NCBI GenBank assembly: GCA_903813345.2
Contig: CAIIXF020000011.1
Coordinates: 17,963,754 to 18,027,753 of the forward strand
DNA length: 64,000 bases
Reading direction: 5' to 3'
Origin: Owenia fusiformis
Lineage: Eukaryota > Annelida > Polychaeta > Sabellida > Oweniidae
A model generated the notes under the pieces. The model was given only the letters and a program-made list of their open reading frames with translations. It was not told the DNA's origin and ran no database searches. Position numbers and translations under genes: made by a program. Below, one piece after another: positions 1 to 64,000 of the stretch; the first letter of the stretch is position 1; each line of letters begins with the position of its first letter.

Positions 1-223
1 ATTGATGAAGCAATTTAAGCCTCACATTTTCCAAGTCCAGTGAAACCTATAAAGTGCAACGGCCCTGTAAGTGGAACCTGTGTAAGGTGGAACACCTGTA
101 TAAATAGAACACCTCTCTGTGAGTGGAATCCATGTTAAGTGCAACACCTCTGTAAGTGGAACACTTTTCGGTCCCATGACCAATTGACTCGTGTTGAATG
201 AACATTTGTAAATAGAACAGGCC

Positions 224-412
224 CATAGCCAGGATTTGTCAAGGGGGGTTCACTTTTTGAAAAATTCCAGGGGGTTAACTTGTGACAATTTTGTTCAAAA
301 AATGGCCAAAATCACTTAAAAGGTGCTCAGAATGGTGAAAACTGCATGATTTTGAAAGATTTTTTTGGCCAGGGGGGGGTTCGCTTGAACCCATCGAACC
401 CCCCTGGCTACA
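224..412. mobile_element. CATAGCCAGG-type MITE, copy 1
   Basis: Short inverted ends (CATAGCCAGG and CCTGGCTA) enclose a G-run, an internal stretch containing 'gctcagaatggtgaaaac' and a C-run. The flanking CAGGCC appears on both sides once the nested foldback element is removed, consistent with a target duplication of about 6 bp. Related copies or pieces lie at 21376-21538, 22111-22193 and 35728-35815. It is inserted in the pogo-like element and is itself hit by the foldback element at 415-1747. Confidence 0.6.
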
Positions 413-414
413 GG

Positions 415-1747
415 GTAACTGGTCAACTCAACCCCAAGTCAACTCAACCCAAGTCAACTCAACCCTTAGTCAAGTCGACCCCAAGTCAAGTCGACCCTTA
501 GTCAAGTCAACCCCAAGTCATCTCGACCCTTAGTCAACTCGACCCCAAGTCATCTCAACCCTTGGTCATCTCAACCCTTAGTCAACTCGACCCCACCATA
601 AAAAAACAAATAGATATACTATTTTCATGGTATGATATTGATGAATTTTGAAAGAATGAGGGACTAAAATGATAATTTTCCAAAATAAAATTATCAACTA
701 TTGAAGTTTGTGCTTAAACGCATTTATAATTTTTATAAATATGACATTTATTTACCAAAATAATATTTGATTAATCTTAATAGGGCTATTCACGATGCTA
801 TACAGATATTTCACCCCTTCATATTTGAGCTTGTTTTATCTCTCTGAAATAAAAAAAATTATCTACACACTTTTCTGTTATACCGAAATTGTTGCAACAG
901 TATTTTTGACAACAGGTAACTTATGCAACATGTGCATTGTGCCAACATCCATCCATTACTTTGTATTGAATGATTTTATATTTTGATGATAAAACAATAT
1001 GATATAGTTCAAATCTTCCTTCTGATTGTGCCAACATCCATCCATTACTTTGAATTGAATGATTTTATATTTTGATGATAAAACAATATTATGATATAGT
1101 TCAAATCTTCCTTCTGATCTATAGGCGATAGAAATGTTTATTTTTTTGAAGCTAGCTTTTAAAACAAGACTGAACAAACAATGGGATTTATGATTTTACA
1201 ATTTCCATTATCGTACCCATGTCAGGTGTCATAAATAACAAGATTAGGATTTTATAACAATAAACAATATGATCCAGTTCAAATCTTCCTTCTGATCTAC
1301 AGGCGATAGAAATGTTTATTTTTTTGAAGTAAGATTTTAAAACAAGACTGAACAAACAATGGGATTTATGTTTTTCTATTTTCCATTATCTTACTCATAT
1401 GTCAGGTGTCATAAACAATCAGATTGGGATTTTATGATCCAGTTCAAATCTTCGTTTTGATCTATAGGCAGAAATGTTTTTTTCTTTGAAGTTTGATTTC
1501 AAATCAAACTGCACAAACAATGGGATTATATTGTATTTTAATCTACTTAAAACAAGTAAAATCATTTGGGTCGACTTGACTAAGGGTTGAGTTGACCAAG
1601 GGTTGAGATGACTTGGGGTCGACTTGACTAAGGGTCGAGATGACTTGGGGTCGACTTGACTAAGGGTCGACTTGACTAAGGGTTGAGTTGACTAAGGGTT
1701 GAGTTGACTTGGGTTGAGTTGACTTGGGGTTGAGTTGACCAGGAAGC
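415..1747. mobile_element. Foldback element with tandem-repeated terminal inverted repeats
   Basis: Both ends consist of degenerate ~17-18-bp direct repeats of the type GTCAACTCAACCCTTA: left arm 415-595, right arm 1565-1747 as the reverse complement. An exact 9-bp duplication GGCTACAGG flanks the element (406-414 and 1748-1756). The AT-rich interior contains two to three diverged tandem duplications (for example 939-1025 against 1027-1117, and 1118-1255 against about 1290-1430) and no convincing coding sequence. The architecture resembles foldback elements such as sea-urchin TU elements or Mutator-like elements with repetitive ends. A related decayed arm is at 38532-38621. Confidence 0.8.
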
Positions 1748-1830
1748 GGCTACAGGCCTGTAGAACACCTCCAAAATGAAACACTTTTTAGAGGTACCAA
1801 AGGCGTTCCACTAACACAGCTTTAACCCTA

Positions 1831-2660
1831 CATTAATACATGTTATTAAATTATGCATGTACATGTGTATGTAGTAAAAAATGCTTCCTGTTTTTCTATT
1901 TCTGGTGGTTATAGTATGGCATATATGTAATTAGTGACTTAGTATATAATTAGTGACTTAGTATATTGACATACACTCGGAAAAATTAAAACATGCATTT
2001 AACCACAACCGATTAATACCACTGAATGCAGGCACATATAATAAAATCTCATTATATTCATCGATAAAAAAACAATATGCTTTCATACATAAATACATAT
2101 TATGATTTGATGGGCATTTTGGCTTTTGTGGAGAAATAAATTGCAAGATTACTATTTTGATGCAGTACATTCTCTTAGAGTGAGGGGAAACCATTCATTT
2201 GAAAACCAGAAACCATGCTCATAATATCATATGTGAGGTTTGTCATGCTAAAACTGTTTTGGTAAATAGAGCAAGCCATGAGTATTAAGAGGATATTAAA
2301 GTTATTTCTGTAACTCAGATGTTTCTTTATGGCATTTTTAAGAAAAATAACTCTATCCCTTATTGAAGACAAATCTTCCAATCCAACCCTGTGTTAAGAT
2401 GAAATTGTGAATATTTTTAAAATGAATAAAGAGAAAGGAAGAAATTAGACAGGATGCCCCAATTTCTTGAAGGATGATGAGGGGTTAAGGCAATGACTAT
2501 GGCCCATCATTTAATTTGCATATTGCCTAATTTTTTCCAGGTTCTGAAAATTAAATGCCGGAAATATTATCTACATAATGTTGACCAATGGGAAGTTTAT
2601 TGTCATTAGCAAAATTAAAATTAGGAAAAGTATGTAATTCGACCATTCGATTAAATACCA
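1831..2660. other. Non-coding AT-rich stretch, nothing recognised
   Basis: Only short accidental reading frames are present on both strands. No splice-flanked coding exon, RNA gene or clear repeat was recognised. Confidence 0.5.
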
Positions 2661-2663
2661 CTT

Positions 2664-2836
2664 CAGTGGCGGATCCAGAATTTAATAAGGAGGGGCCCAA
2701 ATTTTGACTCTGGAAAAAAATGTTGGGCACCTAAAACCAAAAATTGGGCCCAAATTTTGAAAAATTAAGGCCCATTTTTTGATAAATTGGTCCTAAAAAG
2801 GCCAAATTATGCCCCATGCCCCTCCCCCAGATCCGA
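2664..2836. mobile_element. MITE remnant of the CAGTGGCGGATCC / GGGCCC-rich family
   Basis: It begins CAGTGGCGGATCCAG and contains repeated 'gggcccaaattttg' blocks like those of the fuller copy at 8214-8539. The right end (near 2820-2836, 'cagatccgatac') is degenerate. The reading frame on the minus strand here is only the translation of the repeat. Confidence 0.6.
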
Positions 2837-3530
2837 TACTTACACAGTATACAAGAGAGGGGGCAGTGAGGTCTTCTTATAAGTAAAAAGTGGGCCTTAG
2901 CCATGCCAACACTCATGAATTATTAATGATTTGTAACACTTAGTAGGAATATGTATCAGGCATATCTACAAATAGACATTATATTAGCAATAAATACTGT
3001 ATAAGTGGTAATTTTGCCTAATCATTTAAATAACACATGATAAAGTTCCTGTTCCTGTGAGTTACACTCACTAGCTTGGAATTATATGTACTCAACATCG
3101 GCTTTCCCTCATTCTACAATTTTATTCTATTTTTCCTTCGCTGTATCATTTCAACATTATGAGCCAATTTTTACGAAGGTGACATGGCTAGAGAACCAAG
3201 TGAGCCATCTCAAAATAATTGGCATATGATTTTATTAGGCCCATCGTTTGTTTTAGGTAGGTAAGGTTCTTGTCACATTAATTTGGCTCTGCAAGTTTGG
3301 TTGATAGTCTTGAAGTGCTGCAAGGAATGGTTCTTTTAAAATTTTCTGCCAATAGACTTCCAGTGAATCCCAGCCTATTTAGATAAGCCAAGGGAATTAG
3401 TGTATTGGCTATGACATCATGCGTTGCAGGCAGCAATGGTTGTAAACTAAATTATAATTTAAAAATTATCATTAAGTTAATCACGTTTCTACCCTGAAAC
3501 TAAGAATAACATTATACCTAAAATGTGTCA

Positions 3531-3758
3531 CAGGGCTCTCGCCAGGCTTTTAGACTGTGGCGCAGCTCCACACTCTATTTAGCACCCTCAACACCCTATT
3601 GGCAAATCATGACTGTTTCCACAGTCTAAACTTGACTGAATATACAATAATAGCATGTAAAAATGATAAAACATTACATAAATATAATTTATCACAATTG
3701 AACGGTTATTCTGAAGATGTTAGCACCACACCCTAAATATTTCCTGGTGAGAGCCCTG
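3531..3758. mobile_element. 228-bp MITE with 5-bp target duplication
   Basis: The inverted ends are CAGGGCTCTCGCCAGG and, on the right read as reverse complement, CAGGGCTCTCACCAGG, with one difference in 16. TGTCA flanks both sides (3526-3530 and 3759-3763). A CAG start with a 5-bp duplication would fit hAT5-like elements. There is no coding sequence. Confidence 0.65.
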
Positions 3759-4660
3759 TGTCATAATATACTGGATTCGTATTTTTTGATTTCGAAATGG
3801 TGTTAGACAGCAAGCAATAAGACATGCTATAAAAAGTCATGCTGATGGTTCTATGATGAGTACACGCTTCCTCACCACCTACTAGCGTCTATACGTATGT
3901 TTGAACACATGCCTACTTGACACATTAATGAGCGTTAATTTCATTGATAAAGCTCTAACCACTTCCTGTCCAAGAGTATTCGTTGATTCAGCTGTCTTCT
4001 GGCAGAAATTGCCAACTCCGACTTTTCAAAAAAACATTGTTTTATCGTGTGATTTATTTTCCCTTATTATATAAACATTAACATTTCTAGGAATTTTTGA
4101 GTTACTATAGTAACCTGGATATAATAACGTTTGTTTATTTAATTAACACTGTACTGCACTATAGTGAATTATGCCACATTATTTGTTTAAATTATATTTA
4201 GTCGTTTAAAACAATAGCAAGCATTGCAACATCGTATGTCAATTATAGTATCTAATTTTAATATGTGTATGTTGAGAGTATTGTTAAGTCCTGTCATGGT
4301 CTATCAATGGTCTATTGAATGCCCATGGTCCAGTGAAGCACTTTCTATGTTCAGCTACATAACAATTTAAGTTACATTGTATAAAGCTAAGCTACCAAAC
4401 AGTATTCACACTTGTATGTTAAAATTGTATTTTCTCTCTGAGTCCCATTCTATCTTCTAATCCGTAAAGTCGGTTGAAAACTGGCAGTTATGTGTGTATA
4501 CATACCATCCCTTTACCTCACAGAGGCGTAACCATGAGTTTTCAAAGGGGTGTGTCACCTATTGGCCCCCTTGGTACATGTATGTCCATGCTTCATATAT
4601 GAACCTGTTTATAGATTTAGTTCTCCGTGTACATTCATTCACCATGTTATTTGATTGTAG

Positions 4661-4838
4661 GGTCCCAGTGTCGAAGAAGCAGAATTCCTGGCATCATCTA
4701 AATGGGGTTCTTTCTTTTATGACAACTCCTGTATGGGGAAGGAGGAGGGGAAAGGTCCGAAAATGATGAATACATTCTGGGGTTACTTGATACGAAGATA
4801 CAGTGATATATCCATACCTCAGCTAGACTACATTGTTG
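4661..4838 (+). CDS. Penultimate coding exon of an unrecognised gene
   Basis: An acceptor (ttgattgtag) is followed by 59 codons plus one base without a stop, then a donor gtaagaaa. The reading starts GPSVEEAEFLASSKWGSFFY and includes MMNTFWGYLIRRYSD and SIPQLDYIV. The composition (charged/aromatic, no low complexity) and matching splice phase with the exon at 5611 argue that it is real. The phase-1 end (single G) joins exactly to the phase-2 start of the next exon. I do not recognise the protein family. Upstream exons were not found between 1 and 4600, so the 5' part probably lies left of the window. Intron 4839-5610 carries a TTAA-flanked MITE. Confidence 0.6.
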
Positions 4839-4919
4839 GTAAGAAATATGGAACAATTTTATGATACAGTATTAGATGTGCATCTTGCATGTTTGGTAAT
4901 TCAATCATTGTTTAGTTAA

Positions 4920-5084
4920 AGGTGCAACAATGAGTGCAGAGGGGCCATTCAACGATCATGGATCAGTGTCAAAATATATTTATATTCGGTTATTGGATGA
5001 ACATTATTTGCCCTGATTAAGGCCCTGATAGCTCAGAAAAAGTAAAAAATTTCGAATTTTCTCTCTACAGACCTTGTTGCCCCT
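4920..5084. mobile_element. TTAA-flanked MITE (AGGKGCAACAA ends), copy 1
   Basis: The ends read AGGTGCAACAA and TTGTTGCCCCT and TTAA lies on both sides (4916-4919 and 5085-5088). It shares its termini and about 60 subterminal bases with the inverted copy at 7264-7626. TTAA duplication is typical of piggyBac and Kolobok superfamilies; no transposase is present. Confidence 0.75.
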
Positions 5085-5610
5085 TTAAATACAAGTAATA
5101 CCTTTTGAATGAGGTTTGGAAATCTGGTTGCTCATACATTCGTCATTATATGGTACTTACTGAAATGGCTTTGGGAATGTGTGTTGGAATTTTGTTACTG
5201 TCCCATGTGCTTAATGCTTCAGTCATGGTATTAGTCTCTATAAAAATACAGATAAATAGTGACACATTGTGAGATATATATTTGATATAGAAATATGACT
5301 CAGAATGTTCCATTTATTATGTCACCACCAGAAGTGGTGATTTATTGTTATTGTCTCCAACTTGTTTGTGGCTGGTGTTCAGTGTCTTTAACAGCGTTTG
5401 GCATCTTTAACAGTGTTCGGTGCTTGGCATCTGTAACAAATGGCAGGTGTTGACATTTTGCATGTTAGTACCTTGTTTTGAATGTTAGTGTTGTTGTTAA
5501 CTTACATGTAGTGATTTGTTTACAGCACATAATGTAAATGTTATAATTTTTCGTCAAAATTCCATGGGTATCCACTTGATATATTTATGTAAAGATGAAA
5601 TTATTTTCAG

Positions 5611-5729
5611 ATTTCCCAATGGACCATGAGTACAATGTATTCGACCATGAAGACTACAAGAGAGAGGGCTTCTACCCTGGTATACCAAAGATTCTGGCAA
5701 GCAATTCCAAAAATGTGGAAAAAGATTAA
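5611..5729 (+). CDS. Terminal coding exon of the same unrecognised gene
   Basis: An acceptor (ttattttcag) is followed by a frame that completes a GAT codon with the previous exon's last G. It then reads FPMDHEYNVFDHEDY, KREGFYPGIPKIL and a lysine-rich tail ending in TAA at 5727-5729. The exon pair encodes the last 98 residues of a protein. The D/E/Y-rich stretch and the YPGIPKIL segment look like a conserved globular C-terminus, but I cannot name the family. A polyadenylation signal candidate follows at 6527. Confidence 0.6.
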
Positions 5730-5836
5730 AAACAGTATGTGTCTGTGACACCAATCAGGTTTATGTACAATGAATGCTGGATGAATTATTCATAAGATTT
5801 ATAATACAGTCTGAAGATGGTGACTGACCATTGAGC

Positions 5837-6020
5837 AGAATACTAAAGTGACATGCTCCCTGCATTTCAGAATACTAAAGTGTCATACTCCCTGCATTTC
5901 AGAATACTAAAGTGACATACTCCCTGCATTTCAGAATACTAAAGTGACATACTCCCTGCATTTCAGAATACTAAAGTGACATACTCCCTGCATTTCAGAA
6001 TACTAAAGTGACATACTCCC
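5837..6020. repeat. 32-bp minisatellite, about six copies
   Basis: The unit 'agaatactaaagtgacatac' followed by 'tccctgcatttc' repeats head to tail with very few differences and runs into a poly-C tract. It lies in the presumed 3' UTR/downstream flank of the unrecognised gene. Confidence 0.9.
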
Positions 6021-6288
6021 CCCCCCCATTTCAACTCAATATTTTACACATTTTTACATGTGGTAGGCTATACTTGTCATTTGAGGCATAAAGAGAGGAA
6101 TGTTTTTCATGCAATCCTATTTTGCAATCATTAGCCAATTCCCCATTAGACCAGGCTTTAATTGTGATAAATGTACTTTGAAATATGGGATTAAGGTTTA
6201 ACAAAGATTGATGTTGGAGAGATGTATTTTATCAATGTGATGACTACATCGAAGTGATGACTACATCAAAAGCAGCATTAATAAAACA

Positions 6289-6378
6289 TGGGGAGTAAGT
6301 CATCCCCCAGCCCTCTTATATTCTATGTACTGTACAGTAATATATAGATTATAAGAGGGTTTTTTGACTTAATCCCCA
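6289..6378. mobile_element. 90-bp hairpin MITE with ~10-bp target duplication
   Basis: Left end TGGGGAGTAAGTCA and right end, as reverse complement, TGGGGATTAAGTCA form an imperfect hairpin with further pairing of CCCTCTTATA with TATAAGAGGG. TAATAAAACA is present on both sides (6279-6288 and 6379-6388). Confidence 0.75.
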
Positions 6379-6526
6379 TAATAAAACAGCAATAATTATA
6401 ATTATAAAGAAATGTAGCTTAAGTTGCAGTATTCAGACACTCCTTACCTACCAATCAATATTAAATGATATTGTATAATCGATATTTAATGATATTGTGT
6501 ATTCAAAGTTTTTTATGAAAATGTAC

Positions 6527-6532
6527 AATAAA
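6527..6532 (+). promoter_or_regulatory. Candidate polyadenylation signal AATAAA
   Basis: First canonical AATAAA outside a MITE target duplication downstream of the stop at 5729. It would give a 3' UTR of about 0.8 kb for the unrecognised gene. Use of this site is an inference. Confidence 0.35.
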
Positions 6533-6606
6533 ACCTTTTTACTATAAAAATTATATTGTTTATCCCAAAATTTAATGAAAAGAGCAATAGGGTACCCATT
6601 CAGATT

Positions 6607-7076
6607 GTATTAAGGGTGTGTTTGTTCTAATATTGTACCAATGGTGTGTTTGGTGTAATATTGTACCAATGGTGTGTTTGGTGTAATATTGTATCAATGG
6701 TGTGTTTGCTCTAATATTGTACCAATGGTGTGTTTGGTGTAATATTGTACCAATGGTGTGTTTGGTGTAATATTGTATCAATGGTGTGTTTGCTCTAATA
6801 TTGTACCAATGGTGTGTTTGGTCTAATATTGTACCAATGGTGTGTTTGGTGTAATATTGTATCAATGGTGTGTTTGCTCTAATATTGTACCAATGGTGTG
6901 TTTGCTCTAATATTGTATCAATCGTGTTTTGTCTTAAATCGTTTCAATGATGTGTTTGGTCTAACATTGTTTCGATCGTGTGTTTTGTCTAACGTTTTAT
7001 GGTGTGTTTGGGTTAATATCGTATAAATGGTATATTTGGTCTAGAATTCTAGCAGTAATGTGTTTGGTCTAACAAT
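6607..7076. repeat. 28-bp minisatellite, about 16 copies
   Basis: The unit 'ggtgtgtttggtgtaatatt' plus 'gtaccaat' is tandemly repeated, nearly perfect in 6630-6920 and decaying towards 7076. Higher-order alternation of 'ggtgtaat' and 'gctctaat' variants is visible. The minus-strand reading frame across it is a translated repeat, not a gene. Confidence 0.9.
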
Positions 7077-7263
7077 ACCCACACTTACTGAACAGTTAAG
7101 ACAGTAACATTTATGTTGGTTATTGTTTTTATAGAATTATAGATGTCTCACTCAGTCACTCTTGGAAGAAGTGAAGCCATATTAAAGCTATGGAAAAGTA
7201 TATAGCCACTACGGGAAATGAAAGATGGCAGCAGTTGTCTATCTATTTGGTTTATATCTTTAA

Positions 7264-7626
7264 AGGGGCAATAAGGCTTGTAGAGAGAAAATAGGAAAAT
7301 TTTAACTTTTTCTGAGCTATCAAGGCAACAGTTGGCATAACATCTTCTTCGACATACCTATTTTCTTAAAATGTATGGATAAACTATCAATTTCGGCATT
7401 AAAAAGTGTAAATACAGTTCAAAGCTTCAAAAAGGGGACGTCCACTTTTATATTTTTAAGATCCACCATGTTTCAAGAGGAATATAAGCTGAAATAATGA
7501 TTATCTAGGGGGTTTCTTTGTAGAAAATAAAAATAGATGTTAGTCTTGATGAAATATCCAAACTTAATACATTTTGACACTGGTCCATGATCGTTGAATG
7601 GCCCCTCTGCACTACTTGTTGCACCT
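7264..7626. mobile_element. TTAA-flanked MITE (AGGKGCAACAA ends), copy 2, inverted
   Basis: TTAA flanks at 7260-7263 and 7627-7630. Left end AGGGGCAATAA, right end TTGTTGCACCT. The right ~60 bp is the reverse complement of the left of copy 1 (4920-5084), including 'gaatggcccctctgcact'. It is longer in the middle than copy 1. Confidence 0.75.
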
Positions 7627-7849
7627 TTAAAGAGAATGTACAATATAAGATATATTCAGAGAAGATATAAAGTAGACCACCACTAGCTGTCATCTCTGTT
7701 TAACTAGTCTTGAGAAAAAGATAAACCAATGTCAATTGAAAAAGGTGTGAAGAATCGGAGCCTCAGCCATCATTCACAGGTTGTTGGACAATAGATTGAT
7801 TCCTCACTAGTATGAAGAAAACATCCTACACGCAGATTCCACAGTAATC

Positions 7850-7920
7850 TACCCTGCGTGCAGAGTCTAGTTAGACGAAGCTCTCTTTTAAGAAGTGTAG
7901 TCAAATGAATTCAAAGGGTA
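7850..7920 (+). mobile_element. 71-bp TACCCT..AGGGTA micro-element, copy 1
   Basis: TACCCT at the left and AGGGTA at the right, with an exact 9-bp duplication ACAGTAATC at 7841-7849 and 7921-7929. The core contains 'gaagctctcttttaagaag', shared with copies at 20235, 21842 and 36830. Confidence 0.85.
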
Positions 7921-8213
7921 ACAGTAATCCACAAATGGCCAAGGAAACAACTTTTACCAAAACTACCAGTTATCCTCTGTAGTCCAATGAGACTGAGGAA
8001 TAACACATGACATGGTTCAATGTCGCCTTGCAGCGTAGTATACCGAGTTGTTTAATTATATCCTGGTAATCATAGGTGCCAGGCATGCATGAGGCAAGCG
8101 AGGCAATATTGCCTCAGTCAAAAAAGCTAGTATAACATTTTACGTGTGATAATAATGTGCACTTTAATATGCCTATATTTCTCGACCATGGCTATGCCTC
8201 TGTAGGCTTAACT

Positions 8214-8539
8214 CACTGGCGGATTAGGGGGGGGGGGGCCCGGGCCCCCCCCCCCCCTTGGGTGGGCCCAGAAAAAAAAAATTGGGCCCAAAAAATTTTT
8301 GGGCCAAACAAGGCCTTCAGGCCCCAAAAAGTGGGCCTTTTTGGTCATTACTGGGCCTTTTAAGGCCTTATTTGTTAATTTCAGGCCAAATTTTGAAGAA
8401 AATGGGCCTCAAAATTTCAAAATTTGGGCCCACTTTTGGATTTTAGGGGCCCAAAATTTTTTTCCGCGCAAGCGCGCACGTTTTTTCTCTGACCTGAAAT
8501 TTGGGCCCCCCCCCTTGTTGGTTCCTGGATCCGCCCCTG
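8214..8539. mobile_element. GGGCCC-rich MITE with CACTGGCGGAT / ATCCGCCCCTG ends
   Basis: The ends CACTGGCGGATTA and GGATCCGCCCCTG are imperfect inverted repeats. TAACT lies on both sides (8209-8213 and 8540-8544), suggesting a 5-bp duplication as in hAT5-like elements. The interior consists of repeated 'ttgggcc' blocks and long G and C runs. Three overlapping plus-strand frames here are artefacts of the repeat. Relatives: 2664-2836 and 13126-13258. Confidence 0.7.
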
Positions 8540-8544
8540 TAACT

Positions 8545-11500
8545 GTTTATAAATTTCATAACACACAAACAACAATTTTGAAATATTTTATCACTGTATT
8601 CTCGGATCTCAATCAGAGACATCTCTGTCTCAATGTACTTTCATCATCATGAAATGTCATTTCGTTCAGAGCACACTGAAGAAAACCTATGCCTATTTAT
8701 TCTCCCGGGGGTCGAATCTCTGTGTATGATACTCTATGGCCTCAAAAGCTGAACTTTGAAGTAGTGGCACACGCCGTTGTTTAAACTATTGTGTTTCCCT
8801 AATCCACTACACATAAACCAAACCTTTCATCTCACCGCTAAGCTGAAGAGCCTTAAATTCAATTACTGATTTAGCATGGTTATGTACAAGCTTATAATAT
8901 TTATTGCGCTTTTTATTTACAATTTGATCCACATTGCAGTAGATTGTGTATATTTATTTGGATTTCATTCATAATTTTGAGAATATTCCCATGCCTGGGG
9001 TCATGATCTCACCTTGTTACGAGTTGCACGCGATGACATATGAATATCAATTACTTGACTTTGGCACTCGTTCTGTTGTTTTCATTAACATCAATCGGTG
9101 AGGTTCTACTACAGCCCTGTAGTGACACACCGTGGTTACGACACTTGGTGGAGGTTGACCTTTACCCCTACCGGACTGGCACTGTACATGGGAGAGAGGG
9201 GGTCTCATAATGTCTTAATGATAACGCGGAGGGATCAAGCAATTTTTCGTGACAATTCATTTCATGTAAATGTTGAAATGAGAAACGTAATTTTCACGCA
9301 ATTTCAATGTTTTTAAACCGGCGTGAAACGTGACACTTCAAATGTTACCGAAATCATTGCACTCGACAATTCCTCAATGAGTTGTAGAGATTTTAATTAT
9401 TTAAAGAATAGGCTGGTTTGTTTCATGTTCAACATTCATTAAAATATCTAAACAAGATCCTCTGCCTGTTCTTCTTTCATCTTTTATCGTTTTCAATATA
9501 ATTAGCCTCGCCGCTCAAAATTGTCATTTTGCCGCCGGGATGATTTTCACTTATCATTTCAATGAAGATGATCACGATCATAATTATATCGATACGGTTA
9601 ACCATGATCACTGCCACGCGACAGGATGAAAGTTGCCGGCGGGTAAAGATTGCATAACGAGGGTTTCTATGGGTGGAGCGTTCTCTAAACTCCGGACCAA
9701 CTTGGTGAAATGTACGATGTGTGTTATTGTTTGCATCTAACCCCCTTTGAAAACGAGAAGCCTATGAGAATGGCATTAGTTATTTAATTTATTACTTCAT
9801 TTAGGCTCTAAACATTTGAGAGCACAGTCGGCCCTTTGATGTGCCCATACTACTATACATAGGGAGAAACTCCGGGTGAAGTTTACTGGTAAATGAGTTT
9901 TGAATTTTCATTAGCCATTTCGACGGATATTGTATTTATGCCTTTGATATGCTACCTGTTTGAATGGCAATGATGAATCGAGGGATGTTCCGAAACAATA
10001 CAGGAATCAATCGTAAGTTAATAATCATTATCAATTTTCGGAGAGCACTCCTGGTGGGGTCTACTAAAGATTGATCGATCCCCAGTAAGCCGATGCACTC
10101 CGTACAAATCGACAGTTCTAAATACAAAGGTAGGGTTACAGTTGTTTGACTATCTCTTTGAATCTTGTTCAGAAATCAATTTCTTCATGAACTTTTGTTA
10201 TCTGAAGTGAAAAGGTGAAACGAGTGTGTGCGCTTGTCCGGGGTAATCAAAGACATAATCACCAATTTGAGGAGTAGTTTCCTTTTCAAAAAGCGCAGAA
10301 ATCAATAATATAAATACACTTGAAAAGAAAAACACAAAATAATTGTTATTTCTCGAGTTCTATTTATTGGAAGAGAGATCAAAGTACCGAGTTCATTTCA
10401 GTTGTATTTTTATTAGTGAGTGATTATAAATATTTCCTTCCTCCTCGGTTTCTTAATACAATGTCCTCATGAACTGAGTATTAACTATCATGTATTTATA
10501 ATTACTCATACTAATACAAGAACCCAGAGTCGATGTCAACGGAATACAAAGGTGAGAATAATTCGTATTTGCATTTTTATGACGTTGTCGGAGTTTTGGA
10601 CAAATATTCTTGACCAGCACGAGAGGTCATACTAATCTATGATAATTCGACATTCGAAGGTCATTTTGGATTTTTGAGGTATGTACGTTATTTCATAACC
10701 TCCCGAATTCTTTTTTGCTGCTATGAACGTTTGGAATGTGGTATTTCCTGATGTGAAGTGGGGCCTGTGACATACCTCCCTCGAGGATGTTTACATCCGG
10801 GTACTTACATCGTCCACCTGGGATTCGTAATTTTAGAATTCCAACTTACAACCGCGGCCCCATGGCAACGGAGTTGATTGTAAGAGGATTCCAAAAGTGA
10901 ATACTTCGTGATTATGTTGGGATTTGAGCCGATAGCATAAGTTCCCAATAAGTGGATTTACTTTCCAAGTTAATCAGTATTTTAGGATCTTAATGAAGAC
11001 GATTAGGTTCAGTTGTTTATATAGTTAGCTGGATCCTTGGCTGGATGATGTATCACTGGGTGCAGTTGTACATTCTAATTGTCTCAATTCCCTCGCAGAC
11101 GTTATATCATCTTTCTCAATATTATGATTGTTTGGAATGAAAAGGTCCTAACATTTTATGGCGGATATGTTATATATATATGGAATACATTTATTTCTTC
11201 AAAGCATTCTTGGAAAATTTGAGAGCGAAAATAAAATAGGTGATTTCTTTGTGAGGTATATCTCTTTGATGTGTATGGTAAGTGTGCCGTAGTGGTTCAT
11301 TCTCCAGAACAGAGTTTAAGCTGTATCTGGCGCCTGGTCAGGCGGAGGCAGAGAGAAATGAGAAATAAATATAATGTTTGGAGGTTGTGAGGTAAGTTAG
11401 GAGCACACGATGTTAGTAAGATAAACAGAATCTACAAAACCTGGACTCTTTTTACTTCAGGAATTAAAATCCAGTTGATATTCTTCGTGTTCATGGTACG

Positions 11501-12680
11501 AAACATGAATTATATGATCATAACTTGGGGGGTATGAGGGATTATATTCCCTGGGTTCTTTTAATTTCTAAGCCTTAGTTATGTTCCAATGACTTTTTGG
11601 CTCGAGAATACACACATTCCACCGAATTCACGGAATTTAAACAATATTGAGAAGGGAAACAAATGCGCCGAACCCTTATTAAGAGAAGAGCTTTTGGTAA
11701 TAATATCCCGATTCCCATCTCCTGATAATGTCCACTCTATGATTTGTTGTTAACATTTAACAATTATTGTTCATCGAGTTGTGCAATTTACGTTTCGGGT
11801 AAAAGGAATAAATCAGTCTTTTTGGAATTCCCACGATTTTTCATTTACCAATATAAGTTGGATGATCTCTCGTGCTAATAACCATCTTCCTTTGAAGTTT
11901 GGAGAGGGGCGACCCATATAGCCTGGTAAGTGATGTTAGTTGATAAGATAAGTAATCGCACTTGGGTTCCATATTCTATTTGTTCCGATTTGATTTGAGC
12001 ATGAAGTATATGCTTGCAATGGGCTGTGCTGCATAAAAAGTTGATTGATAAAATTGCTCTCAGAGGGCAAGCTCCCCCCTCCGCTTTACTCTAGTTTTTT
12101 CATTCTTTGCCGCGTGAAAATAAGTCCTGCTTTTTTAAAGATTTACGGTGAAGAGAATAGAGGGTATATTACTCCTAGGCTTCCCGTAAAATAGTGCAGT
12201 AGCAGGTTGAAACTGACAAGCCAAAATGAAATTGACTAGCCATAGGCTAAAAACTTGTCCCGGTTTAAAGAAATAAAACCCATTGAAATATGTCGCCCTA
12301 ACCAAACAAATATATATTGGTATTCTAAAGCTTTTAATTGTGGGGTTGGATTTCAATCGGTTGATTGGTCCTCTTTTAAGATAAACCTGCAAATCGTAGC
12401 AAGTGGTCACTCGAATTTGAAAGGAGTACTTTTGTTTTTATTGTTGGTGTGGTTATCATATGGTCCACCCATTCAAAGAACGTAAATGTCGTCCGTTGTG
12501 GGATGCTAGCATATTACTCTTAGTTTTCAAGGCACCCACTCTTAGTTTTGAGAGATGAGAAGTCGAGTGGTCAGAAAAATTAACGGACTCAGAAATTTAT
12601 CAGATACTTCACAACAACATAACGTCGTATTAAAACAGAATTTAATGATAGATAATATTTTTATTGTTATTTTATTGTAG
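8545..12680. other. Upstream flank of NOTUM, no gene recognised
   Basis: About 4 kb with unremarkable composition, free of the dense repeats seen elsewhere in the window. No exon with consistent splice sites was recognised on either strand. It presumably includes the NOTUM promoter and any non-coding first exon. 'ttttattgtag' at 12670-12680 could be the acceptor of a 5' UTR exon that contains the NOTUM start codon. Confidence 0.5.
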
Positions 12681-12781
12681 ACGATTTGTTATGAATAGCA
12701 GGATTTTGTGATAGCAGATCGAATGCGCGTGCCAAAGAAAAAACGAACCAAAAGAACGAGGAAACGAACGCAACCGAAACG

Positions 12782-13098
12782 ATGACAAATATATTACAAC
12801 AACGTGAGCGATTAACTTGTTGGGGATTAACAATAGTTACTATAGTCTCTGGATTAGTTACTATAGCAACGGCGTTGCCAATGGCACCATTTATACGTGG
12901 AGACTTTGAACCAGATATTCCATTGGATTATAATGAACTGAAAAAGATAGGAGGTGGAAATACTGAAATCGTGTTTAAACTCATTAAGCAGATTGCAACA
13001 GCGATGCATCACTGTGGGATCAACGAAAATAATAAAGAGATGGAGAGAACGTACCTCACTAATACGTCAGTCACCTGTAACGACGGCTCTCGGGCAGG
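12782..13098 (+). CDS. NOTUM: NOTUM coding exon 1 (residues 1-106)
   Basis: The ATG at 12782 follows a purine-rich leader ('aaccgaaacg'). It encodes the hydrophobic leader, an acidic/proline stretch and the family block NTSVTCNDGSRAG, ending in phase 2 at gtaagtac. The start is the first in-frame Met upstream of the hydrophobic segment. The N-terminus is poorly conserved in the family, so the exact start is moderately sure. Confidence 0.92.
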
Positions 13099-16000
13099 GT
13101 AAGTACATCTATCTAATATTTCATTGCCCAAATTAGTGGCCCTTTTTGACACGATTATTGGGCCTCATTTTTGAAAAATTTTGCCCAATTATTGGTTTTC
13201 GGGGATTTTTTCTGACTTGAAATTTGGGCCCCTTTGTTATTTTTCAGTTCCACCCCTGCTCAGCGTTGATAATAAAAAAATGTAATTTTCACACAATTTC
13301 AATGTTTTTAAATTTCAAATTAAATGCAATCGAAATCATTGCGCTCGACAATATTGTTCAATAAGTTGTACATATTTTGATAAAAGAATGTGTCGTGTTT
13401 ATGTTTACCTTAATATGGCTTCTCCACCGAGAGAAGATTTGATTCACTCATTTACATCGACAAACCCTAACTTAGCACGTTCTATTTCTTTTCTATTTTG
13501 AATTACTGATATACCAAATAGCCTTCAATTGTCTTATCTTACTTCTGTCTATTTAGAGGATTTCGGAATGAATATTTTAAAATCAATTTTAATTCCAGGT
13601 ACTACATAAGAAAATCAGCAAAGAGTACAAGATGGATCGTGTTTCTAGAAGGTAATTAGAATTACATTTAGTAATTTCTCTTATTAATAAGTAATTTCTC
13701 TATTTAACAGTTTTAATAATTACTTATCATTTTTATTTTATATATCGTCCAAGAATCATAAGAGGCAGATGTGCTTGGCTGCAAAATTTTCAAATGTGAG
13801 AAGTACACGACTCGATCGTTCGACTAAGGTCTGTTGAAAGATCAAAATTGCTGTGGTTTTTGAAAAAACTAAGTGGTACATTGTTTTTTTGACAGAAATT
13901 TGACAGCATAAAATCGGACCGTCACAGTGGACGATTTGTAATCAGCGTTGTAATATGTATGAAAATTGAAAGATCACCTCAATCTGGGGTCCTATTTGCG
14001 TTGGGTTGGTGAAAGTGACGTACATATGGGGGGGGGGGTGTTCACACTATTGAAGCAAGACTAACATATCACCGCTACAATACAAGCCTCTAACTCTCAA
14101 TTGTCAAAGTTATTCAGACGTGTCACCCCTGAAGTGCACAAATGGTACATCCTCAATGGACCCCAGATCAAGGGATTACATCCCATTACGTGTTACAGAG
14201 AAAAAGAACCAGGTTGATAATTAATCTAATAGACAACATCAAAGGAGTTTACAGGTAAACTAATTCAATAGAGATACCAACTTCTAAAGTATGTAAAGCT
14301 ACGTTCTTCAACGTATATAGATACATGATATCCCATGATACTTTAAATCAAGTGGGTGCGATTATTCCACAGGAGGGTGTAGCTATTCCATGAAAAGTGC
14401 CTGCACCACACAATGATGTACCTATCCCCCGAGACCAATCCCACCAAAACATATATAGATGTACCTGTACACCGTTACAACCAAGGACAATTGGTCAGAT
14501 ATCGAAGGAATATCTTCATATAAAAGTGGTCAATTATGCACCTATATAGGTTTCATAGGTTTTAATGAAATAAAAAAAACATCGCTTCCCAACTAGAAAT
14601 TAAATACTCAACCAAACAATCAATTGTATTGATTACATATTTCCTCATGCAAGGAAATGTTTAAAGTTTAAACAAACAAAGAAGTATGGTCAAATATGGT
14701 CGCGACGGACTGACTGACGGGCGCACGGATGTCATTTGTTGTTGCTGCATCAGTGTCTTCATTCGTTGTCTTCTTTCTTCTTTCTTTTTCTTGATTTGAT
14801 TGTTGTCTGAACGGACAGCCTCGCTATATCCCTCACTAAAGACGTTCTTCCCTCGGGAACTTTTTTTCGTTGGGAAAATAGACATCTCTAGAACAGAATC
14901 AGGGTATAAGTCATATGTACCCCTTTACACTTTACATCCATACATTAGCATATGATTGCACAGTGATGAATTCAACCTCGGGAAAATATTCTAATTCAGC
15001 TATGTCGCGGTCCTTTTGATCTTGAGAAAATTGAAAATAATTCATAATTGTATATTTATGAAAAACGGCATATGCAAATAACCCTTCATTAGTTTATCTG
15101 ATATCCACAAATGTATATAAGGTGGGGGTATTTGTTAGCCATTGATTGTTATTTGGAATGATTTTCTCATTTTCCTTTGTTTAATTGTAATTTTCACCTG
15201 ACAAGTCCCCCTTTGAAGTAACCGCCAATTTATCAGCGATAAATGTCGGTTATAAAGCATCTTATCCAGTGTGTTTGATGCATGGATCCACTGATTAAAT
15301 TAATGAGAAAACTTTTTCTTGAATATGTTAAAGAAAAGTTATAAAATGAGTAATTGGTTTTGTATGAGTTATTATCAATATATAAGTAAATGATTATAAG
15401 TGAAACGGGATCAATGATTTTAACCCTACATGACAAACCAACTCATGCAAAAGTCCGACTGATATATAAACCACCTCCTGCAACTAGCTCAACTGAACAT
15501 CTCCACTTGTTTACCGATTCTACATGGGGTAGAGTTTGCAGTTAAAAATCCCATTCAGAACCATTATAACGTTTCATCTCATAACTTGTTGACGGGCACA
15601 GCTAAAGCTACATATTTCAAAAAATTATTCTGCTCTAAACAGTCTCTCCGCCATCTCTAAAAACCTGTTTCTAACCAAACATGGAAATGGTTCCTGATAG
15701 ATCAGTTCCTCCCCTATCGAAGAGGTAAAGGTACAAATAATTGGTTCAAAGAAGAATACATTTAGGAAAAATTGAAGGTTCTACCGAGATTTGAACTCGG
15801 ATCGCAGGATTCAGAGTCCTGAGTGCTAACCATTACACCATAGAACCATATATTTCGAAAGATGCAAAGGTACACATTAATTGATTCAAAGAAGAATACA
15901 TTTGGAAAAAGATTTGAAGGTTCTATCGAGATTTGAACTCGAATAGCATAATTTAAAGTTCTGAGTGCTAACCAGTACACCATAGAACCATATATTTCGG

Positions 16001-19000
16001 AAATTCAAAGATATAGATAATTGATTCAAAGAAGAATATATTTGAATTTGTAAAAAATTCACATATTTTGACAGGCGCAAAGGTACAAATGAAACGATTC
16101 AAAGAAGAATACATTTGGAAAAATATATAAAGGTTCTACCGAGATTTGAACTCGGATCGCAGGATTCAAAGTCCTGAGTGCTAACCATTACACCATAGAA
16201 CCATATATTTCGATAGAAGCAAAGGTAGAAATAATTGTTTCAAAGAAGAATACATTTGGAAAAAATATAGAACCAAAATAGAAAACATTTTGAAAAAATA
16301 TATGAAGGTTCTACCGAGATTTGAACTCGGATCGCAGGATTCAAAGTCCTGAGTGCTAACCATTACACCATAGAACCATATATTTCGACAGAAGCAAATG
16401 TACAAATAATTGGTTCAAAGAAGAATACATTTGGAAAAAATATATAACCAAAATAGAATTACATTTTGAAAAAATATATGAAGGTTCTACCGAGATTTGA
16501 ACTCGGATCGCAGGATTCAAAGTCCTGAGTGCTAACCATTACACCATAGAACCATATATTTCGACAGAAGCAAAGGTACAAATAATTGGTTCAAAGAAGA
16601 ATACATTTGGAAAAAATATAGAACCAAAATAGAATTACATTTTGAAAAAATATATGAAGGTTCTACCGAGATTTGAACTCGGATCGCAGGATTCAAAGTC
16701 CTGAGTGCTAACCATTACACCATAGAACCATATATTTCGATAGAAGCAAAGGTAGAAATAATTGTTTCAAAGAAGAATACATTTGGAAAAAATATAGAAC
16801 CAAAATAGAATACATTTGGAAAAAATATATGAAGGTTCTACCGAGATTTGAACTCGGATCGCAGGATTCAGAGTCCTGAGTACACCATTACACCATAGAA
16901 CCATATATTTCAATAGCAAAGGTAGAAATAATTGATTCAAAAAAGAATACATTTGGAAAAAATATAGAACCAAAAAAGAATACATTTGGAAAAATATATA
17001 AAGGTTCAACCGAGATTTGAACTCGGATCGCAGGATTCAAAGTCCTGAGTGCTAACCATTACACCATAGAACCATATATTTCGATAGAAGCAAAGGTAGA
17101 AATAATTGTTTCAAAGAAGAATACATTTGGAAAAAATATAGAACCAAAATAGAATACATTGGGAAAAGATATATGAAGGTTCTACCGAGATTTGAACTCG
17201 GATCGCAGGATTCAGAGTCCTGAGTGCTAACCATTACACCATAGAACCATATATTTCGATAGAAAAAAAGGTACAAATGATTACTCCAAAGAAGAATACA
17301 TTTGGAAAAAACATGTGAAGGTTCTACCGAGATTTGAACTCGGATCGCAGGATTCAGAGTCCTGAGTGCTAACCATTACACCATAGAACCATATATTTCG
17401 ATAGAAAAAAAGGTACAAATGATTACTCCAAAGAAGAATACATTTGGAAAAAAAATGTGAAGGTTCTACCTAGATTTGAACTCGGGTCGCAGGATTCAAA
17501 GTCCTGAGAGCTAACCATTCAGCCCATAGAACCATATATTTCGACAGAGGTAACGGTACAAATAATTGATTCAAAGAAGAATACATTTGAAAAAATATAG
17601 AACCAAAATAGAATACACTTGGAAAAAATATGTGAAGGTACTACCGAGATTCGAATTCGGATCGCAGGATTCAGAGTCCTGAGTGCTAACCATTACACCA
17701 TAGAACCATATATTTTTACTGGCGCAAAGGTACAAGTAAATTGATTTAAAGTAAAGTACATTTGGAAAATAATTTCTAGGTTCTACCGAGATTTGAACTC
17801 GGATCGCAGGATTCAAAGTCCTGACCATTACACCATAGAAACATATATTCGCCGATGGCAAAGCTACAAATAATATCTTCAGATACATTTTGAAAATGGA
17901 TTTCGGAACGCAGGATTCAAGGTCGCGAGTGCCATTACACCATAGCACCATATATTTCGGAATCTGCAAAGGAACAAATAATTCATCATGAGAAATCATG
18001 GTCTTCGATAACGTCAATGACAACGGAATCTGAATTTGGGATATTAAATTTACAAAGACAACGGCATATGGAAAATTATTTAAATTCGAAATTGGGATTT
18101 CATATATGATACATCATCACAAGAGTTTAATGCATGCACAAAATTAGCGACGATAAAGTCCCATGAAACGAGGACCAAGTGATTGAAGAATTGAAGCGAC
18201 GGTTATGTTCGCCATTTGTGACAACGGTATCTGACTTTACCGTTGTCAGTCTTTTCCGGTGTAAAAGGTTGAAAAATAAAACAAATTGGACACGGCACAA
18301 ATGTGTAAATCAATGAAAACAATCCCAAGAAACAAGCGTCAACATGCACGCACCTACTTTAAAGTATCGCTGAACTGTCAAGGGACATTAATGTCTATTT
18401 AGTGCCATTTTGATCCATTTTCCAATTTGATGCAAAGAAATCGAGTATGTGATATGCTCACATCATCGGGAACTTGTTCGCGATTGAAACCGTTTGTTGA
18501 TAGACTTGAAGGTGGTAAAACTTTGACCTTGGACCACAGGATTCACACTAATCTCTCTCTTATTAAAATAAAACTTAATACACACAACATCACAACAAAA
18601 TTCATTTTTCTCCATGTTAAGTTGAGACTCAAGGTTGTCGTTGAACAAGCCCTCAAAGTTATCGTGCATGCATGGGAGAAATACGGAGGAAATAAAGATT
18701 TCGCAAAATACCATTTTCAGTTTAAGATTATTAGAGAACTGTGAAATCAAGATAAGTAAAAGAGACCGACTTGGGCAAGGCTATGAACTTATATAATGAT
18801 AAAATATGGCCTTCTATTAGTTTCTTCATTGCTGAGGAAACTGCAATGAGAATCTGAACGATGAACTTGGGAATTCTAAACTTATATAAGTTCTTGGTTA
18901 TATGTTTCTTATTTATTATGTACATATTCTCTTTGTTCCAGGTGGTTGGTGTTGTTTCGACCGAAACAGTTGCCATGGACGATGGATCAACATGAAGGGA

Positions 19001-22000
19001 TATATGAGCTCACTAAAGTGGCCAAAAACCAAAAAAGGTATGATACGTTATTTCATTATATAATACAATTGGACAAAATGACCTTTTATATGATATTTGT
19101 GTGACGGTGTGGATGCAACGATGTGATGTTGCATGTGATGAAACTATACGATATGATATTATGATCTTTTTACGATAAAACTTGTGATATGATGTGACGT
19201 GATATGATATGATATGATACGATATGATGATTGTGGTATGGTATAATGTGCGATATGATGAGATATGATAAGAATGGTATGATATTTGTCATCTTGCGCA
19301 AGATACAATGTGCCAGGATATTATATGAATAGTAGTCTCAAGTAGTGGATTTAGAATATTTGCATTGAGTTTATTATAAACATCGAGATATTGTATAATG
19401 GTTTGAAGGTTTCATCCACTTGTTTGCTAACTTACTGTATGTTTCAGTAAAATTATCTATTTTGGCATGGTGCCATATTGATTTACCATTGCCTCGAAAT
19501 CTCGGACTCAATCTCAGACCTCTTAAGAATTGCATAACAGTGTTAAATGTATTCATTTAGAATAACTTCCTGATCAATTGTCTGATAAACCAGAGCCATA
19601 ACCGGAATCAAACATTTTGGCGAGGCAAATGTAAAGGCGAGGCAAAGGAAGTGTTTTACTAACTCTAGCGTTTTGACGAGGCAGTTTATTCGCTTACCAT
19701 ACAATGCAAAACCAATTCCTTGAAAAACTTCTAAAAAATTGACGAAAAAAAGTATTTGATGAATGAAACTCAAACACTAATAATTTTCATGGCGAAATTC
19801 GATGAAACGTTCACGAGCCCATAGAAACATTGATATGAAGAAAGTGAATGACAGTGAAGCATCCGCCAGCCTTAAAACTTCGTTTTTCTGACTCCATAAT
19901 TTGAAAGAAGAACGCTCAAGGGTTTTGTGGGATGACAATTAAACCACTTAATTCAAATGAAAGAAATCCCGTCTGTAATTACACGGGATATTAGTTTTGT
20001 GGTCAGATACCACTCGATGATTAGTATTGTCATCGGTTAATGAAAATGATGTTTCCGGATTGTATGTTTCTCGGTCTCTCGGGCTCTGCTACATGTGGTC
20101 TACCTCCTCAATTCTAGATTCATTATCTTTCATTTCCACATTTCAATTTAGTGTGTTTTGAATCATCGTTTAATTCCAAGTCAGATAATATTCCCTAGCC
20201 CAGTGCGAGTTATTAGTAGGTGCATCTTCATTATTACCCTGCGCGCAGAGTCTAGACGAAGCTCTCTTTTAAGAAGTGAAGTTGAACGAATGCAAAGGGT
20301 ACTTCATTATGATCTTGGGAATTACTCTGGACTTAGAGTTTGGTGTTGTACCCAAGTCAAACGAATGCCAAAGTCATGGGCATTGGGCTTGGTTTGAACT
20401 TTCATATATACAAATAATGCCCAAATTCAGTGTGGAAAGGGATTAGGTAACTACTAGTATTGGGCTTGGTTTGAACTTTCATATTATACAAAAGAATGCC
20501 CAAATTCAGTGTAGAGACTTAGTAGTTGGCCCAAATTCAGTGTAGAGACTTAGTAGTTGGCCTTTATTAGGTTTTGGTTTTTACTTTTTGGTTCATTCGC
20601 TGATGTACCTGTTTAAATACAGCCTTGACTTGCATCCCATATTTCAAATGCTGATTAGGACGCAAAGCTATGCGCAGTAGCTCATCAGAGTGAATTCCAA
20701 ATGGCAATGATTGGTGTAATGAGCAGAGTGCGATTTCGTGCAAATTCTTACTGGAGATCAAAGAGCTCTTGTTGTTCAAATAGAGATACACGTAGCATCC
20801 TTAACTTCCCGGTGCAACAGGTGTTCTAGTTCAACAAGTTAAACCCAAAACCACGGCTTTCATTTATTAATCTGAATGTTCTTGTTGCCGTGGTTGGGTT
20901 TAACTTCCGTGCTATGCTTTCATTTGTTGCAAATTCTCACTATCAGTTATTAATTAAACGCGCATGGAATACCATGCGCTACCATAGGCCACCATTAAAT
21001 TTTTTGCATCAAGGGCCGAATAGGCACGGACGTTAAACCTAGGGCGGCCACAAGATATGTCAGATAAGAAATAAGGCCCAGACTAGGTTTAACTTGTTGA
21101 ACTACAGGTGTTCGAGCTCTTACTACCATTCTCCAAGTACAGCAATCCCTTTCAATAACCCTCTCTGCATGCTGGAGAATGATAGACAAACATTCGCCCT
21201 TGGGGAATGAGACAATAACCATCTGGAGCAAATAGTATTGTCATCATCGGGATGGTAAACACCTTTACGATCTTCAAAATGCGCACGATGAAAATTCAAA
21301 GTTTCCCTTCATGAGAAATTTTCGGAAATGTTTCATGACATAATCAACGTGTATCAAGTATAATGACATGCAGGCACGTAGCCAGGGGGAGCTGCCCCCC
21401 CCCCCCCCCCATGGTTATTCACCATTCTGAGCACTTTTCGCATGAATTTTTAGCCACACGTGTAAAAAGCTCTCCCCTGGCAAAATCTTCCTCCTCCCCT
21501 TGGTACCCTTGGTAAATCCTGGCTATGGGCAACGGCATACTCCGATACTCGTTTACCAGTTTGATTTCCAAACTTTGGTTCAGGATGGTATAATGGAATA
21601 ATGGACTGTAAAGAAATATCAACAGACATATCGTATGTTTTTGCTTGCAGTCTCTCAAAGTTAGTTCAAGTACATTTGTCATTTCTAATTACGGACGTTC
21701 TTCTTGGAATGTGACAGTTATTACACCCAAACATGTTGGAGTAATTAAATACCCTTGACTTTTTAAAGCTAATAACTATTTCAGCACACTACTGCGTAAT
21801 CGCCACCGGGAAAGTTTGATCATTACTTTTAAAGAGTAGCATACCCTTTGCATTCGTTTGACTTCACTTCTTAAAAGAGAGCTTCGTCTAGTTTAACTAG
21901 ACTCTGCACGAAGGGTAAGAGTAGCAGAACTTCCTAATTCAATAGATGATTGCTGAAATAACCAAACGAATGTTTCATCGTCAGAACATCTTCGGATTCC

Positions 22001-25000
22001 AAGTGGTTATTAGTTGGAGCAACTAATACCTTGAGAATCAAGATGCCGTCAGAATGCAATCCGAAAATGTTTAGTTGACGGAATTCAGGACCATAGGACC
22101 TCCCCATGGGCCCATGGCCAAAAGTTATTTCAAAATCATTACAGTTTTCAGCATTCTGAGTACTTTTCAAGTGATTTTGGCCATTTTTGGGACAGAAATT
22201 AATTAATTCGTTTATGTTAAACGTCCGAACAGGTTAATGCAATACAATACAATTCATCATATCACGATCATTATATATCATATCATATCACCCTACATGT
22301 TTGGAGAACATATCAAATACAAAGTTACCAGGTAGTTTACCTATGGAATGTGTACGTATAACCAATTGTGAGATATCGTTCGGTCATTTAATGCAGTTAT
22401 CATCAGCAGTCGTGGCCGAGTGGTTAAAGACTAGAAATCTATTGGGGTCTCCCCGCGCAGGTTCGAATCCTGCCGACTGCGATTTGTTTTGTCACTTCAA
22501 ATAGAACGTTAGCAATGAATCCATGGATCTGCTCTGAGCATACAAGTGTTTCTGAAATCAAATAATGCCCTGTCTTCTTGCAGTAGACAACCTAAAATCT
22601 GAAAATGAAGGAAAGAATATGAGAAAACGTCATCCTAGCAATATGAAAACGACACGATAGCAAGCTATATCTCAGTATCCTTTTATCTCCTTGCCTTCTT
22701 AAAGGGCTATCTTTGGATCTGCTCTGAGCATACAAGTGTTTCAGAAATCAAATAATGCCCTGTCTTCTTGAAGTAGACACGGGAGTAGACAACCTAAAAT
22801 TTGAAAATGAAGGAAAGAATATGAGAAAACGTCATCCTAGTAATATGCAAGTACAGTGTATTGTCTCATCGGCCATTTGTTTCTCTTATTTGGCAATCGT
22901 TTGCAGTTTCATTGGAGGACATACAAAGTCATCATGATATACCATGACATCTCATTTCTTCTCAGCCCTGAGATGCCATGATATAATGAGCTTGATTTGG
23001 CGATCCAAGAGAGCCCAAAATTGAGGATTTTTGAGATCTTTCATCCCAGCTCATATTTCATTTAATTGGGGTCATTAAACTTGTGTACGCGTACCTGTGC
23101 TAATATCTGCTGTTAAATACAATGCCTATTGTGTAATGTATTGACATTAGGTAAATGATTATATATATCTTTTATTGACTCTTTAGATGTCATGACCTGA
23201 CATATTAGTCATTAGCCATGATAACTATCACACTTATTGACAGTTATAACTCTTCCCATCTGATGGGCTCAGATCACAGAATATGCCTCATAATATCAGA
23301 GCATGTTTCAGGTGAAACAGAAAGATGCTATGAGTATCAGAATGATACAAAGTTACCAGGTAGTTTACCTGTGGAATGTGTACGTATAACCAATTGTGAG
23401 ATATAGTTCGGTCATTTGATGTAGTTATCGTCAGCAGTCGTGGCCGAGTGGTTAAGGCGATAGACTAGAAATCTATTGGGGTCTCCCCGCGCAGGTTCGA
23501 ATCCTGCCGACTGCGAACTGTTTTGCAAACAAAAAGACTAGAACGAGGAACAGACCCCAAAGTTACATTTCTGCATCGAAATACAAACTTTCCCAATGAA
23601 GGCTACCAGGATAAATAATTCCGCGTTTTCACCATCAACAATTTTGAAAGCTATAACTTTAGGAAACACTGAGGACGAATTCGACTCGTAAAAGCTGTTA
23701 AATATAACAATAAAATGGCATGGGTCAGAGAATAAAGTCACCCCTTGGTAGTTCTATACGTTTAATGTGGTATATGTTTGTGATGAAGATAGAGACATCA
23801 ATCACTCAAAGTATCGTGGCTTCGTATGTTCTTATCTCTCTGTTCTTTGCTTTATCAACGTGATCAAGGTAAACACGTTTATGGACAACGTCTGATAGCA
23901 ACTTTGATGTGGTAACACCAGGGTAACACCAATTAGATGAAACCGGACCAGAAATCAAAGTGAGGAACAAGAATCCCACCAAATTATGACATAATTCGGT
24001 CTTATGGTTCTTGCACGATACGATCAAATGTTTTTCTCACACACATAGGTTGTACAATATTAAGAAACAATCACTGATTATCTAAGGGAAATATGTGATA
24101 TCTGATAGCATGGGAGTCCACTGATTTTGGCCGTTTCAGCCTCCCCATATCATGACTCTGCGGCCTAATTGAGCATTCCCCAAAGCCTTTCAAGTTGCTG
24201 ATGCGATATGAAATCAAAGAGATGTTACCATGGAGTTTGTATCGTCTAATAACACAGTAATTAGTGTTTCTAAGATCTCTGTCTCAGATCCTGTTAGAAT
24301 GCTAACTTTCATCTCCAGTGATGAACCTTACATTCCATCAATATTGTATGCATGGAATTTACTAATCCCCACCCTGTAGATGTTATGAGTGCGTTCAAAG
24401 ATGGTGTGAAAAAATGAGAGGAGATGAATGAACCGTGAAGATCAAACGCATGTCATATACTGCGCAGTGCGCAACATATTGACTCAACCGCGAATAGTTT
24501 TTTTGCGATAGATATTTATAAAGTGTATTAATGATGAAAATAAATCATGTATTTCGTGATTCTAATTACGCCTCCTACAAGATCAAAGTATTACTTCTAG
24601 TTTATTAAGCTAGAAACATATTTATGTTATAAATGTACCAACTAAGAAGAGGCTGTAACGTGTACCAATGAGTTGTTATATGATAAATTGATCACGAAAC
24701 AGATTCATATGATTTATGTACCCCACCCCAAAAATATTTACGAGATAAATGGAATCTTAAACCATATTCTAATCAGAAGGTTTCAAAGAAGGATCGTTAC
24801 CTAGTTACAATGATTTATGATGTTGGGGAAAGGGACCATCTCAACACTTCAATTATAAAGAAAGAGAATGAGACCAATTATAATACATTGCACTTCTTGT
24901 ACATTAAAGAATGATTTATATGACTAAATCTATAGCTAACAAAAAACAAGCAAATGAACGAACGAACTAAAGGACAAACAAACAAATTAACTAACGAGAA

Positions 25001-28000
25001 AATTAGCGAACGGACAAACAAACAAACAAACAAACAGATTAACCAAGTAACAATAGGAAAGTTTGAGCTTCTTCAAATAATGAAATATTAATCAATTTCC
25101 GCATTTATATAAAAGTGTATGTTCATACGTTGTGAGACCCAAACTTTCAACTATTACAGGGCGTTCCACTGAGAAACTACTTAAACTTCTGAAAACAATA
25201 AAAATGAAAACTTTTCTTAAAAATCTAAAAAGCATAGAAATACTGAATATATTGTTCCATAAACATCATTGTTCGAATGTAATTGCAATATTCTTTACAG
25301 GGTGTTTCAGATTGCCCATATCAATATTACAGGGTGTCAAGAATAGCAGTAACAATTGTTCTTTCTATTTTAGGCAAAGGAATTCTTTCCTGGAACCCAG
25401 AAGAAAATCCAGAGTTCTTCCATGCCAATATGGTGTAAGTGAAATTCTGATAAAATATTTGTGAATGTTCAAAAAGGCGTTATTCACATTGTATGCACCT
25501 TCATAGGCGTCAGACCGTAAATAAAAAGAATATCACAACATCTTGCGCAGTAATTGGAATTTATGCTTTTATTTGCTAATTTAAAGTTAACAGTTAAAAG
25601 GGTCTAAAATAGACATTTTCTGATTGTATTTACTGGTTTTATTTTGATCTTGTTGGTAAAGGATGTATCAAAGAAAATTTCATTTCAACATATTGACTGT
25701 AAATTCTCAGAACGTTTGATGTTGGTATGTATTTAGGATTCTATGTTGAAAATCAAAATATTTTCGTGTGGGTTCAAAAACAATCTGTATGCGCTATATC
25801 AGTTATTAGGGCTTTTGAAATATAGCGCAAAGGAAAAATGACCAATATGTTTTCTATCTTTAAACATGAAAGGGAAACTAGTGATCATAAGAATAAGTTT
25901 AAATCATATCTGAACATGTTTATATGCTCCTAAGTTCACTTGCCTCAAAACATATTGAAAGATAGATGGACAAATCTATATACTTGTATTTATTGATATT
26001 TATTTTTGATTACAATAGAACAGAAGAAGCCGGAGTTTTATTTGTTTTGATAATTATGATTCGAAGTGCATAAATATGTCAATATCCCAAATTGTATGTT
26101 ATAACGATCCATGGTAAAATGAACACAAAATTGTAAAAATACGAATGAACTGCAACAATTTAAGAAAATACTTAGACAAGGGATGATATGAGACCAAATA
26201 TTAAAAAGAAAACAGTAACAATGTAAAACGATTTGTTGAAAACACTTGAAACACAATTATAGTAATGGACACAATAACTCATGACTATGCGATTTTTGCA
26301 GCTATGTTCCTTACTGCTCAAGTGACTCATGGAGCGGGAATCTAAAGGCAGAGAAAAAAGGTAAAAACTGTGACTACAAATCATTATTTTGCGTGTTTTA
26401 GTGAACATTCTAAATAATGATGAAAAACATTCAATAAGAATGTGTATTAAGTGTCGTAAAACTGATAAAAAAAATCAGAAAAACCCATGGTAGCAAAAAC
26501 AGAGTTTTGATTTAACATTTCTTTTCTTCATACAGATCAGTAATTTGGCTGTAAAAATTATAATAATTCACATGTTGTAAAAATGATTGGTGATATATGT
26601 GATTGGTCCTATTTATTTGATCAGTGCTATATTTGATTGATTGATGCTATATATTCGAGTGGTGCTTTATACTTCATGGTTGTTGCAGGGGATTTCTCCT
26701 TCATGGGTTCTCTGATCGTGGAAGAGGTGATTAAAGACCTCCTCCCACATGGCCTTCAACATGCCAAGAAGCTGCTTCTCACAGGTAGCAGGTATGTAGG
26801 ACACTTTTATTTCATATTTTAACGCAAATCAAAGTATATAAAAGATTTTCAAGTACAGTAAAGCCCATAATCCAAACACCTTTCAATGGAAACACTTTTT
26901 CAGTCCTAATTTTTGTTATCTCCAGCAGATTCACATTTTAATAACCTTGACATTATATGAACAGCTTATCTGAACACTTTTCCCTGGTCCAAGTGATGGT
27001 CAGATTTGACAGGTTTTACTGTACTGGTGAGAATGGAGGTTTGCATGCTTTATAAACGTTGCCCATCCACTCATCTCCGCCCCGGTAAGTGCTACGTTCA
27101 CTTTGCTATTTAGTAAAACAAAAGTGGGCTAATCATTGTATGTGTGTGGTCTTATAGTCTACCTTTTCTAGTAATTAGTTAGACCACACAGGTAGTTTGG
27201 TGTTCTCCGAGAGAGGCGTACTTTGAAGACACCACACGATTGTCCATTTTGACCAAACCGTTTGATTGATATTTTGAATACTTTCATGTATGCAACACGT
27301 GACCTCAGTTGACCAATTGTAGATATCTGAATCCTTTGATGTCATCATGTGACTTCAGTTGACCAATCATATTTGAGCGTTTTTATTCATTCATCATGCA
27401 TGTGACCTCAGTTAGCCAATCACTGATATCTGAACCCTCTTGTAACCATGTGAACTAAGTTGACCAATGAGATAAGCAATCTGTTCAATGTTCCGGCAGA
27501 TATACAAGACAAGATTGAGACAAATCAAAGAATTCAAATTTCCTTAGATGTTTCTTTCGCAAATATCAAATTGTCTGAATAAAAATTGAAGGAAAGGGAA
27601 AAATTCACACTACAACCACCAACCGAAGTAAGATCCGAACTAAAGTATCATTGTTAGATGTAGTCCAATGAAGCACTGCATTAACGCTAATTTAAGTATT
27701 ACTTCCTTGAACTACCTTTTAAAAGTTTTCAGAAGTTACCCTTTAAAAGGTTGCCTTGAAGGTGTGTCATATTCCTCGAAATAAACAAAAAATGCATGAG
27801 ACCCATCTTTACAGTAATGGTAAATACATACATACTCAGAAAATTTGAGTTGCAACATTTGTTGAAATCTCAACTAAAGTTTATGTAATTGCCTCCTTTG
27901 GTTAATCATTGAAATATCAAACCTTCTGACACGTAATTTGCTTCTCTCGAGACACCCCTTAAAGATGAAAGCGAAAGGAAGATAGTTTTTCTTTAAGTTG

Positions 28001-31000
28001 GATCAGGGTCAGTAAAAGTATGTCTTTGTACTAAAGAGCTATGGGCACTACATTAATTATGCCCTATCAACAACAGATACGTTATCTTGTGGAAAATTCA
28101 CAAGTTTATAAACATTTTCAAATTATTGAGAATACATCTGAACTTGCTTCTACACACGAGAAATTATGACCAGATATGTTTAATAATTATTTAGTGATTT
28201 GGAATCTTTAAAATTACCAGGATCAAATAGTTTACTGTGTAGGCTTCTGGTAGATTAACGTTTTATAATGATACTTGATCCTTATCAGCTGGACAGTGAC
28301 TTATTTAGGTTAGTTCTGTGAAAGTATATGCTAATTTTTTATATTTTGTATACAACATGCTTATGAAACGTCTTGATTATCCATAAGAGGAAACAAATGC
28401 ACAAAGGGTAACAGCAATAGATACATTTCAATAACCCCAATATCTATATCAACTATGTCATCAAATAAAGCCTTTCATTTAAGCAATAGATTTTGGAAAT
28501 GTTAAAAATTGAACCATTTTTGAAATTTCTATGAATATAGTTAAGGTTATATAAATATATATATAAATCATAAAAGTATATTTCTACAAATTTGTTACAA
28601 TCAATGTATTACTAAACCCAGTCCTCCTCAAATATTTCCCACGATTTCATAAAATGATATTGTTTGCTCATGGTGCAAAAGATCCGCAAAGGAGCTGGAT
28701 TTTTCTAAAGATAAAAATTAGAACTTTTGTTTTGTACACGACATGTATCTGATATTCCAGCGCTGGGGGCACAGGTGTGTTGGTCAATCTCGACAAGATC
28801 GCTGATATGTTGAAAAAGGTGGCGCCACAGGTTGACGTGCGTGGTGTGTCGGACTCGGGATGGTTCCTGGATAATGAACCATTCCGCACTGTTCCCTGTA
28901 CAGATGCCCATCTCTGTACACCAGCGGAAACCATAAAGAGAGGCATAGCGTGAGTTACCTATTTATTTTGCCTCTTTAAAAGAGAACTTCATCAACTACG
29001 ATCTTTGTAGAAAGTCCTGCATTTGACAGAATGGGTCAGTCCGATCCAGACCCAACTATTATCCTTTGACCCTCAGACCAAACGCGAGGCATAATCACCA
29101 CTTTGCTATAACGTATACTTTGGCTTGTTCTCGTATAATCTTACCCAGTAAATGTGGTATTAGAAACCATCCATTTTTCAAACTAAACACGGTGACTTTA
29201 AAGAAATCTTAACTAGGTTTTTATGGATCTAAAAGTTGTATATATTTCTATTTTTGAGAGTGTGGGTAATAATTAATAGTTGACATGGGAAATGACACGT
29301 CCCCTGAAGGAGGTTATGACCCAGGGTTCTTCTGAATGCATAATAGCTCTTATAATTTACTCATCTTCATTGAGGTTCACAAAGTACAAACCACACACGT
29401 CATTGTAAGATAATGACTATATTTCTGAAATCAGGGCATTCTCTCTTGATTTTTATCTACAAATTAATTACAAAAACGTCCTTTTTTTATTTTGATATAA
29501 CTTGTATTATAAAACGTCCATATTTGTTTTGAAAATGCATATATTTCAAGTTTGTTTTTCATAGAAATTTATAAAATACAGTTGTCGGGATCATCCGATA
29601 ATATATGTTCGAATGCAATAACCTGTTATTAACCATCCCTGAAATAGTAGTATCAGATTGATGTCTTATTTTGCTGTCAGCAACACATGACATCACCTTT
29701 TACATCAGTTTTTTAAAGTAATATTGTGTGCGTTAGTATACTGTTTTCGACATTTAACTCATTACGGGTATGTGCATGTAATAAAGTTAACTTGAAATCT
29801 AATCACATCACAAAAATGATGTAAGCACCATAATACGATGCGTGCCTCTTATAGCTTTTCAGACATCCATCTGGGATATATCTCATATATAATACTGGGC
29901 ATAACTTATAAATTCACTGTAAAATTTTAATCCAGTTTATAATAGTTGTTTTCTGTATTACAGACATTGGAACGGTCAGGTGCCCAAAGATTGTGCAGCA
30001 CAGTACCCAACCGAACATTGGAGATGTTACTTTGGATACAGAATGTATCCAACATTAAGAAGTAAGTGGTGTTTACGTGCGGGTCATGTGTCATATGTAG
30101 TCTTAGCTAAAAACCTCTGTCTCCCCAGTACAAAGCCATAGGAGGCCACACTTTCCCCATGTGAGAAGATTTCAAACCTGTGTAGTAAAGTAGTGGGAGG
30201 GGGTCACATGGGGTAAATTGCTTGGAGTTGGACATTCATGGTTTATTATATTGTAAATTCAAAAACTATACATATAATTAATTATACCTATTACCTATAC
30301 ACGTTTAATTATTATGTGGACGAACATCAATCTCTAGTTGAACATTTTCTCATCTCAGCATTATTTAATTTTGTTCTTGATTTCAGCACCAGTATTCGTA
30401 GTGCAACATCTTTTTGATGAAGCCCAGATCACATTCAACAATGTAGGGCCACCAGTGAAGAAAGAACAGTGGCATTACATTCACAAAGTGGGAGAAAAGA
30501 TAAAAAATACTCTACTTAATGTATCGTAAGTTAATTTTTTACTTCAAGTCACACATGTTGTGTAAATCACTGTAGCTGGATATTGAATACTGCAAGGGCG
30601 GATAATATTGTTCAAAAGGATACTTATTTATTTGGATACATTTTTCATTTTTAAAAATAATTCAAGGATATATTAATTGATCGGATTCTTTTTTCATTAA
30701 AGTATATAAGAACTTATTTATCATTGGATGCGTTTTTAATTTAAGTCCATAAGCATGCATTTTCATTGGATATGTTTTACATTGAAATACATAAGGATTT
30801 ATATTTTATAAGATACGTTATTGATTAAGAACATAAACATGTATATTCATCAGATAAGTAATTGTATTTTATTTGAATAAAGTACAGTACATACGGATTT
30901 ATATACCATTGAATACATTTTAATTTATGTACATACGCATGCATTTTCATTGGATGCGTTTTTATTAAAGCACATAAGTATGTATATTCACTGGGTACGA

Positions 31001-32365
31001 TTTTCATTCAAGTACATAAGAATTTATATTTGATTAGATATGTTGCATAAATAAGGGTTATGTACTGGGAGGTTTTGGATATGGGGTTTATCCAGAGGGA
31101 GATATGCATATCTACCTGAGGGACCGTAGGGACCCAAGGTAGATGTGCATATCTCACGGGAAGATATGCACCGAAGCGGGAGATATGGAGGTTCTGGATA
31201 TGGAAACCTCAAAATCAGGATGTGGGATATATCTTACCAACTTATCTCCTTAAAACTCTACTTGGCATAGGATAAGTATTTATATTTCATTGAATACGAT
31301 TTCCATTAAAGTACATAAAAAATCAAGTCTGTGTACGTTTATTTCAGTGCTGTATTTGCCCCAGCATGTCTTTCTCACATTGTCCTGACTCGGAGTGACT
31401 GGAAAGAAGTTGCTATTAAGGACATAACACTACCTCATGCTATCAAATGCTGGGAGGCTAGCAGTCATGAGACTAACCATTACAGAGGGAAACCCCACAA
31501 ACATCACAGGTAGGTTAAGTTATTCATAAGTATAGGAAAAGTCTCAACGACAAAATGTTTTAAATATATTATGTATAGATAAAAGTTATTTTAGTGGTCT
31601 CTTAAAATGATGAATTATTGACATCATGATTTGCTACATCCCTGAACATAAATTTCAAATATAATAGTTTCAGCAAAAAAATCAGGGACAAAAGTTTGGA
31701 TCTTCCTGAAGTGATACAAGTCACGGGTGATGATCGCCTCATTCTAGGTGATGATCCTAAGACTCTAAAACCAGAAACTGCCGATACCACAAAAATACAC
31801 ATCAGGCCCCGGGGAAATGGGGGTCGAGCATGGCGGGGAAACAAAAGTGGTAAAGGTGGAAGGAAAAGAAATAGGAAGAGGAAAAACAGGAGAAAGAATA
31901 AAGGTGCAGATTAACAATATGATTTTAATACATTTTAGTATATTTAGTAAAAATACAAACCTCAAACAATTTGAAATCATGGTAAACTTATTTTCTATAT
32001 TCTCAAAATTGTGCATGTCTTACCCTATTAAAATTTGTATTGTGAAACCATTTCTCATTGCAGATAAAAAGCGTCAACGCCACAAGAGGTCTCTGTTCTT
32101 TAACCTCCACGATGAGCACCATGTGAGCAGCCACCAAGACACATGTACCCACCATCTCATAGATCATTGTGCTTGGCCACAGTGTAATTTATCCTGCCCT
32201 AAACTACGGAATCCATTCACAGGGGAGGAAATGGATTTCATTGACCTGCTATTACAGTTTGGTCTAGATTTAAACAGTATCGCAAACGCACTAGGAATAG
32301 ATTTACATACTCTCATGTCAATGGATCATGACAAACTACTCAGGATGCTTACCCAACAACAGTAG
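12782..32365 (+). CDS. NOTUM: NOTUM, palmitoleoyl-protein carboxylesterase (12 coding exons, 602 aa)
   Basis: NOTUM is a secreted serine hydrolase that removes palmitoleate from Wnt proteins and so blocks Frizzled signalling. Coding exons are 12782-13098, 13599-13651, 18942-19037, 25374-25434, 26302-26360, 26689-26791, 28761-28949, 29964-30061, 30387-30525, 31348-31509, 31674-31903 and 32064-32365. They sum to 1809 nt with all phases compatible. Visible landmarks: N-terminal hydrophobic segment (about 14-33) as signal peptide or anchor; NTS glycosylation site at 94-96 before the family block VTCNDGS; oxyanion-hole motif EGGW (GGW at 124-126); nucleophile motif GSSAGG with Ser230; LFDEAQ with Asp336; CLSH with His382. 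These match human Ser232, Asp340 and His389. The C-terminal block with CAWPQCNLSCP and FTGEEM is also family-typical. At 602 aa it is longer than human NOTUM (496 aa), mainly through a basic insert encoded by exons 10-11. Introns 2 and 3 harbour tRNA genes. Confidence 0.96.
13126..13258. mobile_element. Fragment of the GGGCCC-rich MITE in NOTUM intron 1
   Basis: Blocks 'ttgggcctcattttt' and 'tgacttgaaatttgggccc' match the interior and right part of the element at 8214-8539; the ends are decayed. Confidence 0.6.
13599..13651 (+). CDS. NOTUM: NOTUM coding exon 2
   Basis: 53 nt between acceptor 'aattccag' and donor gtaattag. It encodes YYIRKSAKSTRWIVFLE, matching the family strand that leads to the oxyanion-hole EGGW motif, whose first Gly codon is split here. 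Confidence 0.93.
13660..15760. other. First part of NOTUM intron 2, nothing recognised
   Basis: Non-coding sequence with no RNA gene or well-bounded transposon recognised before the tRNA array. A G-run sits at 14030-14039. Confidence 0.5.
15776..15847 (-). tRNA. tRNA-Gln (anticodon CTG), array unit 1
   Basis: Reading the minus strand, GGTTCTATGGTGTAATGG starts a full cloverleaf. Acceptor GGTTCTA pairs with TAGAACC, the anticodon loop is CTCTGAA, the T-loop is TTCAAAT, and U is at the discriminator position. Canonical tRNA-Gln with A and B boxes intact. An oligo-T run follows on the minus strand. Confidence 0.95.
15918..15989 (-). tRNA. tRNA-Gln-like with TTA anticodon (ochre-suppressor type or pseudogene), unit 2
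   Basis: Body as in the other units, but the loop reads CTTTAAA, giving anticodon TTA, complementary to UAA. The T-stem has changed on both sides (TCGAG with CTCGA) and still pairs. The anticodon stem CAGAA / TTATG has one mismatch, and the D-loop has one change (GTGTACTGG). Either a decaying tRNA-Gln(TTG) copy or a potential UAA-reading tRNA; decay is more likely. Confidence 0.75.
16131..16202 (-). tRNA. tRNA-Gln (anticodon TTG), unit 3
   Basis: Intact 72-nt cloverleaf identical in body to unit 1 except for the anticodon loop CTTTGAA. 'TATATATTTTT' follows on the minus strand as Pol III terminator. Confidence 0.95.
16306..16377 (-). tRNA. tRNA-Gln (anticodon TTG), unit 4
   Basis: Intact copy with the same body, TTG anticodon and downstream T-run. 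The spacing to the next unit is 176 bp and the spacer is nearly identical to that of units 5 and 6. Confidence 0.95.
16482..16553 (-). tRNA. tRNA-Gln (anticodon TTG), unit 5
   Basis: Intact copy; all stems pair and the TTG loop is CTTTGAA. Its spacer is almost identical to that of unit 6, indicating recent tandem duplication. Confidence 0.95.
16658..16729 (-). tRNA. tRNA-Gln (anticodon TTG), unit 6
   Basis: Intact copy with canonical D-arm, TTG anticodon and T-arm. Confidence 0.95.
16833..16902 (-). tRNA. tRNA-Gln (anticodon CTG) with altered D-arm, unit 7
   Basis: The CTG anticodon arm, T-arm and acceptor are intact. The D-arm is shortened by two bases and rearranged (plus-strand 'gagtacaccattacacc' in place of the usual 'gagtgctaaccattacacc'). 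The A box is therefore damaged, and this copy may be a pseudogene. Confidence 0.75.
17002..17073 (-). tRNA. tRNA-Gln (anticodon TTG), unit 8
   Basis: Full length with one acceptor-stem mismatch (3' side TTGAACC instead of TAGAACC); otherwise canonical. Confidence 0.85.
17177..17248 (-). tRNA. tRNA-Gln (anticodon CTG), unit 9
   Basis: Intact copy with loop CTCTGAA and all stems pairing. Confidence 0.95.
17319..17390 (-). tRNA. tRNA-Gln (anticodon CTG), unit 10
   Basis: Intact copy; its spacer to unit 9 is of the short (142-bp period) class. Confidence 0.95.
17461..17533 (-). pseudogene. Decayed tRNA-Gln (TTG), unit 11
   Basis: The acceptor and TTG loop remain. One T-stem pair is broken (CCGAG opposite CTAGG) and the D-arm has an insertion and substitutions ('cattcagccc' on the plus strand). 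Confidence 0.75.
17636..17707 (-). tRNA. tRNA-Gln (anticodon CTG), unit 12, mildly degenerate
   Basis: Full length, CTG anticodon. One acceptor mismatch (TAGTACC) and one T-stem mismatch, T-loop TTCGAAT. Could be active or early in decay. Confidence 0.75.
17778..17842 (-). pseudogene. tRNA-Gln (TTG) lacking part of the D-arm, unit 13
   Basis: A 7-base deletion removes most of the D-loop/stem, and the 5' acceptor end is altered; the T-arm and TTG loop remain. Confidence 0.8.
17896..17949 (-). pseudogene. tRNA-Gln fragment, unit 14
   Basis: Remnant with 'gcaggattcaaggtcgcgag' and 'ccattacaccatagcacc' on the plus strand; the T-arm and part of the D-arm are lost. Confidence 0.65.
18942..19037 (+). 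CDS. NOTUM: NOTUM coding exon 3
   Basis: The acceptor 'tttgttccag' completes the EGGW oxyanion motif. It encodes GWCCFDRNSC and MKGYMSSLKWPKT, which align with the family segment after EGGW. Donor gtatgata. Confidence 0.93.
19080..19300. repeat. Degenerate gatat microsatellite
   Basis: Many short repeats of the type 'gatatgatat' mark an imperfect simple-sequence tract in NOTUM intron 3. Confidence 0.7.
20235..20301 (+). mobile_element. 67-bp TACCCT..AGGGTA micro-element, copy 2
   Basis: Flanked by an exact 9-bp duplication CTTCATTAT (20226-20234 and 20302-20310). The core 'gaagctctcttttaagaag' is conserved. This is the shortest copy, lacking the 'ttagac'-type spacer after 'gtctag'. Confidence 0.88.
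20383..20570. repeat. Short tandem duplication
   Basis: 'tgggcttggtttgaac'..'cccaaattcagtgt' occurs twice (20388 and 20459), followed by a 25-bp duplication of 'cagtgtagagacttagtagt'. Confidence 0.75.
20827..21104. mobile_element. 278-bp MITE with 19-bp perfect ends and 9-bp target duplication
   Basis: Inverted ends TAGTTCAACAAGTTAAACC are perfect. CAGGTGTTC is present on both sides (20818-20826 and 21105-21113). Within it, 'ccaaaaccacgg' and 'ccgtggttggg' form an inner hairpin, and GCGCATGG / CCATGCGC forms another near 20960. Confidence 0.85.
21376..21538. mobile_element. CATAGCCAGG-type MITE, copy 2
   Basis: Starts 'cgtagccaggggg', ends 'cctggctatggg', with the internal block 'caccattctgagcacttttc' shared with copy 1 at 224-412, and a poly-C tract. 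Confidence 0.65.
21842..21917 (-). mobile_element. 76-bp TACCCT..AGGGTA micro-element, copy 3
   Basis: Reverse orientation. Exact 9-bp duplication AGAGTAGCA at 21833-21841 and 21918-21926. It contains the palindrome TCTAGTTTAACTAGA near the AGGGTA end. Confidence 0.87.
22111..22193. mobile_element. Fragment of the CATAGCCAGG-type MITE
   Basis: Shares 'cagcattctgagtacttttc' and 'aagtgattttggcc' with the other copies; the termini are lost. Confidence 0.55.
22406..22481 (+). pseudogene. tRNA-Ser(AGA) with 6-bp deletion
   Basis: Same as the tRNA at 23434 except that 'ggcgat' between the D-loop and anticodon stem is missing. This removes the 3' side of the D-stem and the start of the anticodon stem. 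The acceptor, variable arm and T-arm are unchanged. Confidence 0.85.
23434..23515 (+). tRNA. tRNA-Ser (anticodon AGA)
   Basis: Complete 82-nt type II tRNA. Acceptor GCAGTCG pairs with CGACTGC, G is the discriminator. Anticodon loop CTAGAAA carries AGA, the long variable arm is TTGGGGTCTCCCC, and the T-arm has loop TTCGAAT. 'ctgtttt' just downstream is a Pol III terminator. It lies in the sense direction of NOTUM intron 3. Confidence 0.95.
24930..25040. repeat. AAAC-rich microsatellite
   Basis: Runs of 'aaacaaac' and 'gaacgaac' form an imperfect simple-sequence tract. Confidence 0.8.
25374..25434 (+). CDS. NOTUM: NOTUM coding exon 4
   Basis: Acceptor 'tctattttag', donor gtaagtga. Encodes GILSWNPEENPEFFHANMV, the family segment that corresponds to GILSSQPEENPYWWNANMV in human NOTUM. 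Confidence 0.93.
26302..26360 (+). CDS. NOTUM: NOTUM coding exon 5
   Basis: Acceptor 'gatttttgcag', donor gtaaaaac. Encodes YVPYCSSDSWSGNLKAEKK, corresponding to the family block FIPYCSSDVWSG. Confidence 0.94.
26689..26791 (+). CDS. NOTUM: NOTUM coding exon 6
   Basis: Acceptor 'ggttgttgcag', donor gtatgtag. Encodes DFSFMGSLIVEEVIKDLL and LLLTGS, ending two bases into the codon of the catalytic Ser230. Confidence 0.95.
26856..27021. mobile_element. 166-bp pogo/Tigger-type MITE
   Basis: Ends CAGTAAAGCCCATAATCC and GACAGGTTTTACTG, flanked by TA on both sides (26854-26855 and 27022-27023). 'ccaaacacctttcaatggaa' is the typical subterminal phrase of such elements. No coding sequence. Confidence 0.8.
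27290..27475. repeat. Diverged ~58-bp tandem repeat
   Basis: Four imperfect copies of 'gtgacctcagttgaccaat' with intervening 'gatatctgaa'. Confidence 0.7.
28761..28949 (+). CDS. NOTUM: NOTUM coding exon 7
   Basis: Acceptor 'gatattccag' completes Ser230, then AGGTGVLVNLDKIADML. Includes VRGVSDSGWFLDN, a highly conserved family block, and CTDAHLCTPAETIKRGI. Donor gtgagtta. Confidence 0.96.
29964..30061 (+). CDS. NOTUM: NOTUM coding exon 8
   Basis: Acceptor 'gtattacag', donor gtaagtgg. Encodes HWNGQVPKDC and WRCYFGYRMYPTLR, equivalent to YWNGVVPERC and FFGYKVYPTLR in human. Confidence 0.95.
30387..30525 (+). CDS. NOTUM: NOTUM coding exon 9 (catalytic Asp)
   Basis: Acceptor 'ttgatttcag', donor gtaagtta. 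Encodes PVFVVQHLFDEAQITFNNV with catalytic Asp336 in FDEAQ. Confidence 0.96.
30620..31325. repeat. Diverged ~60-bp tandem repeat split by an insertion
   Basis: Degenerate units of the type 'cataaggatttatattt'..'attggatacgtttttatt' run from 30620 to about 31040 and resume at 31262-31325 just upstream of exon 10, interrupted by 31045-31260. Confidence 0.75.
31045..31260. mobile_element. Hairpin-rich insertion in NOTUM intron 9
   Basis: It contains AGATATGCATATCTACC ... GGTAGATGTGCATATCT pairing around the centre 'gggaccgtagggaccc', and outer 'ggttttggatatggggttt' / 'ggttctggatatggaaacc' phrases. Its style resembles the hairpin repeat at 39.8-41.4 kb (centre 'gggacctacggccc'), but the sequence differs. 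The boundaries are approximate. Confidence 0.5.
31348..31509 (+). CDS. NOTUM: NOTUM coding exon 10 (catalytic His)
   Basis: Acceptor 'tttatttcag', donor gtaggtta. Encodes AVFAPACLSHIVLTRSDW with catalytic His382, then LPHAIKCWE and the start of a basic linker. Confidence 0.96.
31674..31903 (+). CDS. NOTUM: NOTUM coding exon 11 (lineage-specific basic insert)
   Basis: Acceptor 'aatagtttcag', donor 'aaag|gtgcag'. 76 residues; the first half is polar/acidic (LDLPEVIQVTGDDRLILGDD), the second half is very basic and glycine-rich, ending in KRNRKRKNRRKNK. There is no counterpart of this length in human NOTUM. The phase fits both neighbours. Confidence 0.88.
32064..32365 (+). CDS. NOTUM: NOTUM coding exon 12 (C-terminus)
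   Basis: Acceptor 'tctcattgcag'. Encodes CTHHLIDHCAWPQCNLSCP, then LRNPFTGEEM and an amphipathic helix pair, and ends at TAG 32363-32365. It matches the human C-terminal block CPWPHCNPSCP..FTGQEM. Confidence 0.96.
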
Positions 32366-33530
32366 CATGGAAACATTAAAATTGTTACTATGGTAACTAG
32401 CCCTATGCAGAAAATCGTGTTATGTTACTTCAGTAACAAGGCTCTTCCACAGAACATTGAATTGATTCCATAAATATTTTGTCACAACTGTAATTTAAAT
32501 GTCTCCCAACTGTATATGTTGCTATTGTAACAAGACTCTTTCATTACAGTAGTATCTAAAATATGCCAGAACCTCTATGGTTGCCAACACAACTCAAATG
32601 AACTAAAACGATGCTTGTGACATAACTGGAAAGAAACACAATGCCCAAAATATTGGACTTGTTTAAACAGGGAATTTGTAATTATCACAAATGGTTACCA
32701 GAGTAACCACGATTAGTTACAACTATATATTACCAAGACATTGTGCTTTGTTGCATCGTGATAAGGGAAAATTAAGAACACGAAAGAGGAAACTTTATTT
32801 TAGTGTAAATAATTATTTTGTTGGATTTGTTCACCATGGCAACGTTATTTAACTTATAATTACATATAACCAATATATTATGTTTTGCTACCTCTCTTAG
32901 AGGGATAACTCATACCAGAGAGATCTATTAATCAATGTGAGGGTTGATTCTCATCAGGAAAGGACTTGTGTAAATATTTTGTACATAAAGATATTTAATT
33001 ATTTGTAAAATAATAGAGCATATTTTAATCACTTTTGATATCTACCTCACAGTAAACATCAATGTCAAATTAGTTATATAAGAATAGATTTTGTGCCAAT
33101 ACAGGTTTTCTGTTTCTTTGAGCAATTTAAAACAAAATGTGATATCGAGGAGGATTTGAAGTAATTATTTCATGTTGTGTAGAGTTTCAATTAACCCAAC
33201 ACTGTTCTCTATTATTCCAGACATTTTTTATTTTGAGAGTTTTATTCATATTTCTTGAGGTGTCTATATGTCTGATATTCATAATTATTATGTTCCAATA
33301 AAGCCATGAGTCCGTTTATAAACACTCATTTTGATTCTTCAAATTGCCAAAGATATCAACATCTAAATTTCAAACTTGAGAATAAATTGTAAGGGAAATG
33401 TTTATTAACATTAGTTTATGAATGAGATGATCGAGTATCAGAGGTTGTACAGTTATTATTGGTATCATGTAAAATAAGACATTCTGTAAATATATATTCC
33501 AAGAAAATAAAGAAGAGAGTAAAATATTCA
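32366..33530 (+). other. NOTUM: NOTUM 3' UTR region with polyadenylation signals
   Basis: AT-rich, non-coding. Canonical AATAAA motifs lie at 33297-33302 and 33506-33511, either of which could end the transcript. The UTR end is inferred. Confidence 0.6.
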
Positions 33531-33539
33531 GAAATCATA

Positions 33540-36300
33540 ATTTTCGTTTTGTTTTTATTTAACATTCCTACATTTTAATAATTCAAATCCGCATTTTCAA
33601 AGGAATTCTATAAAAAAGAACTTAACATGTTAGTTGTATCTGCTAATTAGTAGAGAGACTAGGCCTGTGTTTAAGAAAACAAAAAGGGAAATTTGACAGA
33701 TGCTATAATTTACATCCCCCTTTATCATTATATCAAAGGATTCACGCACACCACAGAATTAATTACTGGCTAAATTAAAGAGAAAAAACATACCTATAAG
33801 CTACAAGTACTAAGTTTGTCCCCATTTAAATTTATTGTTTATTATACAGGTATGTTAATTAATATACATACAGGTGCTAGTTTTTTAACATTAAATAAAC
33901 TTTTCAAGTTACTTACTAAAAAATTTCCCTCGGATTCATGTATCATATTTATGTTGTATTGTTGACCTTAATAGAGTTATACAGTTTTATCAGTATGATT
34001 GTCTATACTATTACTTTGACAAGCATTTAGTTTGTTGTTGAGGTGTATAGTTATACCAAATATTCCCAATAGACTAATTAAAATTAGATACATTTATTCC
34101 TCAAATAAGGTCTCCATATTTGATTTAAAGGTGTAACTTCATATATATTTCCCTTATGAATGGTTGAAAAGAGACTCATCCGCGTGTCTTCTTATAGGAG
34201 ATCAAAGGGAAAATAACTTTGAAGTTTCTATCAAACCTGCCAAAATATTTCATCAAATTATTGCATATCGACATATTAAGTAAGACAATAAGACTTTAAG
34301 ACATTTTCTCTCTTATTTTGTAAGTAGGATTTTGTTTGCATATAACATAAGCGTATTGCTTCCGTGTTGACCCCCTTAGTCCTTGATATTGGGGTAATGG
34401 TGGAAATATGGAAGTCGGTAAGTGATGTGACTAAGAGAATCAAAGTAGTCATGGAAAGAACCTTGGAACCACCCTTAACAAATATATCAGCCAAGCAGGC
34501 GGCTAATGAAAGCCGTAAATAACAATCAAAGACATATTACAATCCTAACAAATAATGACAAAACGATAAATGTCAGATACAATTGTATAATGAAAAACAA
34601 TTTGGGGAGAAGTACATTAATACCTGAATCAAATAGAATGCAATGCTAGATCAATTGTTACTTACTTCACTGATAATGAAATTCTCCCAAAACATTGTAA
34701 TATAATATAAAAATAATTATTATAATATAGTATAATAATATAATATAATACAACACAACAAAACAATAAATTAAGGATTGAAGTCCTGGACTCAGTGCAT
34801 TGTGGACGGATCATTCGGACGGACCAAAGGTGATGTTTCAAACATTACGAGATGCGTAATTCTCATTTCATGAAAATGAAAGTTGGTGTTATGTGGAATG
34901 ATGGGTCGTGGGGTGGAAAATATAACACAATATAATACAATATAGCTATAATACAATATAGTGTGATATCATACAATACAGTACATTACAATACAATAAA
35001 ATACAATATGATACACTCATATCTACAGATGTTTTGTTATAATTGCCAATTTGTAATGCAACAGGTAATATTTTCCCATTTTTAAAATATTGGAATGGCA
35101 TTTTCCCATAAGGAATTTTCAATTTTTGTGAAAGTGCGAAACTACCCTTAACAGAGGGCCTATATAGTAAATATATATTATCATGTTCTTGTATATTACT
35201 TGTATAAGCTAGATATTCAGTGAAGTTAAAGATAGAAAAGGTAATATTTTATATAGTTTTGACCTCGTAGCTCTTTCTCGAAGTATTACAAAAGAGTTCA
35301 AATTCAATTAGCGCTAATAGGTTTTTTATTATTTTGTAAAATGAGAAATGATCAATTCAATTTTTCATATGTCATTATAAATCATATTGAGCAGATTTAT
35401 TTTTCATACTAAATTATTATTCATTTGTCATATTGGACTCTGTAATTACCTCATTTTAAAAATATCCAGTATACTCTTCTCATTTTTTGTGATGGAATTT
35501 ATAAAATTATCGTCATTCATTTTTTTTATTCATTTGTTGGCAATCAAGCAGATTTTCAACGTTGGCCTATCATGCCCATGGATAAAAGTGGTATAAAAAT
35601 GAATTTAACGTTGAAAAAGGTTACACATTTAGACTTTAAATACTAAAATAAAAACAACATAAGCTTAGAAATTTGACATCAAGTCTACAATGACTTTAAT
35701 TTCTTGATTACAACTCAGAATGATTTGACCCCTGGCCAAATCAGAAATGTTCTCAAAATCATGCAGTTTTCACCATTCTGAGTACTCATCAAGTGATTTT
35801 GGGCCAAAGCTGTCAAATGTGAACTTTTTTATACATTTAATATTGAAGGTTGAACATTTAGACCTTAAAAAACTTCATAAAAACATAAGCTTAGAATACA
35901 CACGCTTGACGTCAAAGTCTTCAATGGCTTTCTTGATTCAACTAAGAATGATGTGGACAATTGTTCGTCGCCAGTATATTTAGCTAAAGGGTGGGTGGAA
36001 AAAACCTTGCCCACTCTACCTGTCATAACGGCATAACAAAGGGGCATCCTACATTTATCAAATTTGGGAATTATCGGTTCAGTCTATAAAAAATATCAGT
36101 TTTACGTATAAACTGAATTGGGTGCATTTACATGTTTGAGACCTGCTTCTGGAAAAAATCGGATTGACTGAATTTGACAAGTAAACAAGGAAGGTGCTCT
36201 TGAGTCTCCCGAAGTGGTCAGAATGTCATTTTTGATGTACAGACTACACTTTCTTCATTCGGAAGCTATATTCTTAAATATGCAGTTTGTTTATAAGAAC
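33540..36300. other. Intergenic region, mostly unremarkable
   Basis: AT-rich sequence with an AT-type microsatellite (about 34690-35010, 'ataatataat' and 'atacaatata' runs) and a MITE fragment at 35728. No exon recognised. Confidence 0.6.
35728..35815. mobile_element. Fragment of the CATAGCCAGG-type MITE
   Basis: 'atgcagttttcaccattctg' and 'aagtgattttgggcc' match the family interior. Confidence 0.55.
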
Positions 36301-36335
36301 AATTTTGAAAGTGAAGACTTCGGGTTCCCCAACTT

Positions 36336-36480
36336 GTAGAGGGGAGTGTACGACGATTTTCGTCACATTTGCAACCATTGCCATCTATTTTAATGTTAAG
36401 TAGTTTTATTCATGAACGAGCGAAACCTTTAATTTTACACTGAAAAGAAGTAGCAGGAGACACAAGTAAAGGTGACAAAT
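36336..36480. repeat. Block similar to 57910-58055
   Basis: 'agaggggagtgta'..'gattttc'..'gccatctattttaatgtt'..'agttttatt' recurs at 57910-58055 with moderate divergence, in the same orientation and in the same order relative to the duplicated dispanin promoters. Confidence 0.65.
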
Positions 36481-36829
36481 TATGCTTTAAATGTTTGTTA
36501 TTTCTTGATTTCTTTGTAGTAATATATAGTAGTTTTTGTTCCATGTACTTACTAGAAGTATGCAATTATTAAGTGAAATTTAACTTTTATTTCATGTATT
36601 ATACAATGAGGCTTTGTGCGTGACATGCGGAAGGAAGATTGGATCAAATGTAAAAAGCCTGCAATGTTTTCTGATCAAAGTGATCAGACACAATTTCTGC
36701 AAAGATCAGAGTCGAGTTATAAACTTCTAACTACTTAGTGAATCTCAAATTGAAAAATAAATTGTGCTAATATAAATTATTGCTTCTTCTGAATAAAATG
36801 TCAATCTCCGGCCTATTGCTAAAGTTATT

Positions 36830-36909
36830 TACCCTGCGCGCAGAGTCTAGTTATAAACTAAAGACGAAGCTCTCTTTTAAGAAGCGAAGTTGGACGAATG
36901 CAAAGGGTA
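36830..36909 (+). mobile_element. 80-bp TACCCT..AGGGTA micro-element, copy 4
   Basis: Longest copy, with an extra 'ataaactaaa' segment in the spacer. No matching 9-bp flanks (AAAGTTATT on the left, CAGAGAGAA on the right), so the duplication has been lost or the flanks rearranged. Confidence 0.75.
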
Positions 36910-37324
36910 CAGAGAGAAGGATTATTTAATGCAATCAAAATCGCAATGACTGGGGAAGCGCAACCTTCTCATCAATGAAGTAAGCTGACTTGTGTGTTAC
37001 AGATTTTCTCAATATTTTGATTATTTGTTTATCTTAAAAAGAACAAAACTGAGCAATGGCTTATGTCATAACAATATTTCTTTGCAGATAAAGACCAAAA
37101 AGACGGATTTGAATTAAGCACATGTCCTCTTAATCTTGTGCAGATTTTGGCTCTTTGGCTCTCCTCAGACTTTTTGGAAACCCTGTTCTTTAATTCAACA
37201 GCATTTTGAAATCCTATATACCATCAAAATCTCACAGAGAGATAAACTACTGTCTCTGTTAATGTATATTTAAACGTTTCACCTAGAGAATGCATATAAC
37301 TGTTTTTAACGAATCATGTAAATT

Positions 37325-37823
37325 CTTAAATATTTTTAAAAACGTGTTTTGCTCATTTGCCATTCATCTATATTTACACATAAACCGTAACTATATTAAC
37401 CCAACTTCCCCATCAACATTGAAAAAACAAGATCGATGTCAATATGACATTAACATTCAAGGGGTAATACATCTAAGAGACGAGTTGGGAGTAACTCTTG
37501 CTTTTAATATTCAATAATTTCCAAATTATGTCAGATGTCCTAAATATATATTTTTATATATCGATGATAAAATTAGGATCAATTGCAAGATAAAAAAAAA
37601 ACGATGTCACGAAATGTAAATGCGAGTTGGTCTCATCATTTTTCACGCAATGTGTTATTTACTACCACTTTAATCATTGCAAAATTTCAATATTCAAATG
37701 CAATATAAACAACTCGCGATTTATATAAACATTTCGCATACATATTGCACGTATCTACTTATAGTTGAGAGGATAGGAGCTGAGGGTTGAAAGCAACACA
37801 CTTCCAGATAAACTGAGAAAACG
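37325..37823 (+). promoter_or_regulatory. Dispanin promoter and non-coding first exon, duplicated at 61200-61668
   Basis: A TATA-like element at 37721-37730 (ttatataaac) precedes a presumed exon of about 37755-37823 that ends 'actgagaaaacg' before donor gtatgcat. About 500 bp upstream and the exon itself are conserved in the copy at 61.2-61.7 kb, with the donor in the same place. That conservation is the main evidence that this is promoter plus 5' UTR exon. The next acceptor is directly before the ATG at 41495. Confidence 0.6.
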
Positions 37824-38531
37824 GTATGCATAATTTTCTGTTATCGGTTTTCATATATCATTTAACTGAAAATATGTTGATATGAAAAACGTATTTTTCA
37901 TAGTTATTCAATAGCGACTCCCTGGACGAAAGAAACATGGGTTTGTGTATATCCTACCCCTGCTCGGGAAACATGTTTAGATTTCTAAAACATAATAATA
38001 CATAGTGCTATCATTATTTTACCAATATATACATGTATTTATGCTCGAGTGCAAAAGGGAATCGGGAGTTTAAGATTGTAAGTAGTGCATTTACGCATAC
38101 CTTTACCTATTATTGCATACCGTTTTGTTAATGCACTAAGCGGTATTTCACCTTGATGCAATATTAAATACGTAATTACTTATAAATAGCCAAAAATATA
38201 GGTGATTCGAAAACGTATGCGCCCGTATACATGCGTTTTTATCCAACAAATTATGTCATTTATAGATCAGATTAATATCATTCATTAAAATTTACGATGG
38301 TGACTTCACTGCAAACAGTTCCCATTTGATCTTTATAAATAAATCTTTGTTCTGAGACCAATACATTTTTATCAAATTTGCTTATTGTAAATGTACGACA
38401 TGAGTCATATTCTCGTGTTTAAGACTTAAATTTTACTATTTTGTCGTGTCATTCTCATTTTCACTATCATGCTAGAACTTTCACCTCGTGTCACTGCCCT
38501 ATTAAGAACTCCCCCCTCCTCCATTAATGGT

Positions 38532-38621
38532 CGAGTTTTACTGGGGTCAAGATTTATTCGAGTTCAGTTGACTTGAGTTGAGTTTTACTGGGTTGAGTTG
38601 ACTAGGGGTTGAGATGACCAG
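38532..38621. mobile_element. Decayed arm of the foldback element family
   Basis: 'gggttgagttgactagggg' and 'ttgagatgaccag' match the repeated arm of the element at 415-1747. Only one arm is present. Confidence 0.6.
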
Positions 38622-39772
38622 CAAGAACCTCAACATAGCTGGTACTCCAATACACAACAAGGGGACAAACGTATACAACATGTCCCCTCCAATGGGTCAT
38701 CTTAAATATTTTTCATTCTGAACGCCAGACACTAATCAGTCAAAGAAACAAGATTTCAGGACCCAAATGGCCGCCTTAACATTTACCCAGAATGCCCAAA
38801 AGCTAATCATTTCGAGATACTAATTAGTTCAATTATAACTCAAAAACGTTAATATGATATACGTATTATCGCTCGCTGACTTTTCTTAAGACATTTAAAA
38901 TGGCTACCATGTCTAAGCCAACATGTCCAAAACCTAATCAGACGTACAACGGAGTGAGTTTTAAAGAATATGTTAAAGTTTTAAAAGGAACTGTAAAGCT
39001 GCTTTTCTTAATATTTGCACTTAGAATTGCAGACAAGGATTTTAGTTATCCCTGAAAAGTTGAAGGTGATATCCGTACAGCGGTTTTGGAGAAAGCTGTC
39101 GGACCTACGGATGGACGGACTGACGACAGGCTGACACAATTATGCTGACAATATGACCCAACACTATGTGGTGGGGACATAAAATCGTAAAGGAGTTAAT
39201 GCAGATTCTGGTTTGACTCCATTTCTTTGGTTTATACTAGTCCTTATAATAAGGTGTTTGAAAGGCCAAAATCATAAGATATAACTACAATCAGACAATC
39301 TAGCGTTTCTACTACATGTATTCCTTCTGACAATTTAATTTTTTATATAAACCTGTTTATCTATCAATTTTCTATATGGGGCATTTTTTAGCTGTATTAT
39401 CAAAAAATGGTAGTATGAAAATCTATTGATGTTGTAAGTTCATGTCATATCCTTTATATATAAAGGGAACGGTAGACTAATTCTATTCACATTTTTAACG
39501 GAGGTTTATACCATCTAATGTTAAAGTGTGCCAAGTGAGAAGTTATTTGGTTTCATGATTTTATATTACAGGTAATCTTGATACCCAAAGTTTCGGTTGC
39601 TCAACTTCTTTTATAACACCTTGAAAGTCGCAGATGATTACGTGTCTCACAGAAAATATCTGAGGCACATTAATATATTTTCAAAAAACATGTTTCAAGC
39701 GTTTCACTATAATCTAACATCTTCCATTTAAATATAATAGAACATAAGTAAGTATTAACATGGAATAATGGT

Positions 39773-41441
39773 ATTTATCCCATAGTTGGACGTGTTACAG
39801 GTACATAAAGCCGGTTTGTAAAAACTTATATTTTCATCAGCGGGCAGATATAGCTTTACGTCCCGCTCTGAGCGGGCAGATAAAGTATATCTGCCCGCTA
39901 CGTCATAATCGCCGTTCGCATATATTGGTTCATTTTTTGTAACGTTCGCATAATAACAGTAAACGACAATGGAGAAAACGTAGACAATCGCGATCTGTTT
40001 GATGGTTTAAAGAAGGGAAGGAGTATACATGTCCCTGTTTAAAATCAAAGATTAGAGAAAATAAATGTGAATGAATGTCTAAAAGAACATGAAAATGCGA
40101 CCACGGCCAAGAAGTGAACATGCACATTCTAAAATAATGGCCAATTGAACAATGTGAGCTAAATGACCGAGATCGGTATGGGATAAACAGATCATCCTAT
40201 AGTCGGTTCAGGATACTGGGATTATCCCTTGGCCAATATAATATATCTACCCTCGGGACCTACGGCCCTCGGGCAGATATATTATATTGGCCTCGGGATA
40301 ATCCCAATATCCTGAACCTCATATAGGATAATCTCTATTTATCCCATACTTGGACGTGTTACGGGTACATAAAGCCGGTTTGTAAAAACTTATATTTTCA
40401 TCAGCGGGCAGATATAGCTTTACGTCCCGCTCCGAGCAGGCAGATATAATATATCTGCCCGCTACGTCATAATCGCTGTTCCCGTATTGGTTATTTTTTG
40501 TAACATTCGCATACTGTAAACGACAATGGAGAAAACGCATACAATCTCGACCTGTTTGATGCTTTAAACAAGGGAAGGAGCAGTATTCCCGGTTAATAAT
40601 CAAAGATTTGAACAGGAAAATCCGGCTACGGACAAGAATACAAAACTGGACATGAATATTTTAAAATAATTCCACGGTTGGTTGCAAAGTTTCTGAACTT
40701 TGGCCAATTGAACAATGTGATTGGTATGGGATAAACATATCATCCTATAGTCGGTTCAGGATATTGGGATTATCCCTTGGCCAGTATAATATATCTACCC
40801 TCGGGACCTACGGCCCTCGGGCAGATATATTATATTGGCCTCGGGATAATCCCAATATCCTGAACCTCATATAGGATAATCTCTATTTATCCCATACTTG
40901 GACGTGTTACAGGTACATAAAGCCGGTTTGTAAAAAACTATATTTTCATCAGCGGGCAGATATAGCTTTACGTCCCGCTCCGAGTCCGAGCGGGCAGATA
41001 TAGTATATCTGCCCGCTACGTCATAATCGCTGTTCCCGTATTGATTTTTGGTTCTAAATTGTTTGTAACCTTCGCATACTGTAAACGACAATGGAGAAAA
41101 ACGCAGACAATCGCGATCTGTTTGATGAAGGGAAGGAGCAGTATGCCCCGTTAATAATCAAAGAGTTGAACAGAAAATTCCGGCTACTAAGAATACAAAA
41201 CTGGACATGAATATTTTAAATAATTCCACGGTTGGTTGCAAAGTTTCTGAACCGTGGCCAATTGAACAATGTGATTGGTATGGGATAAACAGATCATCCT
41301 ATAGTCGGTTCAGGATATTGGGATTATCCCTTGGCAAATATAATATATCTACCCTCGGGACCTACGGCCCTCGGGCAGATATGTTATATTGGTCTCGGGA
41401 TAATCCCAATATCCTGAACCTCATATAGGATAATCTCTATT
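39773..41441. repeat. Three tandem copies of a ~555-bp hairpin-bearing repeat in dispanin intron 1
   Basis: Units start at 39773, 40337 and 40885 with 'tttatcccatacttggacg' and end with 'ggataatctctatt'. Each has an inner palindromic zone ('gcgggcagatata'..'tatatctgcccgc') and ends with a ~114-bp hairpin (40205-40318, 40753-40866, 41307-41420). A full diverged copy is at 53310-53866 and an internally deleted, inverted copy at 54805-55018. The minus-strand frames in units 2 and 3 are repeat translations. Confidence 0.85.
41307..41420. repeat. 114-bp near-perfect hairpin next to the dispanin start exon
   Basis: GGTTCAGGATATTGGGATTA is followed by 'tatatctaccctcggg', centre 'acctacgg', then 'ccctcgggcagatat' and the reverse complement of the start. 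It lies about 75 bp upstream of the acceptor for the coding exon. Confidence 0.9.
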
Positions 41442-41494
41442 GATTTGATGTTTTAAAATTCAAAATAATAATTCAAAAATATATTACATTTCAG

Positions 41495-42020
41495 ATGGAT
41501 ACTAAACAATTAATAGAGGATCCACGCAAGGAGGTTGAGCCTATCGACAACAGAGAGGATATTCCTCCTCCTCCGTACAGTACAGGAGAGGCTCCTGGGA
41601 CATCACCTCCACTCCAACAACAATATGGCCAACCAGGGCATCCATATGGCCAACCAGGGCCTCAATACGACCAACCAGGAGCTCAGTATGACCAACCAGG
41701 GGCCCAGCAAGGGCCTCAATATGGCCAACCAGGACCTCAATACGACCAACCAGGAGCTCAGTATGGCCAACCAGGGGTTCAGCAAGGGCCTCTAAATGGC
41801 CAAACAGTGGTTCAACAAGTGCCTCAATATGTACATCAAAAAGGTCAAGGATATGGTCAACAAGTGCAAGCCATGGATCCACCACCTGCGTATCCTGTGA
41901 CAAACCAGACTGTGATCACAACTCAACCAACACAAACAGTTATCTTACAGAATTCCCCACCACCACCAGACCACCTTGTCTGGTCTATTGTGACAACACT
42001 GTTCTGTTGCTTGTGTCTTG
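41495..42020 (+). CDS. Dispanin coding exon A (residues 1-176)
   Basis: Ends in TTTGTCTGG-type hydrophobic coding (first CD225 helix, FCCLCLG) at donor 'cttg|gtaaatat'. The GQPG/DQPG repeats come from an internal ~21-24-bp DNA repeat, so length polymorphism is likely. Confidence 0.93.
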
Positions 42021-45000
42021 GTAAATATATACAAACACGTTTAATCTCATATAGCATTGTTCAAAGTGCAAAATGCCTTTGAAGATTTCAATAAATTGCG
42101 AATAATTCAATGGGTTTTATTTTGCATTGTAACATATCTAATGATACAAATACTTTAAATTTATATTTTCACGTTTTAATGAGAATCGAGCATAGCATTT
42201 TGCTCATGTATTATTATTGGAATTTTCCTAAAAAATTAATAAGAAATCTTTATGAAACCCCGTACTTGTTATGTCTGAGAACATCATTAATTCTATCTTT
42301 GACTACATTTCAGGTATCCCAGCCATTGTGATGTCCATTATGAAACCCCTTACTTGTTATGTCTGTCTGAGAACATCATTAATTCTATCTTTGACTATGT
42401 TTCAGGTATCCCAGCCATTGTGATGTCCATTATAAAACCCCTTACATGTTATGTCTGTCTGAGAACATCATTAATTCTATCTTTGACTATGTTTCAGGTA
42501 TCCCAGCCATTGTGATGTCCATTATGAAACCCCTTACTTGTTATGTCTGTCTGAGAACATCATTAATTCTATCTTTGACTATGTTTCAGGTATCCCAGCC
42601 ATTGTGATGTCCATTATAAAACCCCTTACTTGTTATGTCTGTCTGAGAACATCATTAATTCTATCTTTGACTATATTTTAGGTATCCCAGCCATTGTGAT
42701 GTCCATTATAAAACCCCTTACTTGTTATGTCTGTCTGAGAACATCATTAATTCTACCTTTGACTATATTTCAGGTATCCCAGCCATTGTGATGTCCATTA
42801 TGAAACCCCTTACTTGTTATGTCTGGGAACATCATTAATTCTATCTTTGACTATATTTCAGGTATCCCAGCCATTGTGATGTCCATTATAAAACCCCTTA
42901 CTTGTTATGTCTGTCTGAGAACATCATTAATTCTATCTTTGACTATATTTCAGGTATCCCAGGCATTGTGATATCCATTATAAAACCCCTTACTTGTTAT
43001 GTCTGTCTGAGAACATCATTAATTCTATCTTTGACTATATTTCAGGTATGCCAGTTATTGTGATGTCCATTATAAAACCCCTTACTTGTTATGTCTGAGA
43101 ACATCATTAATTCTATCTTTGACTATATTTAAGGTATGCCAGTTATTGTGATGTCCATTATGAAACTCCTTACTTGTTATGTCTGAGAACATCATTAATT
43201 CTGTTTTTGACTATGTTTCAGGTATCCCAGCCAGTGTGATGTCCATTATGTTATGTTTGAGAACATCATTAATTCTATCTTTGACTATGTTTCAGGTATC
43301 CCAGCCATCGTGATGTCTATTATGAAACCCCTTACTTGTTATGTCTGTCTGAGAACATCATTAATTCTATCTTTGACTATATTTCAGGTATCCCAGCCAT
43401 TGTGATGTCCATTATGAAACCCCTTACTTGTTATGCCTGAGAACATCATTAATTCTATCTTTGACTATGTTTTTAGGTATCCCAGCCATTGTGATGTCCA
43501 TTATGAAACCCCTTACTTGTTATGCCTGAGAACATCATTAATTCTATCTTTGACTATATTTCAGGTATCCCAGCCATTGTGATGTCCATTATGAAACCCC
43601 TTACTTGTTATTTCTGGGAACATCATTAATTCTATCTTTGACTATGTTTCAGGTATCCCAGCCATTGTGATGTCCATTATGAAACCCCTTACTTGTTATG
43701 CCTGAGAACATCATTAATTCTACCTTTGACTATATTTCAGGTATCCCAGCCATTGTGATGTCCATTATGAAACCCCTTACTTGTTATGTCTGTCTGAGAA
43801 CATCATTAATTCTATCTTTGACTATATTTCAGGTATCCCAGCCATTGTGATGTCCATTATGAAACCCCTTACTTGTTATGTCTGACAACATCTTTAATTC
43901 TATATTTGACTATGTTTCAGGTATCCCAGCCATCGTGATGTCCATTATGAAACCCCTTACTTGTTATGTCTGAGAACATCATTAATTATATCTTTGACTA
44001 TGTTTCAGGTATCCCAGCCATGGTGATGTCCATTATAAAACCCCTTACTTGTTATGGCTGTCTGAGAACATCATTAATTCTATCTTTGACTATGTTTCAG
44101 GTATCCCAGCCATCGTGATGTCTATTATGAAACCCCTTACTTGTTATGTCTGTCTGAGAACATCATTAATTCTATCTTTGACTATGTTTCAGGTATCCCA
44201 GCCATCGTGATGTCTATTATGAAACCCCTTACTTGTTATGTCTGGGAACATCATTAATTCTATCTTTGACTATGTTTCAGGTATCCCAGCCATCGCGATG
44301 TCTATTGTGGAACCCCTTACTTGTTATGTCTGAGAACATCATTAATTCTATCTTTGACTATGTTTCAGGTATCCCAGCCATTATGATGTCCATTATGAAA
44401 CCCCTTTTTTGTTATGTCTGTCTGTGAACATCATTAATTCTATCTTTGACTATATTTCAGGTATCCCAGCCATCGTGATGTCCATTATGAAACCCCTTAC
44501 TTGTTATGTCTGGGAACATCATTAATTCTATCTTTGACTATGTTTCAGGTATCCCAGCCATTCTGATGTCCATTATGAAACCCCTTACTTGTTATGTCTG
44601 GGAACATCATTAATTCTATCTTTGACTATGTTTCAGGTATCCCAGCCATTGTGATGTCCATTATGAAACCCCTTACTTGTTATGTCTGTCTGAGAACATC
44701 ATTAATTCTATCTTTGACTATATTGCAGGTATCCCAGCCATTGTGATGTCCATTATGAAACCCCTTACTTGTTATGTCTGAGAACATCATTAATTCTATC
44801 TTTGACTATATTGCAGGTATCCCAGCCATTGTGATGTCCATTATGAAACCCCATACTTGTTATGTCTGAGAACATCATTAATTCTATCTTTGACTATGTT
44901 TCAGGTATCCCAGCCATTGTCATGTCCATTATAAAACCCCTTACTTGTTATGTCTGTCTGAGAACATCATTAATTCTATCTTTGACTATGTTTCAGGTAT

Positions 45001-46522
45001 CCCAGCCATGGTGATGTCCATTATAAAACCCCTTACTTGTTATGTCTGTCTGAGAACATCACTAATTCTATCTTTGACTATGTTTCAGGCATCCCAGCCA
45101 TCGCGATGTCCATTATGAAACCCCTTACTTGTTATGTCTGAGAACATCATTAATTCTATCTTTGACTATGTTTCAGGTATCCCAGCCATTGTGATGTCCA
45201 TTATGAAACCCCTTACTTGTTATGTCTGAGAACATCATTAATTCTATCTTTGACTATGTTTCAGGTATCCCAGCCATTGTGATGTCCATTATAAAACCCC
45301 TTACTTGTTATGTCTGAGAACATCATTAATTCTATCTTTGACTATATTTCAGGTATCCCAGCCATTGTGATGTCCATTATGAAACCCCTTACTTGTTATG
45401 TCTGAGAACATCCTTAATTCTATCTTTGACTATGTTTCAGGTATCCCAGTCATTGTGATGTCCATTATAAAACCCCTTACTTGTTATGTCTGAGAACATC
45501 ATTAATTCTATCTTTGACTATGTTTCAGGTATCCCAGCCATTGTGATGTCCATTATGAAACCCCTTACTTGTTATGTCTGAGAACATCATTAATTCTATC
45601 TTTGACTATGTTTCAGGTATCCCAGCCATCGTGATGTCCATTATGAAACCCCTTACTTGTTATGTCTGAGAACATCATTAATTCTATCTTTGACTATATT
45701 TCAGGTATCCCAGCCATCGTGATGTCCATTATGAAACCCCTTACTTGTTATGTCTGAGAACATCATTAATTCTATCTTTGACTATATTTCAGGTATCCCA
45801 GCCATGGTGATGTCCATTATGAAACCCCTTACTTGTTATGTCTGTCTGAGAACATCATTAATTCTATCTTTGACTATATTTCAGGTATCCCAGCCATCGT
45901 GATGTCCATTATGAAACCCCTTACTTGTTATGCCTAAGAACATCATTAATTCTATCTTTGACTATATTTCAGGTATCCCAGCCATCGTGATGTCTATTAT
46001 GAAACCCCTTACTTGTTATGTCTGTCTGAGAACATCATTAATTCTATCTTTGACTATATTTCAGGTATGCCAGCCATTGTGATGTCCATTATGAAACCCC
46101 TTACTTGTTATGTCTGAGAACATCATTAATTCTACCTTTGACTATATTTCAGGTATCCCAGCCATTGTGATGTCCATTATGAAACCCCTTACTTGTTATG
46201 TCTGGGAACATCATTAATTCTACCTTTGACTATATTTCAGGTATCCCAGCCATTGTGATGTCCATTATGAAACCCCTTACTTGTTGTGTCTGGGAACATC
46301 ATTAATTCTATCTTTGACTATATTTCAGGTATCCCAGCCATTGTGATGTCCATTCAGTCAAGAAATTATGCCCATGATGGAGATATGGGGAATGCTAGGC
46401 AGAAAAGTAACACTGCCAGAACCCTCAATGCTGTTGGTTTAGCCATTGGAATTAGTTCCTATGTTGCCGTTTTGGTCCTGAGATTTGTTGTAGGATTGGA
46501 ATATAACCTCAATCACTACTAG
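41495..46522 (+). CDS. Dispanin / CD225-domain (IFITM-like) proline-rich membrane protein, 239 aa
   Basis: Coding exons 41495-42020 and 46329-46522 join in phase 1 at Gly176 to give 720 nt. The ATG lies directly after acceptor 'tacatttcag'. Residues 22-155 are Pro/Gln/Tyr-rich and cytoplasmic-like, with imperfect GQPGPQYDQPGAQY repeats (about 43-95) and two PPxY motifs (25-28 PPPY and 130-133 PPAY) that could bind WW domains of NEDD4-type ligases. The CD225 domain covers about 158-228: DHLVWSIVTTLFCCLCLG, then SRNYAHDGDMGNARQKSNTA and a second hydrophobic segment GLAIGISSYVAVLVL. Cys171, Cys172 and Cys174 are at the position of palmitoylated cysteines in IFITMs. The family includes IFITM antiviral proteins, PRRT1/2 and SynDIG; a specific role here is not shown. 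The intron is almost wholly a minisatellite that copies the second exon's acceptor. Confidence 0.93.
42252..46328. repeat. Minisatellite of ~45 copies of the intron-exon junction (88/92-bp unit)
   Basis: Each unit holds the end of the intron ('catcattaattctatctttg', 'actatRtttcag') followed by 'GTATCCCAGCCATTGTGATG' and 'TCCATT', the first 26 nt of dispanin exon B. It then returns to intron sequence ('atgaaaccccttacttgtta'). I count 45 junction copies before the authentic acceptor at 46328/46329. Two length classes differ by a 4-bp 'tctg' insertion. Most copies keep an AG acceptor; one has 'tttaag', a few 'tttag' or 'ttgcag'. The plus-strand frame at 44233-44427 is a repeat translation. Confidence 0.95.
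46329..46522 (+). CDS. Dispanin coding exon B (residues 176-239)
   Basis: Begins GTATCCCAGCC after 'tatatttcag'; it is the only repeat unit that continues into 'cagtcaagaaattatg'. Encodes the conserved loop (SRNYAHDGDMGNARQKS) and second membrane segment, ending in LNHY and TAG at 46520-46522. Confidence 0.94.
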
Positions 46523-47320
46523 AACCAAGGGTGTACACAGTATCAAACATTAGGTGAGGCAAGTTCGGCAAATTAAGGCAAATGAGGCACATTTCTACCT
46601 TTGAATTCATTTCCATTGAATTAATCGGAAGAAATGTCTGAAATATATACTTCTGTTAAATGGTGTGGAGGCAGTTTCCTCGCCTGCCTTATGCCTGGCT
46701 TCTTCTCCTAAGGAAGGCCTCACCCATTGGATTTTCAAACATACTCTATTTCCACTTGATAAATGTAATATAAAGGACTAGCTTTGTTTATATCAATGAA
46801 GAAATATACAATAGAATATGCTTTACTATATCATTATGTATAGTATTTTAAAATTAATCTTAAGACCGGCCACAGGTCAGAATGACCTAGCAGTGATTAA
46901 CTATAACTATTATGCACTATTCATAGCATTAGCTGTTAGAAACCATTTGTGAAGTGACAATGATAATATTAATTTTTAATATACATTGTAGATTCAAATA
47001 TTCAAGTGTGTTTCAGCAAATCAGCTTGGAGTATGTCAGTGCATTAATTCAAGGTATATGGTCAACTGAGCAGAAATATTATTTTACAGTGCATTATGGT
47101 TCCATAAAGAACTCAATGACATTATTGGAGAGAGTCATCACAGTGCAACTTATGGTTTCAACTGGACGATGTCATTTTTATGAAAGGAGTGATTGTATAT
47201 TTAGAATGCAGTGAAGAACCCCATTTCATTCTTTACTTGAATTAAAATCACCTAGATGTAAGTCACTGACCCATCCTGATCATGTACTTTGGGTTCACCA
47301 TCGTGCATTGTGTGTACGGG
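46523..47320 (+). other. Dispanin 3' flank
   Basis: Non-coding AT-rich sequence. No canonical AATAAA close to the stop was found; an AATAAA at 47421 lies inside the MITE that starts at 47321. Transcript end unknown. Confidence 0.4.
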
Positions 47321-47625
47321 CAAGGAGGATTGGCTCCCAGGATCGAAACTCGATATTTTCCAACAATGAAAACGTCGAAATGTCGTTATTTTCTGAAATT
47401 AAAACCGACTATAAATTCAAAATAAACAGTTCAAAAGATTCGAACCAATATCTCGATCGTTTCTTGTGAGTTTTGGAATTTTTCGTTTGGAAATAAGACC
47501 AAAATTCACGATTTAAATGTTGAAGTGAACAAAATGGCGGCTGTTTGAATTCGAATTTTGTATTACGACATACCCATATATGGGACAGAATATCGGTGGT
47601 GCACTCTGGGAGCCAATCCTCCTTG
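47321..47625. mobile_element. 305-bp MITE with 20-bp perfect ends and 9-bp target duplication
   Basis: CAAGGAGGATTGGCTCCCAG at the left, its exact reverse complement at the right, and GTGTACGGG on both sides (47312-47320 and 47626-47634). The perfect ends and duplication suggest a recent insertion. No coding sequence. Confidence 0.9.
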
Positions 47626-48084
47626 GTGTACGGGGGAGTTCATGCACTCATGATTTTAAATTTCAAATAAACAATGATTTTGGGTTATATATTAGTCTCA
47701 TACTCCAGAAGAACTATTGTATTATATTATGATAGGACTATATGCTTAAGTATACTGAACCAGTTATGTATAATTCAATGGAAAGACTGGAAGATCTGTA
47801 ACGCAAATTGGGCCAATAAAATGCCCCTTTTGCTATACTACTTATAAAAACAACGGATGCTTTGCTAGGTGTATCTATGCCCGCTTCAAAAATCTTATCA
47901 TGCCATTGCAGTTGTAAGAATGAAGTTTATTTCCTAATTAAACAGTCTTCACCACAAACCACACAACATAATATCACATATATCATAGGATTAAATTCGA
48001 GCCAGCAGCTACGCCAGAACCTCCTAAAAAACGGGCAAACTAGTGTCCAAAGCTCGAAATGTCTCTTCCTTGAGACTTCCAACA

Positions 48085-48450
48085 AAGGTAGTCTTCCTTG
48101 AATCAGTCCAAGGCATCTTTTCTGTATCACACGTACATGTATCTATCTTATATGGATCTCAATCCAACAAAGTAAAGTCTTCTATTAATCGGCTCAAAGC
48201 AACTAACCTATATCACGCTTGTATCTATCTTGTATGGACAAAATGTGTTCCAGAGTTCACTTAGGCTTGTGTCCATATCCTACTATGGGTTGTATTTCTT
48301 GTATCTGTCTTATATGGATCTCAATCCAACCAAGTAGTCTTCTTGAATCAGTCCAAAGCATCTTATTTATATCACACTTGTATCTATCTTATAAGGACAA
48401 CTTGTGTTCCAGTGTTCATTTAGGCGTGTGTCCACACCCTACTATGGCTT
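48085..48450. repeat. Diverged tandem repeat with 'tatctatcttatatggat' units
   Basis: Phrases 'ttgaatcagtccaaggcatc', 'tatcacacttgtatctatct' and 'ggatctcaatccaac' recur two to four times at roughly 110-230-bp intervals. The plus-strand frames here follow the repeat and are not supported as genes. Confidence 0.65.
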
Positions 48451-48595
48451 GTATTTCCTGAAATTACACAGAACTAGCATTAAAAACATGCAAATATCGC
48501 ATTGTCGCTCCAAGCGACTAACCCCTTTTGAGGTTGCTAAATTGTACCTGCGTTCGACGCATTATATGAATCCGTCAACCCACGATACAAATAGA

Positions 48596-49130
48596 CTTTT
48601 ACGTCAGAGTTCGAACTGTACTGCATCAGAACAACTGCTCGACGTAATGGCTACAATGCCAAACATGATAACATTTTTACGTCGGAGTTCCAACTGTACT
48701 ACAACAGAACAACTATTCGACGCACTGGAAATAATGCCAAACATGACAACAATATTTACGTCGGAGTTCCAACTGTACTTCAACAGAACAACTATTCGAC
48801 GTTCTGGTAATTATGCCAAACATGATAACAATTTTTATTTCGGAGTGCCAACTGTGCTTTAACAGAACAACTACTCAACGTAATGGCCATAATGCCAAAC
48901 ATGTTCAATATAGAATGCAATTAGCTGACGAACACTTCTCTAATGTGTTCGTCACACTAATATCATAAATGTTGTTAGGAACACAACTATCATCTTAAAA
49001 CCATATTAACTACTTTTCGACGTCATGGCTATAATGTCAAGCATGACAACAATTTTTATTCAACAGAACAACTACTCAACGTAATGGCTATAATGCCAAA
49101 CATAATAACAATCCTCAGTCAGAGTTCAAA
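48596..49130. repeat. ~80-bp tandem repeat
   Basis: Units such as 'ttacgtcggagttccaactg'..'acagaacaactattcgacg'..'ataatgccaaacatgac' repeat about four times cleanly in 48596-48900 and in decayed form to 49130. The 48404-48862 frame is a repeat translation. Confidence 0.8.
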
Positions 49131-49139
49131 TATGTAATT

Positions 49140-51700
49140 TTACCAAGTGTATTTCTTGTCGCTGCAGGTAAAACATAACGATCACGTAGTCTATCTGAAT
49201 TGACAACTTCAAAAATCAATTCACAACAATTCGTTTGATTCTTTAAAATCTAAAAATGTAATATTTCAATTTCGCTCTGCATTCTAAATACATCGTGAAT
49301 ATGCCAGATTAAAATAGTTTCTTGGCATTTCATCTTTCTTCTTAAAGATTTTATCATCTTTCAAATAACTTGCTCAATTTTAACCAAAATTATATGCAGT
49401 AATAAGTTTTAAACATCAATGTTTGCAAAAACATGGATCATCCAGGAAACATACCTGGATCAAAATGCCCAATGTGTAAACTCAAACAATTGTCTATCTT
49501 ACATCGATTTCTCTATGCTATATTCAGTAAACTCTAGAAATGTACAATTATCATTTGGACCAGGAATGACACACTAAGCTCTCGCTTATTTCAAAATGTC
49601 TCAAGTATGGAGCAACTCCGCAAGGTTTTATTTAATCTTCGATAAACTATTCAACATGCAATAATCATGCATTTATCTAACAATGTAACCAAAGTAAATG
49701 TCCAAATCTGTCTACTCCCAGTCTCGAATCAAGACAAATCAACTATCTTCTAAAAATAGTCCAGGTTTTAAACCTAAATGATTATATTCGGGAAATCAAT
49801 TCACCTGCCTAATCAGACTATTTAGGTATTTATTCAAAATCTTCTAATCGCTTTAGAAAAGTATCGATCGATTTTCAAACAAATCGAAAACAAGAGTGTT
49901 AAAGACGAAAAGTAAGCAAATACAACCATTATTGTAAAGTATGCGTACCAAGCATATGTCTGAATCCGACTACCCATGTATCGATTCACAACATACCAGT
50001 CAAAGATAACCACCCTATTCATCAATGTTATAAACAGAGATACTAGACCAAACTGTTGGTATAAACACCTTATTAGTAAACTTAAAATGCTGATATTATA
50101 CAATGCACTTTTATAGACCAGCATTTCACTTCTATTTCACATAACCAGTATTCAAAGATATCACTCCCCGATATTTTAAGCAAAAAAGCTATTTATGAAC
50201 ATGCAAATTAAAAATATTCTAGTAACCTTTTTGCATCTATCAACATTAACTGTTTGAGCCTGAATACGACTACTCTTAGAACTCATTTGATCAAGCAGTT
50301 TATTTAACTGAATCAGTCAAATAAAATATTCTCCATAATTAAGCAACTTATCTTTGAAGAAGAAAAGTTCTGAATATAGAATCTTATACAGTATGCAATT
50401 TATTCTTGTACGGATATTCGGTATCTAAAACATATGCCTGAACCCTACCCTCCTGGCAACGATTCACGACATTTCCCAACCAAAAAGACTGTTATGATTA
50501 CTCTCAGAGCCCTTTAATGGCATTTTGATCATTTCTAAATATGAATGAATGTTTTGAGTAGCAAACGAAGATGTTTGCGATAACATGTAGCTCACAAAAA
50601 TTCATTATGAATCTGTGGAATCCAAGTATCCTCTTGATAATAAAAGATATGAAAATACAAGTGTACAATTTCACTTGCAGGATATGAAGTATCCAAGGTG
50701 TATGTCTGAATCCAACCTTCCCAGTAACGATTCACGACAATTAATGTCTGTTCTAAATACAAATACGCGTTATTAGCTAATAACTTAAATGGTATACCAA
50801 TATGGCTCACCAATCGACGACATTTAACAATTCAATGACTCTTCAGTAACACAACTCGTTAGATGTTTGTCATGACTTACAACATTAAAATGCTTACGTT
50901 GCACAACTTTATACAAAAACTATAATTGTAATATCTATCTCTGTATATGCGCAACACAGAATTCATTTGAAAAACGTTTGCTATAAAATATCATTTTAAA
51001 AATCTTTGCCCAACGCTGTTTTTTGCAAAACTGAGGGAGCATATTTGCACCTTGCTAATACCATGTCTGAAACAACTTAACAAACCTAAAACCGTAACTC
51101 CGGTTTAAAAACTGCCACATCTAAATAGGATGTTTGTTTGTATGGATCCCATCTCCCTAAAAACACCTAAAATGCAGTTTATACAAATCATCGGAAAACG
51201 TACCAGTTTGTGTCGTTACCTAAATATCTGAAAGATATCAAAAACATGAACATTTTGACAGTCAAGTTACAAATATCCAACGTATGTAGCAGTGTGGCGT
51301 CTTGCCCGTGACTGAACAATAGATCTTGCAATCTTTAGTGCTCCTGCACCTATGACCAATCTAAATATGTTTAGCAAAACCCAGTATCCTTACATTAAAA
51401 AAGGATATTTGATATACTAAGCAAATCTGTTAACAACTACTTATCTTATTCATTGCGATAGCTGAACCCTCCTTGTTTAGCGTTACTCACAATCCAAACA
51501 TTGGCCCTCAGCGTTACTTCTTCTCATGCACCGGCGCACCTCTCGGGTAGCGTCGCATCTTTCGATGTTACTGGAACTCAAACGATCACATGGTCACTTT
51601 TCGGGTTTACATGTATAAAATCGATTAAATCGTTTATGCAGAGCATTTTCATAAAAGGTCCAACATAGACTGTAACCCATTCTGTAGAAGTGCTCCAGAA
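49140..51700. other. Gene-free stretch with scattered ancient repeat units
   Basis: A ~55-bp phrase ('catatgtctgaatccgact'..'cgattcacaacat') recurs at 49948, 50428 and 50692, suggesting an old larger tandem array. No exon, RNA gene or well-bounded transposon recognised. Confidence 0.5.
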
Positions 51701-51706
51701 ATGCAA

Positions 51707-52398
51707 CCTTCCTTACATGAAAGGTTACACATTCCAACCTATTTCAAACCATCTGTCTGATTATACTGGACACTTTCTGGGTAGTTGGACTTTCTATAGG
51801 GGTGGCAGACGGCCCTCAGACCAATTTATACCCCTACCCCCAAAAAGCCATGGGGGTACTTTAATACCACCCAATAAAAATAATACTAATGCATGTCAGA
51901 TATTCATTGTTTTAAATTGGGTAGGGCATGTTATGGTTAATAAGTGCCAGAAATTTCCAATCTCTAACTTGTATGGTTACCATAGAAACAGTATTTATAT
52001 CTGGAAATATTCTCAATTTGACCCCCTCCCAAATGTGTCCCTTTGTTCTCAAAGTGAAATATTTCAAAATCTGTTTGGATTTTATGGCTGCTACTTTGTC
52101 AAAATTTGTAATATTATGTCTATATTAACACTAAAACACTCAAAAGTTGATATAATGATCCTATAAATCAATAATATTTATCAAATATAGTCACACATAG
52201 CTGCTTTCAGGGAAAAGTGGGCGTGGCTCTTTTTGGTACTTGTGCGCTTGTTGCAGCATTAAATGAAAAATGCAGATTACACTAACAATAATTGACATTT
52301 AATTAGCATCTACTAATGTTGTGTAACATTGTAATATGTTCATTATCATTATTAGACACTTTAAATATTTTATATGAGTGTTATCCTGACCCTTCCCT
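51707..52398 (+). repeat. 692-bp repeat, left arm of a 4.9-kb inverted pair
   Basis: Starts CCTTCCTTACATGAAAGG and ends 'tcctgacccttccct'. The inverted partner at 55951-56641 is about 90% alike by eye over its whole length. A 158-codon frame (51690-52166) runs through it; part of that frame is still open in the other arm, but it has no recognisable domain. Confidence 0.9.
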
Positions 52399-53309
52399 AT
52401 CATAGGTCATCAATGGTCAAATGAACTTTTAGTTTAAGTCTTATAGGGTCCTCGGTCTTTTAAGTCTGTCAAGAGTCAAGTCTTACTTATTCATTGACTT
52501 GTTCCTAGAATATGAATGGATGAGTTCAAGTCATCTAGAGCTATGAGTTACAATTAATTAATATGCTTGTTCAACAGGCTTCAATATTTAGAACCATTTT
52601 ACCATGTTTACTGCAATTGAAAAGTAATGAACAGTTCAATCCTTTTGGTATGATATTTGATGCTAGTGTGAATTGCATAACATTTATGATTAAACATAAA
52701 TGAACTTATATAACTCTGGCTATTAACCCTTCCCTAGTATCCTTCACATAACCTCTAAATCATCTTCATATCCATGGCCTAAATGGGGAAGGAGGGAGGG
52801 GTTACAAATAGTGACTGAGGATAATTTGAATCAAAGCAAGAAGACGTAATACTCAGAACTAGAAAGATTGGAGACCATTTATACCCTTCCTAATATTTTG
52901 CCTAATACATAACACTAAAATCTATTTTGTCAGACACTTGCTGATTCTTTTATCAATACCTCAACATCAGGCAATGCATGATCTATCCAATGGATTAAAG
53001 ATTATACTTGATTCTAATATGGCAAAATTAATTTTTCGTTTGAATTGCATAGAGCATCATTTTGCAGTTTTAATAAAATGCATCCATTCATTTATTGGCT
53101 CATAGTTAACACAAAAAGCTATTCTCTGGAAGGTACAGTATGATTTCTATTAGTATTTAGCAAAATAATTGCAAGATAAACAATTTACACATTTTTCTGA
53201 TATGCTGTATTTTCAATGATTCCTTCAATAGTGATTCGGTATATGTTTTTGAAATACTTCAAATAATTCCTAAACAAATCTGTTTAGTGTATGAAATCAA
53301 AAAAAGTAG

Positions 53310-53866
53310 ATACATTTGTCCCATACTTGGACATGTTTCAGATACATATAGCAGGTTTATAAATACTTATATTTTTATCATCGGGCAGATATAGCTAATG
53401 TCCCGGCCTGAGAGGGCAGATATATTACACCTGCCCACTAAGTCATAATCATCATTTGTGTATGATTAGCAATGAGGAAAGTAGCATACTTAATACATAT
53501 GTTAATAATCAATGATTCGAGAATATGTAGAGGGATACTTAAAAAACAGAAGAATCCTCCTAAGGCCAAGAAAACAAAATTAGACATGAATACATTCATA
53601 TATGGTTAAATTCTTTCTAACTCTGGCCAATTGAACAATGTGAACCAGATAAGAAAGATTGATATGGGATAAACAGATCATCCTATAGTCAGTTCATGCT
53701 ATTAGGATTATCCCTTGGCGAATATAATATATCTTCCCTCAGTACCTAAGGCCTTTGGCCAATAGAAAATATCTTCCCTCGGGACCCACGACCCTCGGCC
53801 AGATATATTATATTGGCCTCAGGATAATTCCAATACCCTGAACCTCATAGAGGATAATCTCTATTC
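53310..53866 (+). repeat. Diverged full copy of the ~555-bp hairpin repeat
   Basis: Starts 'tcccatacttggacatgttt', ends 'gaggataatctctatt'. The terminal hairpin is partly degraded by an internal duplication ('cttggcgaatataatatatc'..'ttggccaatagaaaatatct'). Confidence 0.75.
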
Positions 53867-54599
53867 GTCTTCATCAATTATTAGTATACATATAAATCGG
53901 GATATAAATATAACCTAAAGTAAGAAATCACATTCTCTAACAATTTAATTTTAAAATTGGTAAATGATGATTTTGTCACAATAGAATTTTTTGACCATGA
54001 TTTATTTGAGAGTAAAACAGACAAACCAAAGGCTAACAAAAATCTTTAAAAATTTGGGTAAAACATAAATATTTTAAAATTGCTTGTTTTTTATCATTAT
54101 TACTTCGATCTCCAAACCCCAAAAATTGAGTGTTACAAATTGTTTCAAGTTAAAGTATGCCTAATTTCATGAGCAAACTAGTAATTTTGTTGGATATTTT
54201 CCCTTGACAATGCCTTATCTAATTCATCTATATACAAACTACTAGATTCCAATGCTATTTTACAGGATTATCCCTTGGCGAATATAATATATCTTCCTTA
54301 GGATAATGAAAGTAACACTAAACATCAATTTTGTCATAAACTGAACAATGCAGCTAATTGATTCTCCCATCTAAGCAACAGAGCCTCTTTTAATATATTA
54401 TAATTTCAAAATTGCCTCTAATTCAAGTTCTTCAATCAAATCTAAAATGGACACAACTGGTAATATCTTTATACCATATGAGTAGAATATTTGTTTCTTT
54501 CAAATTCATGCTTTCGTTAGAAACATGGATATCACTAATTTATAGTTTTGATTCATATTTAAAATGGTGTGCATTATATATGAGGTTTAATTAATGGGA

Positions 54600-54705
54600 A
54601 GTTTTTAATACAGGGAAATACAATATATCTGAGGGAAATAGAATATACCTCCCCGAGGGTTTTAGGGTAGAATATTGTATTTCCCAAGGGTTATACCTTG
54701 TACCC
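54600..54705. repeat. Small imperfect hairpin
   Basis: 'gggaaatacaatatatctga' and 'gaatattgtatttccc' pair around 'ccccgagggttttagggt'. It is a third variant of the AT-rich-stem, G/C-rich-loop hairpin theme seen at 31.1 and 40-41 kb. Confidence 0.55.
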
Positions 54706-54804
54706 AAAATTATTTATCATATACTAAAATACGAAAATATGAGAAATTACACAGAATGAAATTCCTGCAGGGGATTACTGAGCGGGTGATAAACCTGGCG
54801 ATAC

Positions 54805-55018
54805 ATAGAGATTATCCTAAATGAGGTTCAGGATATTGGGACTATCCCGAGGCAAATATAATATATCTGCCCGAGGGTGATTATGACGGAGTGGGCAGAT
54901 ATACTATATCTGCCCGCTCGCAACGGGACGTAAAGCTATATCTGCCCGCTGATGAAAATATAAGTTTTTACAAACCTGCTTTATGTACCTGAAACACGAC
55001 CAACTATGGGATAAAGCG
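54805..55018 (-). repeat. Inverted, internally deleted copy of the ~555-bp hairpin repeat
   Basis: Contains both ends of the repeat ('agagattatcctaaatgagg' and 'cgaccaactatgggata') but only about 214 bp, so the middle is missing. Confidence 0.75.
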
Positions 55019-55950
55019 GGATATGCAGTACATGTATATCCCCATTCACCTAAGGTATCAATTATATTCATGCATTTTATTTACCTATAACACTAAGCAT
55101 AGGATAAATAACTTTTACTGACAAATTGTATAAGTACATGATTACATTAGTCACAACTACTCACTAAAAGGTTAACTTATTGCATGAAGAAATGTAATTC
55201 TACATGAAGATTTCAAATATGATATCACTTATTTGACTGAATTTTGAATTTTTAATGATATAAAGCAAGATTATTTCTACTTGCATCTAAGTCTATTTCA
55301 TTGTATAAGTCAACAATTAATAAGGCAAATACATATCACTGGCTTCCCTGATTCATTTAGTTTCCTTGCACTTTTAAAATCATCAATAATTCATATAGGG
55401 TTGAACTATTGAATAATGAAAACGTTGCAAATGATGTGATGGAAGTTTTTATACTATTTAGCTTGGAAATATTGCTGATATAGTTTTAATGTGATTTTAG
55501 GAGATTAAATGTTCTACTGAGGAACTTTGATTATGTTCAATTTTCTATGATCTTTAACTTTCTGAAAAAGGTCGGGCTAAATTCTCATTGAGACGATGTT
55601 AAAAATCTTAATGTTGACTTCCTAAATGTTGAATTCTTTTGATTGTCATGAATTTAAGGTTCACACAAAATCTGAAGATCATCTCATTTCAAACACAATC
55701 TGAATCTCATTAAGTTTGATGTGAAATAACAAATATGGTAAATCAATATGTGTCTATGGTAGATGCTAGCGTGTAGTCCAACCAGCACAAGTGCTGCCAT
55801 CTACCTATCCATTCATCAGTTTAGCACCTAATAAGGTCAGTACTCATGGTAAAGGTTTTGTACCTTGTCTATGGTAAAAATAAATCAAACAGAAATGTTA
55901 ACTTGACACGATTGGTAATGCCCACCTTGAAGGGTGTAGTGTAGGGATAA

Positions 55951-56641
55951 AGGGAAGGGTCGGGATAACACTTATATAAAATATTTAAAGTGTCTAATAA
56001 TGACAATGAACATAATACAATGTTACACAACATAAGTAGATGCTAATTAAATGTCAATTGTTGTTAGTATAATTTGTATTTTTCATTTAATGCTGCAACA
56101 AGTACACACGTACCAAAAAGTGCCACGCCCACTTTTCCCTAAAAGCAACTATGTGTGACTATATTTGATAAATATTATTGATTTATAGGATCATTATGAA
56201 CACTTTTCAGTGTTTTAATGTTAAAATATACATATTGATACAATTTTTGACAAAGTAGCAGCCACAAAATCCAAACAGATTTGCAAATATTTCACTTTGA
56301 GATCAAAAGGACACATTTGGGAGGGGTCAAATTGAGAATATTTCAAGATATAAATACTGTTTCTATGGTAACCATATCAGTTAGAGATTGGAAATTTCTG
56401 GCACTTACTAACCATAACATGCCCTACCCAATATAATACAATGAACATCTGACATGCATTAGTATTATTTTTATTGGGTGGTATTAAAGTACCCCCATGG
56501 TTGTTTTGGGGTAGGGGTATAAATTGGTCTGAGGGCCGTCTGCCACCCCTATAGAAAGTCCAACTACCTAGAAAGTGTCTAGTATCATCATACAGATGGT
56601 TTGGAATAGGTTGGAATGTGTAACCTTTCATGTAAGGAAGG
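55951..56641 (-). repeat. 691-bp repeat, right arm of the 4.9-kb inverted pair
   Basis: Reverse complement of 51707-52398. No target duplication was found at the outer edges (AAATGCAA against AGTTACAAT), so whether the pair is one foldback element or two insertions is open. Confidence 0.9.
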
Positions 56642-56649
56642 AGTTACAA

Positions 56650-58540
56650 TTATCAGAGTGGGTCGTAGTCTAACAATCTTTTCTATCTTTTCTAAACCTT
56701 ACGAAATTGCAAAAGATTACTTGTTTCAATATAAACTACTTCTTACCCTTGCCAAATCATTGGCGTTTTCTTACTGCATCAGCACGAAGGATGAGTATCA
56801 ATCCAATGTAGAAACACATTGACGGTATTGCAGTACATGCATCCTCTGTTCATCGTATATTTAGGTATCAATATAAGCATATAACAAGGGCTAAATGATA
56901 AAGACCGAATGCACCAAAAATAGACGCATCATGCTAAAACTGTGTATAAACGCTTCGGTTGCTACTCGCAGAATAACACGATCCCATCGTGCATCCACTC
57001 ACATAACCTACTCATGATCACATCATGTTATCCAATCAGTTGAAATCGCGTTCGATTTCACTAACGCTAAGACGTTATATCAACCGGAAATAAAATAATT
57101 CAACTCTAATTTCAAACGTGTTGAATTTTAATTCATTAATTTGAAGATATTCTTCACTTTTGTTTTTCTTAATTTTGTCATATGAAGATGACATTTTGTA
57201 AAATACCATAGAGTCACGAGAAAAACGTTTACATTTGAACCTATTCAAGGTTTCCTATTCTTGATTTGGTTTGGTAATGTCCCAACACTCTTCCACTCGA
57301 TAAATGGGGAATCTTGAACACGTTCTCATACAAGAATCTCTGTATGTACAGTATATCATTGTAGGCTTAAGAGAGTACAATGTACAATACAATGATATGA
57401 TATGATATTCAATACATGAACTTTGTATATAAATTACACTTCTTTTTGTTAATCTGTAATCTCATCATGTACAGTAAGAACATGTTTCATTTCGATTTTC
57501 ATATAGAATCAAAAGCAAATCGTTTTGCAGTTTTTTGCAATTATGGAGGATTTTAACAAGTATTTAAGAATACTTTTCAAAGGAAATGTGCATGTTGAGC
57601 ATACACATTTATTTCACATCAAATAATATCAATGTCAGAGCAAGGCATTAACATGCAAAATGTCACCACATACCATCTGTATTTTGTTACAGACGCCAAA
57701 CATCGACCGTCAAACAACGTCCACAAAAGAGTTGGAGAGTATAGCAATATCTTTGGGGGTCCAGTTTTAGTAGGTCACTATCGTTAAGAGTGGCCTTAAT
57801 ACGGTAATATAGCATGGATTTACTCTAAATCATGTTTATGTATGGCGATTTGTTTAAAAAAAATCATCAAATCATCATCATAATCCAATGAAACCTTTCA
57901 ATCTAGACTTATAGAGGGGAGTGTATGTCGATTTTCATCAAATATGTCTACTAGCTACATAGCTGCCATCTGTTTTAATGTTGAGGAGTTTTATTATAAG
58001 CGAAACATTTAAATATATGGGATACAAATAGAAACAAGTAAAACGTGACAAATTATGCTCTACCCCCCCCCCCCCCTTTAGGGGTTTGATATTTTTAAAA
58101 AAAACTGTATTCATGGCCTTAGGATTAGGATCGATTAAAAAATTATTTCATGTTTTTGTTCACATAATTCATGTAAATAGTAATTGAACATATTTATTCA
58201 CCTAACAAAATGATATTCTATAAATAAAAAATTAACATAATCCCGCAGATTTAGTATTTTCTCCCTAAAATCTAGAAACCCTATATAGCAACCCGGCCTC
58301 CAAAATAAGTATAATAAAACTTAACTATTGATTTCATGACATAGTGCCATATACCAAATTGTTTGAAAATGAATTACCTTTAAAAATATATATAAGTCAA
58401 TGTGCCATATTGAACGTAACTAATTTTATCCTGATTTAAAGTTGGGTATTGTTTTTTGGTCCACCCTGTATATTATTATCTTGTAGGTCAAATAATCATT
58501 TTGTCTTTGTCATTTTTCAATATTTTTTCGTGATTTCTTC
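56650..58540. other. Gene-free stretch
   Basis: No exon recognised. It contains the block at 57910-58055 that resembles 36336-36480, and a poly-C tract near 58064-58078. Confidence 0.5.
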
Positions 58541-58555
58541 TCAACGTGTAGCCAA

Positions 58556-58877
58556 GAAAACATTGTAGCCAAGAAGAGAGTGCCATCAGTTTTTGATTAC
58601 TCACCAGTTTTAAGATATTTTTCCCGAAGGGAAACAAAAAAAGTACTCCAATATAAAGAAAGGTGAACGTTACGTGCCTACATCGATTAAAACATCACGT
58701 CGGAGTGTAGTATTTGGAAACTAGACGTTGAAAATTTGGACAAACGAAGGTGATAAAGCAAGAGGCGTCATCGCTAAAGCTCTGGGATTCCCCCTCCTCT
58801 TGGATAACTCCACAGCCATAGCTGTTGAAAAGGCGGAAGGACAAAAATCTAAATTAAATATCGAGACGATGGTGTAA
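58556..58877 (+). pseudogene. Decayed coding remnant of unknown family
   Basis: Two stretches have protein-like composition. One, around 58572-58675, includes VPSVFDYSPVLRYFSRRE. The other, 58725-58877, includes ARGVIAKALGFPLLLDNS and AIAVEKAEG and ends at TAA 58875-58877. An AATAAA follows at 58946. The segments are not one open frame, so this looks like an old gene, retrocopy or transposon remnant rather than an active gene. The 3' piece could alternatively be a true last exon. Family not recognised. Confidence 0.35.
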
Positions 58878-58945
58878 TAACCAGTGAAATGTACTGATTT
58901 TACGTTTTATTTTGTTCATCTTATGTTTGTGTATAATGTTATGAA

Positions 58946-58951
58946 AATAAA
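58946..58951 (+). promoter_or_regulatory. AATAAA downstream of the coding remnant
   Basis: Canonical polyadenylation signal 69 bp after the TAA of the coding remnant, which supports a former or present 3' gene end. Confidence 0.35.
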
Positions 58952-59526
58952 TGTGACGAAATGGTACACTTGTTGATGAATTCGAATAAATGGTAGAAAA
59001 CCAATCGGATCTTTTGATTTTGGTGGCTTTTTTCTGGAGACATTTGATTTCCAAATGAGTCATTTATTGTTGCTAGCCGGTGGTATGGTGTTAGGTTCCT
59101 GAAATCATATTTGACCAATTAATAGGGGAGTTACCCCTGCCTAACTATGTATAGATGGATACGTGATTAGTTTAAAGGACCAATGCAAAGTTTGAAAAAA
59201 TGTTTAACCTTCATTTGTCATGAATAAATTTAGAATGAAAAGTTGTAGGTCTTTTAATGCAAGTGCCTGAATTTTCTGCGGTTTGAGCAGTATGATCATA
59301 AAAAGAACACTTAACACTCACCCTATGCAGACAGAGCCTGTGGGAAATATTGGGTGCGGAGCAAATGAGCGGAGGGTGCGGAGCTAACGGTCATTTTTGA
59401 ATTTAAAATAGGGTGACACTGTAAGACATATTATATTATACATTCCAGGGTAGATCAAGTAGAAGTTCCATTGTTTCAGCCTTAAAATGTCATTTTAATG
59501 CATTCATTATATTCTCAAATCACATT

Positions 59527-60907
59527 CACGATGCCCATGTCAATCTGGGCGCCTACTAGGCACGCAGTTTGAAACTCTAACAAACTGCGCGCATATTTCA
59601 AAATGGTAGACGGGGAGGACACGACTCCCAAAAAGAGCCACAATACGAAAAATACAAGGTTAGTCTCGTCCTTAGTACCATTTTGTGAAGATGAACTTTA
59701 TCTATTCATGGTACCCAATGTTGTTTCCGATATAAACCTAGTTATCTCAATATAAGGGACTTAAGTAGCTTCTTCGTTCAAAATTTACAGTGTTAAGTTA
59801 TATTTATGTCTTTTATCGTCATTTGACATTCATTCAGCCATTGTATCTGATGCTAGAATATATAGGATCACTCCATCTGATTAAAGCAGCCATAAACGTG
59901 ATTTAAACATTTTTCTTGTCAAACTGCGAGCCTACATTCACATGTATTTCCCAAAATGCGCGCCTAATATTTCAAAACTTTGTATCTATCCGTACCAAGC
60001 TTGCATTTTCAGAAAACGTAAGCAACACTCCCTCTCCCTTTACAAGAAAAAGTCCCCAAAACTTGTCAGAAGATAAAATGCCCAGAGACACCGCCTCCAG
60101 ATTTTGACAAAACAAATTTAATAAATGCGCTGTTAAAAAAGAAAGACTAATAAAAAAGACTAAGAAGGAAGCTATTTAAAAATACTGTGAAATATCATTT
60201 TGATCAGATGTCCTCTCAAATCTCAAGAGAAATATTTGAGCCATCCATTCATGAATCTCCTTTCAATCTGGCAGTAAACGTTTTTATTTTCCAACTTAAT
60301 TGTTACTTCTATGATAAACTTTGAATTTCAATATGCAAATCTCATAAAGTCTGACGATATAGCAGGAATTCCAAAGCACCTGCATATGCCTCTCTAGAAA
60401 TTCCAGTGATAAGTACGTATCTGTAGTTTAGATAGTGTATGCGCGCAGTTTGTAATTTCTGGCTAAAATAGGCGCACGGTTTGTGCTATATTTCATTTTA
60501 ATCTCCCGATTAACTGTTTTAACTCCAAATATTTTGAATTGCACATGATAACTGGGTAATGATTTAAGTATAAAACGAGCCTGAAGTATTTTTCATTTAT
60601 GTTTAACGTACTAGATCAATTCATGTATAAATTCCCATTAAATTGGTGACGAAAATGCCATTAATGTGCTTATGTTTTAAAACTTAGATTCATTTGCACA
60701 TAGTTTTTGCAAGTTTTTGCAAGATTCGTATATTCACCACAAAATGAACGCATTAAACAAGAAAACAATGCAGTATAAATGCCTTAAAATTACGTTTCAA
60801 AATACAGACTCCAACTTGAATGATGCAATGTTGTTAGGCACGCAGTTTGTGATCGAAATAAACTGCGCGCCGCCTAATTAAGCGCGCAGATTGACATCGG
60901 CACCGTG
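59527..60907. mobile_element. 1381-bp element with CACGRTG termini and 5-bp duplication (Transib/RAG-like candidate)
   Basis: Left end CACGATGCCCATGTCAATCT and right end, as reverse complement, CACGGTGCCGATGTCAATCT differ at two of 20 positions. ACATT flanks both sides (59522-59526 and 60908-60912). At least six 'GCGCGCAGTTTG'-like motifs in both orientations lie inside, concentrated near both ends. A short frame MVDGEDTTPKKS at 59604 reaches a donor-like 'aag|gttagt'. No full transposase is visible. CAC-start ends with a 5-bp duplication fit Transib; hAT5 is an alternative. Confidence 0.65.
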
Positions 60908-61199
60908 ACATTGATCAAAGTAGAAAGACGATACAAAATTTATGCAAACCAATAAACAAGGACACAAACGAGTACAATATGCCCCCACACCAATGGATGA
61001 TCCTACAGGGTCGTCAAAAGACGTATTCAGCTTTATAAAGTGGAATTTTCTATTGGAACGAAAAGATATTGCATAGACCTGTCTTATGTAAGTATCTATA
61101 CTTTAAACATACATTATATTTCTTTGTTGGTGTATATTAAAAAATTCACCTGGGGTCTAGAGAAACTATTTTAAACAGATGATTTAAATAACAAAAAGT

Positions 61200-61940
61200 G
61201 TTTTGCTCATTTGCCATAACATCTATACTATATCTGCACATACACCCTATATTATATTAACTCTACCCCCTCATCAACATTGAAAAACCAAGACCGATGT
61301 CAATATGACATTAACATTAAAGGGGTAACGCATCTAAGAGACGGGTTGAAAGTAACTGTCGTTTTTAATGTTCAATAATGTTCATATTATGTCAGATGTC
61401 CTAAATATATACTTTTTAAATATGGATGATAAAATTAGGATCGATTGCAAGACGAAAGTATGTCACATAATGAAAAGCCGGGTTGATCTCAACATTTTTC
61501 ACTCAACGTGTCATTTACTACCACTTTAATCAAATCAAAAAATCAATATTTCACTCAAATAACAACTCAAGATTCATTATAAACATTCCCCTACGTAGTG
61601 CACGTATCCACCTATATTTCAGAGGACCAGAGGGGATTGAAAACCAACACGGATATACTGAGAAAATGGTATGTTTATTTTTCTGTAATCGTTTTTATTT
61701 AGCTGAAAATACGTTTAATATGAAAACGTATTTTTCATAGTTATCAAATAGAGACTCCCCGGATGTACGAAGCACAGGTTTGGGTTGTTCCTGCTCGGAA
61801 AACATATACATTTAGATTTTTCAGGTATAATTATACATAGTGTTAATTTATTAATATATCGGGTATATAGTGTCACTAGTGTCATTTTATCAATAATATA
61901 TGCACAAGTGTCAAAGGGAAATAGGAAACAATAGGGAGTG
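61200..61940 (+). promoter_or_regulatory. Second copy of the dispanin promoter and first exon
   Basis: Aligns with 37330-38060 through 'catcaacattgaaaaa', 'gtcaatatgacattaacatt', 'atgtcagatgtcctaaatat', a TATA-like element (cattataaac, 61575-61584) and the exon end 'actgagaaaatg' before donor gtatgttt at 61669. Similarity continues into the intron ('tgaaaacgtatttttcatag'). No coding exon of a second dispanin was found before 64000. Confidence 0.6.
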
Positions 61941-62763
61941 ATATATTTATATTAGTGTAAATAGTCCATCATGCACAGCTATACCCATTGTTATTTACAT
62001 TTTTGTTATGCTTTGAAAGGAATAAGTTTGAAGAAAAACGGTGCAGTATGAGACTCGCAATCCTTGATTTTCGAACATCTAGTAGGTCAAAAATTCAATT
62101 TAACGGTTAACGTTTTTAATAGATCTTATACCTTAAAAAAGTATTGGTTAAAAAAATCCTAGAATACGCAATACCGTGCGCCTATTCATTCAGCAATTCA
62201 ATCATAAACTTTCTCTTAAAATAAAATAAATTTTCCAGATTTGTTGAAAGGACCAGATTTAGACCCCATGTTGTCACTTTTAAAAAATGTTAGGCTTATT
62301 TTCTAAAAAAAGGGGAATCTTCTGAAAAGGGGATGGGGATTGAAATGCGATAAAGTTAAAAACCACATATCCAATGTTATTTTCCCATAGGAAAAACTCA
62401 TGCTTTCCATTGTTTTCAGCATAATTTTGGTCATAGAAAATTGATATCTTCAAAACTACACTTTCAACCCATTCTACGTTTCAAGAAGTTTTAGACCCCT
62501 TGTTGAAAAATGTTTTCAAGCAATAAAAATCTGAAAAGGAAGATTCTCTTTTGAGTAAACAGGTTCAACATTTTGAAAAAATGTTGTCATGGGGTCCCTA
62601 TTCATAATCTTTCGAATTGTTCGATTGATATTTTATGTTCCTTAAGAATTCTTGAAAGATAAAATGAGAATGAGAATTTTCATATTTAAGTACTCATGGG
62701 GAAAATATAACCATCTAAAAGCATTTGTCATTCTAAATCTGATCAAGTTCTAGCAAAAATTGC

Positions 62764-62785
62764 CTCCCCCCCCCCCCCCCCCCCA
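62764..62785. repeat. Poly-C tract
   Basis: More than 18 consecutive C; similar tracts at 8247, 21396 and 58064. The length is prone to sequencing error. Confidence 0.9.
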
Positions 62786-62835
62786 CTCTCCGTCCCATTT
62801 CTCCGATCACCGGACGTGAATTTGTTTCCCTTTAA

Positions 62836-63705
62836 GGTGACATTTAAGTTAATCAAAATTACAAAAACATGGGAGCCATATTTTTTTGATAAAGTCAGAA
62901 GATTTTGTATACTGTTTTCCTTGTATGTGAATGCAATTCCTGACTAAAGAGACACATAAAAGAAAACCTCACATTTAAACGCATTTTTCATAACTATGAA
63001 TTGGAGGTGCATGGCACCCCAAAGCTCGCATGAAGAGTGTGAAGTGAGGATATATATAATACCACACTGTTTGAAATTGTAATAAACAGTGAATTTATTC
63101 AGCTCCGCCTACCTCATTGTCCTGTTACTATGGTAACCAAATGACATAGTTAATATTATATTTTTTCGATGATATTAATACAATACCAAGCTATCATATA
63201 CATGTTGCTCCTGACCAAGTATGAACAAAATCCACCAAGAAATAATTTTTTTAGATAAAACGGTGGAGAACTTTTGGATCAACCCTCGTAGTTCCGGCAA
63301 ACAAAATGGTGGACATGAAATATTTAGGATTTACAATGGTTTGAGCTTTATTATACTCTTACAATGCAAGAAGTACACATTTTCATGCTCCTTCGTTGAT
63401 CCTGGGAAAGGTAAGATGATTTGTGGAAATTTTAGACTCTTGCAAATGTGTGACTGTTGCAAGGCTACTCCTTGAAACTTTCAAAAATTAGCCTCACTTC
63501 GCACTCTTCATGCTAGCTTTGGGGATCCATACACCTCCAATTCATAGTTTAGAAAAATGCGTTTATGTGTGATGTTAACTTTGACATGTTTCATTTGTCA
63601 AGATATACAATTCATATACAAGGTAAACAAATTTTAAAAACATGTGTCTTTAACAAAAAAATATGGCAGTCATTTTTTGTACTTTTTATTTAATTTCGCT
63701 TCGCC
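62836..63705. mobile_element. 870-bp TTAA-flanked element with ~220-bp inverted ends
   Basis: TTAA at 62832-62835 and 63706-63709. The left arm (62836-63055) and right arm (63488-63705) are diverged inverted repeats, best conserved at 'aactatgaattggaggtg' / 'cacctccaattcatagtt' and 'cgcatgaagagtgtgaagtg' / 'cacttcgcactcttcatg'. The interior frame at 63221-63475 has no recognisable domain. Superfamily not assigned (TTAA suggests Kolobok or piggyBac). Confidence 0.75.
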
Positions 63706-64000
63706 TTAAGGCATATTTTTAGAAAAGGTTTAACGTTGTTTGTATGTTAACCTATTGACACTGCAAGTTCATGTCATATTGAATCAAAAAGAATCTGAAG
63801 TGAATTACAATCAGAATAACAAACCCTTCTCCTTTTTAGATGTAAATGGAACGGTAGACTAATTCTATTCACGCGTGTATAATTTTTTAGAGGTATAAAC
63901 GTTAGGTTAGGTCAGACACCCCCTCCCACCTCCCCCCTGTTAACTACATGTATATATGGAAAATGTTGACACGCGCGATGTTAACAAAAATTGTATCATT

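Follow-up and report, generated by a model that had tools for sequence, protein, structure and literature searches.

The locus lies on the plus strand of a 64,000-nt window (by which we mean the whole stretch of DNA analysed) and consists of a dispanin gene whose two coding exons are separated by an intron that a tandem array occupies for most of its length (Table 1). Joining the two coding exons gives a product of 239 aa with a CD225 domain (PF04505, 1.8e-23) that scores 82.9 bits, the cut-off being 27.1 bits, and spans profile positions 1-67 of 68; the presence of this domain places the product among the dispanin / IFITM (CD225) proteins. The second coding exon is the one named in the original prediction, and the join from 42020 restores 67 of the 68 CD225 positions. 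Exon 1 encodes a proline/glutamine-rich N terminus with PQYDQPG-like repeats, followed by the first part of CD225. On the 3' side of exon 2, polyadenylation signals are found at 47241 (ATTAAA) and 47421 (AATAAA).

Table 1. Features of the dispanin gene and of the array within its intron, in window coordinates.
Feature	Position	Strand	Basis or remark
Dispanin coding exon 1	41495..42020	+	ORF; CD225 in spliced product
Intron, phase 1, donor GTAAAT	42021..46328	+	4308 nt, of which the array makes up 94.6%
Unique intron part	42021..42251	+	With one unit's 62-nt intron part, putative pre-duplication intron of ~293 nt
Tandem array, 46 units (27 x 88, 17 x 92, 1 x 89, 1 x 74 bp)	42252..46354	+	TRF; cuts at junctions
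Unit 1, first decoy acceptor 42313/42314	42252..42339	+	Junction cut
Unit 46, true acceptor 46328/46329 and real first 26 nt of exon 2	46267..46354	+	
Dispanin coding exon 2, including stop codon	46329..46522	+	Second part of CD225, second membrane segment

For the array, whose length is the value of a single assembly, TRF finds a period of 88 bp, 46.0 copies and 92% matches between 42250 and 46354. The 45 spacings between successive splice junctions are of 88 nt in 26 cases, 92 in 17, and 89 and 74 in one each. Each unit joins a copy of the intron's end (62-66 nt, or 48 nt in unit 12) to 26 nt resembling the start of exon 2, and in 22 of the 45 decoys this exon copy is identical to the exon's own beginning. 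The unit starts with ATGAAACCCC, or in 11 units with ATAAAACCCC, and it is here that unit 12 is shorter by 14 bp. Four extra bp, TGTC (TGGC in one unit), distinguish the 92-bp form; units 1 and 46 are both of 88 bp. After the 26-nt exon copy the true exon continues with CAGTCAAG and the array with the next ATGAAACC, such that, with a slash at the boundary, the sequence is AATCTTT/ATGAAACC at the left edge of the array, GTCCATT/CAGTCAAG at its right edge and GTCCATT/ATGAAACC where two units meet. Pairwise identity of the units averages 95.4% (range 88.6-100%, gaps excluded), and exact repeats offset by at least 60 bp reach a maximum of 160 nt. Chance is impossible as the source of such an array. 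Elsewhere in the window, the only resemblances to the unit among the matches listed are of 11-12 nt, and a 25-nt piece of the unit gave 0 matches against viral contigs. The original prediction, which had described a ~4.1 kb minisatellite with a unit of tttcag plus 26 exon nt, is correct nearly to the base (42252-46354), and where it estimated ~45 acceptors ahead of the true one, we count exactly 45 decoys.

Every unit carries the acceptor AG (46/46), followed immediately by GT in 45 of the 46. The acceptor hexamer is TTTCAG in 41 units, TTTTAG and TTGCAG in two each and TTTAAG in one (n=46); on the 3' side of the junction GTATCC occurs 42 times, GTATGC three times and GCATCC once. These acceptors had been called near-identical, which is fair without being exact: compared over the last 20 intron nt and the 26 exon nt, the true site is matched by five of the 45 decoys. 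Branch-point-like yUnAy motifs in unit 46 place the A at -12, -24 and -50, and in branch-point-like motifs and in the tract the units resemble the true site. We considered an intron part free of any further AG as a possible mark of the true site, and found it to be common to unit 46 and eight decoys (units 7, 16, 19, 23, 25, 26, 27 and 45); the intron part of the other 37 units contains one or more further AGs. None of the local features that we checked separates the true acceptor from every decoy.

A further claim was that each CAG/GTATCC can also be read as a donor. With human weights, which may not be those of the host organism, GTATCC scores 0.46 in place and -3.2 when joined to exon 1 (TTG/GTATCC), and the real donor, itself weak on this scale, scores 1.2. 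The potential donors are accordingly weak in most units; the three units with GTATGC reach 4.4-4.5 in place by the same human weights, above the real donor. Within the exon copy, ATG/GTGATG in three units has a donor score of 1.07, again with human weights.

The consequences of using a decoy can be read from the array itself. All 45 decoys run into a stop after 17-40 codons and none reaches exon 2: the stop falls after 17 codons in 20 decoys, 19 in one, 21 in seven, 30 in two, 36 in 14 and 40 in one. As had been anticipated, it comes early where the next unit is of 88 bp (17 codons in 19 of 26 cases, 21 codons in the other 7 of 26) and later where the next unit is of 92 bp, mostly at 36 codons (14 of 17). 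The expected appendage, IPAIVMSI followed by a repeat-coded tail, stands in part: a tail is present in all of the products and varies in sequence as well as in length, but GIPAIVMSI is exact in only 32 of the 45. Loss of the second CD225 membrane segment, also foreseen, is borne out both by the position of the stops ahead of exon 2 and by the one decoy product tested by profile, which retains CD225 positions 1-30 of 68 only. The original prediction had further looked to nonsense-mediated decay of decoy transcripts. In its classical, junction-dependent form this would not be their expected fate, because the array would be read as a terminal exon with no junction after the stop, unless the 3' UTR holds an intron. 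The outcomes listed in the original prediction, in which the spliceosome would skip the decoys, tune output through them or yield truncated isoforms, form a reasonable set of possibilities, and published cases of boundary repeats point in both directions (PMC3087553 and PMC3902484 versus PMC2812944).

By its anatomy, and judged from the sequence, the array is a mirage, i.e. a minisatellite across an intron/exon boundary, a name reportedly given in amphioxus Adh3 by Canestro and others in 2002; the original prediction had not assigned the array to this kind. All 46 units contain intron and exon sequence of one and the same boundary, and the copies carry the splice signals (AG in 46/46, GT in 45/46). 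That the array arose by tandem duplication across this boundary is well supported; the proposal was made in the original prediction and agrees with the make-up of the unit, which combines the end of this very intron with the beginning of this very exon, and with the likeness of neighbouring units. On the simplest reading, the founding event would have duplicated an 88-nt stretch in tandem at a time when the intron measured ~293 nt, and the array would then have extended the intron to 4308 nt. The two breakpoints have only TT in common.

The later evolution of the units looks like ordinary minisatellite turnover. When each indel is counted as one event, neighbouring units differ by 3.78 events, as against 4.56 in shuffled arrays (p ~1e-4; p 0.006 under other gap counting), which fits local duplication. 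In this adjacent-unit test the array displays the local homogenisation that is a trait of mirages. At lags 2 to 7 the likeness of units is no different from shuffles, and adjacency is the sole clear sign of local turnover. Thirty-two variants are private to one unit, and there are also variants common to neighbours. Edge units that are set apart from the rest, a trait of the amphioxus globin mirage BflGb6 that lies outside the definition of a mirage, are absent here: units 1 and 46 are two events each from the consensus, which does not exceed the divergence of interior units. A weak trend would be compatible with growth from the exon side, in that divergence from the consensus falls exonward (rho -0.29, p 0.052), and we do not rely on it because the distance to unit 1 falls likewise (rho -0.32, p 0.035).

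The variation among units gives no clear evidence that selection acts on the splice signals in either direction. The 88 columns hold 44 allele types. Per column this amounts to 0.54 for the exon copy, 0.51 for the distal part of the intron, 0.36 for the stretch with branch point and tract (a lower rate, with five allele types in 14 columns) and 0 for AG/G. The last of these comprises three invariant columns, and with 59% of all columns invariant this is unremarkable as an indication of selection to keep the decoys; selection to disable them is not seen, AG having been lost in 0 of 46 units. The longest invariant run, of 8 columns (TTTGACTA), is equalled in 38% of column shuffles. No coding constraint was seen in the exon copies, where 5 of 21 possible synonymous types and 9 of 57 possible non-synonymous types occur. 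RNA structure that would hide the decoys was rejected on the basis of predicted folds (z is 0.35 in one unit, -0.08 in another and 0.57 at the true boundary), and predicted accessibility does not single out the true acceptor, which would rank 9th of the 46.

We suggest, with a probability of roughly 57%, that the array is a near-neutral, unstable mirage in which the last acceptor mostly wins by way of terminal-exon definition. The duplicated unit (62 nt of intron end plus 26 nt of exon 2 start) would have multiplied to 46 copies through unequal exchange or slippage, and this growth would have been near-neutral because in most messages exon 1 is presumably still spliced to the last acceptor. 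The last acceptor alone would open a terminal exon of ordinary size that is purine-richer and has a polyadenylation signal within ~1 kb; each decoy would open into the array, which is more pyrimidine-rich. The body of the true exon has a purine content of 54%, versus a mean of 40% and a maximum of 42% for 44 of the 45 decoys, a comparison that omits the decoy adjoining the true site, whose 116 nt enter the real exon. As an indicator of enhancers, purine content is weak.

Two principles of recognition bear on this reading. Recognition across short introns would favour the first decoy, at a distance of 293 nt from the donor, and recognition of the terminal exon as a unit would favour the last acceptor. 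Our preference is for the second, given that normal splicing has been reported for amphioxus genes that carry arrays of this kind, an analogy that is limited by the far smaller size of those arrays where counts are given. Counting against the last-acceptor reading is the first decoy, which by its 293-nt closeness and true-like signals should be favoured if intron definition applies. Even with the last acceptor mostly winning, some leak to the decoys would be expected, and would produce a dispanin with one membrane segment and a short array-coded tail.

A larger role for the decoys is conceivable, and we regard it as rather unlikely. A sizeable share of transcripts would then use decoys: the donor would pair with near acceptors, the length of the array would set the ratio, and a truncated, one-segment dispanin family would result. 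The AG in 45 of 45 decoys, the tract and branch-point-like motifs in most of them and the short distance from the donor to the first all speak for such use, as does the report that human exon-intron boundary repeats accompany alternative splicing (PMC2812944); because of this last point we raised this alternative slightly and lowered the neutral mirage. On the other side stand the amphioxus mirages, which are said to leave regular splicing intact (PMC3087553, PMC3902484), the exon copies, which show no sign of being kept for coding, and the tails, which run from 17 to 40 codons and differ in sequence.

It is improbable that assembly has given a real array the wrong length or put some of its units in the wrong order. 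Precedents exist in the draft assembly of BflGb6 haplotype 1, judged aberrant across its mirage (PMC3087553), and in PGBD5, whose repeats number 2 vs 7 and 3 vs 6 in two sequence versions (PMC3902484). However, re-sequencing of PGBD5 is said to argue strongly against assembly error (PMC3902484), and the 32 private variants together with a longest exact repeat of 160 nt imply that reads of some kilobases could place the units of the present array.

We also consider, as a long shot, a length-coded splice switch, in which the number of units would set the balance of two-segment versus one-segment dispanin, regenerated GT donors would partly repair errors, and the unstable minisatellite would tune an IFITM-like protein from one individual, or even one cell, to another. 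That the units are ratchet points, at which a regenerated GTATCC donor resplices to a later acceptor in steps of 88-92 nt or larger and errors are corrected, is very doubtful: AG/GT is juxtaposed in 45 of 46 units, as in recursive sites, GTATCC..TTTCAG between junctions would make a possible intron of 88-92 nt around a zero-length exon, and the three GTATGC units outscore the real donor in place, but the regenerated TTG/GTATCC falls well below that donor (-3.2 vs 1.2, by human weights that may not be the host's), recursive splicing in flies is apparently confined to very long introns with nearly all segments >1 kb (PMC6110457), and suppression of regenerated donors is attributed to the exon junction complex (PMC8605326).

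What is new in the mirage described here is its scale, with 45 decoys that all have AG, and the array can be regarded as an extreme example within a class of repeats that is known but has received little study. Acceptor choice among look-alikes is usually studied in built minigenes with few sites. The dispanin locus provides a natural gene with 46 acceptors that have similar branch-point-like motifs, tracts and flanks, and that differ mostly in position and downstream sequence, and a record of which of these are used would allow models based on the nearest acceptor, on the terminal exon and on recursion to be told apart directly. The locus also illustrates the extent to which duplication across a boundary, put forward as a way to gain new introns, can proceed in a gene with a coding sequence that still appears intact.

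Under the terms that we used, the open literature yielded no arrays with tens of intact acceptors, and repeats that span a boundary were found in amphioxus, in human duplicated genes and in potato. The ratchet points of Drosophila likewise have juxtaposed AG/GT inside an intron (PMC8605326, PMC6110457); those sites are described as conserved, as lying in long introns and as having donors generally stronger than those of their cryptic exons (PMC8605326), in contrast to the homogenised array seen here, with sites mostly 88 or 92 nt apart and weak GTATCC donors. Set against the Rogers AGGT model, the array has AG/GT in 45 of its 46 units. In the potato RdRp gene, an intron is reported to have been born of one duplication across the boundary, with a donor recruited from the exon (PMC4974935), whereas the dispanin copies lie within one enlarged intron, with no new coding exon evident.

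Human duplicated genes have variable internal tandem repeats that resemble the present array as minisatellite expansions at an exon-intron boundary, and that can form novel introns, often with alternative transcripts (PMC2812944). Twenty-seven intron modifications are given there, 66% of them also with a transcript that keeps the repeat, and the units average ~30 bp x 4, with exon and intron cases pooled (PMC2812944). Unlike those boundary repeats, the copies in the dispanin gene sit inside a pre-existing intron.

The dispanin array shares with the amphioxus mirages its tandem units of intron and adjacent exon, the AG/GT in many of them and local homogenisation. Those described are in the globin genes BflGb6 (6 and 3 units of 150-160 bp) and BflGb9 (a duplicate); Adh3 data and globin RT-PCR are said to suggest regular splicing, and mirages have been suggested as a source of new introns (PMC3087553). 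The PGBD5 mirage has 60- and 108-bp repeats whose counts differ between sequence versions, and its normal splicing is presented as an assumption, without cDNA over the repeats; the Adh and TnC mirages are said not to yield aberrant mRNAs (PMC3902484). As in BflGb6, the repeated side is the 3' end of the intron with the 5' part of the exon, and the likeness of units is 81-100% there and 88.6-100% here. In contrast to the mirages for which counts are given (6 and 3 units in BflGb6, the duplicate in BflGb9, 2-7 and 3-6 repeats in PGBD5), the one described here lies in a dispanin gene and comprises 46 units, all of them with AG.

Early polyadenylation within the dispanin intron (42021-46328), which separates the two coding exons of this CD225 gene, would yield another short form, in addition to the one-membrane-segment products that use of a decoy acceptor would already give. 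A canonical AATAAA lies in this intron at 42090, approximately 70 nt 3' of the donor and 5' of the 88/92-bp minisatellite array, and TATAAA is present in 11 units of the array itself.

Repeats are also found elsewhere in and around the gene. Exon 1 contains a coding tandem repeat, PQYDQPG/QYGQPG (41621-41807), which is separate from the intron array, and directly upstream of the gene there is a palindromic stretch (41300-41430), judged by eye to be MITE-like, whose arms by the same inspection contain ATATTGGGATTATCC and GGATAATCCCAATAT. The unit of the downstream tandem array includes CTTCAACAG, which looks acceptor-like to the eye.

Additional features of the window
Feature	Position	Strand	Details
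16-bp tandem repeat	422-595		GTCAACTCAACCCCAA
Near reverse complement of the preceding repeat	1566-1739		~1 kb further on; GGGTTGAGTTGACTAA
Open frame with a NOTUM homolog match at its end	12695-13099	+	4uyz, E 3.8e-05
13 consecutive tRNA predictions	15776-17842	-	
Tandem array downstream of the dispanin gene	48597-48903		79-bp unit, 3.9 copies

Being near reverse complements, the two 16-bp repeats form an inverted pair of arrays. Within the tRNA cluster, 12 of the 13 predictions are tRNA-Gln, with anticodons CTG and TTG, and the remaining one has the anticodon TTA and is labelled tRNA-Stop; their spacing is mostly 142 or 175 bp, with one gap of 213 and one of 169. A Pfam search at 0.01 returned no match for the NOTUM-like open frame. 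Among the 137 open frames of the window, two matched pectinacetylesterase, the NOTUM family, and one matched Josephin.
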